Assembly (NCBI RefSeq): GCF_000302535.1
Contig: NC_018708.1
Coordinates: 744,001 to 808,000, forward strand
Reading direction: 5' to 3'
Source of the DNA: Acidovorax sp. KKS102
Lineage (GTDB): Bacteria > Pseudomonadota > Gammaproteobacteria > Burkholderiales > Burkholderiaceae_C
Length of the DNA stretch: 64,000 nucleotides
Made by a program: the position numbers and the translations under genes. The notes beneath the pieces are model-generated. The model saw nothing but the letters and a program-made list of their open reading frames with translations, was not told the DNA's origin and searched no databases. Shown in pieces: positions 1 through 64,000 of the stretch (the stretch's first letter is position 1; every line of letters starts with the position of its first letter).

Positions 1-951
1 GAGCTGATCGCGCAGGATCAGCTCACAGCATTTGTCCACGAACACACGGGCCACCTGCACCTTCGTTTGCAGCTCGGCCAGGGTGTGGCGGGTGTTCTGA
101 AATGACGCCACGCTCTGGCCAAAGACCTTGCGCTGCTTGACGTAGTCCAGCGTCCAGTCGATGGCTGCCTGGGCGGCAGCCACGGCGGTGATGGCAATCT
201 GCAGGCGCTCCCAGGGCAGCTGCTCCATCAGGCAGATAAAGCCGCGCCCTTCCATGGCGGGGCCACCCAGCAGATTCTCTGCGGGCACCTTCACGTCGTT
301 GAAGAACAGCTCGGACGTATCCTGCGCCTTCATGCCCATCTTCTTGAGGCGCTGGCCTTTCTCAAAGCCGGGCATGCCGCGCTCCACCAGCAACAGGCTG
401 GTGCCCTTGGCGCCCGCCGCCGGGTCGGTCTTGGCGACCACGATCACCAGGTCGGCATGCCAGCCGTTGGTGATGAAGGTCTTGCTGCCGTTCAGCAAAT
501 AGTGCGACCCATCTGCGCTTTTGATGGCGGTGGTCTTGATGCCTTGCAGATCACTGCCTGCGGCGGGCTCGCTCATGGCGATGGCGCCCACCATGGCGCC
601 GCTGGCCATCTGCGGCAGGTACTTTTGTTTTTGCGCCTCGGTGCCGTAGTGCAGGATGTACGGCGCCACGATCTCGCTGTGCAGGCCAAAGCCGATACCG
701 GTGGTGCCCGCGCGCGCCAGTTCTTCCATCTGCGCCACCGAGTACAGCTTGTCGGCCCCGGCGCCTCCGTATTCCTCGGGCAGGCTCATGCACAGAAAGC
801 CATGAGCGCCCGCCTGGCTCCACACCTCGCGCGCCACGTAGCCCTGGTCTTCCCAGTCGGCATGGAGGGGCGTCACTTCTTTTTCGATAAAGCGGCGAAA
901 GCTGTCGGCAAAGGCCTGGTGGTCGGGCTGGAAGAGGGTGCGTTCGATCAT
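1..951 (-). CDS. Acyl-CoA dehydrogenase (3' end cut by window edge)
   Basis: FAD-dependent alpha,beta-dehydrogenation of an acyl-CoA in the cytoplasm. The first 317 residues are visible; the C-terminal part lies left of the window. The ACAD signature AMSEPAAGSD is at about residues 125-134, preceded by the usual helical N-domain and followed by the beta-domain (ITNG, then LLVERGMPGFEKG). The start is the first ATG of the frame; no good Shine-Dalgarno is visible. It follows the Liv-type receptor gene on the same strand but behind a strong terminator, and has its own operator-like palindrome at 967-996, so it is probably a separate unit of the same regulon. Substrate chain type cannot be told from the visible part. 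Confidence 0.93.
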   Translation of the reverse strand, partial: MIERTLFQPDHQAFADSFRRFIEKEVTPLHADWEDQGYVAREVWSQAGAHGFLCMSLPEEYGGAGADKLYSVAQMEELARAGTTGIGFGLHSEIVAPYILHYGTEAQKQKYLPQMASGAMVGAIAMSEPAAGSDLQGIKTTAIKSADGSHYLLNGSKTFITNGWHADLVIVVAKTDPAAGAKGTSLLLVERGMPGFEKGQRLKKMGMKAQDTSELFFNDVKVPAENLLGGPAMEGRGFICLMEQLPWERLQIAITAVAAAQAAIDWTLDYVKQRKVFGQSVASFQNTRHTLAELQTKVQVARVFVDKCCELILRDQL

Positions 952-966
952 GGTGGGGCAACCAGG

Positions 967-996
967 TTATTTATGCAAAGTTACTGCTTGGTTAAA
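967..996 (-). promoter_or_regulatory. Operator-like palindrome, copy 1
   Basis: Directly upstream of the acyl-CoA dehydrogenase start. It contains the 14-mer TTATTTATGCAAAG (967-980), which recurs exactly on the other strand at 8298-8311 in front of the Liv-type permease operon. The centre CAAAGTTACTGCTTGG is an imperfect inverted repeat. It is likely the binding site of a TetR-type acyl-CoA regulator; the regulator itself is not in the window. Confidence 0.5.
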
Positions 997-1036
997 TTCT
1001 GCCACTGACTGGGCCCGGATGCACCCCCTGAAACGC

Positions 1037-1056
1037 AAAAGCCGCCCGAAGGCGGC
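1037..1056 (-). terminator. Rho-independent terminator after the Liv-type receptor gene
   Basis: On the minus strand GCCGCC-TTCG-GGCGGC followed by TTTT: a 6-bp GC stem capped by a UUCG tetraloop. It sits about 22 bp past the stop codon of the receptor gene. Confidence 0.85.
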
Positions 1057-1078
1057 TTGAAGGAAGCGGATCAGGCGC

Positions 1079-2245
1079 TCATGGCTTGACGTAGTCGGAG
1101 ACCACCTTCCACTTTCCGTCCTGGATCTGCGACAGGCGCGAGAGGTCGCTGCCCAGGCGCTTTTGCGGGCCAAAGGTGCCCTCGGCGCTGCCGAACATAT
1201 CGGGCGGTATCACCATGGTGTCCATGGCCTTGATGAAGCTGTCGGTGCTCAGATTGGGGCCTGCCTTTTGGGCGGCCTTGATGAAGGCATCGATGGCGTT
1301 GTAGCCGTAGACCGAGAAGACGGTGGGGTCTTCATTGAACTTGGTCTTGTACTTGTTGGCCCAGAAGCGGATAGGCTGGCTAGCTTCATCCAGGTACGGA
1401 TGTTGCACGGTCATGGTGGCGTAGAGGCCGTCCATCGGCTTGCCACCCAGCTTGTGGATGAGGTCGGTGTACGCCGCGCTGGAGCCCAGGAAGGTGGGGC
1501 TGAAACCGGTCTTGCGCGCCTCGGCAATCGTGCCAATCGTCTCGCGGATGATGGTGCCCAGGATCACGAAGTCGCATTCGGACGATTTCATCTTGGCGAC
1601 CTGCGAGGAGAAGTCGGTGGCGCCGCGCTTGTAGGAGGTCTTCTCGGTGAAGTCCATGCCGATGGACTTGAGTGCTGCCTCGCCGCCGCGCATCACCTCC
1701 AGGCCAAACTCATCGTCCTGATAAATGGTGCAGATCTTCTTGGCGCCCTTTTCCTTGATGAGCTTGGGCGCGGCCAGGCGAATCTGGTCGTAGTAAGTGG
1801 CGGCAAACGAATACTTGAGCTTGTGGAAGGGCTCGTACATTTCCCGCGCGGCCGTCACGGGGAAGAAGTTGATCACGTTCTTGCTGAACTGCACGGGCAT
1901 GGCGGCCAGGTTCTGCGCGGTGCCGATGTGCGCGATCATCATAAAGATCTTGTCCTGGTTGACAAGCTTCTGCGCGGCCAGCACGGCTTTCTTGGGGTCG
2001 TAGCCCGAGTCTTCCACTTTCAGGTCCAGCTTGCGGCCGTTCACGCCGCCTTGCTCGTTGGCCTCGTCCACGCGCAGCATCATGCCCAGTCGCACCTGCT
2101 TGCCAAACCCCGCCAGCGGGCCCGAAAGATCCTGGATGGAGCCCAGCGTGATGGTGTCCTTGCTCACGCCCTGGCTGGGCTGCGCCTGGGCGGAGGCACC
2201 GGCCATGGCCACGAGGGCCAGCGCGGCGATGTGATGAAACTTCAT
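1079..2245 (-). CDS. Liv-type ABC transporter periplasmic substrate-binding protein
   Basis: Periplasmic receptor (Peripla_BP_6, LivK/LivJ type), 388 aa, with a Sec signal peptide (MKFHHIAALALVAMAGASAQA). The mature part begins with the family pattern KDTITLGSIQDLSGPLAGFG and has the LGMMLRVDEANEQGGVNGRK segment. The start at 2245 was chosen over an upstream ATG because AAGGAGA precedes it at proper spacing and it gives a clean signal peptide. It lies downstream of the acyl-CoA ligase, with a promoter/operator candidate in between and a terminator behind. In this context the ligand is more likely an organic acid (aromatic or fatty acid) than a branched-chain amino acid; that is inference. Confidence 0.93.
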   Translation of the reverse strand: MKFHHIAALALVAMAGASAQAQPSQGVSKDTITLGSIQDLSGPLAGFGKQVRLGMMLRVDEANEQGGVNGRKLDLKVEDSGYDPKKAVLAAQKLVNQDKIFMMIAHIGTAQNLAAMPVQFSKNVINFFPVTAAREMYEPFHKLKYSFAATYYDQIRLAAPKLIKEKGAKKICTIYQDDEFGLEVMRGGEAALKSIGMDFTEKTSYKRGATDFSSQVAKMKSSECDFVILGTIIRETIGTIAEARKTGFSPTFLGSSAAYTDLIHKLGGKPMDGLYATMTVQHPYLDEASQPIRFWANKYKTKFNEDPTVFSVYGYNAIDAFIKAAQKAGPNLSTDSFIKAMDTMVIPPDMFGSAEGTFGPQKRLGSDLSRLSQIQDGKWKVVSDYVKP

Positions 2246-2276
2246 GGCACGTCTCCTTCGGTTGGATCGAAACAAA

Positions 2277-2300
2277 AACGATCGCTCGTTATAGAACGAT
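2277..2300 (-). promoter_or_regulatory. Promoter with operator-like palindrome upstream of the receptor gene
   Basis: AACGA-TCGC-TCGTT (2277-2290) is an inverted repeat, followed by a further half site AACGAT (2295-2300). On the minus strand TATAAC (2288-2293) can act as a -10 box overlapping the palindrome. No clear -35 box is seen. The centre resembles the palindrome at 8287-8302 (CGAT and GCT shared), so the same or a related TetR-family repressor may bind. Confidence 0.45.
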
Positions 2301-2369
2301 GCCCCGGGTGGGGCACCAGCACTTTCCCTATCCTGATGGGCGTGGCCTGTGGTTGCTTGCCGCGCGCGC

Positions 2370-4226
2370 CTACCGGTACATGGCCTCGATCTGGGGGGCG
2401 TATTTCTGCTGCACCAGCTTGCGCTTGAGCTTCATGGTGGGCGTCAGCTCTTCATCCTCGGCCGTGAGCTGGGTGTCGAGCAGGAAGAACTTCTTGATCT
2501 GCTCCACACGGGCGAACTTGGTGTTGACGCGGTCGATCTCGCCCTGGATCAGCTCCTGAACCTCGCGCGTGCGGGTCAGGCTGGCGTAGTTGGAGAACGG
2601 TACGTCGTGGTCCTGCGCATACTTTTCCACGTTCTCCTGGTCGATCATGATGATCACCGTGAGGTAGGGCAGCTTGTCGCCAATGACCACCGCATCGGTG
2701 ATGTACGGGCTTAACTTGAGCTCGTTTTCCAGCTCGCTGGGCGTGATATTCTTGCCACCCGCCGTGATGATGATGTCCTTCATGCGGTCGGTGATGCGCA
2801 GGTAGCCATCGGCGTCGATGGCGCCCACATCGCCCGTGTGCAGCCAGCCGTCAGGGTCGATGGTTTCGGCCGTCTTCTCAGGCTGGTTGAGGTAGCCCTT
2901 GAACACATTGGGGCCGCGCACCAGGATCTCGCCGGTGGTGGGGTCGATGCGCACCTCGTTGTAGCTGGCTGCCGGACCGATGGAGCCGGGCTTGATGCGG
3001 GTAGCGGGCACGCCCGTGGATGCGCCACAGGTCTCGGTCATGCCCCACACCTCCAGCATGGGCACGCCCAGGGCCAGGTACCACTTCACCAGCTCGGGCG
3101 AAATGGGTGCGGCCCCCGTGACCAGGAAGCGGGCGCGGTGGATGCCGATGAGCTTGCGCACATTGTTCAGCGCCAGAAAGCGCGCGAGCATGAACTGCGC
3201 CTTCAGCAGGCCACCCACCGGCTGGCCCGCCAGAACGCGGTCTGCAATGCGCGTGCCCACACCAATCGACCAGGCATAGGCCGCCTGCTGCAGCCGCGTG
3301 GATTCCTTCAGGGCAATCATCACGCCGGAATAGAACTTCTCCCACACCCGCGGCACGGCAGTGAACACCGTGGGTGCGATCTCGCGCACGTTTTCGGGCA
3401 CGGTGTCGGGGTTCTCCACAAAGTTCAGGCGCGCACCGGTGTAGAGCGAGAAGTATTCACCGCCCATGCGCTCGGCGATGTGGCACAGCGGCAGAAAACA
3501 CATGGTCTCGTCCGCCTCGCTGCGCGAGATGAGCGTGTTGTAGCCTCGTACGGTGTAGGTCAGTGCGCCGTGTGTGTGCATGGCGCCCTTGGGCTTGCCG
3601 GTGGTGCCCGAGGTGTAGACCAGAATGGCCAGGTCTTCGGGGCGGCAGGCCTTGACGCGCTGCATCAGTGCGTCGGGGTGTTGTGTATTCCAGGCGCGGC
3701 CCAGATCGCGCAGGGCCGCAAGGCTCAGCACATCGGGGTCGTTCAGGCTGCGCAGGCCTTCCATGTCGAACACCACCACCTTGCGCAGCAGGGGCAGGTT
3801 GTTGCGCACTTCCAGCGCCTTGTCGAGCTGCTCGTCGTCTTCCACAAACAGCACGGTGGTGCGCGAGTCTTCACACAGGTAGTGCACCTGCGCCGCCGCA
3901 TCGGTGGGGTAGATGCCGTTGGCCACGCCGCCGCAGCTCAGCACGGCCAGGTCGGCCAGCACCCATTCGATGTTGGTGTTGGAAAGGATGGATGCGCACT
4001 CACCCGGCGCAAAGCCCAGCGACATCAGGCCGCCGGCAATCTCGCGCACGGCCTCGGCCGTCTGGTCCCAGGTCCAGCTCTTCCAGATGCCCAGCTCTTT
4101 TTGCCGCATCCACACGCGCGGGCCGCGCTCGGCCACAGCGTTCCAGAACATGGCGGCGATGGTGTCGCCCGCCAGCACGTCGGTGCCTGCGGGCTGGATG
4201 TGATCGAGGTCCCAAAGATTCGACAT
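2370..4226 (-). CDS. AMP-dependent acyl-CoA synthetase/ligase (FAA1-like)
   Basis: Activates a carboxylic acid to its CoA thioester via an acyl-adenylate. 618 aa. The phosphate-binding motif YTSGTTGKPKG is at about residues 204-214; further on come the adenylate-binding VWGMTETCG, the hinge GWLHTGDVG and DRMKDIIITAGGKNITPSE near the C-terminus. Length and motif spelling fit the long-chain FAA1-like group, but this group also covers aromatic acids. The start MSNLWDLD at 4226 excludes a 25-residue low-quality extension. The gene lies between the ATPase gene and the receptor gene of a Liv-type transporter, so transport and CoA activation are probably coupled. Confidence 0.92.
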   Translation of the reverse strand: MSNLWDLDHIQPAGTDVLAGDTIAAMFWNAVAERGPRVWMRQKELGIWKSWTWDQTAEAVREIAGGLMSLGFAPGECASILSNTNIEWVLADLAVLSCGGVANGIYPTDAAAQVHYLCEDSRTTVLFVEDDEQLDKALEVRNNLPLLRKVVVFDMEGLRSLNDPDVLSLAALRDLGRAWNTQHPDALMQRVKACRPEDLAILVYTSGTTGKPKGAMHTHGALTYTVRGYNTLISRSEADETMCFLPLCHIAERMGGEYFSLYTGARLNFVENPDTVPENVREIAPTVFTAVPRVWEKFYSGVMIALKESTRLQQAAYAWSIGVGTRIADRVLAGQPVGGLLKAQFMLARFLALNNVRKLIGIHRARFLVTGAAPISPELVKWYLALGVPMLEVWGMTETCGASTGVPATRIKPGSIGPAASYNEVRIDPTTGEILVRGPNVFKGYLNQPEKTAETIDPDGWLHTGDVGAIDADGYLRITDRMKDIIITAGGKNITPSELENELKLSPYITDAVVIGDKLPYLTVIIMIDQENVEKYAQDHDVPFSNYASLTRTREVQELIQGEIDRVNTKFARVEQIKKFFLLDTQLTAEDEELTPTMKLKRKLVQQKYAPQIEAMYR

Positions 4227-4297
4227 GTCAGTGGTCCACTCCGCATTGCTTGATTTGCAGCGTATGAAACTGGCGGGGCCAAGGCCAGTGCCCCCGC

Positions 4298-4387
4298 GCA
4301 AGGGCCGCCCCGCCGCGCTGGGGGCGTCTCCCTCCCGACTCGTGCAGCGATTCGAGAGAGGGGGAAGGCGCGAAGCGACTCAGGGGG
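4298..4387. repeat. Intercistronic GC-rich repeat, copy 1
   Basis: About 90 bp shared with 6127-6218: both contain GCAAGGGCCGCCCCGC at one end and GGGGAAGGCGCGAAGCGACT followed by a run of G at the other, with a variable purine-rich middle. It begins about 10 bp past the stop codon of the downstream ATPase gene, the same relative place as copy 2. I recognise this as a frequent Comamonadaceae intergenic repeat; function unknown. Confidence 0.7.
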
Positions 4388-4396
4388 AGCTTCATG

Positions 4397-5218
4397 TCAT
4401 CTCCAGGTCTTTTTCTTCTTCCACCGCCGCTCGCCCCGCACGCCTTCGTCCTTCATGCCGAGGTAGAACTCCTTGATGTCGTCCTTCTCGCGCAGGCGCT
4501 CGCAGCTGTCTTCCATCACGATGCGGCCGTTCTCCAGCACATAGCCGTAGTCCGATGCGTTGAGCGCCATGTTGGCGTTCTGCTCCACCAGCAGAATGGT
4601 GGTGCCGCGCTCGCGGTTGATGCGCACCACGATCTCGAAGATCTCCTTGGTGAGCTTGGGGGAGAGGCCCAGGCTGGGCTCGTCCAGCAGGATGAGTTCG
4701 GGGTTGGCCATGAGTGCGCGCGAGATGGCCAGCATCTGCTGCTGCCCGCCCGAGAGCAGGCCCGCATCCTGCGCGGCGCGCTCCTTCAGGATGGGGAAGT
4801 AGCCGAACACCGTCTCGATGTCGCGCGCCACTGCGTCCTTGTCGGCGCGGGTGTAGGCGCCCATCAGCAGGTTGTCACGCACGGACAGCAGCGGGAACAC
4901 CTCGCGCCCCTCGGGCACATGCATGAGTCCCCTGCGCACGATCGCGGCTGGGTCGTTGGCGGTGATGTCGGCGCCCTGGAATTCGATGGAGCCCTTGCGG
5001 GGGTCGATGATGCCGCTGATGGTCTTGAGGATGGTGGTCTTGCCCGCCCCGTTGCTGCCCAGCACGGCGGCGATTTCGCCGCGCCGCACCTGCAGGCTTA
5101 CGCCCCGGATGGCCTTGATGGGACCGTAGGCGCTCTCCACATTCTGCAGGCGCAGCAGGGGCTGGTCGGCGGCGCTGGCTGCCGGGCTGGTGGCGGGGGT
5201 GGACAGCACGGCGTTCAT
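4397..5218 (-). CDS. Liv-type ABC transporter ATP-binding protein (LivF-like)
   Basis: One of the two nucleotide-binding subunits, 273 aa, cytoplasmic face of the inner membrane. Walker A GSNGAGKTT at about residue 54, signature LSGGQQQ, Walker B ILLDEPSLGLSP and the switch region VEQN identify the LivF subtype. The start overlaps the stop of the LivG-like gene by ATGA, indicating translational coupling. There is an N-terminal Ala/Pro/Ser-rich extension of about 20 residues and a basic tail (RRWKKKKTWR) not typical of LivF, of unknown meaning. Confidence 0.94.
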   Translation of the reverse strand: MNAVLSTPATSPAASAADQPLLRLQNVESAYGPIKAIRGVSLQVRRGEIAAVLGSNGAGKTTILKTISGIIDPRKGSIEFQGADITANDPAAIVRRGLMHVPEGREVFPLLSVRDNLLMGAYTRADKDAVARDIETVFGYFPILKERAAQDAGLLSGGQQQMLAISRALMANPELILLDEPSLGLSPKLTKEIFEIVVRINRERGTTILLVEQNANMALNASDYGYVLENGRIVMEDSCERLREKDDIKEFYLGMKDEGVRGERRWKKKKTWR

Positions 5219-6054
5219 GTGCGGACTCCCATGCTGGAACCCGCAGGCCGGCGCAGGTTGCTCACGTCATCGATGGTGCCCAGGTACGCCTCGATCACCC
5301 CTGGGTGCGTCTGCACCTCGCGCGGCGTGCCCATGGCCACCACCTCGCCCTGGTTCATGGCCAGCACGCGGTCGGACACCTTGGACACCAGCGACATATC
5401 GTGTTCCACCATCAGCACCGTGATGCCCAGCTCGTGCTGGATGTCCTGGATCCAGAAGGCCATGTCGTCGGTCTCTTCCACGTTCAGGCCCGAAGAGGGC
5501 TCGTCGAGCAGCAGCAGCTGCGGCTCGGTGCACAGCGCGCGCGCAAGCTCCACCACCTTGCGCACGCCGTAGGGCAGGCCGGCCACCATGGTGTCGCGGT
5601 AGTGCTGCAGGTCGAGAAAGTCGATGACCTGCTCGGCCTTCTCGCGCGCCTGAACTTCGCCCTCACGCACCTTGCGCGTGAAGAACATCTCGGCCCACAG
5701 GCTGCTGTGCTGCCGGGTGTGGCGGCCGATCAGCAGGTTGTGCAGCACGCTGGCGTGCTCAAACAGCTCGATGTTCTGAAACGTCCGCGCAATGCCCAGG
5801 CCCGCCACCTTGTGGGGCGGCTGGTCGGTGAGCGGCAGCATGGCGCCGCCGGGGCCCGCATAGGCAATGGTGCCGGTGGTGGGCGTGTAGATGCGGCTGA
5901 TGAGGTTGAACACCGTGGTCTTGCCCGCGCCGTTGGGGCCGATGAGGGTGAACACCTCGCCGCGCCGCACGTCAAAGCTCACGTTGTTGACCGCCAGCAC
6001 GCCGCCAAAGCGCACGCTGAGGTTCTGGGCGCTGAGAAGCACATCGGTCGTCAC
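5215..6054 (-). CDS. Liv-type ABC transporter ATP-binding protein (LivG-like)
   Basis: Second nucleotide-binding subunit, 279 aa. Walker A GPNGAGKTT at about residue 38, LivG-type FQNIELFEHASVLHN segment, Walker B LLLDEPSSGLN and the C-terminal LivG tail (VIEAYLG). In the signature position it has YGVRKVVELARAL instead of a classic LSGGQ, as is usual for LivG relatives. The start is a GTG at 6054 with GGAGGGAG a few bases upstream. It overlaps the next gene by 4 bp. Confidence 0.94.
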   Translation of the reverse strand: MTTDVLLSAQNLSVRFGGVLAVNNVSFDVRRGEVFTLIGPNGAGKTTVFNLISRIYTPTTGTIAYAGPGGAMLPLTDQPPHKVAGLGIARTFQNIELFEHASVLHNLLIGRHTRQHSSLWAEMFFTRKVREGEVQAREKAEQVIDFLDLQHYRDTMVAGLPYGVRKVVELARALCTEPQLLLLDEPSSGLNVEETDDMAFWIQDIQHELGITVLMVEHDMSLVSKVSDRVLAMNQGEVVAMGTPREVQTHPGVIEAYLGTIDDVSNLRRPAGSSMGVRT

Positions 6055-6126
6055 AGTGCTCCCTCCATTGCGCTCGTACTGTTGCGTGTGGGTTGAGACT
6101 GGCGTGGCCTAGGCCAAGAACGCCGA

Positions 6127-6218
6127 GCAAGGGCCGCCCCGCAGCGAGGGCGTTGTCCCCCTGCCCGCGCAGCGCAGCGAAGCGAGAGCGGGGGGAAGGC
6201 GCGAAGCGACTCAGGGGG
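6127..6218. repeat. Intercistronic GC-rich repeat, copy 2
   Basis: Second copy of the element at 4298-4387, located between the LivM-like and LivG-like genes and ending about 5 bp before the LivM-like stop codon. It shares both ends with copy 1, while the middle differs (here CAGCGCAGCGAAGCGAGAGC). Confidence 0.7.
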
Positions 6219-6223
6219 GTGTC

Positions 6224-7300
6224 TCATTTCAAGCGATCCGATTTCTGGAACGACTTCTGCCGCTTGAACAGGCCCTTGCGGTAGAACGGGAACATCTGCA
6301 GCCAGGTGCGCACCTTGAGCCAGCGGCCATACAAGCCCATGGGCTCGAACAGCACAAACGCAATCAGCACCACGCCGTACACCACCGCCTGCAGGCCGGG
6401 TGACTGGCCGATGGAGTCTGGCAACCAGTCCTTGCCCAGGGAGATGAGCTGCGGCATGGAGATCAGGAAGATCGCACCCAAAAAGGCGCCGTGCACCGAG
6501 CCCAGCCCACCGATCACGATCATCAGCAGCAGGTCGATGGACTGCAGGATGTTGAACTGGTCGGGCGAGATGAACTGCAGCTTGTGCGCGTACAACGCCC
6601 CGCCGATGCCTGCGAGCGCGGCCGATATGGAGAACGACAGCGTCTTGTAGCGCGCGAGGTGGATGCCCATGCTCTGTGCCGAAATCTCTGAATCACGGAT
6701 GGCGACAAACGCGCGACCTGTGGGCGAGCGCAGCAGGTTCAGGATGGCGAGCGTGCTCACCACCGCGATCACCAGGCACAAGAAGTAGAACGACTCCGTG
6801 GTCTCGAATGAGTAGCCCGCGATCTGTGGCGGCACCAGGTGCTTGCCCGAGTTGCCGCCGGTCACCGACTCCCAGCGCGCAAACACCTCTTCCACAATAA
6901 AGCCGAACGACAGCGTGGCCATGCCCAGATAGATGCCCTTCACGCGCAGCGCGGGCAACCCCACCACCACCCCCACCGCAGCCGACAGCCCCGCCGCGCA
7001 GGCCAGCGACAGCGCAAACGGCCAGCCCATGCCCGTGAGTACCGCTTGGGTGTACGCCCCCACCCCCAAAAACGCCGCATGCCCTAGCGAGAACAGCCCC
7101 GTGAAGCCCGCCAGCAGCATCAGCCCCAGGCCCACGATGGCGTAGATGAGCACAAAGGTGAGCTGAGCCAGCCAGTATTCAGGCGCCACCCAGGGCGCGG
7201 CGACGAGGGCCAGGCACAGGAGGCTGTACCAGAACACATGGCCGCCATGCTTGGCGAGGCGAATGTCTTGCTCGTACGAGGTCTTGAAGAGAAAGCGCAT
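6224..7300 (-). CDS. Liv-type ABC transporter permease (LivM-like)
   Basis: Inner-membrane permease subunit, 358 aa, about 8-10 hydrophobic segments. LivM hallmarks are visible: GLGLMLLAGFTGLFSLGHAAF near residue 55, GRAFVAIRDSEISAQSMGI in the cytoplasmic loop that contacts the ATPase, and GGLGSVHGAFLGA near the C-terminus. It follows the LivH-like gene by 3 bp. The C-terminal tail is basic and extends about 20 residues past the usual end. Confidence 0.94.
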   Translation of the reverse strand: MRFLFKTSYEQDIRLAKHGGHVFWYSLLCLALVAAPWVAPEYWLAQLTFVLIYAIVGLGLMLLAGFTGLFSLGHAAFLGVGAYTQAVLTGMGWPFALSLACAAGLSAAVGVVVGLPALRVKGIYLGMATLSFGFIVEEVFARWESVTGGNSGKHLVPPQIAGYSFETTESFYFLCLVIAVVSTLAILNLLRSPTGRAFVAIRDSEISAQSMGIHLARYKTLSFSISAALAGIGGALYAHKLQFISPDQFNILQSIDLLLMIVIGGLGSVHGAFLGAIFLISMPQLISLGKDWLPDSIGQSPGLQAVVYGVVLIAFVLFEPMGLYGRWLKVRTWLQMFPFYRKGLFKRQKSFQKSDRLK

Positions 7301-7303
7301 GGG

Positions 7304-8179
7304 TCAGACTTTCTTTCTCAGCTTCTCGCCGAAGAGTCCATTCGGTTTGACCATCAGCATGATCAGCACCACGATGTACGCGGCCGTGTCCTTGAATCCA
7401 TCGGGCAGGTAGAAGCCCGAGAGCGATTCGACGATGCCGATCACCAGTCCGCCGACGATGGCGCCGGGCAGGCTGCCAAAGCCCCCCACCACGGCGGCCG
7501 GGAAGGCCTTGAGACCGATCAGCCCCATGTTGGCGTGCACGAAGGTGATGGGCGCCAGCAGCAGGCCCGCCACCGCCGCCACCGCAGCGGCCAGCCCCCA
7601 GGCCAGGCCGTTGAGCCGCTGCACCGGAATGCCCATGTAGTACGCGGCCAGCTGGTTCTGCGACGACGCCTGCATGGCAATGCCCAGCTTGCTGTAGCGG
7701 AACATGGCGAACAGCAGCGCGCACAGCACGCCCGTGGCGCCAATCACCACCAGCTGCTCGGCGTTGAGCACCAGCGCACCGAGGCGAAACGACAGGTCCT
7801 TGTAGGGCACGGGCAGCGTGTGCGTCTCGGTGCCGATGTTGGGGATCATGGTCACCAGCCCGCGCAACACGTAGCCGATGCCGATGGTGAGCATGACGAT
7901 GGAGAAGGCGGGCTGGCCGAGGATGGGGCGGATCACGGCGCGCTCCAGCACCACGCCGAAGCAGCCCATGGCCAGGATGCTGGCGATCACCGCCACCCAG
8001 AAGGGAAAGCCCAGCACCGTCATGAGTGCCAGCCCGCAGAAGGCGCCGAGCATCATGAGTTCGCCCTGGGCAAAGCTCACGGTCTCCGTGGCCTTGTAGA
8101 TGAGCACAAAGCCCAGCGCGATCAGGCCATAGATGCACCCCTGGGAGACACCGCTGATCAACAGTTGCACAAATTGCAC
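7304..8179 (-). CDS. Liv-type ABC transporter permease (LivH-like)
   Basis: First gene of the transporter operon, 291 aa, the normal length for LivH. It begins with GVSQGCIYGLIALGFVLIYKA, a LivH signature; the loop GIAMQASSQNQLAAYYMGI and GGFGSLPGAIVGG follow. The frame stays open far upstream, but the real start is the GTG at 8179, with GGAGAG about 5 bp before it and exact family length. The upstream-extended frame is antisense to the crotonase gene and was rejected. Confidence 0.92.
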   Translation of the reverse strand: MQFVQLLISGVSQGCIYGLIALGFVLIYKATETVSFAQGELMMLGAFCGLALMTVLGFPFWVAVIASILAMGCFGVVLERAVIRPILGQPAFSIVMLTIGIGYVLRGLVTMIPNIGTETHTLPVPYKDLSFRLGALVLNAEQLVVIGATGVLCALLFAMFRYSKLGIAMQASSQNQLAAYYMGIPVQRLNGLAWGLAAAVAAVAGLLLAPITFVHANMGLIGLKAFPAAVVGGFGSLPGAIVGGLVIGIVESLSGFYLPDGFKDTAAYIVVLIMLMVKPNGLFGEKLRKKV

Positions 8180-8286
8180 ACTGGCTCTCCAGATTGAGAC
8201 CTGAGCCGGTGGGCGCAAAGCGTGTGGCGGCTGGCAGCACGCACTTTGTGAAACCCTGTGGGCACAAGACCTGCAGAATATTTTTA

Positions 8287-8311
8287 CAAAGCGATTGCTT
8301 TGCATAAATAA
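8287..8311. promoter_or_regulatory. Operator-like palindrome, copy 2, in divergent intergenic region
   Basis: CAAAGC-GATT-GCTTTG (8287-8302) is a perfect inverted repeat, and 8298-8311 repeats, on the opposite strand, the 14-mer found upstream of the acyl-CoA dehydrogenase. It lies about 110 bp before the LivH-like start and 160 bp before the divergent crotonase, so one regulator could control both directions. Confidence 0.6.
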
Positions 8312-8467
8312 TGGTGCACGTGCCCGGCACAGACCGCACTCGGGGCTAACCCTGATGGGGCCTGTGAGCAGGTTGCGGCGCATATTGACGCAGTGCTGCA
8401 CCCTGCGCAATAGGAATAACGTCGGGTGGGAGAGCAGGTTTCGGCCCCCCCGCCACAGGAGACGCAC

Positions 8468-9265
8468 ATGTCGGTAGAGGTTGAAACGCAAGGTGGTGTC
8501 ACGCTGGTGACATTGCGCCGGCCTGGCGTGCGCAACGCCGTCGATGCCGGGACCGCCCACGCGCTGCACGCTGCCTTTGTGGCCTTTGAGCAAGACGACA
8601 GTGCCCATGTGGCGGTGTTCCAGGGGGCTGGCGGGCATTTCTGCGCGGGCTGGGACCTGCAATCGGGCGCGCGTTTGCTGGCCGACGGCGTCACCCCTGA
8701 GGCGCTCGCAGACACGCTGGACTTCACGGCCGATACCGTCCACCCGCCCGGGCCCATGGGGCCCAGCCGTCTGCAGTTGTCCAAGCCGGTGATCGCGGCC
8801 ATCGAAGGCGCGGCGGTGGCGGGCGGCATGGAGCTGGCGCTGTGGTGCGACCTGCGCGTGATGGCAGAGGACGCGTACATGGGCGTGTTCTGCCGCCGCT
8901 TTGGCGTACCTCTGATTGATGGCGGCACCGTGCGGCTGCCGCGCCTGGTGGGCCTGTCGCATGCGCTGGACTTGATCCTGACCGGTCGCAAGGTCGAGGC
9001 CGACGAGGCCCTGCGCATGGGCCTGTGCAATCGCGTGGTGCCCACTGGGCAGGCGCTGGAAGCCGCCCTGGCGCTGGCCCACCAGCTGGCCGCCTTTCCG
9101 CAGCCCACCTTGCGTGCCGACCGTGCCAGCGCGCTGGCCGCCGAGGGCTTGCCCCTGCAGCAGGCGCTGCTGCGGGAGTGGGCGGGTGGCCGGGAATGCC
9201 TGGCCGAGGCGCTGCGCGGAGCCTCGCGTTTTGCGGCCGGGCAAGGGCGCCACGGCGAGTTCTGA
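8468..9265 (+). CDS. Crotonase-family protein (enoyl-CoA hydratase/isomerase-like)
   Basis: Acts on a CoA thioester in the cytoplasm; 265 aa, normal for the family. The oxyanion-hole segment GAGGHFCAGWDL is at about residues 55-66 and AIEGAAVAGGMELALWCDL at about 115-133. The first catalytic Glu position (GGMEL) is kept, but in the second (canonical FGxPE) it reads FGVPLIDGGT, so the second Glu is missing and true hydratase activity is doubtful. The start is the ATG at 8468 after CAGGAGAC. It is divergent from the Liv-type transport operon with the shared palindrome between. Confidence 0.9.
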   Translation: MSVEVETQGGVTLVTLRRPGVRNAVDAGTAHALHAAFVAFEQDDSAHVAVFQGAGGHFCAGWDLQSGARLLADGVTPEALADTLDFTADTVHPPGPMGPSRLQLSKPVIAAIEGAAVAGGMELALWCDLRVMAEDAYMGVFCRRFGVPLIDGGTVRLPRLVGLSHALDLILTGRKVEADEALRMGLCNRVVPTGQALEAALALAHQLAAFPQPTLRADRASALAAEGLPLQQALLREWAGGRECLAEALRGASRFAAGQGRHGEF

Positions 9266-9280
9266 GCCAAAATGGGCGCA

Positions 9281-9322
9281 GGTGCTGGTGTATCAAGCGC
9301 CAGCAGCTATAAAAACAGGAGT
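9281..9322 (+). repeat. Hairpin repeat (AGCTAT family), copy 1
   Basis: GGTGCTGGTGTATCAAGCGC followed by CAGCAGCTATAAAAACAGGA. A member of the ~45-bp dispersed family also seen near 14304, 14691, 26771, 28459, 38180, 44531, 53773, 55194 and 60318. Typical parts: an AGCGC/GCGCT pair around 8-10 bases, then AGCTAT, an A-rich run and AGGAGC. Confidence 0.7.
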
Positions 9323-9372
9323 CATCGGTCTCCGGCAGGCGCAACGCCCCGCCGGGCCGCCCACAGCACACC

Positions 9373-9858
9373 ATGAGCAAAACCATTCCCTCCCAGCCCC
9401 AGGCTTTCGAGCCCGAGTTCATTGCCGGGCTCAAGTCCATCTTTGAAGAAAAAATCGTGTTCAACCAGGTTCTGGGGCTCAAGATCACCGCCCTGGCGCC
9501 TGACGGCGTGGTGGGCCGCATCGACATGAAGCCCGACCTGGTGGGCCACTACGCCTACAACCGCATCCACGGCGGCGTGATCAGCGCTGGGCTCGACGCC
9601 ATGGGTGGGCTGGCCGTGATGGCCGCGATTGGCGCCAAGCACCTGGACGAGCCGCCCGAGCAGCGCCTGCACCGCTTTTCCAAGCTGGGCACCATCGACC
9701 TGCGCATCGACTACCTGCGCCCCGGCATTGGCAGCCACTTCGAACTGCGCGCGCAGGTGCTGCGCCTGGGCTCCCGTGTTGCCACCACGCGCATGGAGTT
9801 TCTCGGGCCAGACGGGCAGATCATGTCGGCGGGGGCGGCGGCCTACATCGTGTCCTGA
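9373..9858 (+). CDS. Hotdog acyl-CoA thioesterase, YigI-like
   Basis: 161 aa hotdog-fold protein. RIHGGVISAGLDAMGG (about residues 61-76) carries the HGG motif and active-site region of PaaI/YigI thioesterases, and RFSKLGTIDLRIDYLRPG closely matches the wording of Escherichia coli YigI (MGTIDLRVDYLRPG), a medium/long-chain acyl-CoA thioesterase. It lies downstream of the crotonase, separated by a repeat copy. It probably recycles CoA from the same acyl-CoA pool; substrate not determinable from sequence. Confidence 0.9.
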   Translation: MSKTIPSQPQAFEPEFIAGLKSIFEEKIVFNQVLGLKITALAPDGVVGRIDMKPDLVGHYAYNRIHGGVISAGLDAMGGLAVMAAIGAKHLDEPPEQRLHRFSKLGTIDLRIDYLRPGIGSHFELRAQVLRLGSRVATTRMEFLGPDGQIMSAGAAAYIVS

Positions 9859-9876
9859 CGCGTGCGCCGCAGGATG

Positions 9877-10150
9877 TAAGAGCCTGTTTACGATCTCGCA
9901 GGGGATCGCGTTGGAGCGCAATCGGAATGAGTGGATGCCTCGGGTGCGCCGCATGGGCTGATGCCCATGCAAGTAACCGGGGCGTTCAATCACCCGATTT
10001 CGCTCCAACCCTCCGGGCAGTGGCCTTTGCGGGCGGTCTGCAGCGTTGCGGCGCTTGTGGATAGCCAAGCTATCCACTGCGCACCGCGCCTTGCATCCCA
10101 TCCCGCAAAGACCGCTGCGCGACCCCTGGGAGATCGTAAACAGGCTCTTA
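9877..10150. mobile_element. MITE-like element with 21-bp perfect terminal inverted repeats
   Basis: Fills the gene-free gap between the thioesterase and the bactofilin. The ends are perfect inverted repeats of 21 bp (9877-9897 and 10130-10150, beginning TAAGAGCCTGTTTACG), extending imperfectly to about 35 bp. If the outer TA is excluded, each end is flanked by TA, the target duplication expected of a TA-specific transposase. The inside holds further perfect inverted repeats: GTTGGAGCG (9910-9918/10001-10009), GCATGGGC (9951-9970), CTTTGCGGG (10025-10033/10102-10110) and GTGGATAGC (10057-10077). No plausible coding sequence. Confidence 0.8.
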
Positions 10151-10278
10151 CGGATGTGTGATCCCGCAAGCCCTGCAAGCGCATGCAACCATCGAACCGT
10201 TTGGTTACGGTTCTTGCGTAACGAGGGCATTTTTTTGCGCGCCGCAAACCTAGCATGGCCTCTTTTCAAGGAGATCTG

Positions 10279-10839
10279 ATGGCCGTGCAAAACCCCTTCT
10301 TTGGCAAGCGTGAACCCGAATCGTTCCAACCCCGCAGCAGCACCACCTCAGGCTCCGTATTGGGGAGCAATGCGGTGAACAACGGTGCCGCATCGGCACA
10401 GCCGGTGCCCCCAGCGGCAGCCCCCAGGCCCAGCAGCGCCAGCGACAGCTCGGGCAGCAAGCTCACGGTGGGCCCCAACATCAAGCTCAAGGGCGTGGAG
10501 ATCACCGACTGCGACACCCTCGTGGTCGAGGGCACCGTCGAGGCCACGATGGACTCGCGCGTGATCCAGATTTCGGAGAACGGAGCGTTCAAGGGCTCGG
10601 CCGAGATCGACATTGCCGAGATTCACGGCGAGTTCAACGGCACGCTCACCGTGCGGCAGAAGCTCGTGATCTACAGCTCGGGCAAGGTCAATGGCAAGAT
10701 CCGCTACGGCAAGCTCGTGGTGGAAGAGGGCGGCCAGCTGGCGGGTGAGATCGAGGCTGGGTTTTCTACCTCCTCGTCCAGCAGTGCACAGCGCGCCGCA
10801 GCGCCATTGAGGGCAGAGCCCGCCGCGTTGGCGGCTTGA
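10279..10839 (+). CDS. Bactofilin family cytoskeletal protein
   Basis: 186 aa. A disordered Ser/Ala/Pro-rich N-terminus (about residues 1-65) is followed by the bactofilin beta-helix domain (DUF583), seen as short repeats such as GVEITDCDTLVVEGTVEA, ISENGAFKGSAEIDIAEIHGEFNG and YSSGKVNGKIRYGKLVVEEGGQLAG, then a variable Ala/Ser-rich tail. Bactofilins polymerise without nucleotide and scaffold cell-shape or polarity functions at the membrane. The start is at 10279 after AAGGAG. The neighbours give no clue to its specific role. Confidence 0.93.
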   Translation: MAVQNPFFGKREPESFQPRSSTTSGSVLGSNAVNNGAASAQPVPPAAAPRPSSASDSSGSKLTVGPNIKLKGVEITDCDTLVVEGTVEATMDSRVIQISENGAFKGSAEIDIAEIHGEFNGTLTVRQKLVIYSSGKVNGKIRYGKLVVEEGGQLAGEIEAGFSTSSSSSAQRAAAPLRAEPAALAA

Positions 10840-10912
10840 TCCAAGCCCTGGACCGTTGCACGGGCGGGCGCCGCCCGGCGCGGCCCACCCACCTGGGCTG
10901 CTACTAATTCGC

Positions 10913-11335
10913 TCACGCAGGCGCGTTGTGCTTCGGCACCGGGCGCGGCCTGCCCTGGTGGTCGATGGCCACGTACGTCAGGCGCGCCTCGGTCACTTTC
11001 ACATACTGCCCCTGGGCGGAAAAACGCTCGGCATACACCTCCACCTCCACGGTGACTGAGGTGTTGCCCACCCGCGTGATGGCCGAGAAGAACGACAGGA
11101 TGTCGCCCACGCGCACGGGCTGCTTGAAGATGAATTCATTGACCGCCACCGTGGCCATGCGACCCTGGATGTAGCGCGCGGGCAGCACGGAGCCCGCCAA
11201 GTCCACCTGCGCCATCACCCATCCGCCAAAGATGTCGCCATTGCCGTTGGTGTCGGCGGGCATGGGGATGACCTTGAGCACCAGTTCCTTGTCGGTGGGC
11301 AATGCGGCGGGTGGTGGGCTGAAAACAGCAGACAT
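10913..11335 (-). CDS. yciA: Acyl-CoA thioesterase YciA
   Basis: 140 aa hotdog thioesterase hydrolysing acyl-CoAs. The diagnostic stretch MPADTNGNGDIFGGWVMAQ (about residues 25-43) contains the catalytic Asn/Asp region and matches YciA/BACH enzymes almost word for word; ARLTYVAIDHQGRPRPVP is the typical C-terminus. The start at 11335 (MSAVFSPPP) was preferred to one 27 codons upstream that lacks family similarity. Transcribed convergently to the bactofilin gene. Confidence 0.94.
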   Translation of the reverse strand: MSAVFSPPPAALPTDKELVLKVIPMPADTNGNGDIFGGWVMAQVDLAGSVLPARYIQGRMATVAVNEFIFKQPVRVGDILSFFSAITRVGNTSVTVEVEVYAERFSAQGQYVKVTEARLTYVAIDHQGRPRPVPKHNAPA

Positions 11336-11463
11336 GGGCACAATCTCGGTTGGGGCTGAGCCAATCCTTGGGGAAACCGGTGGTTTCACCAGGCCTTGCG
11401 CCCCGAGAAAAACCACCTGGGCATCAGCCAGGTCGGTAAAAACAACAACCGGAATTGTCCCCC

Positions 11464-13308
11464 ATGCGCCACCACGGCGAAACTGCCCCCACCGCTGCCG
11501 GTGCCACTGCCAGTGGCACGGCCGCCAGCCCCGCGCCGGTCCAGTCGGACTGGGCCACCCTGCACCGATTGCTGCCCTACCTGTGGCAATACAAGTGGCG
11601 CGTGATCGCCGCCATCGTCTTCATGGTGGGCGCCAAGTTCGCCAACGTGGGCGTACCCATCCTGCTTAAGACGCTGGTCGATGCCATGAGCCTGAAGCCG
11701 GGTGACCCCACCGCGCTGCTGGTGGTGCCCGTGGGGCTGCTGGTGGCCTATGGCGCGCTGCGGTTGTCCACCTCGCTGTTCACCGAGCTGCGCGAGCTGG
11801 TGTTTGCCAAGGCCACCCAGGGCGCGGCGCGCTCGATTGCGCTGCAGACCTTTGAGCACCTGCATGCCCTGAGCCTGCGCTTTCACCTGGAGCGGCAGAC
11901 CGGCGGCATGACGCGCGACATCGAGCGCGGTGTGCGCGGCATCGAGTCGCTGATCTCCTTCACCCTGTTCAACGTGGTGGCCACGCTGGTCGAGGTGGTG
12001 CTGGTGCTGTCGGTGCTGGCCATCAAGTTCGACGCCTGGTTTGCGTGGATCACGCTGGCGGCGTTGGCGCTGTACATCACCTTCACGGTGCTGGTGACCG
12101 AGTGGCGGACCCAGTTCCGCCGCGAGGCCAACGAGTTCGACTCGGCCGCGCATTCCAAGGCCGTGGATTCGCTGCTCAACTACGAGACGGTGAAGTACTT
12201 CAACAACGAAGGCTTTGAGGCCCGCCGCTACGACGAAAGCCTGGAGCGCCTGCGCCGTGCGCGCCTGAAGAGCCAGACCACGCTGTCCATGCTCAACACC
12301 GGCCAGCAGCTCATCATTGCCGTGGGCTTGGTGGCCATGCTGTGGCGCGCCACGCAGGGCGTGGTCGATGGCCGCATGACGCTGGGCGACCTGGTCATGG
12401 TCAACGCGTTCATGATCCAGCTCTACATCCCGCTCAACTTCCTGGGGGTGATCTACCGCGAGATCAAGCAAAGCCTCACCGACCTGGACAAGATGTTCAC
12501 GCTGATGGACAAGGAGCGCGAGGTGGCCGATGCCCCCGGCGCCCAGCCGCTGGCAGGGTTGGACCAGCCCACCGTGCGCTTCGAGGACGTGGTGTTTGCG
12601 TATGACCCCAAGGGCGGGCGCACCATCCTGCAGGGCATCAGCTTCGAGATTCCGGCGGGCAAGACGGTGGCAGTGGTCGGGCCCTCGGGCTCGGGCAAAA
12701 GCACGCTGGCGCGGCTGCTGTTCCGCTTCTACGACATCCAGCGAGGCCGCATCACCATTGCGGGGCAGGAGATCCGCAGCGTGACGCAGGCCAGCGTGCG
12801 CCAGGCCATTGGCATCGTGCCGCAGGACACCGTGCTGTTCAACGACACCGTGGCCTACAACATTGCCTACGGCCGCCCCGGTGCCACGCAGGACGAGATC
12901 GAAGCCGCTGCCCGCGCCGCGCGCATCCACGACTTCATCGCCAGCACGCCCAAGGGTTACGCCACCATGGTGGGCGAGCGGGGGCTCAAGCTCTCGGGCG
13001 GCGAAAAGCAGCGCGTGGCGATAGCGCGCACGTTGCTCAAGAACCCGCCCATCCTGATCTTTGACGAAGCCACCAGCGCGCTGGACTCCGCCAACGAGCG
13101 CGCCATCCAGGCCGAGCTGCAGGGCGTGGCGCAGAACAAGACCACGCTGGTGATTGCCCACCGCCTGTCCACGGTGGTGGAAGCGCACGAGATCCTGGTC
13201 ATGGACGCGGGCCGCATCATCGAACGCGGCACGCACGCGCAGCTGCTGGCCTTGGGGGGCCGCTACGCGAGCATGTGGTCCCTCCAGCAAAGCGATGCCT
13301 CCGCTTGA
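11464..13308 (+). CDS. ATM1-type ABC exporter (AtmA-like), fused permease and ATPase
   Basis: 614 aa half-transporter: a six-helix ABC transmembrane domain (about residues 35-320) followed by an ATPase domain with Walker [10 protein letters not shown]-loop VPQDTVLFNDT, signature LSGGEKQR and Walker B ILIFDEATSALD. The wording SLLNYETVKYFNNEGFEARRYDESL and FNDTVAYNIAYGRP is typical of the ATM1/HMT1 group, which exports glutathione conjugates, metal-glutathione complexes or a sulfur species for Fe-S cluster or metal homeostasis. The start is the ATG at 11464; a TTG three codons earlier is possible. No clear Shine-Dalgarno. Confidence 0.93.
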   Translation: MRHHGETAPTAAGATASGTAASPAPVQSDWATLHRLLPYLWQYKWRVIAAIVFMVGAKFANVGVPILLKTLVDAMSLKPGDPTALLVVPVGLLVAYGALRLSTSLFTELRELVFAKATQGAARSIALQTFEHLHALSLRFHLERQTGGMTRDIERGVRGIESLISFTLFNVVATLVEVVLVLSVLAIKFDAWFAWITLAALALYITFTVLVTEWRTQFRREANEFDSAAHSKAVDSLLNYETVKYFNNEGFEARRYDESLERLRRARLKSQTTLSMLNTGQQLIIAVGLVAMLWRATQGVVDGRMTLGDLVMVNAFMIQLYIPLNFLGVIYREIKQSLTDLDKMFTLMDKEREVADAPGAQPLAGLDQPTVRFEDVVFAYDPKGGRTILQGISFEIPAGKTVAVVGPSGSGKSTLARLLFRFYDIQRGRITIAGQEIRSVTQASVRQAIGIVPQDTVLFNDTVAYNIAYGRPGATQDEIEAAARAARIHDFIASTPKGYATMVGERGLKLSGGEKQRVAIARTLLKNPPILIFDEATSALDSANERAIQAELQGVAQNKTTLVIAHRLSTVVEAHEILVMDAGRIIERGTHAQLLALGGRYASMWSLQQSDASA

Positions 13309-13351
13309 ACCGCGTCTTTCTCTCTTTCATTTGTTTCGCGATTTGTCATCC

Positions 13352-14284
13352 ATGAAGCCCGTCCTTCTCGCCCTCATGTTTTTGTCTGAAGAGCACATCG
13401 CCCAGATGGCCCAGACCTTTGAAGTGATCTACGCCCCTGACGCGCCGCAGGCCGCCGCTGCCATCGCGCAGCACGGCAGCCGCGTGCGGGTCGTGCTCAC
13501 CATCGGCTCGGTGGGCCTGAGCCCGGCGCAGATCGATGCGCTGCCCGCGCTCACCCTCATCTGCGCACTGGGCGCAGGCTACGAGAACGTGGCGGTGGCC
13601 CATGCCAAGGCGCGCGGCATTGTGGTGGCCACCGGTGCAGGCACCAACGACGACTGCGTGGCCGACCACACCTGGGGCCTGCTGATTGCCGCACAGCGCC
13701 GCATCCTGCCGCTGGACAAGGCCACCCGCGCAGGCATCTGGCGCACCGCTTTGCCGCTGCCCCCCAATGTGTCGCACAAGCGCCTGGGCATCATCGGCCT
13801 GGGCACCATTGGCAAGAAGATTGCGCAGCGCGCCCTGGGCTTCGAGATCGAGGTGGGCTACCACAACCGCAGCGCCCGCACCGATGTGCCTTACCGCTAC
13901 TTTGCCGATGTGGCAGCGCTGGTCGAGTGGGCAGACTTTCTTGTCATCGCCACGCCTGGGGGGGCGGGTACCAAGCATCTGGTCAACGCAGATGTGTTGA
14001 ATGCGCTGGGCCCGCGTGGCGTGGTGGTCAACATCGCGCGCGGCAGCGTGATCGACACCGCTGCCCTGGCCGCAGCCCTGCGCGAAGGCCGCATAGCCGC
14101 AGCGGGCCTGGATGTGTACGAGAGCGAGCCCGCGCCCCCGGCCGAGCTGCTGGACCTGGACAACGTGGTGCTCACACCGCACGTGGCGGGCTGGTCGCCC
14201 GAGGCCGTGCAGGCCTCGGTAGACCGGTTCATGGAGAACGCCCGGCGCCACCTGGCGGGCGAGGCACCGGTCACGCCGGTGTGA
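13352..14284 (+). CDS. D-isomer-specific 2-hydroxyacid dehydrogenase (glyoxylate/hydroxypyruvate reductase-like)
   Basis: 310 aa NAD(P)-dependent reductase of 2-oxoacids. The Rossmann motif GIIGLGTIGKKIAQRALGF is at about residue 146, the catalytic Arg sits in VVVNIARGSVID, Glu in GLDVYESEP and His in VVLTPHVAGWSPE. The start is at 13352 (MKPVLLALMFLSEEH), 43 bp behind the exporter stop. The motif wording is closest to GhrB/GyaR-type enzymes, but the substrate cannot be fixed. Confidence 0.93.
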   Translation: MKPVLLALMFLSEEHIAQMAQTFEVIYAPDAPQAAAAIAQHGSRVRVVLTIGSVGLSPAQIDALPALTLICALGAGYENVAVAHAKARGIVVATGAGTNDDCVADHTWGLLIAAQRRILPLDKATRAGIWRTALPLPPNVSHKRLGIIGLGTIGKKIAQRALGFEIEVGYHNRSARTDVPYRYFADVAALVEWADFLVIATPGGAGTKHLVNADVLNALGPRGVVVNIARGSVIDTAALAAALREGRIAAAGLDVYESEPAPPAELLDLDNVVLTPHVAGWSPEAVQASVDRFMENARRHLAGEAPVTPV

Positions 14285-14303
14285 TGGGTTTCAGGTATTT
14301 CAG

Positions 14304-14352
14304 GCCGCTAGCGCAGGTGGAATATTCGCTTGTAGCTATTGAATCAGGAGCA
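14304..14352 (+). repeat. Hairpin repeat (AGCTAT family), copy 2, provides a ribosome-binding site
   Basis: CCGCTAGCGCAGGTGGAATA, then TTCGCTTGTAGCTATTGAAT and CAGGAGCA. The AGGAG at its 3' end (14346-14350) lies 7 bases before the ATG of the MazG-like gene and looks like the Shine-Dalgarno actually used. Confidence 0.7.
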
Positions 14353-14357
14353 ATGGA

Positions 14358-14690
14358 ATGTCTGTCGATCTGACGGCGCTGCAGGCCCGGTTGCGCGCAT
14401 TTGCGGCAGAGCGGCAGTGGCAGCCGTTCCACACCCCCAAGAACCTGGCAATGGCGCTGATGGTCGAGGCGGCCGAGCTGGCCGAGATCTTTCAGTGGAT
14501 GACGCCGGAGCAGTCGCTCGCCGTGCGTGAGGACCCGGCGCTGAAGGAGCCCATTGCCGATGAGGTGGCCGACGTGCTGCTGTACCTGCTGCAGCTCGCG
14601 GACCACGCGGGCGTGGACCTGGCCGAGGCAGTGGAGCACAAGCTGCGCAAAAACGCGGTCAAGCACCCAGTTCCCGATGATTTGAAGTGA
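14358..14690 (+). CDS. MazG-like nucleotide pyrophosphohydrolase (RS21-C6/dCTPase type)
   Basis: 110 aa all-helical NTP pyrophosphatase. The Mg-binding motifs ExxE (EAAELAEIFQW, about residues 37-47) and ExxD (EVADVLLYLLQLAD, about 70-83) are intact; the NLAMALMVEAAEL and KNAVKHP wording fits the dimeric RS21-C6/MazG-like family that removes non-canonical nucleotides such as modified dCTP. The gene is framed by two copies of the hairpin repeat, the upstream one giving its ribosome-binding site. Confidence 0.92.
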   Translation: MSVDLTALQARLRAFAAERQWQPFHTPKNLAMALMVEAAELAEIFQWMTPEQSLAVREDPALKEPIADEVADVLLYLLQLADHAGVDLAEAVEHKLRKNAVKHPVPDDLK

Positions 14691-14742
14691 AAGCGGCCGG
14701 TAGCGCTAGTGCAATATGCATTAGGTGCTATCAAATGAATAG
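14691..14742 (+). repeat. Hairpin repeat (AGCTAT family), copy 3
   Basis: Starts directly after the MazG-like stop codon: GCGGCCGGTAGCGCTAGTGC, AATATGCATTAGGTGCTATC, AAATGAATAG. Very close to the copy inside dapF (60318-60368), sharing GGCCGGTAGCGCTAG and AATATGC. Confidence 0.7.
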
Positions 14743-14789
14743 TGAAATCGCGGGCGCTTCCCCAGCTGTCGCTTTCGCGCCCACCCAGC

Positions 14790-14812
14790 AAAAAGCCCCG
14801 CCATGGCGGGGC
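14790..14812 (-). terminator. Rho-independent terminator after the TRAP operon
   Basis: GCCCCGCC-AT-GGCGGGGC (14795-14812); on the minus strand the stem is followed by TTTTT, on the plus strand by TTT. It ends the dctP-type operon and may act in both directions for the convergent MazG-like gene. Confidence 0.85.
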
Positions 14813-14868
14813 TTTGGCAAACACCGGGCGACTGTCGCGCACCGGTAACGGACGGACCCACTCAAGGG

Positions 14869-15906
14869 TCACTTCTTGCGTGCAGCAATGGCCTTCTCGG
14901 CAGAGCCCACGAGGTCGGCGCCGATCTGGCCCTTCCACTTTTCGTACACGGGGCGCGTGGCCTTCACGAACGCGTCGCGCTCGGCGGCGGACAGCTGCGT
15001 GACGGTCACGCCGTTGGCCGCGATTTCCTTGAGCAGGGGCTTGTCGGCCTCGACCATGCCTTTGCGGGCAATAGCGATTTCTTCCTTGCCGGCGTCGATG
15101 GCGGCCTGCTTCACGATCTCACGGTCCGCAGGGGTCCATGAAGCCCAGATGTCCTTGTTCACCACGAACACCAGCGGGTCGTTCACGTAGCCCCACATGG
15201 TGATGTGCTTCTGAGCCACGGTGTGCAGCTTGGCTGCCTGATACACGGCGATGGGGTTCTCCTGGCCGTCCACGGCGCCGCTGGCAAACGCGGGCTGTGC
15301 ATCGGCCCAGCTCATCTGCGTGGGGTTGGCGCCCAGCGCGGTGAAGGTGTCCAGGAACAGGGGCGAGCCCACAACGCGGATCTTCAGGCCCTTGAGGTCG
15401 GCAGGGCTCTTGATGGCCAGCTTGGAGTTGGAGATTTCGCGGTAGCCGTTTTCACCCCAGGCGAGGGGCACGACGCCTGCCTTATCCAGCGTGGTGAAGA
15501 TCTGCTTGCCCACATCACCCTGCGTCACCGCGTCCACAGCGGCGTAGTCAGGGAACAGGAAGGGCAGGGAGAACAGGTTGAGCTGCTTGACCTGGGGCGA
15601 CCAGTTGATGGTGGAGCCCACGGCCATGTCGATCACGCCCTGGCGCAGCGCGCTGAACTCGCGCGTCTGGTCGCCCTGGATCAGCGACACGCCGGGGTAG
15701 AGCTTGATGTTGATGCGGCCATTGGTGCGCTCGCGCACCTTGTTGGCCCACAGCTCGCCGCCCTTGCCCCAGGGGAAGGCCGTGCCCAGCACCAGCGACA
15801 TGCGGTATTCGCTCTTGTACGCGGTTTGCGCGATGGCAGCCGGTGCAGTGAAGGCAAGGGCAGCGGCAGCGGCCACGGCCGAAGTGAGGAAGGTGCGCAG
15901 TTTCAT
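14869..15906 (-). CDS. TRAP transporter periplasmic solute-binding protein (DctP family)
   Basis: 345 aa receptor with a Sec signal peptide (cleavage after about residue 26, AIAQTA). The DctP family pattern is present: KVRERTNGRINIKLYPG, the conserved Arg region in ADLKGLKIRVVGSP that binds the ligand carboxylate, and FASGAVDGQENPIAVY. SD AGGAGA precedes the ATG at 15906. It is the last gene of a dctQ-dctM-dctP operon, whereas dctP usually comes first. Ligand unknown, probably an organic acid. Confidence 0.94.
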   Translation of the reverse strand: MKLRTFLTSAVAAAAALAFTAPAAIAQTAYKSEYRMSLVLGTAFPWGKGGELWANKVRERTNGRINIKLYPGVSLIQGDQTREFSALRQGVIDMAVGSTINWSPQVKQLNLFSLPFLFPDYAAVDAVTQGDVGKQIFTTLDKAGVVPLAWGENGYREISNSKLAIKSPADLKGLKIRVVGSPLFLDTFTALGANPTQMSWADAQPAFASGAVDGQENPIAVYQAAKLHTVAQKHITMWGYVNDPLVFVVNKDIWASWTPADREIVKQAAIDAGKEEIAIARKGMVEADKPLLKEIAANGVTVTQLSAAERDAFVKATRPVYEKWKGQIGADLVGSAEKAIAARKK

Positions 15907-15943
15907 TGTTTCAGTCTCCTGGTTAGAAATTCATCAAAAGAGG

Positions 15944-17242
15944 TCAGTAGCCCAGCTTGGCGGGCAGCCACAGGGCCAGTTGCGGGAAGGCGATCACGGC
16001 CACCATCACGAGGAACATGGCAAACAACATCCAGCCCACCCAGCGCACGGTGGATTCCATGCGCACACCGGCAATGCGGCACGACACCATCAGGTTCACG
16101 GCCAGCGGCGGGGTGAACTGGCCCAGCGCCACCTTGAGGGTCAGGATCACGCCGAACCATACGGGGTCCCATTGGTAGTGCTGCATGATGGGCAACAAAA
16201 GCGGCACGAAGATCAGGAAGATCGAGATGCCGTCGAGGAACATGCCCACGGTGATGAGCAGCACGATGAGCAGCGCCAGCACGCCGTACTCGCCCAGACC
16301 CGAATTCACGATGGCGTTGGCCACCGGGTCGATCACGCCTAACGTGGAGAGTGAATACGCAAAGATGCCCGCGAGCGACACCACGATGAGGATCACCGCC
16401 GACAGCTCGCCCGATTCACGCAGGATGGGAAACAGGTCGCGCACGGTGATCGTGCGGTGGATCACCATGCCCACGAACAGGCCGTAGAACACGGCCACCA
16501 CGGCTGCCTCGGTGGGCGTGAACCAGCCCGCACGCATGCCGCCCAAAATCAGCACCGGCGCTGCCAGACCCCAGGTGGCCTCGCGCAGGCTCTTCCAGAA
16601 TGGGGGGCGGGGCATTTCGGCCTCCAGCGCGCCCATCTTGTGTTTGCGCGCCATCCACACGGCGGGCACGATCAGCGCCACACCAGCCAGCACGCCGGGC
16701 ACCATGCCCGCCGCAAACAGCGCGGGCACCGAGGCCCCCGGCACGAGCACCGAGTAGATGATGAACGCCACCGAGGGCGGGATCAGGATGTCGGTGGCCG
16801 CAGCCGCGCCCACCACACTGGCCGAGAACGAGGGCGGGTAGCCCGCACGCGACATGGCCGCGATCATCACGCCGCCCACGGCGGCTGCATTGGCCGGGCC
16901 GGAGCCCGAGATGCCGCCGAGGAACATGGCCACCGCAATGGCCACCAGCGGCAGCATGCCCGGGCCGCGCCCGACGATGGCCACGGCAAAGTTCACGAGG
17001 CGCAGTGCCACGCCCGAGCGGTCGAAGATCGAGCCCACCAGCACGAACATCGGGATGGCCAGCAGCGGGTATTTGCCCAGGCCCGCGTAGAAGTTCTGCG
17101 GCACGGCCAGCAGGCCGAACCACTGGCTGTCGGCATTGGCCAGTGCGATGGCGGCGGCACCGGCCAGGCCGAGCGCGGCGCCAATGGGCACGCCCACAAA
17201 CATCAGGCCCAAAAAGGCCACAAAAAGCAGCGTGGCGATCAT
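15944..17242 (-). CDS. TRAP transporter large permease (DctM)
   Basis: 432 aa, about 12 membrane segments; the sodium-driven transporting subunit. DctM features include LFVAFLGLMFVGVPIGAALGL at the N-terminus, the GISGSGPANAAAVGGVMI loop and GMFLDGISIFLIFVPLLLP. The start at 17242 overlaps the dctQ stop by ATGA; longer upstream readings are antisense artefacts. Works with the DctQ and DctP products on either side. Confidence 0.95.
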   Translation of the reverse strand: MIATLLFVAFLGLMFVGVPIGAALGLAGAAAIALANADSQWFGLLAVPQNFYAGLGKYPLLAIPMFVLVGSIFDRSGVALRLVNFAVAIVGRGPGMLPLVAIAVAMFLGGISGSGPANAAAVGGVMIAAMSRAGYPPSFSASVVGAAAATDILIPPSVAFIIYSVLVPGASVPALFAAGMVPGVLAGVALIVPAVWMARKHKMGALEAEMPRPPFWKSLREATWGLAAPVLILGGMRAGWFTPTEAAVVAVFYGLFVGMVIHRTITVRDLFPILRESGELSAVILIVVSLAGIFAYSLSTLGVIDPVANAIVNSGLGEYGVLALLIVLLITVGMFLDGISIFLIFVPLLLPIMQHYQWDPVWFGVILTLKVALGQFTPPLAVNLMVSCRIAGVRMESTVRWVGWMLFAMFLVMVAVIAFPQLALWLPAKLGY

Positions 17243-17802
17243 GGTTGCGCGTCCTGGGGCGCCGGGGCGGCATCGTTGACCGTGCTGCGGCTGCGGCGAA
17301 TGAACAGCCCGATGGCGCGCGCCGTGATGAGCGCCGAGAACACAGGCAGCCAGATCGAGTACCACCACTGCGGCACGCCAATGCCGGGCGAGGTTTCGCC
17401 GAAGCTGTAGTCGTCCCACACCACACGCACGCTCAGGACGGCGATGACGCCAAACAGCAGGGCCACCGTGGCCGCGCCCAGCATGGACAGGCGTTTGCTG
17501 CGCACCGCAGAGCCGCCTTCGGCAAAGTATTCGATACGGATGTGCTGGTCGCGCGCCACGGCGGCAGAACCTGCGATGAGCGCCAGCGCGATCATCAGGA
17601 ACACCGAGATTTCTTCGGTCCAGGCAAACGAGGAGTTGGTGAAGTAACGCACCAGCACGTTGGCAAAGGTGATGAGTGCGAGGGCCGCCATGACGATGAC
17701 GGTGAGCCAGTCTTCAAGGCGCAGCGAGCGGGGCTCGGCCTCGGGACTCGCGGCGCCGGGCAGTGCGTCGGTCGCAGGCCCTTGGGGAGAGGAGGAGGAC
17801 AT
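17239..17802 (-). CDS. TRAP transporter small permease (DctQ)
   Basis: 187 aa, four predicted membrane segments (LTVIVMAALALITFANVLVRY, ISVFLMIALALIAGSAA, a segment near MLGAATVALLFGVIAVLSV and a last one near WYSIWLPVFSALITARAIG). The FAWTEEISVFLM wording is typical of DctQ. The start at 17802 gives the normal N-terminal tail of about 40 residues; a longer reading to 17940 is possible but would run into the regulatory region. No Shine-Dalgarno is visible, so the start is uncertain. Confidence 0.88.
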   Translation of the reverse strand: MSSSSPQGPATDALPGAASPEAEPRSLRLEDWLTVIVMAALALITFANVLVRYFTNSSFAWTEEISVFLMIALALIAGSAAVARDQHIRIEYFAEGGSAVRSKRLSMLGAATVALLFGVIAVLSVRVVWDDYSFGETSPGIGVPQWWYSIWLPVFSALITARAIGLFIRRSRSTVNDAAPAPQDAQP

Positions 17803-18018
17803 GGGGCAGGGGGAGGAGGAGAACAAACACGGGATAGGCGGGTCGCCCTGCCCGGCAGTGTTGTGCACCAGGGGCCTCGACGCGGAGCGCTGTAGGCGCC
17901 GCTTTCTATTATGCGATGGGTTGCTATGCATGCACACCATTGGTGCGCCGCGTCCGCACTGTGTAAACCCTCATGCCTGCGGCCAGCAGGCTCCAGCCCG
18001 CGCGCGGATAATGCGCCG

Positions 18019-18951
18019 ATGGAAACCAAGTGGCTTGAAGATTTCGTCAGTCTTGCGGAAACCCGCAGCTTCAGCCGGTCAGCGCAGCTGCGGCATGTGA
18101 CCCAGCCCGCGTTCTCGCGGCGGATCCAGGCGCTGGAGGCCTGGGCCGGCACCGATCTGGTGGACCGCAGCTCCTACCCCACCCGGCTGACCCCGGCCGG
18201 CAAAACCCTCTACGACCAGGCCCTGGAGATGCTCCAGTCGCTGCAGAACACGCGCGCCATGCTGCGTGCGCACACCAGCGCGGGCAAGGACATGATCGAG
18301 TTTGCTGTGCCCCACACGCTGGCGTTCACGTTCTTCCCGGCCTGGGTGTCCAGCCTGCACGACAAGTTCGGCCCGTTCAAAAGCCGCCTGATTGCGCTGA
18401 ATGTGCACGACGCCGTGATGCGGCTGGTGGAGGGCGGTTGCGATTTGCTGATTGCCTACCACCACCCTTCGCAGCCGTTTCAGCTCGACGCCGACCGTTA
18501 TGAAATGGTCAGCCTGGGGCAGGAGGTGCTATCGCCCTACAGCAAGGCCGACGCTGACGGCCAGCCCGTGCACCGCCTGCCGGGCCGAGCGGGGCAGCCG
18601 CTGCCCTACCTGGGCTATGCGCCCGGCGCTTACCTGGGGCGGGTGACCGAACTCATCCTCAAGCAGTCGCAGACACCCATCCACCTGGAGCGCGTGTACG
18701 AGACCGACATGGCCGAGGGCCTCAAGGCCATGGCGCTGGAAGGGCACGGCGTGGCCTTCTTGCCGCACAGCGCCGTGAAGAAGGAACTGCGCTCGCGCCG
18801 CCTCGTCAGTGCCGCACCCCCGGACGCCGAAGGCCTGCAAATGACCATGGATGTGCGCGCCTACCGCGAAAAGCCCAATGGCAAGGATGCCCCCAAAGGC
18901 ACAGCGCAAGCGCTGTGGACCTACCTGCAGGCCCAAGCGGCCTCATGCTAA
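18019..18951 (+). CDS. LysR-family transcriptional regulator
   Basis: 310 aa. N-terminal winged helix METKWLEDFVSLAETRSFSRSA with the recognition helix in TQPAFSRRIQALEAW (about residues 28-42), then an effector-binding domain with LPYLGYAPGAYLGRV and GLKAMALEGHGVAFLPHSAV. This wording resembles the HypT (YjiE) subgroup, hypochlorite-responsive in E. coli, but I cannot confirm this. Divergent from the TRAP operon, with 216 bp between starts, so it probably regulates that transporter. Confidence 0.92.
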   Translation: METKWLEDFVSLAETRSFSRSAQLRHVTQPAFSRRIQALEAWAGTDLVDRSSYPTRLTPAGKTLYDQALEMLQSLQNTRAMLRAHTSAGKDMIEFAVPHTLAFTFFPAWVSSLHDKFGPFKSRLIALNVHDAVMRLVEGGCDLLIAYHHPSQPFQLDADRYEMVSLGQEVLSPYSKADADGQPVHRLPGRAGQPLPYLGYAPGAYLGRVTELILKQSQTPIHLERVYETDMAEGLKAMALEGHGVAFLPHSAVKKELRSRRLVSAAPPDAEGLQMTMDVRAYREKPNGKDAPKGTAQALWTYLQAQAASC

Positions 18952-19132
18952 GGGTAAATACGGACATAAACAGTTTGCATAGTTGTGCGCCCAAACGGCA
19001 TTGGAATTTCATCGGTTGGACACGTACAGTCTGCGCCATCGCCGGATCGGTAGAGCGCAGCGTGTGCCTTGGAAGGGCCCCACGGTGGCACGAAGATTGC
19101 AAACCCGGTTCATTCCGTCACAGAGGCATCGT

Positions 19133-20029
19133 ATGAAAATTCAGCATTGGGTATGGGCCTGGGGCCTCGCAGCACTGTGCTGTGCGGTCGGTGCGTCTGC
19201 GCAGACCAGCGTGCTGGAACGCGTGGCCGGGGGCGGCAAGCTGGTCATTGCCTACCGCGAATCCTCGGTGCCTTTCTCTTACATCGACAGCCAGTCGGGC
19301 AAACCTGTGGGCTATGCGATGGACCTGTGCCTGCGCATGGCCGAGCTGGTGCGCAAGAAGACCGGCAAGAAGGACATGGAGATCGATCTGGTGCCTGCCA
19401 CCTCGGCCAACCGCATGGCATTGATCGAACAGGGCAAGGCCGACATTGAGTGTGGCTCCACGACGAACAATGCCGAGCGGCGCCAGAGGGTGGCCTTCAC
19501 CGTTCCCCACTTCATCACTGGAGCACGGCTCCTGGTCAAGGCCTCCAGCAGCATTGACAAGGTGGAGGACCTCAATGGCAAGAAACTGGTGTCCACCAAA
19601 GGCACCACGCCCCTGAAGGCGGCCGACCAGGCCAACCGTGAACGGTTGATGGGCATCACCATCGTGGAGGCGCCCGACCATGCCAAGGCCGTGGAGATGG
19701 TGGAAAAGGGCGAGGCCGACGCGTTTGTGATGGACGACGTGCTGCTGTACGGACTGGCTGCAGGGCGGCCCGACCCCAAGGCGCTCAAGGTGGTGGGCCG
19801 CTTCATGACGACCGAGCCCCTGGCCATCATGCTGCCCAAGAACGACCCCGAGTTCAAAAAGCTGGTGGACGAGGAAATGCGCCGCCTGATCACCAGCCGC
19901 GAGATTTATCCGATTTACGACAAGTGGTTCAACAAACCCATTCCGCCCAACAACACGGTGCTGAACCTGCCGGTCAGTTACTTGTTGCGCGACTTCTGGA
20001 AATACCCTACAGACCAGGTCCCGTTCTGA
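19133..20029 (+). CDS. Amino-acid ABC transporter substrate-binding protein (GltI-like, first paralog)
   Basis: 298 aa periplasmic receptor (SBP family 3) with a signal peptide ending near GASAQT. The motif DIECGSTTNNAERR, typical of glutamate/aspartate receptors, is at about residues 103-116; DKWFNKPIPPNN closes the second lobe. It lies directly before a second paralog that shares this wording (LECGSTTNNAARQ). No permease lies between them, so it may share the GltJKL membrane complex encoded downstream. Confidence 0.92.
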   Translation: MKIQHWVWAWGLAALCCAVGASAQTSVLERVAGGGKLVIAYRESSVPFSYIDSQSGKPVGYAMDLCLRMAELVRKKTGKKDMEIDLVPATSANRMALIEQGKADIECGSTTNNAERRQRVAFTVPHFITGARLLVKASSSIDKVEDLNGKKLVSTKGTTPLKAADQANRERLMGITIVEAPDHAKAVEMVEKGEADAFVMDDVLLYGLAAGRPDPKALKVVGRFMTTEPLAIMLPKNDPEFKKLVDEEMRRLITSREIYPIYDKWFNKPIPPNNTVLNLPVSYLLRDFWKYPTDQVPF

Positions 20030-20147
20030 CTAATACTCTGGGTTGCGTACTACCCCTTTTTGGAGTGTGGTTCTGACTGGTTACCCCCGGCAGGCCCTTG
20101 TCTCTAAAATCCGCCCCTTTTTTCGTTTTCAACACAAGGAGATCCCT

Positions 20148-21047
20148 ATGAAGAAACATTTGCTCGCGGTTGCCGTGACCGCCTTGGCTGCTGGCAGCGT
20201 ATTTGCCCAGGCCAATGACACTCTGGCCAAGATCAAGGCCTCCGGCAGCGTGACGCTCGGCGTGCGCGAGTCTTCGGGTCTTTCGTACACGCTGGGCAAC
20301 GGCAAGTACGTGGGTTTCCACACCGAAATGGGTGAAATCGTCCTGCACGACATCCAGAAGCAGCTGGGCCTGGCCAAGCTGGACATCAAGTACCAGCCCG
20401 TCACCTCGCAGAACCGCATCCCCCTGGTGACCAACGGCACTGTGGACCTGGAGTGCGGCTCCACCACCAACAACGCCGCCCGCCAGAAGGACGTGGCTTT
20501 TGCCGTGACCACCTACGTGGAAGAAGTGCGCACCGTGGTGAAGGCCAATTCGGGCATCAACTCCATCAAGGACCTGAACGGCAAGACTGTGGCCACCACC
20601 ACCGGCACCACCTCCGTGCAGACCCTGCGCAAGCACGAACGTGCTGGCGGCATCGACTTCAAGGAAGTGTTCGGCAAGGACCACGCTGACAGCTTCCTGA
20701 TGCTGGAAACCGGCCGCGCTGACGCGTTCGTGATGGACGGCTCCATCCTGGCTGCCAACATCTCCAAGTCCAAGAACCCCGCCGACTACAAGATCGTTGG
20801 TGAAGTTCTGAGCGTGGAACCCATCGCCTGCATGCTGCGGAAGGACGACCCTGCCTTCAAGAAGGCCGTGGACGACTCCATCAAGCGCCAGATCGCCGAC
20901 GGCTCGCTGGCCAAGCTGTACGACAAATGGTTCATGCAACCCGTGCCACCGACCAACACCAAGATCGGTCTGCCCATGTCTGACGCCACCAAGGCAGCCT
21001 GGGCCAACCCCAACGACAAGCCCATGGAAGACTACGCCAAGAAGTAA
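20148..21047 (+). CDS. gltI: Glutamate/aspartate ABC transporter substrate-binding protein
   Basis: 299 aa receptor with a signal peptide (MKKHLLAVAVTALAAGSVFAQ). LGVRESSGLSYTLG, VDLECGSTTNN and YDKWFMQPVPP identify the GltI/family-3 type. AAGGAG precedes the ATG at 20148. A hairpin with a T-run follows the stop before gltJ, suggesting that the receptor is made in excess over the membrane components by partial termination. Confidence 0.93.
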   Translation: MKKHLLAVAVTALAAGSVFAQANDTLAKIKASGSVTLGVRESSGLSYTLGNGKYVGFHTEMGEIVLHDIQKQLGLAKLDIKYQPVTSQNRIPLVTNGTVDLECGSTTNNAARQKDVAFAVTTYVEEVRTVVKANSGINSIKDLNGKTVATTTGTTSVQTLRKHERAGGIDFKEVFGKDHADSFLMLETGRADAFVMDGSILAANISKSKNPADYKIVGEVLSVEPIACMLRKDDPAFKKAVDDSIKRQIADGSLAKLYDKWFMQPVPPTNTKIGLPMSDATKAAWANPNDKPMEDYAKK

Positions 21048-21063
21048 TCTTCGCAACGCTTGT

Positions 21064-21098
21064 GCCCCTTCGGCCAACCGGTTTGAAGGGGCTTTTTT
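21064..21098 (+). terminator. Intra-operon terminator/attenuator between gltI and gltJ
   Basis: GCCCCTT (21064-21070), a loop of about 15 nt, AAGGGGC (21086-21092), then TTTTTT. Its position between receptor and permease genes fits partial termination that raises receptor dose. Confidence 0.75.
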
Positions 21099-21155
21099 GT
21101 TGGGTGGGCCAAGGGTGGCGCCCAACGCATAACCAAAATTTGAAGGGGTGCTCCT

Positions 21156-21914
21156 ATGAGTTGGGATTGGCAGGTGTTCTGCCAGGACACCATGGACCGG
21201 GAAGTCGTGCAAAGCTGCTTTGGCAAGGGCGGCGACATCACGTACCTGGACTGGATGCTGTCGGCCTGGGGCTGGACCGTGTCCGTTTCGCTGCTGGCGC
21301 TGCTGCTGGCACTTGTGTTGGGTTCCATCATCGGTACGCTGCGCACGTTGCAGGACCGTCCGATGATCGTTCGGCTGGGTAATGCCTGGGTCGAGCTGTT
21401 TCGCAATATTCCGCTGCTGGTGCAGATTTTCCTCTGGTACCACGTGCTGCCCACCCTGTTCCCGGTGCTGCGCGGCGTGCCCGGTTTTGCGCTGGTGGTG
21501 TTGGCGTTGGGTTTCTTTACCTCGGCGCGTATCGCCGAGCAGGTGCGCTCGGGCATTCAGGCCCTGCCACGCGGCCAGCGGTACGCCGGCATGGCCATGG
21601 GGTTCACCACGTTCCAGACTTACCGCTATGTGCTGCTGCCCATGGCGTTTCGCATCATCATTCCGCCGCTGACCAGCGAGACGATGAACATCTTCAAGAA
21701 CTCGTCCGTGGCGTTTGCCGTGTCGGTGGCCGAACTCACCATGTTCGCCATGCAGGCGCAGGAAGAAACCTCGCGCGGCATTGAGGTCTACCTGGCGGTG
21801 ACTACGCTGTACATCCTCTCGGCGTTTGCCATCAACCGCATCATGGCCTTCATTGAAAAGCGTGCGCGCATCCCGGGCATGGTTGTGAGTGGCGCGGCCG
21901 GAGGGGGGCATTGA
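21156..21914 (+). CDS. gltJ: Glutamate/aspartate ABC transporter permease GltJ
   Basis: 252 aa inner-membrane subunit. The N-terminus MSWDWQVFCQDTMDREVVQS and the HisM-type core FRNIPLLVQIFLWYHVLP are characteristic of GltJ; the ATPase-contact EAA loop lies near GIQALPRGQRYAGMAMGFT. Its stop is followed after one base by gltK. Confidence 0.94.
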   Translation: MSWDWQVFCQDTMDREVVQSCFGKGGDITYLDWMLSAWGWTVSVSLLALLLALVLGSIIGTLRTLQDRPMIVRLGNAWVELFRNIPLLVQIFLWYHVLPTLFPVLRGVPGFALVVLALGFFTSARIAEQVRSGIQALPRGQRYAGMAMGFTTFQTYRYVLLPMAFRIIIPPLTSETMNIFKNSSVAFAVSVAELTMFAMQAQEETSRGIEVYLAVTTLYILSAFAINRIMAFIEKRARIPGMVVSGAAGGGH

Positions 21915-21915
21915 T

Positions 21916-22581
21916 ATGAATCTCGATTTCTCCTTCTACAACTGGGACCTGATCTCCAACTTCGTGCTCAAGGGGCTGTATTTCAGCCTGATCCTCACGC
22001 TGGTGGCGACCGTAGGCGGCGTGCTGTTCGGCACCGTGCTGGCGCTCATGCGCCTGTCGGGCAAGAAGTGGCTGGATGTGCCCGCCACCATCTACGTCAA
22101 CGGCATGCGCTCCATCCCGCTGGTGATGGTGATCCTGTGGTTCTTCCTGCTGGTGCCGGCCATCATCGGCCGCCCTATCGGTGCGGAAGTGTCTGCCGTC
22201 ATCACCTTCATCGCCTTTGAAGCGGCGTACTTCAGCGAAATCATGCGTGCGGGCATCCAGTCCATCCCGCGCGGCCAGGTGTATGCAGGCCAGGCGCTGG
22301 GCATGACCTACGGCCAGAACATGAAGCTGGTGGTGCTGCCCCAGGCGTTCCGCAACATGCTGCCCGTGCTGCTCACGCAGACCATCATCCTGTTCCAGGA
22401 CACGTCGCTGGTCTATGCCATTGGCGCCTACGACATGCTCAAGGGCTTTGAAGTGGCAGGCAAGAACTTTGGCCGTCCGATCGAGGCGTACCTGGCGGCT
22501 GCGGTTCTGTACTTCGTGATGTGCTACGCGCTGTCCTGGATGGTCAAGCGCCTGCACCAGAAGATCGCGATCATCCGCTGA
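21916..22581 (+). CDS. gltK: Glutamate/aspartate ABC transporter permease GltK
   Basis: 221 aa partner permease, about five membrane segments. YVNGMRSIPLVMVILWFFLLVP and the EAA loop GIQSIPRGQVYAGQALGMT are the GltK counterparts of the GltJ motifs. The start at 21916 lies one base past the gltJ stop, indicating coupled translation. Confidence 0.94.
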   Translation: MNLDFSFYNWDLISNFVLKGLYFSLILTLVATVGGVLFGTVLALMRLSGKKWLDVPATIYVNGMRSIPLVMVILWFFLLVPAIIGRPIGAEVSAVITFIAFEAAYFSEIMRAGIQSIPRGQVYAGQALGMTYGQNMKLVVLPQAFRNMLPVLLTQTIILFQDTSLVYAIGAYDMLKGFEVAGKNFGRPIEAYLAAAVLYFVMCYALSWMVKRLHQKIAIIR

Positions 22582-22621
22582 TCGACGCTGGTGCTAAAGA
22601 GATTGGATTGAGGAAAAAGAA

Positions 22622-23359
22622 ATGATCGAACTCAAGAACGTATCCAAGTGGTATGGCCCGGTGCAGGTACTCAACGAGTGCTCGGCCACCATCAACAAGG
22701 GTGAAGTGGTGGTGGTGTGCGGCCCGTCGGGCTCCGGCAAGTCCACGCTCATCAAGACCATCAATGCGCTCGAACCCTTCCAGAAGGGCGAGATCACGGT
22801 CGATGGCGTGAAGCTGCATGACCCCAGCACCAACCTGCCCAAGCTGCGCAGCCGTGTGGGCATGGTGTTCCAGCACTTCGAGCTGTTCCCCCACCTGTCG
22901 GTGACGGACAACCTGACGATCGCGCAGATCAAGGTGCTGGGCCGCAGCGCGGACGACGCCAAGAAGCGCGGCCTCAAGATGCTGGAACGTGTGGGCCTGA
23001 TTGCGCACAAGGACAAGTTCCCCGGCCAGCTCTCGGGCGGCCAGCAGCAGCGTGTGGCCATCGCGCGCGCTCTCTCCATGGACCCCATCGTGATGCTGTT
23101 CGACGAACCCACGTCGGCGCTCGACCCCGAAATGGTCGGCGAAGTGCTGGACGTGATGGTGGGCCTGGCCAACGAAGGCATGACCATGATGTGTGTGACC
23201 CACGAAATGGGCTTTGCGCGCAAGGTGAGCAACCGCGTGATCTTCATGGACGTGGGCGGCAAGATCCTGGAAGACTGCTCGAAGGACGAGTTCTTCAACA
23301 ACCCCGATGCGCGCCAGCCCCGCACCAAGGACTTTCTCAACAAGATCCTGCAGCACTGA
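22622..23359 (+). CDS. gltL: Glutamate/aspartate ABC transporter ATPase GltL
   Basis: 245 aa ATPase driving the GltJK permease. Walker [10 protein letters not shown] at about residue 36, Q-loop [13 protein letters not shown], signature LSGGQQQR, Walker [16 protein letters not shown], switch VTHEMGFAR. Full length for the PAAT family. Preceded by GAGGA and followed by a strong terminator that closes the operon. Confidence 0.95.
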
Positions 23360-23403
23360 ATGCTGCCTTGCACTCCGCGTCGCACGGCGCGGTGCAACGA
23401 AAA

Positions 23404-23426
23404 GGCGCTCCTCGGAGCGCTTTTTT
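23404..23426 (+). terminator. Rho-independent terminator after gltL
   Basis: GGCGCTC-CTCG-GAGCGC stem (23404-23420) followed by TTTTTT, about 45 bp past the gltL stop. Confidence 0.9.
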
Positions 23427-23466
23427 CATGGCCCCCCGGTTGCTGGAGACGCGTGCTGCGCGCAGG

Positions 23467-24387
23467 CTAGCGCTTGCCCCTTCGACCGGAGGGCGAAGGG
23501 CCTTCCACAATGAGCTGGGACTCAAAATCCGTCCACAGGTCGTCGCGCCGCTTCAGCGCCTCGGACACCGCCTTGTGCCGCAGCTGCGCCACGGCCGACA
23601 CCAGCGCATTGCACAGGAAGAACGCAGCGGTGTACGAGTCGAACGGCGACGCATTGGATGTGCGTACCTGCAGCCGGAGGTGGGCCATGGCGGCCAAGGG
23701 CGCAGCGGCGCTGTCGGTGATGGCCAGCACCTGGGCGCCCGCGTCGCGAAAGCGCTGCGCCACTTTCACCGGCCCGCTGGCGTAGCGGCGGATGCTGAAC
23801 ACCAGCAAAGCGTCCTCGGGCTGGATCCACAGCAGCTGGTCGGTTGCGTCCACCGCGCCAGCCCCCAGCTCGTGCACGCCGGGGCGGCACATGTTCAGGT
23901 GCAGCGCCAGCCAGGCGGCCACCGGGGCGCTGTTGATCTGCGCCAGCACAAAAATGCGCCCCTTGCCCTGTGCGATGCGCGTCACCATGGCCTCGAAGGC
24001 CGCCATGTCCAGTCCGTCGCGCGTGGTGGTGAGGTTGTGCTGGTCGTGCAGCAGCGCATCGTCCACACACTGCTGCAGGCTGCGTCGGGTGCCGATGGTG
24101 ACTGGGGCGCGCTGCCCGGCCGTTTGCAGCAGGGCAGTGACCTCGGCCCGCGCCTCACGCTGGGCCTCGGCATAGCTGCCGTAGCCCAGCTTGGCAAACA
24201 GCCGCACCACGGTCGATGCACTGGTGCCAGTGCGCGCAGCGAGGGCGGTGGCGGACTCCAGCAGGGCGTGGGGGTAGTCGCGCCCCAGGGCCTCGGCCAG
24301 CGCCCGTTCGCTGGCGGTCAGGTCGGCGTCCTGGCGGGCCAGCCGCTCGGTGAGCAAGGCGGTGGATTCTTGCAATGATGATTTCAT
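23467..24387 (-). CDS. MurR/RpiR-family transcriptional regulator
   Basis: 306 aa. An N-terminal RpiR-type HTH domain (about residues 20-90; TASERALAEAL, TGTSASTVVRLFAKLGYGSYAEAQ) followed by a SIS-like domain (about 130-270) with LLVFSIRRYASGPVKVAQRFRDAG. RpiR regulators usually bind a sugar phosphate or a related metabolite. The frame runs open upstream across the antisense of the next gene; the start at 24387 was chosen by domain length. Divergent from the M20 peptidase, with an inverted repeat between, suggesting local control. Confidence 0.92.
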   Translation of the reverse strand: MKSSLQESTALLTERLARQDADLTASERALAEALGRDYPHALLESATALAARTGTSASTVVRLFAKLGYGSYAEAQREARAEVTALLQTAGQRAPVTIGTRRSLQQCVDDALLHDQHNLTTTRDGLDMAAFEAMVTRIAQGKGRIFVLAQINSAPVAAWLALHLNMCRPGVHELGAGAVDATDQLLWIQPEDALLVFSIRRYASGPVKVAQRFRDAGAQVLAITDSAAAPLAAMAHLRLQVRTSNASPFDSYTAAFFLCNALVSAVAQLRHKAVSEALKRRDDLWTDFESQLIVEGPSPSGRRGKR

Positions 24388-24401
24388 AAAGTACTCAATC
24401 G

Positions 24402-24417
24402 TGCAAAATACGTTGCA
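24402..24417. promoter_or_regulatory. Inverted repeat, candidate RpiR operator
   Basis: TGCAA-AATACG-TTGCA in the 99-bp divergent region, 15 bp before the regulator start and 70 bp before the peptidase start. Another TTGCAA occurs inside the first codons of the regulator (24370-24375). Confidence 0.45.
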
Positions 24418-24486
24418 AAGCCCGGAGTCGCATGCAACACTGCGACCCAAATTTTGCCCCCACCCGGGCGTTTCCCAAGGACAAAG

Positions 24487-25668
24487 ATGCTCAATACCCC
24501 GAACGAAACCCGACTGCCGGTGCATGCTCAGGTGCTGGACTGGCTGGCCCGGCAGCAGCAGGCCATGCAAGACCTGTTGCAAAAAGTGGTCAACATCGAG
24601 AGCGGCAGCCGCAATGAAGCGGGCGTGACGGCGGTGGCGCATGCTTTGGCCGAGCGCCTGCAGGCGGCCGGCGTGCCCGTGCAGTTCGAGCCCGTGCCCG
24701 GCTATGGCGTGCTGCTGCACGCGCAGGTCAACCCGGCAGAGGGCGCTGCAGCCGATGGCGCGCCCATCATCCTCATGGGGCACATGGACACGGTGTTTCC
24801 CGATGGCACGGTGGCCAAGCGCCCCTACCGCGAAGAAGCGGGGCGCGCCTATGGCCCCGGCGTGGCCGACATGAAGTCGGGCTTGGTGCTCAATGTGTTT
24901 GTCGCCGAGGCCTTTGCACGCTGCGGTGGGCTGAAGGCCCCTCTGCACCTGTTCTTCTCGTGTGACGAAGAGGTCGGCTCGCCCGCCACGCGCGATCTCA
25001 TCATGGCCCGCGTGCGTGGCGCGCGTGCAGTGTTCAATGCCGAGCCCGGCCGCGTCAGCGGCAACGTGGTCACCAGCCGCAAGGGCTCGATGGTGGTGGA
25101 GTTCGAGGTGCAGGGCGTGGCCGCACATGCGGGCATCAACCACGCCGCAGGTGCCAGCGCCATTGACGCCCTGGCGCGCAAGACGCTGGCGCTGCACGCG
25201 CTGACTGACACTGCCACGGGCGTGACCTGCAACGTGGGCGTGGTGCAGGGCGGCATCGTGCCCAACATGGTGGCCCCTCACGCGCGCGCCGAGGTGGACT
25301 TGCGCTTTACCGCCGACACCAACCCTGACGACCTGCTGGAGCGCGTGCGCGCCATCGTCGAAGATGAATGCGTGCCCCGCACCCAGGGCCGCATCACCAC
25401 CACGCGCCGCTCTCTGCCCATGAAGCCCACGCCCGACTACCTGCTGGCGCTGTACCAGCAGGGCGCGCGTGCGCTGGGCTTTGAGGTGCAGGGCGAGTTC
25501 ACCGGCGGCGCGGCCGACAGCGGCCTCACCGCCTCGGTGGGCGTGCCCACGCTGTGCGCCACCGGCCCCGTGGGCGGCCACCCGCACACCGAGCGCGAGT
25601 ACTGCGAGCTGTCCACCTTCGTGCCCCGCGCACAAGCCGTGGCACTGGCCGTGCTGGCACACCCCTGA
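24487..25668 (+). CDS. M20-family metallopeptidase (glutamate carboxypeptidase, CPG2-like)
   Basis: 393 aa zinc-dependent carboxypeptidase. Metal and catalytic motifs in order: GHMDTVFPDG (about residue 98), GVADMKSG, SCDEEVGSPATR, NAEPGR, and the late His region ATGPVGGHPHTE. The dimerisation lid domain (about 205-310) includes GVAAHAGINHAAGASAID. This is the CPG2-like group that removes C-terminal glutamate or hydrolyses acylated amino acids. No signal peptide, so cytoplasmic. Followed by a Bug-type receptor, suggesting uptake and hydrolysis of the same compound. Confidence 0.92.
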   Translation: MLNTPNETRLPVHAQVLDWLARQQQAMQDLLQKVVNIESGSRNEAGVTAVAHALAERLQAAGVPVQFEPVPGYGVLLHAQVNPAEGAAADGAPIILMGHMDTVFPDGTVAKRPYREEAGRAYGPGVADMKSGLVLNVFVAEAFARCGGLKAPLHLFFSCDEEVGSPATRDLIMARVRGARAVFNAEPGRVSGNVVTSRKGSMVVEFEVQGVAAHAGINHAAGASAIDALARKTLALHALTDTATGVTCNVGVVQGGIVPNMVAPHARAEVDLRFTADTNPDDLLERVRAIVEDECVPRTQGRITTTRRSLPMKPTPDYLLALYQQGARALGFEVQGEFTGGAADSGLTASVGVPTLCATGPVGGHPHTEREYCELSTFVPRAQAVALAVLAHP

Positions 25669-25733
25669 TTCTTTCCGTCCCTGTGGGACCTGCTGGACCT
25701 GTTTTGACCCGTTTTCTGAGTTCCTTGACTGCC

Positions 25734-26723
25734 ATGACCGCCACCACTTCCCGCCGCCATCTCCTGACCACTGGCCTGGGCCTCGCAGGCCTTGCTGCAT
25801 TGCCCGCCATGGCGCAAGACAAGTTCCCTTCGCGCCCGATCACGCTGGTGGTGCCCTTCCCGCCGGGTGGGTCGGTGGACATCATGGCGCGCCAGTATTC
25901 CGAGCCGCTGTCGCGCGTGCTGGGCGTGCCCATCGTGGTGGAAAACCGCGCCGGCGCGGGTGGCTCGGTGGGCGCGCAGTATGTGGCGCGCTCCAAGGCC
26001 GATGGCTACACCCTGGTCGTGTCGTCGCAAAGCAGTCACCTGGCCAACCCGCTGACCCAGCCCAAGATCGGCTACGACCCGGTCAAGGATTTTGAGAACA
26101 TCGCCATCCTGGGCCGCCAGCCCAACGCGCTGGTGGTGCACAGCAGCCTGCCGTTCAAGACCTTCAAGGAGTTCATCGACTACGCCAAGAAGAACCCGGG
26201 CAAGCTCAACTACGGCAGCGGCGGCGTGGGCAGCATGGGCCAGCTCAATGTGGAAATGCTCAAGGTGTCCACGGGCGTGTTCACCACGCACATTCCCTAC
26301 CGTGGGGGCACGCCGCTGATCACGGGCGTGCTGGGCAACGAGGTGCAGTTCATCCTCGACAACCTGGTCATCATGCTGCCGCATATCCAGGCGGGTAAGG
26401 TGCGCGCCCTGGCTGTGGCCGCCGACCAGCGGCTGCCGCAGCTGCCGGGCGTGCCCACCATGGCCGAGGTGGGCCACCCCGAGCTGAACCTTACCTCCTG
26501 GACCGGTCTGGCCGCCCCGGCCGGCACGCCCGAGTCTGTGGTGCAGACCCTGTACAAAGCCGTGCGCCAGGTGGCCACGTCGCCCGCCATGGTGGCCAAC
26601 CTCAAGGACCGGGGCGTGATCGTGCCGGAAGAGATGCCGCCCGCTGCGTTCGAAAAGATGATGGCCGACCGCATGGTGAAGTTCGGCGCAGTCGTCAAAC
26701 GCGCGGGCATCACCGCCGAATAA
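25734..26723 (+). CDS. Bug-family (TctC) tripartite tricarboxylate transporter substrate-binding protein
   Basis: 329 aa periplasmic receptor. The N-terminus TSRRHLLTTGLGLAGLAALPAMAQ resembles a twin-arginine signal. Bug motifs: PSRPITLVVPFPPGGSVDIMAR, VVENRAGAGGSVGAQYVA and YRGGTPLITGVLGNEVQFI. No TctA/TctB membrane genes are nearby, as is common for the expanded Bug families of Burkholderiales. 65 bp behind the M20 peptidase, likely one operon. Confidence 0.92.
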   Translation: MTATTSRRHLLTTGLGLAGLAALPAMAQDKFPSRPITLVVPFPPGGSVDIMARQYSEPLSRVLGVPIVVENRAGAGGSVGAQYVARSKADGYTLVVSSQSSHLANPLTQPKIGYDPVKDFENIAILGRQPNALVVHSSLPFKTFKEFIDYAKKNPGKLNYGSGGVGSMGQLNVEMLKVSTGVFTTHIPYRGGTPLITGVLGNEVQFILDNLVIMLPHIQAGKVRALAVAADQRLPQLPGVPTMAEVGHPELNLTSWTGLAAPAGTPESVVQTLYKAVRQVATSPAMVANLKDRGVIVPEEMPPAAFEKMMADRMVKFGAVVKRAGITAE

Positions 26724-26770
26724 ACCGGTCCACCTGCCCGTAGCGCGCCGGTTTTGAGCGATTTTGCTCG

Positions 26771-26815
26771 GTAGCGCTACGTTCATATGCCTTGACAGCT
26801 ATGAAAATGAGAGCG
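26771..26815 (+). repeat. Hairpin repeat (AGCTAT family), copy 4
   Basis: GTAGCGCTACGTTCATATGC, CTTGACAGCTATGAAAATGA, GAGC, between the Bug receptor and pyrC, 39 bp before the pyrC start. Confidence 0.7.
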
Positions 26816-26853
26816 TTTGGGAGCCTCTTGCCCACAATGGGACAATCACACCC

Positions 26854-27894
26854 ATGACTGCAGCCCCCGAAACCCTCACCATCACCCGCCCCGACGACTG
26901 GCACCTGCATGTGCGCGACGGCGAGCCCTTGCACACCGTTGTGCCGCACACGGCCGCCCAGTTCGGCCGCGCCATCATCATGCCCAACCTGCGCCCACCG
27001 GTCACCACGGCCGAGCAGGCCCTGGCGTACAAGCAGCGCATCCTGGCCGCCGTGCCCGCCGGTATGCAGTTCGAGCCGCTGATGACGCTGTACCTGACGG
27101 ACAACCTGCCGCCCGAAGAAATCGTGCGCGCCAAGGCCGCCGGCGTGGTGGCCTGCAAGCTCTACCCCGCAGGCGCCACCACCAACAGCGATGCGGGCGT
27201 GACCGACATCCGCAAGACCTACAAAACGCTCGAAGCGATGCAGAAGGCCGGCATGCTCCTGCTGGTGCACGGCGAGGTCACCAGCAGCGACATCGACCTG
27301 TTCGACCGCGAGGCCGTGTTCATCGAGCAGCAACTCATCCCGCTGCGCCGCGACTTCCCCGAGCTGAAGATCGTCTTCGAGCACATCACCACCAAGGACG
27401 CGGCCGACTACGTGATGCAGGCCGACCGCTTCACGGCCGCCACCATCACCGCGCACCACCTGCTGTACAACCGCAACGCCATCTTCATCGGCGGCGTGCG
27501 TCCGCACTACTACTGCCTGCCCGTGCTCAAACGCGAAACGCACCGCGTGGCCCTGGTGCAGGCCGCCACCAGCGGCAGCGGCAAGTTCTTTCTGGGCACC
27601 GACAGCGCACCCCACCCGGCGCACCTCAAGGAGCACGCCACCGGCTGCGCGGGCTGCTACACCGCCCACGCCGCCATCGAGATGTATGCCGAGGCATTCG
27701 ACAACGCCGGTGCGCTCGACCAGCTCGAAGGCTTTGCCAGCTTCCACGGCCCGGACTTCTACAGCCTGCCGCGCAACACCGGCACCATCACCCTGCGCCG
27801 CGAGTCGTGGACACCGCCCGACAGCTTTGCGTTTGGCGAAGCCGAACTCAAGCCCCTGCGCGCCGGTGAAGCCCTGCCGTGGCGGCTGGTGTAA
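26854..27894 (+). CDS. pyrC: Dihydroorotase (class II)
   Basis: Third step of pyrimidine biosynthesis, cyclising N-carbamoyl-aspartate to dihydroorotate. 346 aa. The zinc motif DWHLHVRDG is at about residues 14-22, the carboxylated Lys in [15 protein letters not shown], His ligands in LLVHGEV and FEHITTKDA, and the catalytic Asp in FLGTDSAPH. The start is at 26854; the wording is that of the short, gammaproteobacterial-type PyrC. Its 3' end overlaps the next gene by 16 bp. Confidence 0.96.
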
Positions 27895-28652
27895 GTCAGC
27901 CTTTCGACGCCATCGACTGGAGCGCTCCCTGGCTGGCGCCGTGGCGCGCCCTGGGCCAACCCCTGGCCCAGCAGCTGCTGCAGGATGACCCATCGGTGCA
28001 CCAGACATTGCAGACCGCAGCGCCACAGGCTGCCCCGGTGGTCTTCGTCCCCCAGTCCGACCTACCCGAAGGCACCGCCTACGAGCAGTACATCTGGGAC
28101 ACCCGCCGTGTGCCCACGCGCGACAACCTGCACGACTTCTTCAACGGCCTGGTCTGGCTGCAGTTTCCGCGAACCAAGCGGCGCCTGAACCAGCTGCAGG
28201 CCCAGGCCATCGCCGCCGATGGCGTGCAGGCCGTGCGCGGACCGCTGCGCGATGCACTCACGGTGTTTGATGAAAACGGCGCACTGCTGCAGGCGCCGGA
28301 TGCCCTGTGGGACGCGCTCCGGGCGAGGGACTGGCAGCGCCTGTTCATCGACCTGCGCCCGCTGTGGCGCGAGGCCCGGCTGGTGCTGTTCGGGCACGCA
28401 CTGCTCGAAAAGCTGGTCTCTCCACGAAAACCCATGGTGGCGCACGTATTTCATGCGCCGGTAGCTATGAATTCAATAGCGTATGTGGATGGGTGGCTGG
28501 CCGATCAGGTAGAAGCCTCGGCATGGTCCACCAAGCCCTTCACGCCGCTGCCGGTGCTGGGCGTGCCCGGCTGGTGGCCTGCCAACGAGGCGCCGGGCTT
28601 CTATGACGATGCGCAGGTGTTCCGGCCCTTGCGCGCAGCGCCTGTGCCGTAA
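27879..28652 (+). CDS. DUF3025 domain-containing protein
   Basis: 257 aa protein of unknown function. Conserved-looking stretches: [12 protein letters not shown] at the N-terminus, [27 protein letters not shown] at about residues 80-106, [11 protein letters not shown], and a C-terminal [21 protein letters not shown]. No signal peptide or membrane segment. The only sensible start is a GTG at 27879 inside the pyrC 3' end, so translation is probably coupled to pyrC. A partial copy of the hairpin repeat lies in the coding sequence at 28459-28486. Confidence 0.85.
28459..28486 (+). repeat. Hairpin repeat (AGCTAT family), partial copy 5 inside the DUF3025 gene
   Basis: CCGGTAGCTATGAATTCAAT, AGCGTATG: an in-frame fragment encoding [26 protein letters not shown] can form a small hairpin. 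Assignment to the family is weaker than for the full copies. Confidence 0.4.
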
Positions 28653-28835
28653 TTCCCGCCAAGCCTTGTGTGATAAGGCCCTGGCCGGGGTTTGCACCTA
28701 CCATAGCGCGATGCAATCGCGGCCATGGGGCGGGTGCCGTTGTCACCCAGGGTGGCGGCGCTTGAAGCGCGGCACCCGGCCCCCATCTGAGCCAGCAAAC
28801 ACTCGTTGTTGTTTACCCCACGGAGAAACCATTCC

Positions 28836-29717
28836 ATGAAGCGGATCCTTTTGTTTGTGATGACCAACCTGGCCGTCGTTGTCGTGCTGGGGGTGGTGGC
28901 CAGCCTGCTGGGCGTCAACCGCTACCTCACGGCCAACGGCCTGAACCTGGGCGCGCTGCTGGGCTTCGCGCTGGTCATGGGTTTTGGCGGCGCGATCATC
29001 TCGCTGCTCATCAGCAAGCCCATGGCCAAGTGGACCTCGGGCGTGCGCGTGATCGACGGCTCCGGCTCGCCCGACGAGCGCTGGATCGTCGAGACCGTGC
29101 GCAAGTTCGCCGACCAGGCCCAGATCGGCATGCCTGAAGTCGGCATCTTTGAAGGCGACCCCAATGCCTTTGCCACGGGCGCGTTCAAGAACTCGGCGCT
29201 GGTGGCCGTGTCCACCGGCCTGCTGCAGGGCATGACGCGCGAAGAGGTCGAGGCCGTGATCGGCCATGAAGTGGCCCACATCGCCAACGGCGACATGGTG
29301 ACCATGACGCTGATCCAGGGCGTGATGAACACCTTTGTGGTGTTCCTGTCGCGCGTGATTGGCTATGCGGTGGACAGCTTTCTGCGCAAGAACGACGAGA
29401 ACAGCTCGGGCCCCGGCATCGGCTACTACGTGACCACCATCGTGCTCGACATCGTGCTGGGCTTCCTGGCCGCGATGATCGTGGCCTGGTTCAGCCGCCA
29501 GCGCGAGTTCCGCGCCGACGCAGGCGCTGCCCAGCTGATGGGACGCCGCCAGCCCATGATCAACGCGCTGGCCCGCCTGGGCGGCATGCACCCCGGCGAG
29601 CTGCCCAAGAGCGTGGCGGCCATGGGCATCGCCGGTGGCATTGGCAAGCTGTTCAGCACCCACCCGCCCATCGAAGAGCGCATTGCTGCGTTGCAAAACG
29701 CTCAGCAGCAGCATTAA
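28836..29717 (+). CDS. htpX: Membrane zinc metalloprotease HtpX
   Basis: 293 aa inner-membrane M48 protease in quality control of membrane proteins. Two N-terminal membrane segments (about 5-25 and 35-55), the zinc motif [10 protein letters not shown] at about residue 145, two further segments around 160-205, then the Glu ligand in [14 protein letters not shown] and [12 protein letters not shown] at the end. The start is at 28836. Ends in a strong terminator. The 183 bp upstream hold no gene; I could not assign a heat-shock promoter with confidence. Confidence 0.96.
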
Positions 29718-29751
29718 CCCGCTGCAGGCGCTGCGCCTGACCGACCCGAGG

Positions 29752-29785
29752 GCCGCCACAGTCTTGCACTGTGGCGGCTTTTTTT
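29752..29785 (+). terminator. Rho-independent terminator after htpX
   Basis: GCCGCCACAG (29752-29761), loop TCTTGCA, CTGTGGCGGC (29769-29778), then seven T: a 10-bp perfect stem. Confidence 0.95.
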
Positions 29786-29953
29786 GTGGGTGTGCGGGCA
29801 GCTGTTGGGCGGCTGTTGCTTTGGCGCTCCGGCAGGGTGGGGCCTGTTGTGTGCCGGCTCAAGGACTTGTAACCTTTTGTCGATACATTCCCGACGGGTG
29901 CCTCCCTGAACGGTAGGCCCGCGTTGTCCCAATCACCCTCACGAGAGCCTCCC

Positions 29954-31537
29954 ATGTCCATCTCCCACGCACGTGTTGCCGTCCGCCTGGCCCTGGCTTT
30001 TGGTGTGGTCTGCCTCGTCATGTCCCTGTCGGCGGCGGTGGGCATCTGGCGGCTGGCCGGGCTGCAGGACATTGCGGACGACCTGGGCGGTGCGTCGTCC
30101 GAGCGCGCGCTGCTGGCGCGGGAGCTGCACGCCATCGTGGTGCTCAGCTCGGCCCGCGCCGAAACGCTGCTGGAGATCGATAACAACCCCACCTATGCGG
30201 CACGCATCGACGCCGACCGCAAGACCACCTCGGCCCGCTCGTCCGAAGTACGCAAGCGCCTGGACGAGCTGGCGGCAGACCCGGAATCGCAGGCCTTGTT
30301 CGACACCATTGACAAGGCCGGCAACGGCTTTCGCACGGTTCGGGACGACCTCGTCAAGCGCCGCAAGGCGGGCGAGGCCTTGCCGCCCGACGCCATTGCC
30401 AACCAGCTGCGCCCTGCCGCTGACGCCTATGCCGCTGCCGTGGACAAGCTGGCCGACTACCAGCGCCAGCGCGTGGCCGAGGCGCGCGCCGCTGCGGCCC
30501 GCAGCGAGAGCCAGGGCATCACGCTGCTGGCAGCGGGCTCGCTGGTGGGCCTGCTGCTGAGCCTGGCCTGCGCCTGGCTGCTGTCGCGCTCCATCCTGCA
30601 GCCCTTGGCCCATGCGTCCGAAGTGACTGACCGCATTGCCGAAGGCGACCTCACCTCCCCCGTGCCCGCGCCGCAGGCGGGTAACCGCGACGAACTGCAA
30701 GCGCTGCTGGCGCGCCTGGGCGGCATGCAGGCGCGGCTGGCCGAGCTGGTGGTGGGCATGCGCCAGGCCAGCACGTCGGTGGCCGGGGCCAGCAGCGAGA
30801 TCGCGGCGGGCAACAGCGACCTGTCGGCCCGCACCGAGCAGACGGCCTCCAACCTCGAAGAGATCGCCGCCAGCATGGAGGAGCTGCTGGCCACCGTGCG
30901 CCACAGCGCCGACGCGGCTGCGCAGGCCAGCACCCTGGCCACTGGCGCCAGCAGCGTCGCCCAGCGCGGGCGCGAGGCGGTGGACCGTGTCGTGGGCACC
31001 ATGGATGGCATTGCGCTGTCGTCGCGCCGCATAGCGGACATCACCAGCGTCATCGATGGCATTGCCTTCCAGACCAACATCCTGGCGCTGAACGCTGCCG
31101 TGGAGGCGGCCCGTGCGGGCGAGCAGGGGCGGGGCTTTGCGGTGGTGGCCAGCGAAGTGCGCAGCTTGGCCCAGCGCTCGGCCACGGCGGCCAAGGAGAT
31201 CGGGGGCTTGATCAGCGACAGCGTACGGCAGGTGGACGAGGGCACGCAGCTGGTCCACGCCGCTGGCAGCACCATGGGCGAGATCGTCCAGTCCGTGCAG
31301 CAGGTGGCTACCATCATTGGCGAGATCAGCACTGCCGCCCGCGAGCAGACCACGGGCCTCAGCCAGGTGGGCGAGGCGGTCTCGCAGCTCGACCAGATGA
31401 CCCAGCAGAACGCCGCGCTGGTGGAAGAGTCGTCCGCCGCCGCGCAAGGCCTGCGCGTGCAGGCGCAGCAACTGGCCGAGCTGGTGGAGGCCTTCCGCCT
31501 GCCTGCAGCCGCTGGGGGCCAGAAGGCGCTGCGGTAA
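29954..31537 (+). CDS. Methyl-accepting chemotaxis protein
   Basis: 527 aa chemoreceptor. First membrane segment about residues 9-30, a periplasmic four-helix-bundle sensor domain (about 31-190), second segment [21 protein letters not shown] (about 192-212), a HAMP region (about 213-265), then the signalling domain. The hairpin tip [37 protein letters not shown] binds CheA/CheW. No CheR-tethering pentapeptide at the C-terminus (GGQKALR). Ligand unknown; no chemotaxis partners nearby. Confidence 0.95.
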
Positions 31538-31546
31538 GCCTGCAGG

Positions 31547-33067
31547 TCAGGTGCGGGTCACCATCAGCCCCAGCCACGGCCAGTAGGTCAGCGCAAAAAC
31601 CACCAGCAGGATCACCCCGGTCAGCGTGATCACGATGCCGGTGCGCACGAAGTCGTGCGCGTCGAAGGTGTCGGTGCCGTAGGCGATCATGTTCTGCGGC
31701 GCGTTCACCGGCAGGATGAAGCCAAAGCTCACCACGAACTGCAGGATCATCGTCATGCCCACGATGTTGATGCCAGGCGTCTGCACGGTGGACAGCACGC
31801 TGATGACGATGGGAATCATGGTGGACGCCAGCGCCGTGGCGCTGGCAAAGCCCAGGTGAATGACGATCAGGAACGCGGACAGCAGCATCAGGATGGCAAA
31901 GGCCGACGCCATCTGCAGGCCCAGGTGGCCCACGATGAGCTGGGCCAGCCATCCCGCCGCCTTGGTCTGCAGCAGCGCAGAGCCCACGCTGATGCCCACC
32001 GCGAACAGCACCACCGTACCCCACGGGAACCCCTTTTGCGACTGCTTCCAGTCCATCACGCCGATGCGCGGAAACAGCATCAGCGCCACGGCAGCAATGG
32101 TGGTGGAGGTGGTGTCAAAGTCGTGCAGCACCTTCTCGGTGGACCAGAACCCCAGCAGCACCAGCACCACGGCCAGCAGCTTCCACTGGTTCAGCGTCAT
32201 CGGGCCCAGTTCGGCCAGCTGCTGCCGAATGGTCTCCTGCCCGCCCGCAATTTCCTTCATCTCGGGCTTCATCATGCGCGTCATGATGAAGAACAGCGCC
32301 ACCGTCATCAGGGCTGCAAATGGGGCGGCCGCCACAAACCATTCGCCCCAGGTGATCTGCGCACCGAGCTGCTTTTCGATGAAGCCGATGGCCACCATGT
32401 TCTGCGCGGCGGCGGTCTTGACGCCCACGTTCCAGATGCTGGCCGTCTGCGCCGTGGTGATGACCAGCAGCGCGGCAAAGCGGCTCTTGCGGTCTACCTT
32501 GAAGGCCAGCACAAAGCCCATCATGATCGGCATCAGGCAGGCCACGCGCGCCGTGGTACTGGGCACGATGAACGACAGCAGAAAGCCCACCACCATGGCC
32601 CCGATCACGATGTGGTGCGTCTGGGCGCCGACTTTGGACAGCACCGTGAGCGCGATGCGCCGGTCGAGCCCCGTGGCGGTCATGGCCGACGCAATGAAAC
32701 ACGCGGCAGCGACCAGCGCCACGGCGCTGTTGGCAAAGCCCGAGAGTGCGAGGTTCAGCGCCGCGCCCGTGCCCATGTCCGCGCCATCGGGTTTGGCCAC
32801 GCTGGGTGCGTAGGCCAGCAAGAACACCATCAGCGCGACGATCACCACCGCGCTCACCGAGTATTCGAGCGCTTCGGTCATCCAGACGATCACCGCGAAC
32901 GCGAGGATGGCCAGCATGGTCTGCCCCGCCACCGGCAACCCGGCCGGGGTGGGCAAGGCCAGCACGGCCAGCAGCGCCACCAGGGCGCCGAGCAGGCCGA
33001 GCCGTTTGGCGAGGCTCGCCGATGCAGGGGCAGGTGCCGGGGATGTGGTCGGTGCGGCAGTGGACAT
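31547..33067 (-). CDS. SLC13-family (DASS) anion permease
   Basis: 506 aa, about 12 membrane segments, a Na+-coupled dicarboxylate/anion transporter family. Family features: AVIVWMTEALEYSVSAVVIVAL near the N-terminus, FANSAVALVAAACFIASAMTATGLDRRIA, the SFIVPSTTARVACLMPI hairpin and a second SNT-like region near SFGFILPVNAPQNMIAYG. The start at 33067 follows an antisense-like extension that was dropped. The AraC/DJ-1 regulator gene lies 173 bp upstream on the same strand; the two may form a unit. Confidence 0.92.
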   Translation of the reverse strand: MSTAAPTTSPAPAPASASLAKRLGLLGALVALLAVLALPTPAGLPVAGQTMLAILAFAVIVWMTEALEYSVSAVVIVALMVFLLAYAPSVAKPDGADMGTGAALNLALSGFANSAVALVAAACFIASAMTATGLDRRIALTVLSKVGAQTHHIVIGAMVVGFLLSFIVPSTTARVACLMPIMMGFVLAFKVDRKSRFAALLVITTAQTASIWNVGVKTAAAQNMVAIGFIEKQLGAQITWGEWFVAAAPFAALMTVALFFIMTRMMKPEMKEIAGGQETIRQQLAELGPMTLNQWKLLAVVLVLLGFWSTEKVLHDFDTTSTTIAAVALMLFPRIGVMDWKQSQKGFPWGTVVLFAVGISVGSALLQTKAAGWLAQLIVGHLGLQMASAFAILMLLSAFLIVIHLGFASATALASTMIPIVISVLSTVQTPGINIVGMTMILQFVVSFGFILPVNAPQNMIAYGTDTFDAHDFVRTGIVITLTGVILLVVFALTYWPWLGLMVTRT

Positions 33068-33240
33068 GGGGTGGCTCCGGTGAAGGCGCGCTGGGCGCGA
33101 ACCCTTGCGCCGCGCGTGCGGATGCATGGTCGGCCCAAGGGCTTCCAGTGTTGCGCGCTGTCCGCTGCGGGTGTTGATTCAGGTCAAGGAGGAACGGTGG
33201 TGGGACCGCGTTCGCAGCGGGGCGGAGAGGCTGCTGCGTC

Positions 33241-34308
33241 TCATGCCCCCACATCCACCCGCCAGCGCCTGCGCGGCGCACGCAAGGCGTGGCGCTTGCG
33301 GTACTCCCCCGGTGCCATGCCGGTGTAGCGCACAAAGATGCGGCGGAACGCAGCCGGGTCGGCATAGCCGCAGGCCACCGCAATGCTGGGCACACTCTCC
33401 AGCGTCACCTCCAGCAGCACCTTGGCGCGTGCGCAGCGCAGGCTGTGCAAGTGGTCCAGCGGCGACTGCGACAGCTCCTGCTGAAAGTGCCGCAGCAAGG
33501 TGCGCGGGCTCACCGCCGCCGCTTCGGCCAATCGGGCCAGCGAGTACGGTTCGTCCAGATGGTTCTCCATCCAGGCCATGGCGCGGGCCAGGGTGCTGTC
33601 GCGTGTGGCGGGGATGTGTTGCTGCGCGTTGGCCTGCAGGGCGGCACGGGCGCGGTCGTGGTCGGGCCGCAGCACGCTGGCGCAGGTCTGGGCCAGCGCA
33701 TCGCCCAGCGCGTGGCGCACCAGAGCAATCGCCATCTCCCCCAGGCTGTGGGGCAGCGCGCAGCTGAGCCAGGGGCCGTCATCGCTCAGGTCGTGACCGG
33801 CGTCCAGCCCCACCTCGGGAAAGTCCCGCTCAAACCCGGCCAGGTAGAACCACGGCAGGCAGCCGCGGCGGCCCTGCAGGCGCCCGCTCTGCGCCGCCAG
33901 CCAGGCACCGTTGCCCACGGTAAGCACCTTGTGCCCGGCATCCAGCGCAATGCCGATCTGGCGCGAGAGGGCGCGGTGGCGCGACGCCACATCGCGGATG
34001 GCCGGGATGTCGGCCGCGTGGAACGAGGGGATGAACCAGGCCTGTGCGGGGCTGTCGGCCGGCGCCGCCGTGGGCTGCGTGTAGACCGCCAGCGGGCCCG
34101 GCTGGTGCGGCAGGGGCTGGCCCTGGGCATCCAGCAGCCGCCAGGCTAGGCGGGGCGAGCCTGCACCACCTCGCAGGCCGGCCAGCAGGTTGGCGCCGCG
34201 CAAGAGGTCGATGAACTGCAGTGCGTTGCCCACCGCTGATTCGGGCAGCAGCGGGATGTCGATGCGAAAAACCGGTGCCGTCGCAGACAGGACAGAAGAA
34301 CGGGGCAT
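33241..34308 (-). CDS. GlxA-type AraC regulator with DJ-1/PfpI-like domain
   Basis: 355 aa. N-terminal class-I glutamine-amidotransferase-like (DJ-1/PfpI) domain, about residues 15-200, with VLTVGNGAWLAAQSGRLQGRRG; the usual nucleophile-elbow Cys (GxCxG) is replaced by GNGAW, so it is a sensor rather than an enzyme. C-terminal AraC domain, about 240-340, with DEPYSLARLAEAAAVSPRTLLRHFQQEL and GYADPAAFRRIFVRYTGMAPGEYRKR. Divergent from the M20 amidohydrolase (122 bp), so it probably controls that gene and the SLC13 permease. Confidence 0.92.
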   Translation of the reverse strand: MPRSSVLSATAPVFRIDIPLLPESAVGNALQFIDLLRGANLLAGLRGGAGSPRLAWRLLDAQGQPLPHQPGPLAVYTQPTAAPADSPAQAWFIPSFHAADIPAIRDVASRHRALSRQIGIALDAGHKVLTVGNGAWLAAQSGRLQGRRGCLPWFYLAGFERDFPEVGLDAGHDLSDDGPWLSCALPHSLGEMAIALVRHALGDALAQTCASVLRPDHDRARAALQANAQQHIPATRDSTLARAMAWMENHLDEPYSLARLAEAAAVSPRTLLRHFQQELSQSPLDHLHSLRCARAKVLLEVTLESVPSIAVACGYADPAAFRRIFVRYTGMAPGEYRKRHALRAPRRRWRVDVGA

Positions 34309-34430
34309 GGCGATATTGGCTCTGTGGATGGCCATTTTCGCTTGTCTGCAGCGCGGGGTGGGCCCGTAGCATGAACGTGCGTTTTTTGCTGCGTTCCCTT
34401 TTGTTTTCACTTCCTGCACGGATCTGCCTC

Positions 34431-35774
34431 ATGCACAAACCCCTCTCTGCCATCTCGCTGGCCACCGGCCTGCTTCTCAGCGGGCTCACGTTCGCATCGT
34501 CCGCCCAGGCCCAGGCGCTGGATGCCGCCGGCCTGCAGGCCATCGACGCCGCCGTGACGGCCGTGGCGCCCAAGATGGTCAACTGGCGCCGCGACATCCA
34601 TTCCCACCCCGAACTCTCGGGCCAGGAAGTGCGCACCGCCAAGCTGGTGGCCGAGCACCTGAAGAAGCTGGGCATGGAAGTGCAGACCGGCGTGGGCGGC
34701 ACCGGCGTGGTGGGCACGCTCAAGGGCGGCCTGCCCGGCAAGGTGGTGGCCCTGCGCGCCGACATGGACGCGCTGCCCGTGCAGGAGAACACCGGTCTGC
34801 CGTTTGCCAGCAAGGCCAAGGCCAACTACCTGGGCAAGGAAGTGCCTGTGATGCACGCCTGTGGCCATGACGCCCACACCGCCATGCTGATGGGCGCGGC
34901 CGAAGTGCTGGCGGGCATGAAGGCCCAGCTGCCCGGCACGATCAAGTTCATCTTCCAGCCCGCCGAAGAGGGCGCGCCGGTGGAGCCCGATGCCAGCGGC
35001 AAGGTGCCCAGCTTCGGCGCCAAGGCCATGATCGAAGCCGGTGCGCTCAAGGACGTGCAGGCCATCTACGGGCTGCACATCACCTCCAACCTGCCTGGTG
35101 GCGTGGTGGGCTACCGCAGCGGCCCGCTGATGGCCGGGTCGGACAACATCACCATCCATGTGGAAGGGCGGGGTGGCCATGGCTCGTCGCCCTGGGCCAC
35201 CATCGACCCCATCGTGGCCGCCAGCCAGGTGGTGATGGGCCTGCAGACCGTGGTGAGCCGCCAGCTCAACATCAGCCAGGAACCGGCCGTGGTCACCATC
35301 GGCCAGATCCAGGGCGGCACGCGCTACAACATCATCCCCGACAAGGTGGAGATGTTGGGCACGCTGCGCACGTTTGACGAAGACATGCGGCAGGAAGCGC
35401 TCAAGCGCATCACCACCACGGCCGAGTCGATTGCTGCTGCCAGCGGCGCCAAGGCCAGCGTGCGTTTTGGCCCCGTGGCCTATCCCGTGACCACCAACCC
35501 CGCCCAGCTCACGCAGGCCTCGCTGCCCGCGCTGAACCTGGCGATGGGCGGCAAGACCATGGTGATCCCCAAGGTCGCTGGGTCCGAAGACTTCTCGGAG
35601 TTCCAGAAGGTCGTGCCGGGCTTCTTCTACTTCCTGGGTGCGCCACCCAAGGGCAAGGAGTTTGCCAAGGCGCCGCCCAACCACTCTGCGCTGTTCGACA
35701 TCGACGAAGACCAGCTGCCCACCGGCGCACGCAGTCTGGCCGCGCTGGCCGTGGACTTTTTGCAGCGCAAGTAA
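34431..35774 (+). CDS. M20-family amidohydrolase with signal peptide (hippurate/IAA-amino-acid hydrolase type)
   Basis: 447 aa, predicted exported: the N-terminus MHKPLSAISLATGLLLSGLT ends at a cleavable ASSAQAQA. Metal-binding motifs of M20D amidohydrolases: HSHPELSGQE, RADMDALPVQE, MHACGHDAHTAMLMGAA, FQPAEEGAP, and the late VAGSEDFSEFQ. Hydrolyses N-acyl amino acids. The start at 34431 was chosen because it gives a good signal peptide; an ATG at 34371 would add 20 residues. Confidence 0.92.
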   Translation: MHKPLSAISLATGLLLSGLTFASSAQAQALDAAGLQAIDAAVTAVAPKMVNWRRDIHSHPELSGQEVRTAKLVAEHLKKLGMEVQTGVGGTGVVGTLKGGLPGKVVALRADMDALPVQENTGLPFASKAKANYLGKEVPVMHACGHDAHTAMLMGAAEVLAGMKAQLPGTIKFIFQPAEEGAPVEPDASGKVPSFGAKAMIEAGALKDVQAIYGLHITSNLPGGVVGYRSGPLMAGSDNITIHVEGRGGHGSSPWATIDPIVAASQVVMGLQTVVSRQLNISQEPAVVTIGQIQGGTRYNIIPDKVEMLGTLRTFDEDMRQEALKRITTTAESIAAASGAKASVRFGPVAYPVTTNPAQLTQASLPALNLAMGGKTMVIPKVAGSEDFSEFQKVVPGFFYFLGAPPKGKEFAKAPPNHSALFDIDEDQLPTGARSLAALAVDFLQRK

Positions 35775-35807
35775 AAAGAAGCGGAAAGAAGACGGGCGCC
35801 GTGCGGC

Positions 35808-36350
35808 TCAGGCCGCGCGGTGGTGCGTTGCCAGCTGGCGGCCGATGAGCAGGCGAAATGGCAGCAGCAGCGCCACCCCCAGCCCCAGCTTCACGCCCAG
35901 GTCCCCCAGCGCCCAGGTGACCCACGGGTCGCTGGTGCCTGCAAACGCAATGCTCCAGAACACGGCGGTGTCCAGCACCGCTGCGAGCAGCGTGGCCACC
36001 AGCGGCGCGCGCCACCAGGTACCGTGGCGCAGGCGGTCGAACACGCTGATGTCCAGCCACTGCGAGAGCAAAAACGCGGTGCCCGACGCGATGGCAATGC
36101 GCACCGGCGCCAGCACCAGCGAGGCCGCCACCGCCACCGCAAACCCCACCCACGCCACCCGCCGCGCCTGCTGCGGGCCGTGGGCGCGGTTCACAAGTTC
36201 GCTCACCAGAAAAGCCACCGGGTAGGTGATGGCGCCCCAGGTGAGCCAGTCATTGAGCGGGAACTGCACCAGGATGTTGGACGCCAGCACCACGGCGGCC
36301 ATGGCCAGGGTCGCCGCTGCAAACTGCGGCAGGCTGGGCGCCCGCATCAT
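35808..36350 (-). CDS. VUT-family (YhhQ-like) putative queuosine precursor transporter
   Basis: 180 aa, about six membrane segments. Family features include MAAVVLASNILVQFPLNDWLTWGAITYPVAFLVSELVNRAHG and the Arg/Ala-rich loop before RIAIASGTAFLLSQWLDISVFDRLR. Relatives such as E. coli YhhQ import 7-cyano-7-deazaguanine. The start overlaps the stop of the upstream flavoprotein gene (ATGATG across TGA), so the two are co-translated. Confidence 0.9.
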   Translation of the reverse strand: MMRAPSLPQFAAATLAMAAVVLASNILVQFPLNDWLTWGAITYPVAFLVSELVNRAHGPQQARRVAWVGFAVAVAASLVLAPVRIAIASGTAFLLSQWLDISVFDRLRHGTWWRAPLVATLLAAVLDTAVFWSIAFAGTSDPWVTWALGDLGVKLGLGVALLLPFRLLIGRQLATHHRAA

Positions 36351-38065
36351 GCGGCCGCGCCGAGCAGGCTGCGCGCCACGGCTTCACCGACCTTGATGCC
36401 ATCCACGCCCGCCGACAGAATGCCGCCCGCGTAGCTGGCGCCTTCGCCCGCCGGGTACAGGCCGGGCGTGTTCAGGCTTTGCAGGTTGTCGCCGCGCCCG
36501 ATCTTGAGCGGCGACGAGGTGCGCGTCTCCACGCCCGTCAGCACCGCGTCGTGCATGTCAAAGCCCTTGAACTTTCGGCCGAACACCGGCAAGGCCTCGC
36601 GCAGCGCCTCAATGGCGTAGCCGGGCAGGGCGGCGTGCAGGTCGCCCAGGGCCACGCCGGGTTTGTACGACGGCTCCACGCTGCCCAGCTGGGTCGATGG
36701 CTTGCCGGCAATGAACTCGCCCACCAGTTGGCCCGGCGCGCTGTAGTCGCGCCCGCCCAGCACAAAGGCGTTGGATTCGAGCTGGCGCTGCAGCACGCTG
36801 CCCGACAGCGGGTGGAACTGCCCGGCGGGCATTGCTTCCACGCCGTAGGTCTGGCCCAGGTGGGTTTCAAACGCCTGCGCGTCCTGCGGGTAGTCGCGCG
36901 GGTCGATGCCCACCACCATGCCCGCGTTGGCATTGCGCTCGTTGCGCGAATACTGGCTCATGCCGTTGGTCACCACGCGGTTCGGCTCGCTGGTGGCGGC
37001 CACCACGGTGCCGCCGGGGCACATGCAAAAGCTGTACACCGCGCGGCCATTGCTGGCGTGATGCACCAGCTTGTAGTCGGCCGCACCCAAGAGCGGGTGG
37101 CCCGCGTGGCGGCCCCAGCGGGCGCGGTCGATCACGCCCTGCGGGTGTTCGATACGGAAGCCCACGGAGAACGGCTTGGCCTCCATCGCCACGCCGCGCT
37201 CGTACAGCATGGCAAAGGTGTCGCGCGAGCTGTGGCCCAGCGCCATCACCACATGGTCGGCCCGCAGCTCGGTGGTTTCGCCCGTGGCCTGGTTCAGCAC
37301 CTTGAGGCCGCGCAGGTGGCGATTGGCTCCTGTGCCTTCAATGATCACGTCCGTCACGCGCTGCTCAAAGCGGATCTCGCCGCCCAGCGCAATGATCTGC
37401 TCGCGCAGGTTCTCCACCACCTTCACCAGCTTGAAGGTGCCGATGTGCGGGTGGGCCACATACAGGATTTCTTCGGGAGCACCGGCTTTGACGAACTCGT
37501 TCATCACCTTGCGGCCCAGGTGGCGTGGGTCCTTGATCTGGCTGTAGAGTTTGCCGTCGCTGAAGGTGCCTGCGCCGCCTTCGCCAAATTGCACGTTGCT
37601 TTCGGCATGCAGCTCGCGCTTGCGCCACAGGCCCCAGGTGTCTTTGGTGCGTTCGCGCACGGTCTTGCCGCGCTCCAGCACGATGGGCTTGAAGCCCATT
37701 TGCGCCAGCACCAGTGCCGCAAAAATGCCGCAGGGGCCAAAGCCCACCACCACAGGGCGCAGGGGCAGGTTGGCAGGTGCCTGGCCCACGGGGTGCCAGG
37801 CCATGTCGGGCGTGGGCTGGATGTGCGGGTTGCCTGCAAACTGGGCGAGCAGCGCGGCTTCGCGCTCGGGCTGGGCCAGCGTGATGTCCACGATGTACAC
37901 GGCCAGCAGATCGGCCTTGCGGGCATCAAAGCTGCGCTTGAAGACGTGCAGGTGGGCGATGTCGGCGTCGGAGATGCCCAGGATGTGGGTGACAGCGGCG
38001 CGCAGGGGCGCCTCGGGGGCTTCGGCAGCGGTGAACGGCAGCCGGATTTCAGAGAGTCGGATCAT
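36347..38065 (-). CDS. FAD-dependent dehydrogenase of unknown function (COG2509 family)
   Basis: 572 aa. N-terminal domain of about 90 residues (ILGISDADIAHLHVFKRSFDARK) preceding an FAD Rossmann fold with VVVGFGPCGIFAALVLAQMG (about residues 112-131) and ERGKTVRERTKDT. The middle contains NVQFGEGGAGTFSDGKLYSQI; the end has GLYPAGEGASYAGGILSAGVDGIKVGEAVA, typical of this HI0933/TrkA-like flavoprotein group. Reaction unknown. Begins an operon with the VUT-family transporter. Confidence 0.9.
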   Translation of the reverse strand: MIRLSEIRLPFTAAEAPEAPLRAAVTHILGISDADIAHLHVFKRSFDARKADLLAVYIVDITLAQPEREAALLAQFAGNPHIQPTPDMAWHPVGQAPANLPLRPVVVGFGPCGIFAALVLAQMGFKPIVLERGKTVRERTKDTWGLWRKRELHAESNVQFGEGGAGTFSDGKLYSQIKDPRHLGRKVMNEFVKAGAPEEILYVAHPHIGTFKLVKVVENLREQIIALGGEIRFEQRVTDVIIEGTGANRHLRGLKVLNQATGETTELRADHVVMALGHSSRDTFAMLYERGVAMEAKPFSVGFRIEHPQGVIDRARWGRHAGHPLLGAADYKLVHHASNGRAVYSFCMCPGGTVVAATSEPNRVVTNGMSQYSRNERNANAGMVVGIDPRDYPQDAQAFETHLGQTYGVEAMPAGQFHPLSGSVLQRQLESNAFVLGGRDYSAPGQLVGEFIAGKPSTQLGSVEPSYKPGVALGDLHAALPGYAIEALREALPVFGRKFKGFDMHDAVLTGVETRTSSPLKIGRGDNLQSLNTPGLYPAGEGASYAGGILSAGVDGIKVGEAVARSLLGAAA

Positions 38066-38179
38066 GGTCTTGCGGGCCCGTGTCGATCGGGCGAAAAGCA
38101 ATGGCGTGGGGCCGGGATGATACGGGGTCTGCGCAGCGGGCGGAACCCCACCGGCCTACGCGACCGGGGTGTGGGAGGC

Positions 38180-38226
38180 GCTGGCTATAAAAAATGATAG
38201 CAATCAAGGCATTTTGCACTAGCGCA
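38180..38226 (-). repeat. Hairpin repeat (AGCTAT family), copy 6
   Basis: Reverse orientation: on the minus strand GCGCTAGTGCAAAATGCCTT, GATTGCTATCATTTTTTATA, GC. In the 200-bp gap between the ybhN-like gene and the flavoprotein gene; nothing else is seen in that gap. Confidence 0.65.
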
Positions 38227-38265
38227 TCCGGCGGTTTTGGCTGAATTTTTGTTGTCAGGACGTGT

Positions 38266-39321
38266 TTAGGCGTCCTGGGCAGGCCGCTGGCGCCATCGCA
38301 GCTCGGCCACGCCCAGTGCCACGGCCGCCAGCACCAAGGGCCCAAAGTAGTACAGCGCCCGGTAGGCCAGCAGTGCCGCCAGCACCTGTTCCTGCCCCAA
38401 TGCGTCGGTGGCCAGCAGCGCCACGCCCACGGCCTCCAGCACGCCCAGGCCTGCAGGCACGCGCAGCACCAGCCCGGCCACGGCCCCCAGCAGCACGGTG
38501 GCCAGGGCGGCGGGGTAGGGCACCTGGTGTTGCAACACCGCCCACAGTGCGGCGCCCATCAGCATCCAGTTGGTGGCCGATGCCGCGATCTGCCACAGAG
38601 CCACGGGCCAGCGCGGCAGTGGAAAAGCGTGACCCCGCAGCGTGATTGCACGGCCTCTGCGCACCGCGCACAGTGCCAGGTAAACCAGCGGCAAGCAGCC
38701 CAGCACCGTGCCGCCCAGGCGCCACTGCCAGGGCGCTACCGTCCACCCGGCCACTGCAGGCGGCTGCCACAGCCAGGCCAGCACCCCGGCCAGCAGCAGG
38801 TAGCCCACCCAGTTGGTCACGATGCTGGTGCCCACCACCTGGCCGATGGTGCCGGGGGCCACGCCGCGCCGGGCATACAGCCGGTAGCGCACGCCCACCC
38901 CCCCGATCAGCGAGCCCAGGTTGAGCGTGAACGGATAGCTCGTCATGGCGATGGCCAGGGTGGTGCCACGCGGCAGGCGGTGGCCGCTGCAATGGCGCCC
39001 CACCCAGTCAAAGCTGCCGTAGGTGAAGTGGCTCAGCAGCGCCAGCGCGCCGCCCAGCGCCAGTGCGGCGGTGGGCAGATCGCGCAGGGCTTGCAGCACG
39101 GCGGGCCAGTCCACCGTGCGCGCCTGCCGAAAGATCAGCGCGGCAACCACCGCAAAGAAGGCGATGGCGAGCCCCCGGGTGAGCCAGGGCCACCAGGCCT
39201 GCTGCGGCCAGTAGCGCCATCCACTGGGGGTGTGGCGGTTGCTGCTTCTGCTGGATGGCGCCTGCAGGGCGTCGGTGGCGCCGCCCGCCTGGGTGTCCGC
39301 GTGCAGCGTGGGGGTGGCCAT
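38266..39321 (-). CDS. ybhN: YbhN-like membrane protein (lysylphosphatidylglycerol synthase TM-region family)
   Basis: 351 aa polytopic protein (about 8 membrane segments) of the LPG_synthase_TM/UPF0104 family. GGALALLSHFTYGSFDWVGRH and SLIGGVGVRYRLYARRGVAPGTIGQV (about residues 137-162) carry the RxRLYxxxGV motif of the family. It lies 17 bp after a cardiolipin synthase gene and a YbhP-like gene, the same order as E. coli ybhP-clsB-ybhN. Function unknown; probably lipid transport or modification. Confidence 0.9.
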   Translation of the reverse strand: MATPTLHADTQAGGATDALQAPSSRSSNRHTPSGWRYWPQQAWWPWLTRGLAIAFFAVVAALIFRQARTVDWPAVLQALRDLPTAALALGGALALLSHFTYGSFDWVGRHCSGHRLPRGTTLAIAMTSYPFTLNLGSLIGGVGVRYRLYARRGVAPGTIGQVVGTSIVTNWVGYLLLAGVLAWLWQPPAVAGWTVAPWQWRLGGTVLGCLPLVYLALCAVRRGRAITLRGHAFPLPRWPVALWQIAASATNWMLMGAALWAVLQHQVPYPAALATVLLGAVAGLVLRVPAGLGVLEAVGVALLATDALGQEQVLAALLAYRALYYFGPLVLAAVALGVAELRWRQRPAQDA

Positions 39322-39338
39322 GGGGTGCGCCTGCCCGC

Positions 39339-40589
39339 TCAGGTGGCGGGGCTGCCTGCGGGCTCTGCGGCACCCGGGTTGGCGAGCGTGATGTGGGGCT
39401 CGTGCCGGGGCAGCCAGCCCGCCCAGGCGGGGAACCAGCGCAGCAGATGGAACACCGCATAGCTGCGCAGCAGGCGCAGGCCGTTCCAGCGGCTGGGCGC
39501 TGTGGCTTCGACCTGCTTGCAGCTGTGCTCCATCAGGTGCGACAGGCGCCTGTGCAGGTGGGTGTTGAAGGCGCGGTCCTGGATGATCACGTTGGCCTCC
39601 AGGTTCAGCGACAGGCTCAGCGGGTCGAGGTTGCTGGAGCCCACGGTGGACCAGTCCTCGTCCACCAGCGCCACCTTGCCGTGCAGCGGGCGGTCGCAGT
39701 ATTCGTACACCCGCACCCCTGCGCGCTGCAGGTGGTCATACAGCAGGCTGGCCGCCGTCTTCACGATGGGCATGTCGGGCTGGCCTTGCAGGATGATGCG
39801 CACATCCACCCCCCGTTTCGCGGCGCGCCGCATCTCGCGGATGAAGCGGTAGCCGGGGAAGAAGTAGGCATTCGCAATCACGACCCGGCTGCGCGCTGCG
39901 CGCAGGGCCACGCGGTAATGGCGCTCGATGTCGTTGGTGTGCTGCTGGTTGTCCCGTGTCACAAACATCGCGTGCGCGGTGCCCGCGTGCGGGCGCCCGG
40001 TGATGCCGGCAGCCTGGTGGCGCTTGCGCTCCTGGCGGCTCAGAACAGCCTCGCGAGTGAAGTGGTGCATCTGCGCCACGATGGGGCCGCGCACCTGCAC
40101 GGCGTAGTCCTGCTTGGCCTCGGGGCCAAAGTCGGCCACATGGTCGGCCGAGTAGTTGATGCCGCCAATGAACCCCAGGTGCCCGTCCACCACCACGATC
40201 TTGCGGTGCATGCGGCGCAGCATGTTCAGCCGCTGGCCCAGGAAGCGGCGGCCCGGGTCAAAGATGCGAAAGTGCACGCCCGCCTCCACCAGGCTGCCGA
40301 CAAACCGGTCTGACAGGTCGGGTGAGCCAAAGCCGTCCACCAGCACGTGTACCTCCACACCCCGCTGGGCGGCCGCCAGCAGCGCCGCGTGCAGCTGCTG
40401 GCCGATCTTGTCCTCGAACAGGATGAAGGTCTCCAGCATCACCTCGCGCCGGGCGTCGGCAATGGCCTGGAACACGCGGGGAAAGAACTCCTCGCCGTTT
40501 TCTAGCAACTCAAAATGGTTGCCGGGCACCCAGCGCGAGGACCGGGGTGCGCGCAGGGCGCGGGGCGTGCTGAAGGCAGGGCGTTTCAT
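39339..40589 (-). CDS. clsB: Cardiolipin synthase B (phospholipase D family)
   Basis: 416 aa peripheral membrane enzyme making cardiolipin from phosphatidylglycerol. Two HKD motifs: MHRKIVVVDGHLGFIGGINYS (about residues 124-144) and LHGKVALVDEDWSTVGSSNLDPLS (about 300-323). No N-terminal membrane segment, as in ClsB rather than ClsA. The start at 40589 overlaps the ybhP-like stop by ATGA. Confidence 0.95.
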   Translation of the reverse strand: MKRPAFSTPRALRAPRSSRWVPGNHFELLENGEEFFPRVFQAIADARREVMLETFILFEDKIGQQLHAALLAAAQRGVEVHVLVDGFGSPDLSDRFVGSLVEAGVHFRIFDPGRRFLGQRLNMLRRMHRKIVVVDGHLGFIGGINYSADHVADFGPEAKQDYAVQVRGPIVAQMHHFTREAVLSRQERKRHQAAGITGRPHAGTAHAMFVTRDNQQHTNDIERHYRVALRAARSRVVIANAYFFPGYRFIREMRRAAKRGVDVRIILQGQPDMPIVKTAASLLYDHLQRAGVRVYEYCDRPLHGKVALVDEDWSTVGSSNLDPLSLSLNLEANVIIQDRAFNTHLHRRLSHLMEHSCKQVEATAPSRWNGLRLLRSYAVFHLLRWFPAWAGWLPRHEPHITLANPGAAEPAGSPAT

Positions 40590-41359
40590 AGCAGGATCTC
40601 CGCAGCCAGGGGCGCATGGTCCGAGAGCTTGTCCCACGGCTTCTTGGGCAGCGTCAGCGGCGAGTGCACGGTGGCGTTGCGCACATAAATGCGGTCAAGC
40701 GCCAGCAGCGGCATCGCCGCGGGAAACGTGCGCACCGCCCGGCCAAAGGCCTGCACAAACACCTCCTGCAAGCCCGCTTCGCGGTGCAGGATGTCGTGTG
40801 CGCGGTGGCGCCAGTCATTGAAATCCCCAGCCAGCACCACAGCCTCATTGGCGGGAAAGCTGTTGACCAGATCGCATACGCGGCGCAGCTGGTGCTGCCG
40901 GTGCGCCTCTTGCAGGCCCAGGTGCACACAGACTGCGTGCACGGGCAGATGGTGCCCCGGGGGCTGCAGCACGCAGTGCAGCATCCCGCGCCGCTCGGGC
41001 CCGCTCACCGAGATGTCGTGGTTCTCGTAGTGCGTGATAGGAAACTTGGACAACAGCGCATTGCCATGGTGGCCGTTGTCGTAAACCGCATTGCGCCCGT
41101 AGGCGTACTGCGACCAGAGGGAGTCGGCCAGAAACTCGTAGTGCGGCACCTGCGGAAAGTTGGCGAACCGGCTGGCATGCCGGTGGTGCGTGCCCAGCAC
41201 TTCCTGCAAGAACACCAGGTCCGCCGCCACGTCGCGCACGGCCTCGCGCAGCTCATGCAGCATGAAGCGCCGGTTGAAGGTGGTGAAGCCCTTGTGCACG
41301 TTCACGGTGAGCACCTTGAACGCAATAGGCTGAGAGTCTGTCGCGGAGTTCGGGGCCAT
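40586..41359 (-). CDS. ybhP: Endonuclease/exonuclease/phosphatase family protein (YbhP-like)
   Basis: 257 aa. Motifs of the EEP superfamily: TVNVHKGFT, DLVFLQEVLG (metal-binding Glu), AVCVHLGL, VLAGDFNDW and LSDHAPLAAEI. This spelling and the coupling to clsB and ybhN match E. coli YbhP. Physiological substrate unknown; nuclease or phosphodiesterase activity is possible. The start at 41359 was chosen over one 15 codons upstream. Confidence 0.92.
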   Translation of the reverse strand: MAPNSATDSQPIAFKVLTVNVHKGFTTFNRRFMLHELREAVRDVAADLVFLQEVLGTHHRHASRFANFPQVPHYEFLADSLWSQYAYGRNAVYDNGHHGNALLSKFPITHYENHDISVSGPERRGMLHCVLQPPGHHLPVHAVCVHLGLQEAHRQHQLRRVCDLVNSFPANEAVVLAGDFNDWRHRAHDILHREAGLQEVFVQAFGRAVRTFPAAMPLLALDRIYVRNATVHSPLTLPKKPWDKLSDHAPLAAEILL

Positions 41360-41491
41360 GGGCAGTTGCAATCGTTGGAAGGGGCTCCGGCGAAGCCACC
41401 GCAAAGGTGGGCCGGTGCGAACCTTGATTGTTCTGGCCCGAGCGCGTTATCGCTGTAGGACGGCTGGCCGTGGCCTTGTGCTGCGCTGCCC

Positions 41492-41515
41492 AAAAAAAAG
41501 GGCCCCGAAGGGCCC
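41492..41515 (-). terminator. Rho-independent terminator after cysK
   Basis: On the minus strand GGGCCC-TTCG-GGGCCC followed by eight T; UUCG tetraloop, 30 bp past the cysK stop. Confidence 0.95.
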
Positions 41516-41545
41516 TGGTGATAGCGCGGGGCGCGTCGGCGGCCA

Positions 41546-42463
<918 letters not shown>

Positions 42464-42591
42464 GGCGTCTCCTGTTAAGCGTTGGGTTGGACACAAAGTG
42501 GAAGGTCTGTGACGCGCATTCTGAACCACTTGTTCTACGGCTCTGGCCATATGGATATAGCCAGGGTATGGGGCGGCCGCTGCAGCGCCTG

Positions 42592-43665
42592 TCAAGACAG
42601 GGGCGATACCTCCACGCGCATGGCGCCCGCTGCGGGCGTGATCTGCACCCGGACCGGCAGGCCCATCGCAATGGTCTGCGCGTTGGTGTCCGTGTGCTGC
42701 GTCACCTCGCTGCAGGTGTAGCTGGCAGCCTGCCCGCTGCGCCACACCGCCAGGGCCAGCGGCAGCATCCACTGGTCCGCCAGGTGTGGGCCCAGCGCGC
42801 CGGTGCTGCGCTGGTAGGCGCGCACTTCGTCCACCAGCCGCTTGGCCACCTGCTCGGCCGACAGGCTGCGTTCGCCCAACTGGCAAAACACCTCGGTCAC
42901 CTGCGCGTACTCCAGCGTGGCGATCAGCGCATTGCCCGGCCCTTCGTTCTGGCGCGTGGGCGGCTGGCGCAGTTGTCCGCCCTCAAACGTCCAGCCCATG
43001 CGCTGGCCCAGCACCTCCAGCTCCCGCGTCGCTATGTGGCGCGCCAGGCCGGGTGCCAGCGCCTCGCCCCAGCCGTTTTGCAACGGGCCGCGCTCCAGCA
43101 CATCCACCGGCGCCAGAGGTCGGGCGGGTGTGGCAGGTGCGATGTGCGCCACCAGCTCGCCGCCCCCGGCGGGGTAAAAGCCCCGCCGCTGCAGTTGCAG
43201 TTCCAGCCCCACCCCTAGCCGCCGCACGAGCGGCGCAAAGGCGCGCTCCAGAAAATCAAACGGCGGCGCCATCGGGTTGTGCGTGCCGCCCGCCAGTTCG
43301 ACCTTGCTCGGCCCGTCGGCCAGCATCAGCGCGGGCAGCACCGTCTGCAGCACCAGCAGGCAGCTGCCTGCGGTGGCGATCTGAAAACGGTAGTCGCCCG
43401 CCCGTACGTCGCCGGGCGTGAACACCAGCGTCTGCGAGTTCAGCTCCGCGCCCTCGGCCTGCCCGCCGCACACAGCCACCGCCGCCTGCACGCAGGCCAG
43501 GTGCTGGCGCATGAGGCCCGGCTTGGGCCGCCCGGCGCGGATGCGATTGATGTGCAGCGGGCGGCCTGTGACCATGGACAGGGCCAGGCCCGTGCGCAGG
43601 ATTTGCCCGCCGCCTTCGCCGGTGGAGCCGTCGAGGGTGAGGGGCGTTACAGAGCGTTCTGTCAT
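42592..43665 (-). CDS. rtcA: RNA 3'-terminal phosphate cyclase RtcA
   Basis: ATP-dependent conversion of RNA 3'-phosphate (and 2'-phosphate) ends to 2',3'-cyclic phosphates. 357 aa. Motifs: [23 protein letters not shown] at the N-terminus, [20 protein letters not shown] (about residues 43-62), and the adenylated His in [14 protein letters not shown] near the C-terminus. Last gene of the RNA-repair operon; its start overlaps the RlaP-like gene's stop by ATGA. Confidence 0.96.
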
Positions 43666-44522
43666 GGCGATGTCTCCGCCGCACCCTTGGGGCGCTTGCT
43701 GAACCGCAGCACCGTGTCATGCAGCAGCGCATCCAGCGCGGCATGCCCAGGCACGGGCAGCGGCTGCACCGGCTCGGCCGCATCGCACGCCAGCTCGGCT
43801 TCGATGAACGCATGGATGCCAGGCCAGCGCGGGCTGGTGGCGGCTTCGCCTGCGCGCATCTTCACCTCCAGCAGGGCGTTGATCTCGGCGACCAGTGCTG
43901 CATCGTGCACGGGGTGGAGCGTGTGCTGGGCCAGCTCGGCAAAGCGCATAGGCGGCACACCGGGCTGCGTGCGTATCCAGCGCGCGGCCAGCAGCGGGCG
44001 CAGCACGTACAGGTACTTTTTGTAGCGCACCGCGTCGGCCTGCAGGTGCTCTCGAAAGTTCTTCTTGGCCATGGATGCGTAGTGGTGCCAGCCCTTGGCG
44101 TTGGAGAACACTTGCGCCGCCAGCGCGCGGAACTGCGCCATGGTGTCTGCCTCTTCGCGGTAGACGATGGGTGAGCCCAGCCATTCGAGCAGCGTGGGGT
44201 TGGACTCGCGCAGCAGGCCCAGGGCCTTGCGAAGGTCCCAGCCGTTCACATCCAGGTCGCCGCTGATCGGCAGCTCGATCACGTCACGCCCGGGCGCCAC
44301 CGTCAGGTACCAAGGCAGACGGTTCACGTAGATAAAGCGCACGTCGTAGTCGCTGTCGGGCGAGGCAAAGCCCCAGCCCCGGCTGCCGGATTCGCAGGCA
44401 AACAGCACTGTCACGTCGTTCCGGGCTTCGATGTCGCGCAGGGCTTCCAGCACCTGCGTGCGCATGTGGGGCTCCACCGGGTGGGCGGAGCGCAGCATTT
44501 CTTGTTGTTCTGTTGTATGCAT
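43662..44522 (-). CDS. RlaP-like RNA-ligase-associated nucleotidyltransferase
   Basis: 286 aa protein of the DNA polymerase beta superfamily (COG3541). The nucleotidyltransferase signature is ESGSRGWGFASPDSDYDVRFIYV at about residues 44-66: the GS...DxD pattern with both metal-binding Asp. DVNGWDLRKALGLLRESNPTLLEWLGSPIVY follows, typical of this family. RlaP proteins are known from comparative genomics to travel with RtcB/RtcA; an RNA end-modifying role is inferred. Overlaps rtcA by 4 bp. Confidence 0.88.
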   Translation of the reverse strand: MHTTEQQEMLRSAHPVEPHMRTQVLEALRDIEARNDVTVLFACESGSRGWGFASPDSDYDVRFIYVNRLPWYLTVAPGRDVIELPISGDLDVNGWDLRKALGLLRESNPTLLEWLGSPIVYREEADTMAQFRALAAQVFSNAKGWHHYASMAKKNFREHLQADAVRYKKYLYVLRPLLAARWIRTQPGVPPMRFAELAQHTLHPVHDAALVAEINALLEVKMRAGEAATSPRWPGIHAFIEAELACDAAEPVQPLPVPGHAALDALLHDTVLRFSKRPKGAAETSP

Positions 44523-44530
44523 AAAAATGG

Positions 44531-44580
44531 GCTGTAGCGCTTACTGGGTAAGCGCTACTAGCTATGAATTTTCATAAGCA
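44531..44580 (+). repeat. Hairpin repeat (AGCTAT family), copy 7, clearest example
   Basis: CTGTAGCGCTTACTGGGTAA, GCGCTACTAGCTATGAATTT, TCATAAGCAG: GTAGCGCTTAC pairs with GTAAGCGCTAC. Located inside the rtc operon between the small zinc-ribbon gene and the RlaP-like gene. Confidence 0.8.
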
Positions 44581-44616
44581 GCCCGCTTCGAGCAGGCTGA
44601 AGGTTTTGGTTGGCGG

Positions 44617-44943
44617 TCAATCTGTCACTTGAACACCAATCAATTGGAGATTGAGGACGAGTTGGGCGCGCTCCCCACCTGAAGTGCGCGTGAGTAGCCG
44701 ATCTCTCCACGCCGCCCAATTTGCCTGCACTTCTGGTACAGCCAATTTCGACGCCCCGGGGTCGTCGTCGTACCCAAACTCGAATCCGCACTGGCACATT
44801 TCGAATGAGGCTCCTCCGCCATCCAGATAAGGTTGATTGAGCAGCCCAAAACTCCCGCACACCGGACAGGCCCAATGCCCGTCAAGGGATTGAAAAAGGA
44901 ATGCGCAGCTACCGTCGCTCAAGCGGACTGCTTGTCGTTGCAT
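44617..44943 (-). CDS. Small zinc-ribbon-like protein in the rtc operon
   Basis: 108 aa, function unrecognised. Two cysteine pairs, CPVCG (about residues 24-28) and CQCGFEFGYDDD (about 48-59), look like a zinc ribbon; the second half is NWAAWRDRLLTRTSGGERAQ. It resembles small CPCC-type cysteine-rich proteins. The start at 44943 gives 5 bp between the rtcB stop and this gene, overlapping its ribosome site, so translation is likely coupled to rtcB. Possible roles are RNA or RtcB binding; no direct evidence. Confidence 0.75.
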   Translation of the reverse strand: MQRQAVRLSDGSCAFLFQSLDGHWACPVCGSFGLLNQPYLDGGGASFEMCQCGFEFGYDDDPGASKLAVPEVQANWAAWRDRLLTRTSGGERAQLVLNLQLIGVQVTD

Positions 44944-44948
44944 TTGCG

Positions 44949-46166
44949 TCACCCCTTCACACACACCACCTGCTTGAGCGTGTACACCACTTCCACCAGG
45001 TCTTCCTGCGCCGCCATCACCGCATCGATGTTCTTGTAAGCCATCGGGATCTCGTCGATCACGTCGGCGTCCTTGCGGCATTCCACGCCCTCGGTCGCCT
45101 TGATCTGGTCTTCCACGGTGAACAGCTTCTTGGCCTTGGTGCGGCTCATGGTGCGGCCCGCGCCGTGGCTGCAGCTGTTGAAGCTCTCGGGGTTGCCTTT
45201 TCCGCGCACGATAAAGCTCTTGGCGCCCATGCTCCCCGGGATGATCCCCAGCTTGCCCTGCTCTGCACTCACCGCGCCCTTGCGGGTCACGAACACGTCT
45301 TGCCCGAAGTGCGTCTCGCGTTGCACGTAGTTGTGGTGGCAGTTCACCGCCTCAATGTGCGTTTCGAACGGCTTGGGGATCACCTTGCGCAGCGCGGCGA
45401 TCACGCGGCCCATCATCACTTCGCGGTTGGCGGCGGCAAACTTTTGTGCCCACCCCACGGCCTTCACGTAGTCGCCGAAGTACTGCGCACCTTCTTCAAA
45501 GTACGCCAGGTCCTTATCGGGCAGATTGCGCTGGTTCATCTCGGCGTCCTTCTTGGCCAGCTCAATGAAGTGGGTGCCGATGGCGTTCCCCACACCGCGT
45601 GAGCCGGAGTGCAGCATCACCCACACGGACTGATGTTCGTCCAGGCAGATCTCGATGAAGTGGTTGCCCGTTCCGAGCGTTCCGAGGTGCTTGTAGTTGT
45701 TCGTGTTCTTGATGCGCGGGTGCGCTTCACAAATCTCGTCGAACTCATCCACCAGCGCGGCCCAGGCGCGGTCGGTCTCGGCGGGCGGCGTATCCCAGCT
45801 TCCCTTGTCGCGGCCGAAACGCTTGGGGGTCATCCCCACGGGCACGGCGCGTTCGATGGCGGTGCGCACGCCAGACAGGTTGTCCGGCAGGTCGCTGGCC
45901 GTGAGCGTGGTTTTGCACGCCATCATTCCGCACCCCAGGTCCACCCCCACCGCAGCGGGGATGATGGCCTTGAGGGTGGGCACCACCGAGCCGATGGTCG
46001 CACCGATCCCCAGGTGCACATCGGGCATCACCGCCACGTGCTTGAACACGATGGGCAGGCGCGCAATGTTGCGCAGCTGGTTCTTGGCGTCTTCTTCCAC
46101 GGGCACGCCGTTCGTCCACATCTTCACGGGCACGCCGTTCGGGATTTCGAGTTGTTCGTAGTTCAT
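44949..46166 (-). CDS. rtcB: RNA-splicing ligase RtcB
   Basis: GTP- and Mn-dependent ligase joining RNA 2',3'-cyclic phosphate or 3'-phosphate ends to 5'-OH ends. 405 aa, the size of the E. coli enzyme. Mn ligands and active site: VGVDLGCGMMACK (Cys), GTLGTGNHFIEI (His), LHSGSRGVGNAIG (His), and the guanylylated His in SHGAGRTMSR. The start at 46166 removes a 52-residue antisense-like extension. Centre of the RtcR-controlled operon. Confidence 0.97.
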   Translation of the reverse strand: MNYEQLEIPNGVPVKMWTNGVPVEEDAKNQLRNIARLPIVFKHVAVMPDVHLGIGATIGSVVPTLKAIIPAAVGVDLGCGMMACKTTLTASDLPDNLSGVRTAIERAVPVGMTPKRFGRDKGSWDTPPAETDRAWAALVDEFDEICEAHPRIKNTNNYKHLGTLGTGNHFIEICLDEHQSVWVMLHSGSRGVGNAIGTHFIELAKKDAEMNQRNLPDKDLAYFEEGAQYFGDYVKAVGWAQKFAAANREVMMGRVIAALRKVIPKPFETHIEAVNCHHNYVQRETHFGQDVFVTRKGAVSAEQGKLGIIPGSMGAKSFIVRGKGNPESFNSCSHGAGRTMSRTKAKKLFTVEDQIKATEGVECRKDADVIDEIPMAYKNIDAVMAAQEDLVEVVYTLKQVVCVKG

Positions 46167-46218
46167 GGTTCTTTTCTCGTTGTTTCTTCGTTGTATTTCT
46201 TTTTTGTGGCGATGTTCG

Positions 46219-47052
46219 TCATGCAGCCATTGCGTCAAAGACCGCGGTGATCCGCTCCGGGAGCGGGTAGCAATGGTGGTCCACGGCCCCCGCTGGCAAC
46301 CAGGAACTGGCAGGGCCCGCATCCACCAGCCGCATGAGCTTTTCTGTCCAACGCGCTTTGGTGGCTGGCCTGTTCAGCCATTCCTCCATGGTGCGTTTGT
46401 ATTCGACCTCATCCGTGGCAAACGCATTGCCCATCTGGTTGGAGTACCACACATAGTCCCAATAGCACGCGTCTACAAAGTTCAGGGTCGATGCGTCGCT
46501 TTCGCATTCCAGCCAGTGTTGCAGCAGGGGCTCCAGCGGCACGCGGGCATAGGCCCACATGAGCAAGATGGAGAAGGCGTTATCGCCCTGGAAGAGCGAA
46601 TCGCTGGCTGCGGGCCATTGCTCCAACCCTTGTGCAAAGTACGCCAGCGCAAAGCCCTGCAGCGCCGCCTGTTCCGTCGCTGAAAACGAACCGGGCTCGC
46701 ACCGCCCCAAGCGGTCCAGGTACAGCTCGGTGGAGTGGTGCAGCCGGGCACCTTCGGCGAGCAGTTCCAGCAGCCGTGGGGCCAGGTATTTGATCTCGCG
46801 CGCAGGCTGCACCTGGCTCTTGGCCGAATCGTTGTACTCGTAGAAATGCCTCTGGGTCAGTTGGCGCAGAGGAAGGTGTCGCATCTCACGCTCCAGCTCG
46901 GCATTCATGCAGCAGGCGGTACACACGTCCAGCAGGTGATCCGGTGCTTGGTAATGCGCAAACGCTTTGTAGGCCGCTTGTGTCGCGGCTTCCAGCACAT
47001 TGCTTGGTGTGTATTCCAATACTGAGTTGGCTCCGGTTTTCTTCTTTTTCAT
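46219..47052 (-). CDS. Unrecognised 277-aa protein of the rtc operon
   Basis: No family recognised. 277 aa, rich in aromatic residues and predicted helices; basic start MKKKKTGANS, a Cys cluster DVCTACCM (about residues 43-50), the helical stretch YLAPRLLELLAEGARLHHSTELYLDRLG, and a Trp-rich segment FVDACYWDYVWYSNQMG. No signal peptide or membrane span. It lies between the 233-nt tRNA-like RNA and rtcB on the same strand, suggesting a role in RNA sensing or handling. It is not a Ro60/TROVE homologue by length or visible motifs. Confidence 0.8.
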   Translation of the reverse strand: MKKKKTGANSVLEYTPSNVLEAATQAAYKAFAHYQAPDHLLDVCTACCMNAELEREMRHLPLRQLTQRHFYEYNDSAKSQVQPAREIKYLAPRLLELLAEGARLHHSTELYLDRLGRCEPGSFSATEQAALQGFALAYFAQGLEQWPAASDSLFQGDNAFSILLMWAYARVPLEPLLQHWLECESDASTLNFVDACYWDYVWYSNQMGNAFATDEVEYKRTMEEWLNRPATKARWTEKLMRLVDAGPASSWLPAGAVDHHCYPLPERITAVFDAMAA

Positions 47053-47076
47053 GGCAGTTCTCTTTTCTGCTTTGTC

Positions 47077-47309
47077 TGGTGGACGCGACGGGATTCGAAC
47101 CCGCATCAATACAGCGACCAGGGTGCTTGAATCCACTGGCCCAGTGAACGGTTGGAAACGCGCGCCAGTGGCAGACCCTTCATCGGAGCCAGCACCTGCA
47201 TCCTCAACTTTGCCCGTTCACCGACTCTCCCGCTGTACTCGGTGTTACCCGAGCTGCCCGCAATAACAACATTTTTGGCAGTGGCGCTCCCTTCTGTGCC
47301 AGCGCGCCC
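47077..47309 (-). ncRNA. 233-nt tRNA-like RNA with CCA end, pseudoknot and no anticodon arm
   Basis: Between the slipin and 277-aa genes. GGGCGCG (47309-47303) pairs over 7 positions, one G-U, with CGCGTCC (47087-47081), followed by A-CCA. The T-arm GCGGG-TTCGAAT-CCCGT (47104-47088) is canonical. After a D-like arm TGGC/GCCA come contiguous hairpins CTGCC/GGCAG (47281-47254) and CTCGG/CCGAG (47253-47238), then two crossing helices, 47214-47221 with 47144-47151 (8 bp) and 47165-47171 with 47133-47139 (7 bp), i.e. an H-type pseudoknot. Too long for tRNA, too short and without tag frame for tmRNA. Probably a tRNA mimic related in idea to bacterial Y RNAs. Confidence 0.65.
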
Positions 47310-47329
47310 ATATCCTTTTCACCCGTGGC

Positions 47330-48475
47330 TCAGCGCATCTTCACCAGGCCATTCAGCACCTGGTCCAGGCCGCCAAACACCGAGATCTTGTCGATGCGCT
47401 CGGCCACGCGCTCCAGCGTCTCCAGCTCCTTCATGTGCAGGGCGACGGGGTTGTCCTCCATCACCTTGGCGGTGTTGAGCAGCGAGCGCGTGGCGGCGGT
47501 TTCTTCGCGGCGGCGGATCACGTTGGCCTCGGCCTGCTTCTGGGCTTGCACCACCTGGGTCAGGATGGTTTTCATCTCGCCCGGCAGCACGATGTCCTTC
47601 ACGCCCACGCTTTCCAGCTGCATGCCATAGGGCAACAGCTTGGCGGCCATGTGTGCGGTCACCACGTCGTCGATCACCGTCTTGTTCTCCAGCAGCTCAT
47701 CGAGCGTGCGGGTGCCCACGGCGGCGCGCAGCGCAAACTGCAGCTCGCGGTACAGGTGGTCGGCAGGCTTTTGCAATTGGGCAAAAGCGCGCAGCACATC
47801 GGTGTAGCGGTAGGTGGCGCACAGGTTCAGGCGCAGGCTTACCTTGTCACGGGTCATGATGTCCTGGCCTGACACCTCCACGGCTTGCAGGCGCAGGTCC
47901 ACCAGCTCCACGGCCACAGTGCGGCCGTACTTCCAGAAGGCGTAGGTGCCAGCCGTGAGCAGGCGTTCCACCTTGCCGTCCACCGTCAGCAGGCCGCACT
48001 GGCCCTCGGGCACCTGCACCTGCAGCACACCGGCCAAGCCGGTCACGCTGCGCTGGCGCAGTTGGGTTTGCGTCAATCGCGCCACCAGTGCGGCGGGCAG
48101 TTCAGCGCCCGATTGCAGGTCCACCACTTGCACGCTCACCTCCACCAGGCCTTTCCAATAAAGGCGGCGGGTGCCGGGCGGCAAGATCTCGACCAGCACG
48201 CCGTTTTCGCTGCGCAAGCCCACTTAGGTTTCCGACAGGCTCACCTGCACAAACTCGGCGGCCACCACGGCGGGCTCTTGCGCCATCAGGTACTCGGTCA
48301 GGCCGTGGGTGAAGGCGGGTTGTTCCAGGGCGAAGGTTTCCACGCGCAACTGGTCGGTGCCCGCAAACAGCCAGTAGGTGCCGCTGCGCAGCACGCGGTC
48401 AAAGCTGCCGTTGCGCAGCAGTAGGGCGCGTTCGTTTTTCTTCACGGTGGCGCGTTGGAACATCTTCGTCAGCAT
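47330..48475 (-). pseudogene. Slipin/SPFH (band 7) protein gene split by an in-frame TAA
   Basis: A continuous 382-codon frame interrupted once, by TAA at 48226-48224. The first part (48475-48224) encodes 83 aa starting MLTKMFQRATVKKNERALLL; the second (48223-47330, 297 aa) begins with GTG directly after the TAA and carries the SPFH domain (LTVDGKVERLLTAGTYAFWKYG, ALRAAVGTRTLDELLENK, QLESVGVKDIVLPGEMKTIL, AEANVIRRREETAATRSLLNTAKVMEDNP). Slipins of this type are known neighbours of RtcB. Either a nonsense mutation (CAA to TAA would restore it), or the TAAGTG junction allows restart. First protein gene behind the sigma-54 promoter; AGAGGA precedes the ATG. Confidence 0.8.
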
Positions 48476-48762
48476 CTCTTTTTCCTCTCTCTTCTTCGTT
48501 GTCGTATCGGGTTGCCGTTACAGCGATGGCGGGGTGCCAGGGGGTGCAGCCTGGGCCTAGCAGTGCGCCGTGGTTACTGCCTCAGCCCCCAGGAGGGGAG
48601 GGCGGCAGCACGGCTGGCTGCGGGCGCGGGCTGTGCCGGGTGCTGGCACAAACCGCCGCCGGCTGACGGGGTGAATCCCTTGCGGTCGCTGCGCAACCTC
48701 GGGGCCTCTCCCCGCGTTCGGCGGGTGGTCTTTCGACCGGTACTTCCAAACAAGGTCTTGCG

Positions 48763-48833
48763 ACCGTGGGCAGGAATCGAACCTGCGACAACCGCCTTTC
48801 GGCGGGGCTCTACCAGACTGAGCTACCAGTGGT
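48763..48833 (-). ncRNA. tRNA-like unit with GAAA tetraloop in place of the anticodon loop
   Basis: 71 nt. Canonical D-arm GCTC-AGTCTGGTA-GAGC (with the loop GG used for elbow contacts) and T-arm GCAGG-TTCGATT-CCTGC. The acceptor ACCACTGG/CCACGGT pairs imperfectly (6 bp around a small internal loop). The anticodon arm is CCGCC-GAAA-GGCGG, a tetraloop, so there is no anticodon and it cannot decode. No CCA encoded. It follows the 61-nt unit head to tail and shares its last four bases. Confidence 0.7.
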
Positions 48834-48890
48834 GGCACGCCTGGAGTCGAACCAGATACATCCTTTCGGAGTGGTCACCGCGACCGTGCC
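48830..48890 (-). ncRNA. 61-nt minimal tRNA-like unit with CCA end
   Basis: GGCACG (48890-48885) pairs with CGTGCC (48839-48834), followed by ACCA. T-arm CTGG-TTCGACT-CCAG (48855-48841). Only about 29 nt lie between acceptor and T-arm: GGTC-GCGGT-GACC in place of the D-arm and TCC-GAAA-GGA in place of the anticodon arm. Shares CCGAAAGG with the following 71-nt unit. Smaller than any tRNA; most likely a tRNA mimic. Confidence 0.65.
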
Positions 48891-49030
48891 GCTACCCAGC
48901 GTTGGCGATGTGCGGCATGCAGAACATCAACAGAACCCGAAGGCCCCGGACGCCCGGCACCGGTGGGGCGAACATTTGTCCTAACCCCAGCCTGTGAGCG
49001 GTCACCGCTTGCGCTGGATGCTTCTTCTAT

Positions 49031-49046
49031 TGCCAGATGTGTGCCA
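49031..49046 (-). promoter_or_regulatory. Sigma-54 promoter of the rtc operon
   Basis: On the minus strand TGGCAC-ACATC-TGGCA: -24 GG and -12 GC separated by 10 bases, exact sigma-54 geometry (consensus TGGCAC-N5-TTGCA, one mismatch in the -12 box). The expected start is near 49021. RtcR, the sigma-54 activator, is encoded divergently at 49176. Confidence 0.9.
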
Positions 49047-49047
49047 G

Positions 49048-49060
49048 CTTGCAATGCAAG
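49048..49060. promoter_or_regulatory. Perfect palindrome abutting the sigma-54 promoter
   Basis: CTTGCA-A-TGCAAG, one base upstream of the -24 box. It could bind a regulator that modulates the sigma-54 promoter; too close for a typical enhancer-binding site. Confidence 0.35.
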
Positions 49061-49115
49061 TCGTTAGGTGTGCGCAAGTTGTTGATTTGTAAAGGGTATT
49101 TCCTGTTGGGTGAAA

Positions 49116-49161
49116 TTGATTGAGCGCTTGGATATCAAGATAACTAGAATGAAAGCTAGTT
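49116..49161 (+). promoter_or_regulatory. Putative rtcR promoter and inverted repeat (possible RtcR-binding site)
   Basis: TTGATT (49116-49121), 17 bp, GATAAC (49139-49144) is a weak sigma-70-like promoter facing rtcR. AACTAG-N8-CTAGTT (49142-49161) overlaps its -10 end and lies about 100 bp upstream of the sigma-54 -24 box, a normal distance for an enhancer site, so RtcR could bind here and autoregulate. Inference only. Confidence 0.4.
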
Positions 49162-49175
49162 AAATAGATAAAAAT

Positions 49176-50810
49176 ATGCGAAAAGACAAGGTGGTCATCG
49201 GGTTCCTGGGCACTCAGCTGGACTCTGGCAAGGGCGCTGGCCGGTGGGAGAAATGGCGCCCCACCGTGTCCCTGGTGCAGCATGAGGACGTGGTGATCGA
49301 ACGGCTGGAGCTGCTCTACACCCCGCCGCACCGCGAGCTGGCCCAGCAGGTGCGCGCGGACATGGCCACCGCCTCGCCCGAAACCACGGTGAACCTGGTG
49401 CCGCTGCCCATCGCCGACCCCTGGGACTTTGGCGAGGTCTATGCCCAGCTATACGACTGGACGCAGGCCTACCGCTTTGACACCGAGCGCGAGGAGTACT
49501 GGACGCACATCACCACCGGCACGCACGTCGCGCAGATCTGCCTGTTTTTGCTGGTGGAGTCGCGCCGCATTCCGGGCGTGCTGGTGCAAACCTCGCCGCC
49601 CAAGCGCCAGCAGATGGGCGACCCGGGCAGCTACACGCTGATCGACCTGGACCTCTCGCGCTACGACGTGATCGCGCAGCGCTTTGGCGCCGAGCAGCAG
49701 GACGCGGTGCAGTTCCTCAAAAGCGGCATTGCCACGCGCAACGCCCGCTTCAACGCGCTGATCGACGAGGTGGAGCGCGTTGCAGTGCGCTCGCGCGCGC
49801 CCATCCTGTTCACCGGGCCCACGGGCGCGGGCAAGTCGCACCTGGCGCGGCGCATGTTCGAGCTGAAGAAGGCCCGCCACCAGGTGGAGGGCGAGTTTGT
49901 GGAAGTGAACTGCGCCACGTTGCATGGTGATGGCGCCGCGTCCACCCTGTTCGGCCACAAGAAAGGTTCGTTCACCGGCGCGGCGGCCGACCGCGCGGGC
50001 CTGCTGCGCACGGCGCACAGAGGCTTGCTGTTCCTCGACGAGATTGGCGAGCTGGGCGCAGACGAGCAGGCCATGCTGCTCAAGGCCGTGGAAGAAAAGC
50101 GTTTCTACCCCCTGGGCAGCGACCGCGAGGTGGAGAGCGACTTTCAGCTCGTGGCGGGCACCAACCGTGACCTGCGCACCGAGGTGGCGGCCGGGCGCTT
50201 TCGTGAGGATCTGTTTGCGCGCATCAACCTCTGGAGCTATGTGCTGCCTGGCCTGGCCCAGCGGCCCGAGGACATCGAGCCCAACGTGGATCACCTGCTG
50301 CAGCGCGCGGGCGAAGAGTTGGGCCGCAGTGTGCGCTTTTCCAACGAGGCGCGCGCCGCCTACCTGCGCTATGCCCAGTCGCCCGAGGCGCTGTGGACCG
50401 GCAACTTCCGCGACCTCTCGGCCAGCGTGACACGCCTGGCCACGCTGGCCGACAGCGGCCGCATTGGCCTGCCGCTGGTCGAAGCCGAAACTGCCCGCCT
50501 GCGCTGGCTGTGGCAGCCCGCGAGCGATGCGCGCCATGGTCTGGCTCCCGTCGCAGGAGCTGTGGGGCGCGACGAACTCGCGGCTTTGCTGGGTGACGAG
50601 GTGGTGGAGTCCATGGACCTCTTTGACCAGTTGCAATTGGCCGCCGTGCTGCAAGTCTGCCGCCAGTCGCGCACCTTGTCGGACGCGGGGCGCCTGTTGT
50701 TCCAGGCCTCGCGCACGCAGCGCACCGTGATCAATGACGCCGACCGGCTGCGCAAGTACCTAGCGCGGTTTGGGCTGGACTGGGAGCGGGCATCGGGTGC
50801 TGGGCGATAA
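49176..50810 (+). CDS. rtcR: RtcR: sigma-54-dependent activator with CARF sensor domain
   Basis: 544 aa. The N-terminal CARF/RtcR domain (about residues 1-180: VVIGFLGTQLDSG, YWTHITTGTHVAQICLFLLVESRRIPG) senses RNA-derived ligands; then an AAA+ domain (about 185-420) with Walker A GPTGAGKSH, the sigma-54 contact loop GSFTGA (a GAFTGA variant) and Walker B LLFLDEIGEL; a C-terminal Fis-like HTH (SRTLSDAGRLLFQASRTQRTVINDADRLRKYL). Known in E. coli and Salmonella to activate rtcBA on RNA damage. Divergent from the sigma-54 promoter at 49031. Confidence 0.96.
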   Translation: MRKDKVVIGFLGTQLDSGKGAGRWEKWRPTVSLVQHEDVVIERLELLYTPPHRELAQQVRADMATASPETTVNLVPLPIADPWDFGEVYAQLYDWTQAYRFDTEREEYWTHITTGTHVAQICLFLLVESRRIPGVLVQTSPPKRQQMGDPGSYTLIDLDLSRYDVIAQRFGAEQQDAVQFLKSGIATRNARFNALIDEVERVAVRSRAPILFTGPTGAGKSHLARRMFELKKARHQVEGEFVEVNCATLHGDGAASTLFGHKKGSFTGAAADRAGLLRTAHRGLLFLDEIGELGADEQAMLLKAVEEKRFYPLGSDREVESDFQLVAGTNRDLRTEVAAGRFREDLFARINLWSYVLPGLAQRPEDIEPNVDHLLQRAGEELGRSVRFSNEARAAYLRYAQSPEALWTGNFRDLSASVTRLATLADSGRIGLPLVEAETARLRWLWQPASDARHGLAPVAGAVGRDELAALLGDEVVESMDLFDQLQLAAVLQVCRQSRTLSDAGRLLFQASRTQRTVINDADRLRKYLARFGLDWERASGAGR

Positions 50811-50818
50811 TCCCGCCC

Positions 50819-51158
50819 GTGAAGCACGCCAGACCGCCGCTGGTGCAATCTGGGAAACCAGGCACTGGAGGAACGTCCGGACTGCACAGGACAGCGTAGC
50901 AGCTAACGGCTGCCCACCGTGAGGTGAGGATCAGAGCAACAGAGACGAGTCCCGGGGGAGTGCCGCAAGGCAAACCACCGGGGGTGAAACGGGCAATCTC
51001 TACGCGCAGCAATACCAAGTAGGCCAGCGTTGATGTGGTTCCGCAGAGCTGGCGGGTAGGTAGCACCGAGCCGTGGTGGCGACACCCGGCCCAGATTAAT
51101 GGCGGTCACACTGCGGGCAACCGTGGTGCACAGAATCCGGCTTATCGGCGCGCTTCAC
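50819..51158 (+). ncRNA. rnpB: RNase P RNA (class A)
   Basis: Catalytic RNA maturing tRNA 5' ends. Conserved regions: GAGGAACGTCCGGACTGCAC (CR I, around 50870), GGGTGAAACGGGCAATC, CAGATTAATGGCGG and ACAGAATCCGGCTTAT (CR V). The ends pair as helix P1: GTGAAGCACGCC (50819-50830) with GGCGCGCTTCAC (51147-51158), one mismatch. About 340 nt, normal for type A. No U-run terminator is visible right behind it. Exact ends are inferred from P1. Confidence 0.95.
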
Positions 51159-51226
51159 ACTTTATTTCCACCCCGACTCGCCAAGGGTCGTGTGGTGAGC
51201 ACGCCGCCCCTGTGGCGGGGCTGTGT

Positions 51227-52438
51227 TCAATTTTTTGCGCAATGGGGTGCTTGCCCCCGCTCCAGCTCTGTCGCACGCTCCACCGTGTCGGGGTGGCTGC
51301 TCAGCAGCGACCAGACAGGGTGCGAGCCGATCTCCTGAGCCACCTTGCGCTGGCGTACTGCATCGGGTGTGCTGGCCCCGGAGGAGGGCGCCGATGCCGC
51401 GGCGGTCGGGCCCTTGCCCTGGTCCTTTTTCTGGGCCTCTTCGCGCGCAATCGCCAGCAGCAGCTGGCCCATGGGCGCTGTGGGCAGTGCGGCGTGGCGC
51501 ATGACGGCGATGGCGTAGCAGTCGGCCTCGCGCTCATGGCTGCGGCTGTAGGCCAGGCCGGTCAGCAAGGATGCACCCGTAGAGACGATGCCAGACACAT
51601 CGCCCAGCGCCAGCCCCAGGCCCATGTTGAGTACGCCCTGCTGCACCACCATGCGCGTGGTGTGGCGCTGCACCACGTGGCCGACCTCGTGGGCCAGCAC
51701 GCCCACCAATGCGTTGTCGTCCAGGCCCTTGTCGGCCGCTGCCTTCACGATGCCGTCGGTCATCACGATCTTGCCGCCGGGCAGCGCAAAGGCATTGGCA
51801 CCCATACCGGATCGGAACTCCAGGGACAAAGGCGGCCGGTAGCCGGAGTAACGCTGCAGGCCAGGGGGCGTCTGCTGCACCAGGGCATCAAAACGCGCCT
51901 TGAGCTGGTCTTGTCGCTCCTTGGGCAGCTTGCTGGGCTTCAGGGTGCCGTTGTCCATCTGCTGGAGCACGTTCTCGGCCACGCTGGTCTCCCAGCTGAT
52001 GGGCACAAACCGCGTGAGCTGCGTGGCCGCCCAGGGTGTGCCGTAGCGGTAGAACAGCGTGAGGCCAATGACGGCGGCGGCCGTCACGCCCAGCAGCACG
52101 GGCCAGCGGGTCTGCATGCGTTGTGCGATGCCGGGGCGCTCGCCTGCAGCAGCCAGTGCGGCGCGCCATTCGGCCACGGCATCGATCTCCACGCTGCCAT
52201 GGTCGCGCAGATCGACGACCACGCGGGGCTGCGGCTTGCGCTCGTTCCAGGCCTCCGGCCAGCCCACCTGCTTCCAGGTAAAGACCACCGGTTCGGCACC
52301 CGGCTGCGAGAGCGGATGCAGCACCAGCGATGGGCCTTGCGGTGTGGGCCGCAGGCTCACCACCACCGGACGGGCCTTGCTGCTCTGGCCGTCAAACCAG
52401 CGCCCGGGGACCAGGGCGGGGTGCTCGGGCGCCGACAT
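51227..52438 (-). CDS. M48-family membrane metalloprotease
   Basis: 403 aa. An N-terminal region of about 120 residues (RPTPQGPSLVLHPL, TWKQVGWPEAWNERKPQPRVVVDL), one membrane segment (WPVLLGVTAAAVIGLTLFYRYG, about 130-151), then a peptidase domain with ANAFALPGGKIVMTDGI, the zinc motif HEVGHVVQRH and the Glu ligand in SHEREADCYAIA. The peptidase half resembles BepA/YcaL-like M48 proteases facing the periplasm. Starts 2 bp behind the DUF898 gene. Confidence 0.92.
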   Translation of the reverse strand: MSAPEHPALVPGRWFDGQSSKARPVVVSLRPTPQGPSLVLHPLSQPGAEPVVFTWKQVGWPEAWNERKPQPRVVVDLRDHGSVEIDAVAEWRAALAAAGERPGIAQRMQTRWPVLLGVTAAAVIGLTLFYRYGTPWAATQLTRFVPISWETSVAENVLQQMDNGTLKPSKLPKERQDQLKARFDALVQQTPPGLQRYSGYRPPLSLEFRSGMGANAFALPGGKIVMTDGIVKAAADKGLDDNALVGVLAHEVGHVVQRHTTRMVVQQGVLNMGLGLALGDVSGIVSTGASLLTGLAYSRSHEREADCYAIAVMRHAALPTAPMGQLLLAIAREEAQKKDQGKGPTAAASAPSSGASTPDAVRQRKVAQEIGSHPVWSLLSSHPDTVERATELERGQAPHCAKN

Positions 52439-52440
52439 GG

Positions 52441-53706
52441 TCAACCGATGAGGTCGAGGCCAGCGGCATCCGCCAGCGCATCGCCCAGGCCACCCTGCTG
52501 CTGGCGCACCATGGCGCCGGTCACCTGCTCCACGCCACCCTTGACGTGCAGGGTGACGGACTCGCACTTCATGCGGTATTCGCTGACCCGCGCAAACGGG
52601 CGGTACAGCCCCAACGTCAGCAGGGTAAGCAGCATGTTCTTGATGCGCAGCCACACGTAGCGGCCGCTCTTGAGGTGGCACTTGAAGCGGGCCACGTGGC
52701 TCACGCCGATGTTGTTCCACATCAGCTGGAACATGCGTGCCTCGCGGTATGCGCGGGCCGGTGCCGACGCCAGGATCAGCATAAAGATGCCCGCGATGAT
52801 GGACACGATGATCACCACAAACATCCACAGGCCCAGGCGATCGCTCTGGCTGGCCACCAGGGCGATGGAGCTGCCTGCGAGGATGCCGATCAGCGCCGAG
52901 AACCCCACCACGCACAGGATGAACACAGCCACGGTGGCCATCCACACCTTGACGAAGTCCATGTACACCGGCTTCCAGCGGCCTCGCTCGGCACCCACCT
53001 GGGCCTTGAGCACCAAGAGGCTCTTGAAGTTGTATTCGGTGCGGATCACGCACAGCACCGACAGCACCAGGCCCAGCAGTACCAAGCCGCCCATGGCGGG
53101 CGTGAAGCGGGGCATGGGTTGTTTCTTGCCCTCTTCTTCGATGGCCTCCAGCGCCTGGGCCAGGTCGGGCGACAGCAGCTGCAGACCATAAAACACGCCA
53201 AACCACACCAGCGCCAGCGCAAACACAGGCCAGCTGGCGATGTAGACCTCTTTCCAGCTGGCAGTGAACTGCAGTCGCAGCCCGCGCCACCGCGTGGCCC
53301 CCAGGCGAAACCGCATGGCGCTGGCCCAGATGAAAGGCGCCAGCGCTGCGCCGGCCAGCAGGAACAGGCCCACCGCTGTGTCCTGCCCGGTGTTGGCGGC
53401 CAGGTTGTAGGCAATGGTCAGCAGCATCAGCAGCACAAAGCCCATCACCATCTTGCGCTGCTGCGCGGTGAATTCGAGGGGGCTGCCGGCCACCAGCGTG
53501 TGGCTGTAGAAATACTGGGCGGTGCGGCGGCGTGCCCAGGGGGTGTAGATGCCCAGCGTGACGATGGACAACAGCACGTTGACGATCCAGACCCGGAAAT
53601 ACTCGCCACCGCTGCCCGTGAACTCGAGCGGGTGGGCATCGATGTTCATCGGCATGAAGTTGGACATCGGCCCCGCAGCGCCGCCTGACGATTGGTTTGT
53701 GTTCAT
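52441..53706 (-). CDS. DUF898 (YjgN-like) inner-membrane protein
   Basis: 421 aa with about 8 membrane segments. The repeated family motif is seen twice: LEFTGSGGEYFRVWIVNVLLSIVTLGIYTPWARRRTAQYFYSHT is abbreviated near residues 27-70, and the related YVWLRIKNMLLTLLTLGLYRPFARV occurs near 350-375. Function unknown. Co-transcribed with the M48 protease; relatives of this pair are often adjacent, suggesting a joint role in the membrane. Confidence 0.9.
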   Translation of the reverse strand: MNTNQSSGGAAGPMSNFMPMNIDAHPLEFTGSGGEYFRVWIVNVLLSIVTLGIYTPWARRRTAQYFYSHTLVAGSPLEFTAQQRKMVMGFVLLMLLTIAYNLAANTGQDTAVGLFLLAGAALAPFIWASAMRFRLGATRWRGLRLQFTASWKEVYIASWPVFALALVWFGVFYGLQLLSPDLAQALEAIEEEGKKQPMPRFTPAMGGLVLLGLVLSVLCVIRTEYNFKSLLVLKAQVGAERGRWKPVYMDFVKVWMATVAVFILCVVGFSALIGILAGSSIALVASQSDRLGLWMFVVIIVSIIAGIFMLILASAPARAYREARMFQLMWNNIGVSHVARFKCHLKSGRYVWLRIKNMLLTLLTLGLYRPFARVSEYRMKCESVTLHVKGGVEQVTGAMVRQQQGGLGDALADAAGLDLIG

Positions 53707-53772
53707 GAACTCCCTCCAGAGTGCTGCGCAGTGTAGCAGCGGTGTGGATCGATGGAGTTCAAATGGAAAAGG

Positions 53773-53820
53773 CCTGAAGCGCTTGTTGTAAAAGCGCTGA
53801 CAGCTATGTTTTCAGGAGCA
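53773..53820 (+). repeat. Hairpin repeat (AGCTAT family), copy 8
   Basis: GCCTGAAGCGCTTGTTGTAA, AAGCGCTGACAGCTATGTTT, TCAGGAGC; arms AGCGCTT/AAGCGCT. In the 183-bp gap between the pseudouridine-synthase-like gene and the DUF898 gene, which holds nothing else recognisable. Confidence 0.75.
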
Positions 53821-53889
53821 TATGTGCATCCCCTGTCCCTTGCGCATCGGCAGTGCGCCGCTGGGCCCGTAAGCGCTTAGAGCAGATTC

Positions 53890-54684
53890 TTAGAACTTCT
53901 CCCACGGCTGCAGGTAGCGCCATTGCCCCTCGGGCACCTTGGCCAGCGGCACGCGGCCGATGCGGATGCGCTTGATGCCCACCACCGTCAGACCCACTAC
54001 TTCGCACATGGCAGGGATTTGGCCGGGGCGGATGCCCTTGAGCGCAAAGCGCAGCTTGGTCTCGTTCTGCCAGCTCACCTTGATGGGGGGCAGGGGGCGG
54101 CCGTTGAATGTGAGTCCATGGCACAGGCGCTGCAGGCCATTGGGCGCGATGTCGCCCTTGACCTCGACGATGCACTCTTGCTCCAGCACCTCGATGTCTT
54201 CGGCCAGCTTGCGCGCGATGCGTTTGTCTTGCGTGTAGACCACCAGGCCGCTGGCCTCGGTGGGCAGGGTGGTGAAGCATTCGAGCTGCTTGAAGTGGCG
54301 CTGCAGCACGCGGATGCCCGACGCGTCTTCCGGCAGGTGCGACGCGGCATTGAGCAGCGTGAGTGCCTGTGGCGCCCCCTGGCTGCGGCTGGCGTGGGCC
54401 GCCTGCCCTGTGGCTGCGCCCGGCAGGCCCAGACCGGCTTCAAACCCTGCGGGCTTGTGCAGCAGCAAGGTGACCGGGGTCAGCGCCAGCAGGCTGGCAT
54501 CGGGCGCCACGGCCACCGCCTGATCGGGGCGCACGCGCGCGCCGGGAGCCTCCTCGATCTGGCCGTCCACGCTCACAAAGCCGCCCTCGATGAATTGCTC
54601 GGCCGTGCTGCGCGAGCAGTTCAGTTGTTCAGCCACGCGTTTGGCCAGGCGGATGTGGGTGGGGTCGGGGTTCTTGTCGGTCAT
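53890..54684 (-). CDS. RsuA/RluF-family pseudouridine-synthase-like protein lacking the catalytic Asp
   Basis: 264 aa. An N-terminal S4 RNA-binding domain (about residues 10-58: IRLAKRVAEQLNCSRSTAEQFIEGGFVSVDG), then the synthase fold (VTLLLHKPAGFEAGLG, ECIVEVKGDIAPNGLQRLCHGL, VSWQNETKLRFALKGIRPGQIPAMCEVVGL, IKRIRIGRVPL). The C-terminal part is RluF-like. But where the family has GRLDxDSxGL, it reads TTLPTEASGL: catalytic Asp and its preceding Arg are absent, so pseudouridylation is unlikely by the known mechanism. Starts 34 bp after the NUDIX-MBL gene. Confidence 0.85.
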   Translation of the reverse strand: MTDKNPDPTHIRLAKRVAEQLNCSRSTAEQFIEGGFVSVDGQIEEAPGARVRPDQAVAVAPDASLLALTPVTLLLHKPAGFEAGLGLPGAATGQAAHASRSQGAPQALTLLNAASHLPEDASGIRVLQRHFKQLECFTTLPTEASGLVVYTQDKRIARKLAEDIEVLEQECIVEVKGDIAPNGLQRLCHGLTFNGRPLPPIKVSWQNETKLRFALKGIRPGQIPAMCEVVGLTVVGIKRIRIGRVPLAKVPEGQWRYLQPWEKF

Positions 54685-54718
54685 TGAATATTGAAGGTGG
54701 TCTTGGTGTTCTTGTGGC

Positions 54719-56416
54719 TCAGTTGTTGCCGGGCTGCAGAGAGCGGATGCGCTCCACATGCGCCAGCAGCGAGCGCTGGGCCACGGGCCACATGCGCGGC
54801 GGTACATCGTCGTAGGCGTGGCGCACCCAGTCGTCCATGCTGCCTTGCGGCAGCGCCTGCATGGCGGCCAGCACCTTGGCCTCACGTGCCAGGCGGTGGG
54901 CCTTGAGCTTGGCGATGGCATTGCGGGCACCGAGGACCGGGCCCCCGAGCACGTAGCCGTGCGCGGGCAGGATGAACTCCACGCCGAGCTCGGCGCAGAC
55001 CGCATCCAGCCGGTCTAGCGAATCCAGGTAGTCGGCCATATTGCCGTCGGGCGGGTCGATCACGGTGGTGCTGCCGTTCAGGATGTGGTCACCACTGAAC
55101 AGCAGCGCGTCTTCCACCAGCAGCAGGCACAGGTGGTTGGCCGCATGGCCTGGGGTGTGGATCACCTGCAGGGTATGGGTGATTTTGCCTTCAGGTGCTA
55201 GTCCTTCAAGCACGAGCAACTCATTATTTTGTAGCGCCCGGTCGGGGGTGAACTGGCTGGCCGCGCGGGCCGTGGGGGCGGACGGCAGGCCCAGAACGGG
55301 CGGGCGTGCCTTGCCAGCCTGCACACACATCGCCTGCAGTGGCGCGGCGCCGGGGGAATGGTCGGCGTGCGAGTGGGTGCACACAATCATGCGGATGTCG
55401 CCCCCCGCTGCACGCCAGAGCTTGTCCAGGTGCTCGGCGTCGGCCGGGCCGGGGTCGATGGCGATGAAGCCCGTGGCCGGGTCGCCCACCAGATAGCTGT
55501 TGGTGCCAGGGCCGGTCATCACGCCAGGGTTGGGCGCGGTCAGCCGCATCACGTTGCGCAGCAGCGGCACGGGGCGCTCGGTCTGCCAGTCCAGCGGGTG
55601 CACGATCTGCCCGTCGGGGCAGACCAGCGCCAGCTCGCCAAACGGCATTTCGTCCTCCATGTAGCGCGCTTCCTTGCCTGCCAGCAGGCCGGCGCGCGGG
55701 CAGCTGACCCACAGGGGCTGCTCGTGCGCGACGGCGTCCAGCACTGCCTGGGTGCTGGCAAATTGGGCCAGGCGCTGCAGCGTGCGGATGGTCGGGAAGA
55801 TCATGAAGAACTGCCCCGCCTCGTGCCGCGCCAGCGCGTCGGCAGGGCGCACCCACACGGGCTCGAACTGCTCTGCCTCGTCGGCCACGGGCTCCTGGCC
55901 GTCGGGCATGCGGGCCACCAGAAAGGGCACTTCAAAGCGGCGCGCCAGGTCACGGTCGGCCGTCCAGTGGGCCAGCAGGTACACCCCATCGGCCGCCAGG
56001 CGCAGTCCGCGTGCGGTGCACTGCGCGGCAAAGGGCTGGTGGCGGTCGATGGCGGCAATGTCCTGCGCATCGGCCATCTGTCCTTGGCGGTGGCCCTCGG
56101 CATGGCGCGCCAGCAGCACGCCCAGTTCTTCAAAACTCTCGCGGATGGCCGCAATCGCCTGGGTGAGGTGCAGGTCGCTCTGGGTAGGGCGGCGGTCCGC
56201 AGCGGCGTGGGTGGCGGGGGCGGCATCCAGCGCATCAATGCCCCCGCCGGGGAAGACATAGGCACCGGGCGCAAAACTGGCCGTGGCCGAGCGCCGGGTC
56301 ATGAGGACTTCGAGCCCGCCGCCGTCAGGCACATCGCGCAGCAGCAGCACGGTGGCGGCGGGGCGGGTGGCGACGGGTTCGCGTTGGGGGTGGAGTTGTT
56401 GGCTGGAGCGGGGCAT
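54719..56416 (-). CDS. NUDIX hydrolase-metallo-beta-lactamase fusion protein
   Basis: 565 aa. The N-terminal NUDIX domain (about residues 15-235) has AYVFPGGGIDALDA and IRESFEELGVLLA, the second half of a NUDIX box. The C-terminal MBL-fold domain (about 290-545) has the metal motif THSHADHSPG, the third His region IHTPGHAANHLCL, and Asp in LFSGDHIL, close to LACTB2-type hydrolases, then a winged-helix-like tail. Both substrates unknown; RNA ends or acyl thioesters are possible for the MBL half. An insertion-like copy of the hairpin repeat lies at 55194-55238. The start at 56416 excludes a non-conserved extension. Confidence 0.88.
   Translation of the reverse strand: MPRSSQQLHPQREPVATRPAATVLLLRDVPDGGGLEVLMTRRSATASFAPGAYVFPGGGIDALDAAPATHAAADRRPTQSDLHLTQAIAAIRESFEELGVLLARHAEGHRQGQMADAQDIAAIDRHQPFAAQCTARGLRLAADGVYLLAHWTADRDLARRFEVPFLVARMPDGQEPVADEAEQFEPVWVRPADALARHEAGQFFMIFPTIRTLQRLAQFASTQAVLDAVAHEQPLWVSCPRAGLLAGKEARYMEDEMPFGELALVCPDGQIVHPLDWQTERPVPLLRNVMRLTAPNPGVMTGPGTNSYLVGDPATGFIAIDPGPADAEHLDKLWRAAGGDIRMIVCTHSHADHSPGAAPLQAMCVQAGKARPPVLGLPSAPTARAASQFTPDRALQNNELLVLEGLAPEGKITHTLQVIHTPGHAANHLCLLLVEDALLFSGDHILNGSTTVIDPPDGNMADYLDSLDRLDAVCAELGVEFILPAHGYVLGGPVLGARNAIAKLKAHRLAREAKVLAAMQALPQGSMDDWVRHAYDDVPPRMWPVAQRSLLAHVERIRSLQPGNN
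55194..55238 (+). repeat. Hairpin repeat (AGCTAT family), copy 9, inside the NUDIX-MBL gene
   Basis: GGTGCTAGTCCTTCAAGCAC, GAGCAACTCATTATTTTGTA, GCGCC. In frame on the gene's strand, covering residues NNELLVLEGLAP between two MBL motifs; diverged but with the arms GTGCT/AGCAC kept. Confidence 0.55.
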
Positions 56417-56522
56417 CAGGCCATTATCGAGGCGCGCTGGACTCCGTGCACTCCTGCCAGCGCACAGGCTGCAGTGGGTAGCCCATGGCGCGTGCCCCTT
56501 TGTGTTTAGGGGCACGGCACGG

Positions 56523-57725
56523 TCAGTGCCCCACGGGCGCAGGGCCGCTGGCGCGCACGGGGATGCCGCTGCGCCGGTCCAGCACACCGCTCCAGTGCGT
56601 GAGCGCGAGCGATACCAACACCACTAGCGCACCAATCCATGGCGTGTGCTGCAGGCCCAGGTGCGTCACGATCAGGCCCCCCGCCCAGGCGGCGCCTGCA
56701 ATGCCCAGGTTAAAGGCGGCGATGTTCAGGCCCGAGGCCACGTCCACTGCCTGCGGGGTGAAGCGCTCGGCCTGTTTCACCACGTACACCTGCAGCCCCG
56801 GCACATTGCCGAACGCCACAGCGCCCCACAGCAGCACGGTGCACACCGCCAGCCAGGGATGGGGGGCCGTGAACTGCAGTACCAGCAGCACGGCCGCCAG
56901 CAGCGCAAAGATGATGCGCAGTGCCGGGATGGGGCCCAGGCGGTCGGCCAGCTTGCCGCCCCAGAGGTTGCCCACGGCCACGGACACGCCGTAGACCAGC
57001 ATCACCCAGCCCACGGCACTGGCGCTGAAGCCCGAGATGTCGGTGAGGATGGACGCGAGAAAAGTGAACGGAATGAAGGTGCCGCCGTAGCCAATGGCTG
57101 TCTTGGCGTACACCAGCAGCAGGCGGGGCTCGACCAGTACCTGGGCTTGTTGCGCCAGCGAAGCGGGGGGCGTGTGGGCGATGTGGCGGGGTACAAAGAC
57201 TGCACTGCCGATGAAGGCCACCACCCCCAGGACCGACACGGCCAAAAAGGTCTCACGCCAGCCGAAATGCTGGCCGATGAACGTGCCCAGCGGCACACCG
57301 GTGACCAGGGCCACGGTGAGGCCGGTGAACATGATGGCAATCGCGCTTGCGGCCTTCTCGCGCGGCACCAGGCCGGTGGCGATGGTGGAGCCGATCGAGA
57401 AGAACACGCCATGCGCCAGCCCGGTCAGGATGCGCGCCGCGACCAGCGTCTCGTAGCGGGGCGCCTGCCAGGCCAGCAGGTTGCCGGCGGTGAACAGTGC
57501 CATCAGCGCCAGCAGCAGCGCCTTGCGCGGCAGCTTGCCGGTGAGTGCGGTGAGCACCGGGGCGCCGACGGCGACCCCCAGGGCGTACAGGCTGACCAGC
57601 AGGCCCGCCGAGGGGATGCTGATGGAAAGGTCTGCCGCCACGGTGGGCAGCAGGCCAACGATCACGAACTCGGTCGTGCCGATGGCAAATGCGCTGAGCG
57701 TCAGCGCGAGCAAGGCAATGGGCAT
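56523..57725 (-). CDS. MFS transporter (DHA1-type drug/sugar efflux family)
   Basis: 400 aa, 12 membrane segments. The N-terminus LALTLSAFAIGTTEFVIVGLLPTVAADL with motif D1 (TEFVIVG) and GAPVLTALTGKLPRKALLL (motif A) place it among arabinose-efflux/purine-efflux-like DHA1 permeases (AraJ, PbuE, YdhP type). GVFFSIGSTIATGLVPREKAASAIAIMF is motif C-like, typical of antiporters. Divergent from a LysR regulator with a perfect operator between. Substrate unknown. Confidence 0.92.
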   Translation of the reverse strand: MPIALLALTLSAFAIGTTEFVIVGLLPTVAADLSISIPSAGLLVSLYALGVAVGAPVLTALTGKLPRKALLLALMALFTAGNLLAWQAPRYETLVAARILTGLAHGVFFSIGSTIATGLVPREKAASAIAIMFTGLTVALVTGVPLGTFIGQHFGWRETFLAVSVLGVVAFIGSAVFVPRHIAHTPPASLAQQAQVLVEPRLLLVYAKTAIGYGGTFIPFTFLASILTDISGFSASAVGWVMLVYGVSVAVGNLWGGKLADRLGPIPALRIIFALLAAVLLVLQFTAPHPWLAVCTVLLWGAVAFGNVPGLQVYVVKQAERFTPQAVDVASGLNIAAFNLGIAGAAWAGGLIVTHLGLQHTPWIGALVVLVSLALTHWSGVLDRRSGIPVRASGPAPVGH

Positions 57726-57811
57726 GGGAACACTCCAGGTTTCAGGCTTTCGGGCTGTGGAGTGTGGGTGTTTCAGTCTTGCTGAAAAAGATCGTTAAGC
57801 GCCATTGATAA

Positions 57812-57826
57812 TTGATTTGAAATCAA
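57812..57826. promoter_or_regulatory. LysR-type operator
   Basis: TTGATTTGAAATCAA, a perfect 15-bp inverted repeat fitting T-N11-A, extended by GAT/ATC further out. It lies 22 bp before the LysR start and 87 bp before the divergent MFS start, as expected for autoregulation plus activation or repression of the exporter. Confidence 0.75.
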
Positions 57827-57848
57827 CAATCAGGCGCCAGGAGCCCTC

Positions 57849-58733
57849 ATGAAAACCACGCTGGAAGAACTGCAGGCCTTTGTGGCCGTGGTGGACGGCG
57901 GTTCGATCACGGCCGCAGCAGACACCCTGGGCCAAACCGTCTCGGGCATCAGCCGGGCGCTGGCGCGGCTGGAGAAAAAGCTGGACACCACGCTGCTGCG
58001 CCGCACCACACGCCGCACCGAGCTGACGGAGGAGGGCCGGGCCTTTTTGCAGCGCACGCGCGCCATCCTGGCCTCGATCGACGACGCCGAGGAGCACATG
58101 GCCGCGCGCCGCCAGCAGCCCGCCGGCCGCCTGCGGGTGAATGCGGCCACGCCCTTCATGCTGCACGCCGTGGTGCCCCTGGTGCCTGCGTTTCGCAAGG
58201 CCTATCCGCAGATCACGCTGCAGCTGGACACGGACGAGACATACATCGACCTGCTGGAGCGGCGCACGGACGTGGCCATTCGCATCGGGCAGCTACCGGA
58301 TTCCACCCTGCATGCGCGCCCGCTGTGCACCAGCCGCCTGCGGGTGCTGGCCAGCCCCGACTACCTGGCGCGCACGGGCAAGCCCAAAAGTGTGGCCGAC
58401 CTGGCCCGGCACACGCTGTTGGGCTTCAACCAGCCCGAGTCGCTCAACCAGTGGCCGCTGCGCGGCGCCCATGGAGACGCCTGGCCCATCGTGCCCGGCC
58501 TCACCGCATCGAGCGGCGAGACACTGCGCCATCTGGCGCTGCAAGGGGTGGGCATCGTGTGCCTGTCGGACTTCATGACGGCCGCTGACCGTGCGCGCGG
58601 CGACCTGGTGCAGGTGCTGGCCAAGGACACGGTGGAGGTGCGCCAGCCCATCAGTGCGGTGTACTACCGCAACACGCAACTGGCGGCGCGCATCGCGTGT
58701 TTTCTGGATTTTCTGCAGGAGCGTCTGGGCTGA
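57849..58733 (+). CDS. LysR-family transcriptional regulator
   Basis: 294 aa. Winged HTH: TLEELQAFVAVVDGGSITAAADTLGQTVSGISRALARLEKKL (abbreviated, residues about 3-44), then RTTRRTELTEEGRAFL and an effector domain with RLRVNAATPFMLHAVVPLVPAFRKAYP and RRTDVAIRIGQLPDSTLHAR. The effector-domain wording is of the CrgA/DsdC-like group common for exporter regulation. Divergent MFS gene and operator at 57812-57826 make it the likely local regulator. Confidence 0.94.
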   Translation: MKTTLEELQAFVAVVDGGSITAAADTLGQTVSGISRALARLEKKLDTTLLRRTTRRTELTEEGRAFLQRTRAILASIDDAEEHMAARRQQPAGRLRVNAATPFMLHAVVPLVPAFRKAYPQITLQLDTDETYIDLLERRTDVAIRIGQLPDSTLHARPLCTSRLRVLASPDYLARTGKPKSVADLARHTLLGFNQPESLNQWPLRGAHGDAWPIVPGLTASSGETLRHLALQGVGIVCLSDFMTAADRARGDLVQVLAKDTVEVRQPISAVYYRNTQLAARIACFLDFLQERLG

Positions 58734-58758
58734 GCAGGCCTGCCTTGCAGGCCCGCCG

Positions 58759-58956
58759 TCAGCGCAGCGCGCGCAGCTGCTGCAGGCGAAGCAGCACCGC
58801 GTCGATGACGGCGTTGGCACCCTCCACATCGCAGCTCCACAGCATTTCCAGCAACTCGATCAAGGCGATGGCGTTCGTTTCCTGCAGCGCTGCACGGGCG
58901 GCAGCCTGGAGGTCGTGCAGGTCCAGATCCTGAAGAACATCAACGGTCAATCCCAT
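58759..58956 (-). CDS. Small hypothetical protein
   Basis: 65 aa, acidic, Leu-rich and helical (VLQDLDLHDLQAAARAALQ, IALIELLEMLW); no family recognised. AGGGAG lies at proper distance before the ATG at 58956. Converges with the LysR gene 25 bp away. Coding is plausible from the ribosome site and composition, but not proven. Confidence 0.45.
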   Translation of the reverse strand: MGLTVDVLQDLDLHDLQAAARAALQETNAIALIELLEMLWSCDVEGANAVIDAVLLRLQQLRALR

Positions 58957-59076
58957 GGGGCACTCCCTGTTTTTTTGAGGAGGCCCATGGTAGGTGCGTG
59001 GCGGCCGGGTGCCGGGCTGCGCGGCATGATCAAGATCAAGGGCCGATGAGAAACCCAGGCGCCCTGGCGCCCGCCG

Positions 59077-59781
59077 TCAGCCGCGTGCCGGAATCGCCAG
59101 CCCCCGGGCCACCGCTGGGCGCGCCACAAACGCATCGAGCACGCGTTGCACTTCCTTGAACTGGCCAAACTCCACCAGGTCGCCCGCCCCATAGAAGCCG
59201 ATGAGGTTGCGCACCCAGGGCAGGATGGCAATGTCGGCGATGGTGTACTGGTCGCCCATCACCCATGGGCGGCCTGCCAGGCGCTCGTCCAGCACCTTGA
59301 GCAGGCGCTTCGACTCAGCGACATACCGGTCGCGCGGGCGTTTGTCTTCGTAGTCCTTGCCTGCAAACTTGTGGAAGAACCCCAGCTGGCCAAACATGGG
59401 GCCCACACCGCCCATCTGCCACATCACCCACTGCAGGGTTTCGTAGCGCCCGGCGGTGTCCTGCGGCATCAGCTGACCGGTTTTGCTGGCTAGGTACACC
59501 AGGATGGCGCCGGACTCGAACAGTGCCAGCGGCTGGCCGTCCGGCCCGTTCGGGTCCAGGATGGCCGGGATCTTGTTGTTGGGGTTGAGCGAGAGGAATT
59601 CGGGCGTGGTCTGGTCGTTGGTCTCAAAGCTCACCAGGTGGGGCTCGTAGGGCAGGCCCAGTTCTTCCAGCGCTATGGACACCTTCACGCCGTTGGGCGT
59701 GGGCAGGGAATACAGCTGGATGCGGTCCGGGTGCCGGGCGGGCCATTTGCGGGTGATGGCAAAAGCGGAAAGATCGGTCAT
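59077..59781 (-). CDS. Glutathione S-transferase (YghU/Ure2p-like)
   Basis: 234 aa. An N-terminal thioredoxin-like domain with LYSLPTPNGVKVSIALEELGLPYEPHLV, the glutathione-binding NNKIPAILDPNG and LFESGAILVYLASKTG, then a helical domain with QWVMWQMGGVGPMFGQLGFFHKF and MGDQYTIADIAILPWVRN. This TPNG-type spelling matches the nu-class YghU/YfcG disulfide-bond oxidoreductases. Start ATG at 59781; divergent from dapF, 94 bp between. Confidence 0.93.
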   Translation of the reverse strand: MTDLSAFAITRKWPARHPDRIQLYSLPTPNGVKVSIALEELGLPYEPHLVSFETNDQTTPEFLSLNPNNKIPAILDPNGPDGQPLALFESGAILVYLASKTGQLMPQDTAGRYETLQWVMWQMGGVGPMFGQLGFFHKFAGKDYEDKRPRDRYVAESKRLLKVLDERLAGRPWVMGDQYTIADIAILPWVRNLIGFYGAGDLVEFGQFKEVQRVLDAFVARPAVARGLAIPARG

Positions 59782-59875
59782 GCGAGGTTCCTGAAAAGCC
59801 GTTGGAATCGAGAGAAACTGCCAAGCGTACGCCCGCGCGCGGTTTGGCGCAGGGGCGGGGCCATAATCCCGTCCC

Positions 59876-60757
59876 ATGAAGATTCGCTTCACCAAAATGC
59901 AGGGCGCGGGCAACGATTTTGTGGTGCTCGACGAAACCCAGGGCCGCCTGGGGCTCAGTGCCGCCCAATACCGCTTCCTGGCCGACCGCCATTTCGGCGT
60001 CGGCGCCGATCAGATCCTCACCGTGCGCCCCTCGCCGGGGGAGGGCATCGACTTTGAATACGTGATCCACAACGCCGATGGCGGCGAGGTGGAGCAGTGC
60101 GGCAACGGCGCGCGCTGTTTTGCGCGCTTTGTGCACGACCGGGGACTGTCGGGCAAGGACACCATTCGCGTGCAGACCAAAAGCGGCGTGATTGCCCCCC
60201 GCCTCACGGGCGACGGCCGCGTCACGGTGGACATGGGCCGGCCCGAGTTCGACCCCGCCCAGGTGCCGTTCGACACCACCGGTCTCACGCCCGTGCAGCA
60301 GGGTTCGGGGCAAAAATGGCCGGTAGCGCTAGAGGAATATGCCTCGGGTGCTTCTGTTTTGGTAGCGGTGGCCTCCATGGGCAACCCGCATGCGGTGCAG
60401 CTGGTGGACAACGTGGACACAGCCCCCGTTGCGCAGACCGGGCCGCTGATCGAGCGCCATGCGCGCTTCCCCCAGCGGGTGAATGCTGGCTACCTGCAGA
60501 TCGTGGACCGTTCCCATGTGCGCCTGCGGGTGTTCGAGCGCGGCGCGGGCGAGACGCTGGCTTGCGGCACCGGCGCCTGCGCGGCAGTGGCCAGCGGCAT
60601 CCGGCTGGGGCTGCTCGACCCCGAGGTGCAGGTGGACACGCGCGGCGGCCGCCTCACCATCGCCTGGAGCGGCCAGGAGGCTGATTCCGTTTTCATGACC
60701 GGCCCGGCCACCACGGTGTTCGAAGGCCAGATCGACATTCCCGACACGCTCGTATGA
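59876..60757 (+). CDS. dapF: Diaminopimelate epimerase
   Basis: Interconverts LL- and meso-diaminopimelate for lysine and peptidoglycan. 293 aa. [12 protein letters not shown] at residue 8, the first catalytic Cys in [17 protein letters not shown] (about residue 80), [13 protein letters not shown], and the second catalytic Cys in [18 protein letters not shown] (about 227-231). Residues about 149-164 ([16 protein letters not shown]) are encoded by a copy of the hairpin repeat, in frame just before the conserved MGNPH. First gene of dapF-DUF484-xerC. Confidence 0.97.
60318..60368 (+). repeat. Hairpin repeat (AGCTAT family), copy 10, inside dapF
   Basis: GGCCGGTAGCGCTAGAGGAA, TATGCCTCGGGTGCTTCTGT, TTTGGTAGCGG. 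Clearly related to the intergenic copy at 14691-14742 (shared GGCCGGTAGCGCTAG, AATATGC, GGTGCT) yet entirely within dapF coding sequence and in frame. Confidence 0.7.
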
Positions 60758-61443
60758 CTACCCACATCCCACCGATCACCGAAGACGACATCGCCCAGTT
60801 CCTCACCAACACGCCGGGTTTCTTCGAGCGCCATGCCGAGGTGCTGGCCAGCGTGCAGATCACCAGCCCGCACGGAGCGCGCGCCGTGAGCTTGCAAGAA
60901 CGCCAGGCCGAGATGCTGCGCGAGAAGATCAAGGGCCTGGAGCATCGGATCATGGAAATGGTGCGCAACAGCACCGAAAACGCCGCCATTGCCCACAAAG
61001 TGCACCAGTGGACCGGCAGCCTGCTGCAGGTGCGCGACCCGTTCGACCTGCCCCAGGCCGTGGTCGATGGAGTGCGCACCCTGTTCGATGTGCCCCAGGC
61101 GGCGGTGCGGGTGTGGGCAGTGGCCGCTCCGTACATCGACGCCGACTTCACTCAGGGTGCCAGCGAAGACGCGCGGGCATTTGCCTCGTCGCTGACCATG
61201 CCCTTCTGCGGTCCCAACCTGGGCTTCGAGCCCGCTGGCTGGCTGGCGCAAGAGGGCGGAGAGCCCGCCCAGTCCCTGGCCCTGCTGCCGCTGCGCGCTG
61301 GCGCCATCGACAGCGCCACGCCAGCGTTTGGCCTGCTGGTGCTGGGCTCGCACGATCCGCAGCGTTTTGATGCCACGATGGGCACCGACTTCTTGTCGCG
61401 CATGGCAGAGCTGGCCAGCGCAGCGCTGTTGCGGCTGCAGTAA
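60754..61443 (+). CDS. DUF484 family protein
   Basis: 229 aa, GAF-like fold family of unknown function. The N-terminus [27 protein letters not shown] and [26 protein letters not shown] are typical, followed by a GAF-like part ([14 protein letters not shown]) ending in [19 protein letters not shown]. Starts inside the dapF stop (ATGA) and precedes xerC, the conserved proteobacterial order. Confidence 0.94.
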
Positions 61444-61494
61444 CCCGCCCTCTGGCAGCCCGTGCCAACCTAGCGGCGTCTCGGCGACGGCACC

Positions 61495-62472
61495 ATGTGT
61501 GAAACGCCCGCAGCCCCCACCACGCTCGACCCCCACGTCCTGCGCTATCTGGAGCATGTGCGCGTCGAAAAGCGGCTGGCCGCGCGCACGCTCACGCTCT
61601 ACACCCTGGACCTCGAAAAGCTGGCGCAGTTTGCGGCGGGCGTGAACGTGCCGCTGCTGCAGTTGCAGACGGCACACATTCGCCGCTTTGTGGCACAGAT
61701 GCACAGCGGCGGGCGCAGCGGGCGGGGCATTGCGCTCATCCTCTCGGGCTGGCGCGGCTTCTTCATCTGGGCCGGGCGGCAGGGGCTGATTCCGCACAAC
61801 CCGGTGCAGGGCGTGCGCGCGCCCAAGGCGCCCAAGCCCTTGCCCAAGGCGCTCGGCGTGGACGACGCCGTTCGGCTTGCAGAATTTGACAACACCGGCG
61901 CCGACCCCTGGCTGGAGGCGCGCGATGCGGCCATGGTGGAGCTGCTGTACGGCTGCGGCCTGCGCGTGGGCGAACTGGCGGGGCTCGATGCCATCCCCAA
62001 CGCCGACACCCAGCGCCAGGGCCGTGGCTGGGTGGACCTGCAAGCGGGCGAGGCCCATGTGTTCGGCAAAGGCAGCAAGCGCCGCAGCGTGCCGGTGGGC
62101 GCCGCGGCCACGGCCGCGCTGCAGGCCTGGTTGCAGCTGCGGGCCACACCGTTTGGTGGCGAGGACTCTGCACAGCTCGACACCGCCCTGTTCGTGGGCC
62201 AGCGCGGCAAGCGTCTCACCGCCCAGTCCATCTGGCTGCGCCTGCGCCAGCGCAGCCAGCAGGCGGGGCTGACCACGCCGGTGCACCCGCACATGCTGCG
62301 CCACTCGTTTGCCAGCCACCTGCTGCAAAGCAGTGGCGACCTGCGCGCGGTGCAGGAGCTGCTGGGCCACGCCAACATCACGACCACGCAGGTCTATACA
62401 CGGCTCGATTTTCAGCACCTGGCCAAGGTGTATGACGCCGCCCACCCGCGTGCGCGGAAGAAGTCCCCCTGA
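61495..62472 (+). CDS. xerC: Tyrosine recombinase XerC
   Basis: Chromosome-dimer resolution at dif with XerD. 325 aa. N-terminal SAM-like DNA-binding domain (LRYLEHVRVEKRLAARTLTLYTLDLEKLAQF abbreviated, residues about 15-45) and a catalytic domain with Arg in YGCGLRVGELAGL, Lys in VFGKGSKRRSVPVG, HxxR in HMLRHSFASHLLQ, His in LGHANITTTQVY and the nucleophile Tyr in TQVYTRLD. All catalytic residues present. Identified as XerC by its place after dapF-DUF484. Confidence 0.95.
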   Translation: MCETPAAPTTLDPHVLRYLEHVRVEKRLAARTLTLYTLDLEKLAQFAAGVNVPLLQLQTAHIRRFVAQMHSGGRSGRGIALILSGWRGFFIWAGRQGLIPHNPVQGVRAPKAPKPLPKALGVDDAVRLAEFDNTGADPWLEARDAAMVELLYGCGLRVGELAGLDAIPNADTQRQGRGWVDLQAGEAHVFGKGSKRRSVPVGAAATAALQAWLQLRATPFGGEDSAQLDTALFVGQRGKRLTAQSIWLRLRQRSQQAGLTTPVHPHMLRHSFASHLLQSSGDLRAVQELLGHANITTTQVYTRLDFQHLAKVYDAAHPRARKKSP

Positions 62473-62591
62473 GCCGCCGCGCGGGTCTCCGCGAAAGCGG
62501 AGCAACCGCCCGCCCGCCGCGCGGAACCAAGTGGCCCCCCGGCGCCTCCGATCCATCTGCCGCCCGCCGTGGGCGCCCTGGAGTTGTCGTC

Positions 62592-63272
62592 ATGCTGCTG
62601 AACTGGATCCAATCGAACCTTAAATCGAACCGGTGGTTCATCGTGCTGCTGTTGTGCTTTGGCGTCTTTCGCACTGCCGTGGCCGACTGGAACCCCATCC
62701 CTTCGGGCTCGATGCGGCCCACGCTGCTGGAGGGGGATGTGGTGCTGGTCAACCGCCTGGCCTACGACCTGAAGCTGCCGCTCACCGACGTCATCCTGGC
62801 GCACATCGACGACCCGCAGCGCGGCGATGTGGTCACCTTCTCGTCCCCGCTGGACGGCACCCGCCTGATCAAGCGCATTGCCGCCTTGCCCGGCGACACG
62901 GTGGAGATGCGCAACGAGGTGCTCTACATCAACGGCCAGGCGGCCGAATACGAAATGCCCGATTCTGTGCAGGAGGCGGTGCTGCCGGGCCGCACGCTCA
63001 CCGCCACGCGCTGGACGGAGCGCCTGCTGGGGCATGAGCGCCGCGTGCAGTGGCTGCAAGGCGTGACAGCGCGCAGCAGCTTCGATCCGGTGCAGGTGCC
63101 CGAGGGCGAATACCTGGTGCTGGGTGACAACCGGGACAACAGTGCCGACTCGCGCTACATCGGCCTGGTGCCGCGCCATCTGCTCATCGGGCAGGCGCAC
63201 CGCGTGCTGCTGTCGGCCGATGTGCTGGGCCACTGGGCGCCACGCCTGGAGCGCTTTGGCAAGGCGCTGTAG
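62592..63272 (+). CDS. lepB: Signal peptidase I
   Basis: Removes Sec signal peptides on the periplasmic face of the inner membrane. 226 aa, short for the family, with a single N-terminal membrane segment (NRWFIVLLLCFGVFRTAVAD). Catalytic Ser in PSGSMRPTLLEGD (about residue 39), Lys in RLIKRIAALPGDTV (about 95), and the box D/E region VPEGEYLVLGDNRDNSADSR. It is not beside lepA/rnc, so it may be a second, specialised enzyme. Confidence 0.92.
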   Translation: MLLNWIQSNLKSNRWFIVLLLCFGVFRTAVADWNPIPSGSMRPTLLEGDVVLVNRLAYDLKLPLTDVILAHIDDPQRGDVVTFSSPLDGTRLIKRIAALPGDTVEMRNEVLYINGQAAEYEMPDSVQEAVLPGRTLTATRWTERLLGHERRVQWLQGVTARSSFDPVQVPEGEYLVLGDNRDNSADSRYIGLVPRHLLIGQAHRVLLSADVLGHWAPRLERFGKAL

Positions 63273-63311
63273 TCCGGTTCACTCACAGCGTGATCGGCCG
63301 CCCTAAGCCGC

Positions 63312-64000
63312 TCAGGCGGCCGCCATCGGCAGATGGGTCTGGCCGAGCAAGGGGCGGCGTACGGGCCGGTGTTGCAAGACAGCGCGTGGATCCTGCACGG
63401 AAGCCTGGGCTTGCTCCTGGCCATCGGGCAGCTTGAAGGTGGCAACCGTCTGAACCAGTTCGCCCGCCTGCTGGTTCAGACTGGCAGCGGCAGCGGCCAT
63501 TTCTTCCACCAGGGCAGCGTTTTGTTGTGTGGCGTGGTCCATCTGCGTCACCGCTTCGTTGATCTGGTCCACACCCTGGCTTTGTTCGGTGCTGGCGGCA
63601 CTGATCTCGCCCATGATGTCGGTCACGCGCCGGATGGAGGCAACGACCTCGCTCATCGTTTGACCGGCGCAGTCCACCAGGGCCGATCCGGCTTCCACGC
63701 GCTCCACGCTGGTCCCGATCAGGCCCTTGATCTCGCGGGACGCCTCGGCCGAGCGGCTCGCCAACACGCGCACCTCGGTGGCCACCACGGCAAAGCCCCG
63801 GCCCTGGTCGCCTGCACGGGCGGCCTCCACGGCAGCGTTCAGCGCCAGGATGTTGGTCTGGAACGCGATGGAGTCGATGACGCCAATGATCTCGGAGATC
63901 TTGTTGCTGCTGTCGTTGATGTCCTTCATGGTGCGCACCACGTCGGCCACCACCTCGCCCCCTTGCACGGCAATCGATGTGGCGGCCTGGGCCAGCTCGT
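63312..64000 (-). CDS. Methyl-accepting chemotaxis protein (N-terminal part outside window)
   Basis: C-terminal signalling domain of a chemoreceptor, about 229 residues visible, continuing past the right edge. The tip hairpin [40 protein letters not shown] is intact, followed by methylation-helix repeats ([33 protein letters not shown]) and a variable tail ending in HLPMAAA without a CheR-binding pentapeptide. Sensor domain and ligand cannot be judged. Converges with lepB; an inverted repeat GGCCGCC/GGCGGCC lies at the junction without a T-run. Confidence 0.93.

Follow-up and report, generated by a model that had tools for sequence, protein, structure and literature searches.

The RNA-repair locus and its tRNA-like leader

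The window analysed here, a 64,000-nucleotide stretch of the Acidovorax sp. KKS102 genome (NC_018708.1, positions 744,001 to 808,000), contains an RNA-repair operon on its minus strand. Along that strand, a sigma-54-like site is followed by two tRNA-like units (unit 1 and unit 2), a slipin frame, a third conserved RNA, a gene for a 277-aa protein, rtcB, rlaP and rtcA. The divergent rtcR, the predicted sigma-54-like site and the presence of both RtcB and RtcA identify an RtcR/sigma-54 RNA-repair operon, with the following components:

49176..50810, plus strand: rtcR, RNA-repair transcription activator, divergent from the operon (RtcR domain PF06956, E 1.9e-82; sigma-54 AAA+ domain PF00158)
49031..49046, minus strand: sigma-54 promoter-like site TGGCACACATCTGGCA, the base before the -12 GC being non-consensus
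48224..48475, minus strand: 83-aa N-terminal part of the slipin frame, closed by an in-frame stop
47330..48223, minus strand: main piece of the slipin/SPFH (Band 7) protein (PF01145, E 5.1e-27)
46219..47052, minus strand: operon protein of 277 aa, start inferred; no family match in Pfam (searched with a longer frame), NCBIfam or PADLOC
44949..46166, minus strand: rtcB, RNA ligase, start inferred (PF01139, E 4.7e-129 on the longer frame)
43662..44522, minus strand: rlaP, encoding the RNA-repair nucleotidyltransferase RlaP (PF10127, E 5.1e-91)
42640..43620, minus strand: rtcA, RNA 3'-phosphate cyclase (PF01137, E 4.8e-75)

Within the named collection, the closest relatives of this rtcR come from Acidovorax. 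RtcR is present in 27 of 47 genomes of the genus and slipin in 25 of 47, the genome studied here being included. Its slipin frame is split by an in-frame stop (48226-48224, minus strand) into pieces of 83 and 297 aa. The frame is open across this position in the other 24 Acidovorax genomes with a slipin match (385-457 aa), and the stop may be a sequencing error or a point of restart. Homologues of the 277-aa protein were found by tblastn in some slipin and some slipin-free loci, and in others none was seen. Directly 3' of rtcR lies an RNase P RNA gene (50821-51160, plus strand, 206.8 bits); RNase P RNA also falls inside the fetched stretches of two of 12 loci scanned (L063 and L069).

The region between the sigma-54-like site and the 277-aa gene carries a series of RNA elements, all on the minus strand:

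48507..48922, minus strand: conserved leader RNA of ~415 nt (alignment A3, 79% mean column identity)
48912..48920, minus strand: GCATGCCGC, on the 5' side of the leader RNA; its UGCCG is predicted to pair with the 3' end
48830..48890, minus strand: unit 1, reduced tRNA-like RNA of 61 nt with acceptor, D-like arm, GNRA hairpin, T-arm and encoded ACCA
48767..48828, minus strand: unit 2, tRNA-like RNA with a core of 62 nt, canonical D- and T-arms and a short acceptor (RF00005, 35.9 bits; covariation)
48754..48765, minus strand: GNRA hairpin GGTC-GCAA-GACC, immediately 3' of unit 2, with two-sided changes in 2 of 4 pairs
48711..48738, minus strand: hairpins GGTC-GAAA-GACC and CCCGC-CGAAC-GCGGG, all nine pairs invariant in 19 leaders
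48513..48524, minus strand: GCTGTAACGGC, close to the leader RNA 3' end, found in 28 of 28 leaders
47077..47226 (about), minus strand: third conserved RNA, in which a covarying 11-bp stem precedes a tRNA-like 3' end (T-arm, TCCACCA)

A sequence-only reading of this DNA had placed two tandem tRNA-like RNAs lacking an anticodon in an RtcR/sigma-54-controlled leader. Both units were indeed found there, on the minus strand, with the sigma-54-like site upstream (49046-49031) and rtcR divergent. Unit 1 opens with a 6-bp acceptor (GGCACG/CGTGCC), followed by a 3-bp D-like arm whose loop contains GG, a 3-bp GAAA hairpin in the anticodon position and a 5-bp T-arm; its encoded ACCA directly abuts unit 2. 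In unit 2 a CCGCC-GAAA-GGCGG stem takes the place of the anticodon arm, the acceptor has three sure pairs (TGG/CCA) and the CCA tail is not encoded. The likeness to tRNA (RF00005) lies in the D-arm, the T-arm and the cloverleaf layout, and unit 2 scores above the gathering threshold of that model (35.9 against 29 bits). Differences lie in the GNRA-capped stem at the anticodon position, the 3-bp sure acceptor of unit 2 and the reduced D- and anticodon arms of unit 1. Unit 2 thus has canonical D- and T-arms, while both units, being GAAA-capped, lack a 7-nt anticodon loop on a 5-bp stem, and both lack a 7-bp acceptor with CCA tail. Apart from unit 2 (as tRNA), Rfam 15 finds nothing in the leader at threshold, and ARAGORN calls a tRNA nowhere in the window. 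Folding energy is unremarkable relative to shuffled sequences (z of -0.52 for unit 2 and +0.14 for unit 1) and by itself gives no signal, so the case for the unit structures is a comparative one.

The anatomy of the units varies among related loci. Reading by eye, the unit 1 loop in the anticodon position could be made out in 20 distant loci and measures 4-6 nt in 17 of these, the exceptions with a 7-nt loop being L188, L195 and L197. Unit 1 is too reduced to read in several further distant loci, and several copies show no or a poor unit 1 cloverleaf (e.g. L036, L163, L164, L166, L167). Unit 2 keeps a 7-nt loop, often CUNNUAA, in 24 to 26 of 36 copies elsewhere (also read by eye, the figure depending on how a sixth pair is counted). 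Its acceptor appears as TGGA/TCCA, TTCGA/TCGAA, TTTTCCA/TGGAAAA or GTTCGA/TCGAAC. Loci from Variovorax contain a single unit only.

Covariation of the units and extent of the leader RNA

Covariation and conservation had been named in the sequence-only reading as the means of checking the units, and both were found. Alignment A1 comprises 33 leaders (the window and 32 relatives, the single-unit Variovorax type being left out), and RNAalifold, run on it without guidance, draws two tRNA-like domains. For the structure described above, 96.3% of cells pair and 19 of 36 pairs show two-sided changes. The number of two-sided cells is 109, compared to a shuffle mean of 36.0 and with none of 500 shuffles as high; versions of the structure slid along the alignment yield 15 or fewer. 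Compensatory change is seen in the unit 1 acceptor, D-like stem and T-arm, as well as in the anticodon-position stem of unit 2, and the D-arm pairs of unit 2 are invariant across the 33 leaders. Alignment A2 extends unit 2 across families (34 loci; L173, L179, L181, L183, L185, L188 and L196 left out). Here 90.1% of cells are paired, with 129 two-sided cells versus 35.7 in shuffles and none of 500 as high. The count of two-sided pairs in A2 is 14, a value reached by 18 of 500 shuffles.

Conservation in close relatives reaches beyond the units. Neither this wider leader (48922-48507) nor the third RNA (47226-47077) figured in the sequence-only reading. Both end motifs are present in 28 leaders, GCTGTAACGGC on the 3' side and, on the 5' side, GCATGCCGC in 27 and GTATGCCGC in one. 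Alignment A3 takes 19 of the 28, with common blocks running from GCATGCCGC to GCTGTAACGGC. Two-sided changes occur in 18 of its 97 predicted pairs, 10 of which belong to the units and the following hairpin. Further pair types in A3 number 49 versus 50.8 in shuffles, with 443 of 500 shuffles as high, and the invariance of the nine pairs at 48711..48738 speaks neither for nor against pairing. In Acidovorax and Delftia much of the remaining leader is conserved like the units, and the slipin coding sequence equally so.

A closing helix UGCCG/CGGCA, predicted in Acidovorax and Delftia, found no support across families: a locus's own core occurs in 20 of 29 loci, compared to 264 of 482 tests (55%) with different, foreign cores (4 of 33 loci were dropped, the motif being absent from the searched stretch). 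Since this helix also hardly varies in A3, the fold of the whole RNA is put forward as hypothetical. An GCATGCCG- or GTATGCCG-like motif, of which 48920-48912 is the window example, precedes the first T-arm by 55-82 nt in 23 of 38 loci, with and without RtcR (fixed pattern, counted without a shuffle control). Allowing two mismatches or fewer, the pattern GGTCGAAAGACCACCCGCCG matches 8 of 300 genomes, 3 of them exactly.

The third RNA sits between slipin and the gene for the 277-aa protein. It was aligned from the window and 17 loci, both slipin-bearing and slipin-free, of Acidovorax, Variovorax, Roseateles, Pelomonas, Mitsuaria and Hydrogenophaga. Two-sided changes are present in 6 pairs of its 11-bp stem; further pair types number 11 versus 12.3 in shuffles (498 of 500 as high). 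In tmRNA and other large RNAs, a tRNA-like part is found inside a longer RNA. The third RNA weakly resembles tmRNA ends, its 18.9 bits lying below the gathering score of 47, and no gathering-level Rfam match to tmRNA was obtained in the window.

Association with slipin at rtcR loci and beyond

The occurrence of the twin units was determined at rtcR and slipin loci. Of 80 rtcR loci, classed by tblastn with the window proteins, 43 contain slipin and 36 are slipin-free; one (L054) is unclassed, its stretch ending before the slipin position. A leader T-arm motif within 700 nt of rtcR, counted independently of any covariance model, is present in 43 of 43 slipin loci versus 1 of 36 slipin-free loci. 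The sole slipin-free match is either L110 (loose motif with stem) or L100 (strict motif, no proper stem), depending on the motif chosen, and both are chance matches. A covariance model of unit 2, R1, built from 34 slipin loci including the window, gave a corresponding result, matching the leader in 42 of 43 slipin loci (the miss being L073), in none of the 36 slipin-free loci, and in L054. R1 is not independent of the 80 loci: its training row L160 and locus L059 are one and the same stretch of DNA, and an ungapped identity of 90% or more to some training row was measured for 13 of the 43 slipin loci; the other 30, including the Variovorax loci and L115, fall below that level. The expectation that the units belong to RtcR leaders thus held for slipin-bearing rtcR loci and failed for the 36 slipin-free rtcR leaders. 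It is slipin, and not RtcR in itself, that the twin element accompanies.

R1 fails to distinguish unit 2 from tRNAs. It has 43 matches in the Acidovorax genome itself, presumably mostly its tRNAs, and the window unit 2 (65.4 bits), though part of the training set, ranks only 16th among them. ARAGORN calls several unit copies in other genomes as tRNA genes and, together with the behaviour of R1, this suggests that some copies have probably been annotated as tRNAs.

For 14 of the 36 slipin-free loci, the longest frame close to rtcR was read to see what stands there instead: 11 are Ro60-like and 3 RtcB-like. One Ro60-like frame checked by Pfam matched vWA_Ro60 (E 1.8e-17) and, just under the cut-off, TROVE (E 1.1e-4). 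Of 12 sister rtcR loci scanned with Rfam, 8 score at or above the YrlA gathering threshold, mostly loci of the Ro60 type, and YrlA is placed after the Ro60-like gene in these operons. Among the eight is L090, a slipin locus that also carries the leader units, so slipin and YrlA are not strict alternatives.

A search for slipin also covered two overlapping genome sets, 300 from the order and 398 from the phylum, with 26 and 23 matches, respectively, at E 1e-40 or better. From the phylum, 40 slipin regions of up to 11.4 kb each were taken. Within 760 nt before slipin, a T-arm is present in 38 of the 40 and a pair of T-arms 20-85 nt apart in 33 of the 40, the scored pairs in L175 and L176 coming from array tRNAs or another hairpin. 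Among 800 shuffles, 41 gave a T-arm and none gave a pair, and the antisense strand ahead of slipin has T-arms in 0 of 40 regions. Regions without a scored pair include L196 (only 92 nt of leader available), L183 (partial slipin match), L169 and L170 (unit 1 T-loop visible but weaker) and L173, L180 and L185 (no T-arm pair at this spacing). The window shares this arrangement, a close T-arm pair standing upstream of slipin on the same strand. Named examples with pairs are Burkholderia cenocepacia (L202) and Photobacterium (L203). Subdoligranulum (L204) has two T-arms 24 nt apart, with a GTATGCCG preceding them.

E. coli (L200) and Citrobacter (L201) show one T-arm close before slipin, with a fragmentary R1 match of 12.6 bits. 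A sigma-54-like site also lies in their slipin leaders, an RlaP gene follows slipin, and rtcR is divergent in Citrobacter. Among 5426 complete E. coli genomes, a query spanning slipin and leader (L200, 4300-5873) has matches in 1627, and in 1621 of these at least 80% of the query is covered.

RtcR lies within the stretch read, which for some loci ends at a contig end, in 16 of the 40 slipin regions, and is directly divergent in 13. A sigma-54 site that 1 or fewer of 100 shuffles match was found in 13 of 15 loci with RtcR nearby and in 0 of 23 others (38 loci scored; L188, whose RtcR is over 5 kb distant, is counted among the others). Among the RtcR-near relatives, 12 of 15 loci score 14-15 of 15 for this site and one more scores 13. 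As the twins occur both with and without RtcR in the stretch read, twin units and slipin appear to travel together regardless of it. Some loci also have arrays of tRNA genes called by ARAGORN: L174 has 20 calls, two of which are the twin units; L161 has 8, and L163 and L175 have 5 apiece, with unit 2 accounting for one call in each of these three. Beyond rtcR, there are 18 calls in L090, 8 in L107 and 10 in L110. These arrays look like spare tRNA sets.

Possible roles of the twin units

On the comparative sequence evidence, we consider it nearly certain that the leader contains a twin tRNA-like RNA that is conserved and associated with slipin. With related twins ahead of slipin genes in many bacteria, this looks like an undescribed RNA family linked to the tRNA-damage response. 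A literature search returned no description of the twin units, although an earlier mention is possible. In Anabaena a repressor controls the tRNA-gene trn operon, rtcB and a slipin gene as the TrcR regulon (PMC10272220). That system differs in having tRNA genes and a repressor rather than RtcR, and a tRNA-like slipin leader goes unmentioned in the passages of that paper describing the regulon.

The reading we tentatively favour, at somewhat less than even confidence, is that the units are tRNA mimics, a decoy or docking RNA co-induced in the response to tRNA damage. The RNA would be made under RtcR when tRNAs are damaged, would be released from the mRNA, in part or in whole, and would then act as a pair of tRNA mimics. 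Enzymes that handle or cut tRNAs might bind the units without decoding, GNRA-capped forms might escape anticodon cleavage, and the slipin could be the membrane partner of this RNA, with RtcB, RtcA and RlaP meanwhile repairing the real tRNAs. Both units keep the elbow (the D-loop GG and the T-loop), while unit 1 is usually devoid of a usable anticodon loop and unit 2 of a full acceptor. Enzyme binding without decoding is what such a combination would lead one to expect, and an intact elbow with no usable anticodon loop would have the look of a decoy or docking RNA. The RNA-repair genes that share the operon were likewise counted in favour of mimicry, as was the presence of YrlA, another elbow-bearing RNA, in sister operons. 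Several observations count against it: the 7-nt loop retained in most unit 2 copies elsewhere is a poor fit to a nuclease-proof decoy; leader and slipin coding sequence are alike conserved in Acidovorax and Delftia; Variovorax has single units; L090 has YrlA as well; with its own model, unit 2 does not outscore the tRNAs of the genome; and the slipin frame is interrupted.

The position of the units upstream of slipin, on the same strand in the loci seen, is as expected of a cis element and also argues against mimicry. The main rival is accordingly a cis-acting leader, which we regard as rather unlikely, though the strand bias (antisense 0 of 40) and the leader conservation in Acidovorax and Delftia keep it foremost among the alternatives. 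The units would here function within the slipin mRNA in processing or sensing, being cut or bound by RNase P, RNase Z or CCA-handling enzymes such that the stability or translation of the operon is set by the state of tRNA processing. This is consistent with a location roughly 200-600 nt ahead of slipin and with the abutting of unit 1 ACCA and unit 2, reminiscent of dimeric tRNA precursors, where one tRNA directly abuts the next. It fits less well with a slipin distance that varies among loci, a spacer sequence that (by eye) differs between families and a closing helix unsupported across families. Alternatively, units or their fragments might be ligands for the CARF-like domain in RtcR, through which the operon would be tuned or switched off. 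RtcR has been reported to respond to damaged tRNAs (PMC7790460) and rtcR is directly divergent in 13 of 40 slipin regions. Such a feedback ligand is nevertheless improbable given that twins exist with neither RtcR in the stretch read nor a sigma-54 site above chance (0 of 23), and that slipin-free rtcR leaders are devoid of twins.

A relationship to Y RNAs was considered by comparison with YrlA. The Y RNAs of rsr-yrlBA-rtcBA likewise place a tRNA-elbow RNA in an RtcR-controlled RNA-repair operon; the present locus differs in canonical arm order, two tandem units, a position in the leader before slipin and no Ro60 gene found. Across the junction, the unit 1 T-arm and the unit 2 D-arm do stand in YrlA-like order, and could in principle form a permuted YrlA-like module, analogous to or descended from a Y RNA, that serves as scaffold for a protein machine. 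A weak YrlA match (RF02553, 28 bits, E 0.0072 in a 6.3-kb search) spans the junction and parts of both units, and YrlA itself is present in sister rtc operons. The match remains below the gathering score of 69, short of what would identify a Y RNA. The whole junction fold exceeds shuffles because it includes the two arms; the hairpin in its middle has one two-sided cell in 33 leaders, whereas the unit 1 acceptor covaries, and the permuted fold gave weaker counts than the tandem reading. A Ro60/Rsr gene is the typical partner of a bacterial Y RNA. That no Rsr gene accompanies the units, as the sequence-only reading had it for the window, extends to the whole genome, where neither the TROVE profile (E 0.001) nor the L063 Rsr-like protein (search run without a positive control) finds a match. 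We therefore hold out little hope for a Y RNA analogue. Least probable of all, and by a judgement close to dismissal, is that these are decayed or spare tRNA genes without a present role. Tandem layout and position are kept across the phylum sample and the units contain compensatory changes, a covariation that strains such a reading from the outset, even if R1 scores 43 places in the genome with the leader unit 16th, and tRNA arrays are kept upstream in some relatives.

Returning to mimicry, its wider form is a more doubtful proposal: a new class of ~0.4-kb RNA with paired tRNA-mimic domains that may work with a membrane SPFH protein (slipin) on damaged tRNAs, under RtcR control in some lineages and with no nearby RtcR or with tRNA arrays in others, and that may replace Ro60 and YrlA in many rtc operons. 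An SPFH gene, PaFlo8, is placed inside the rtc locus of Pseudomonas aeruginosa in passages of PMC13086221.

The slipins of rtc loci gain from this analysis a concrete candidate RNA partner. A second elbow-bearing RNA in the same type of operon, with a membrane protein in place of Ro60, would provide an independent test of what Y RNAs and other tRNA mimics do in RNA-repair operons, as whatever the two kinds of elbow-bearing RNA have in common should be the function.
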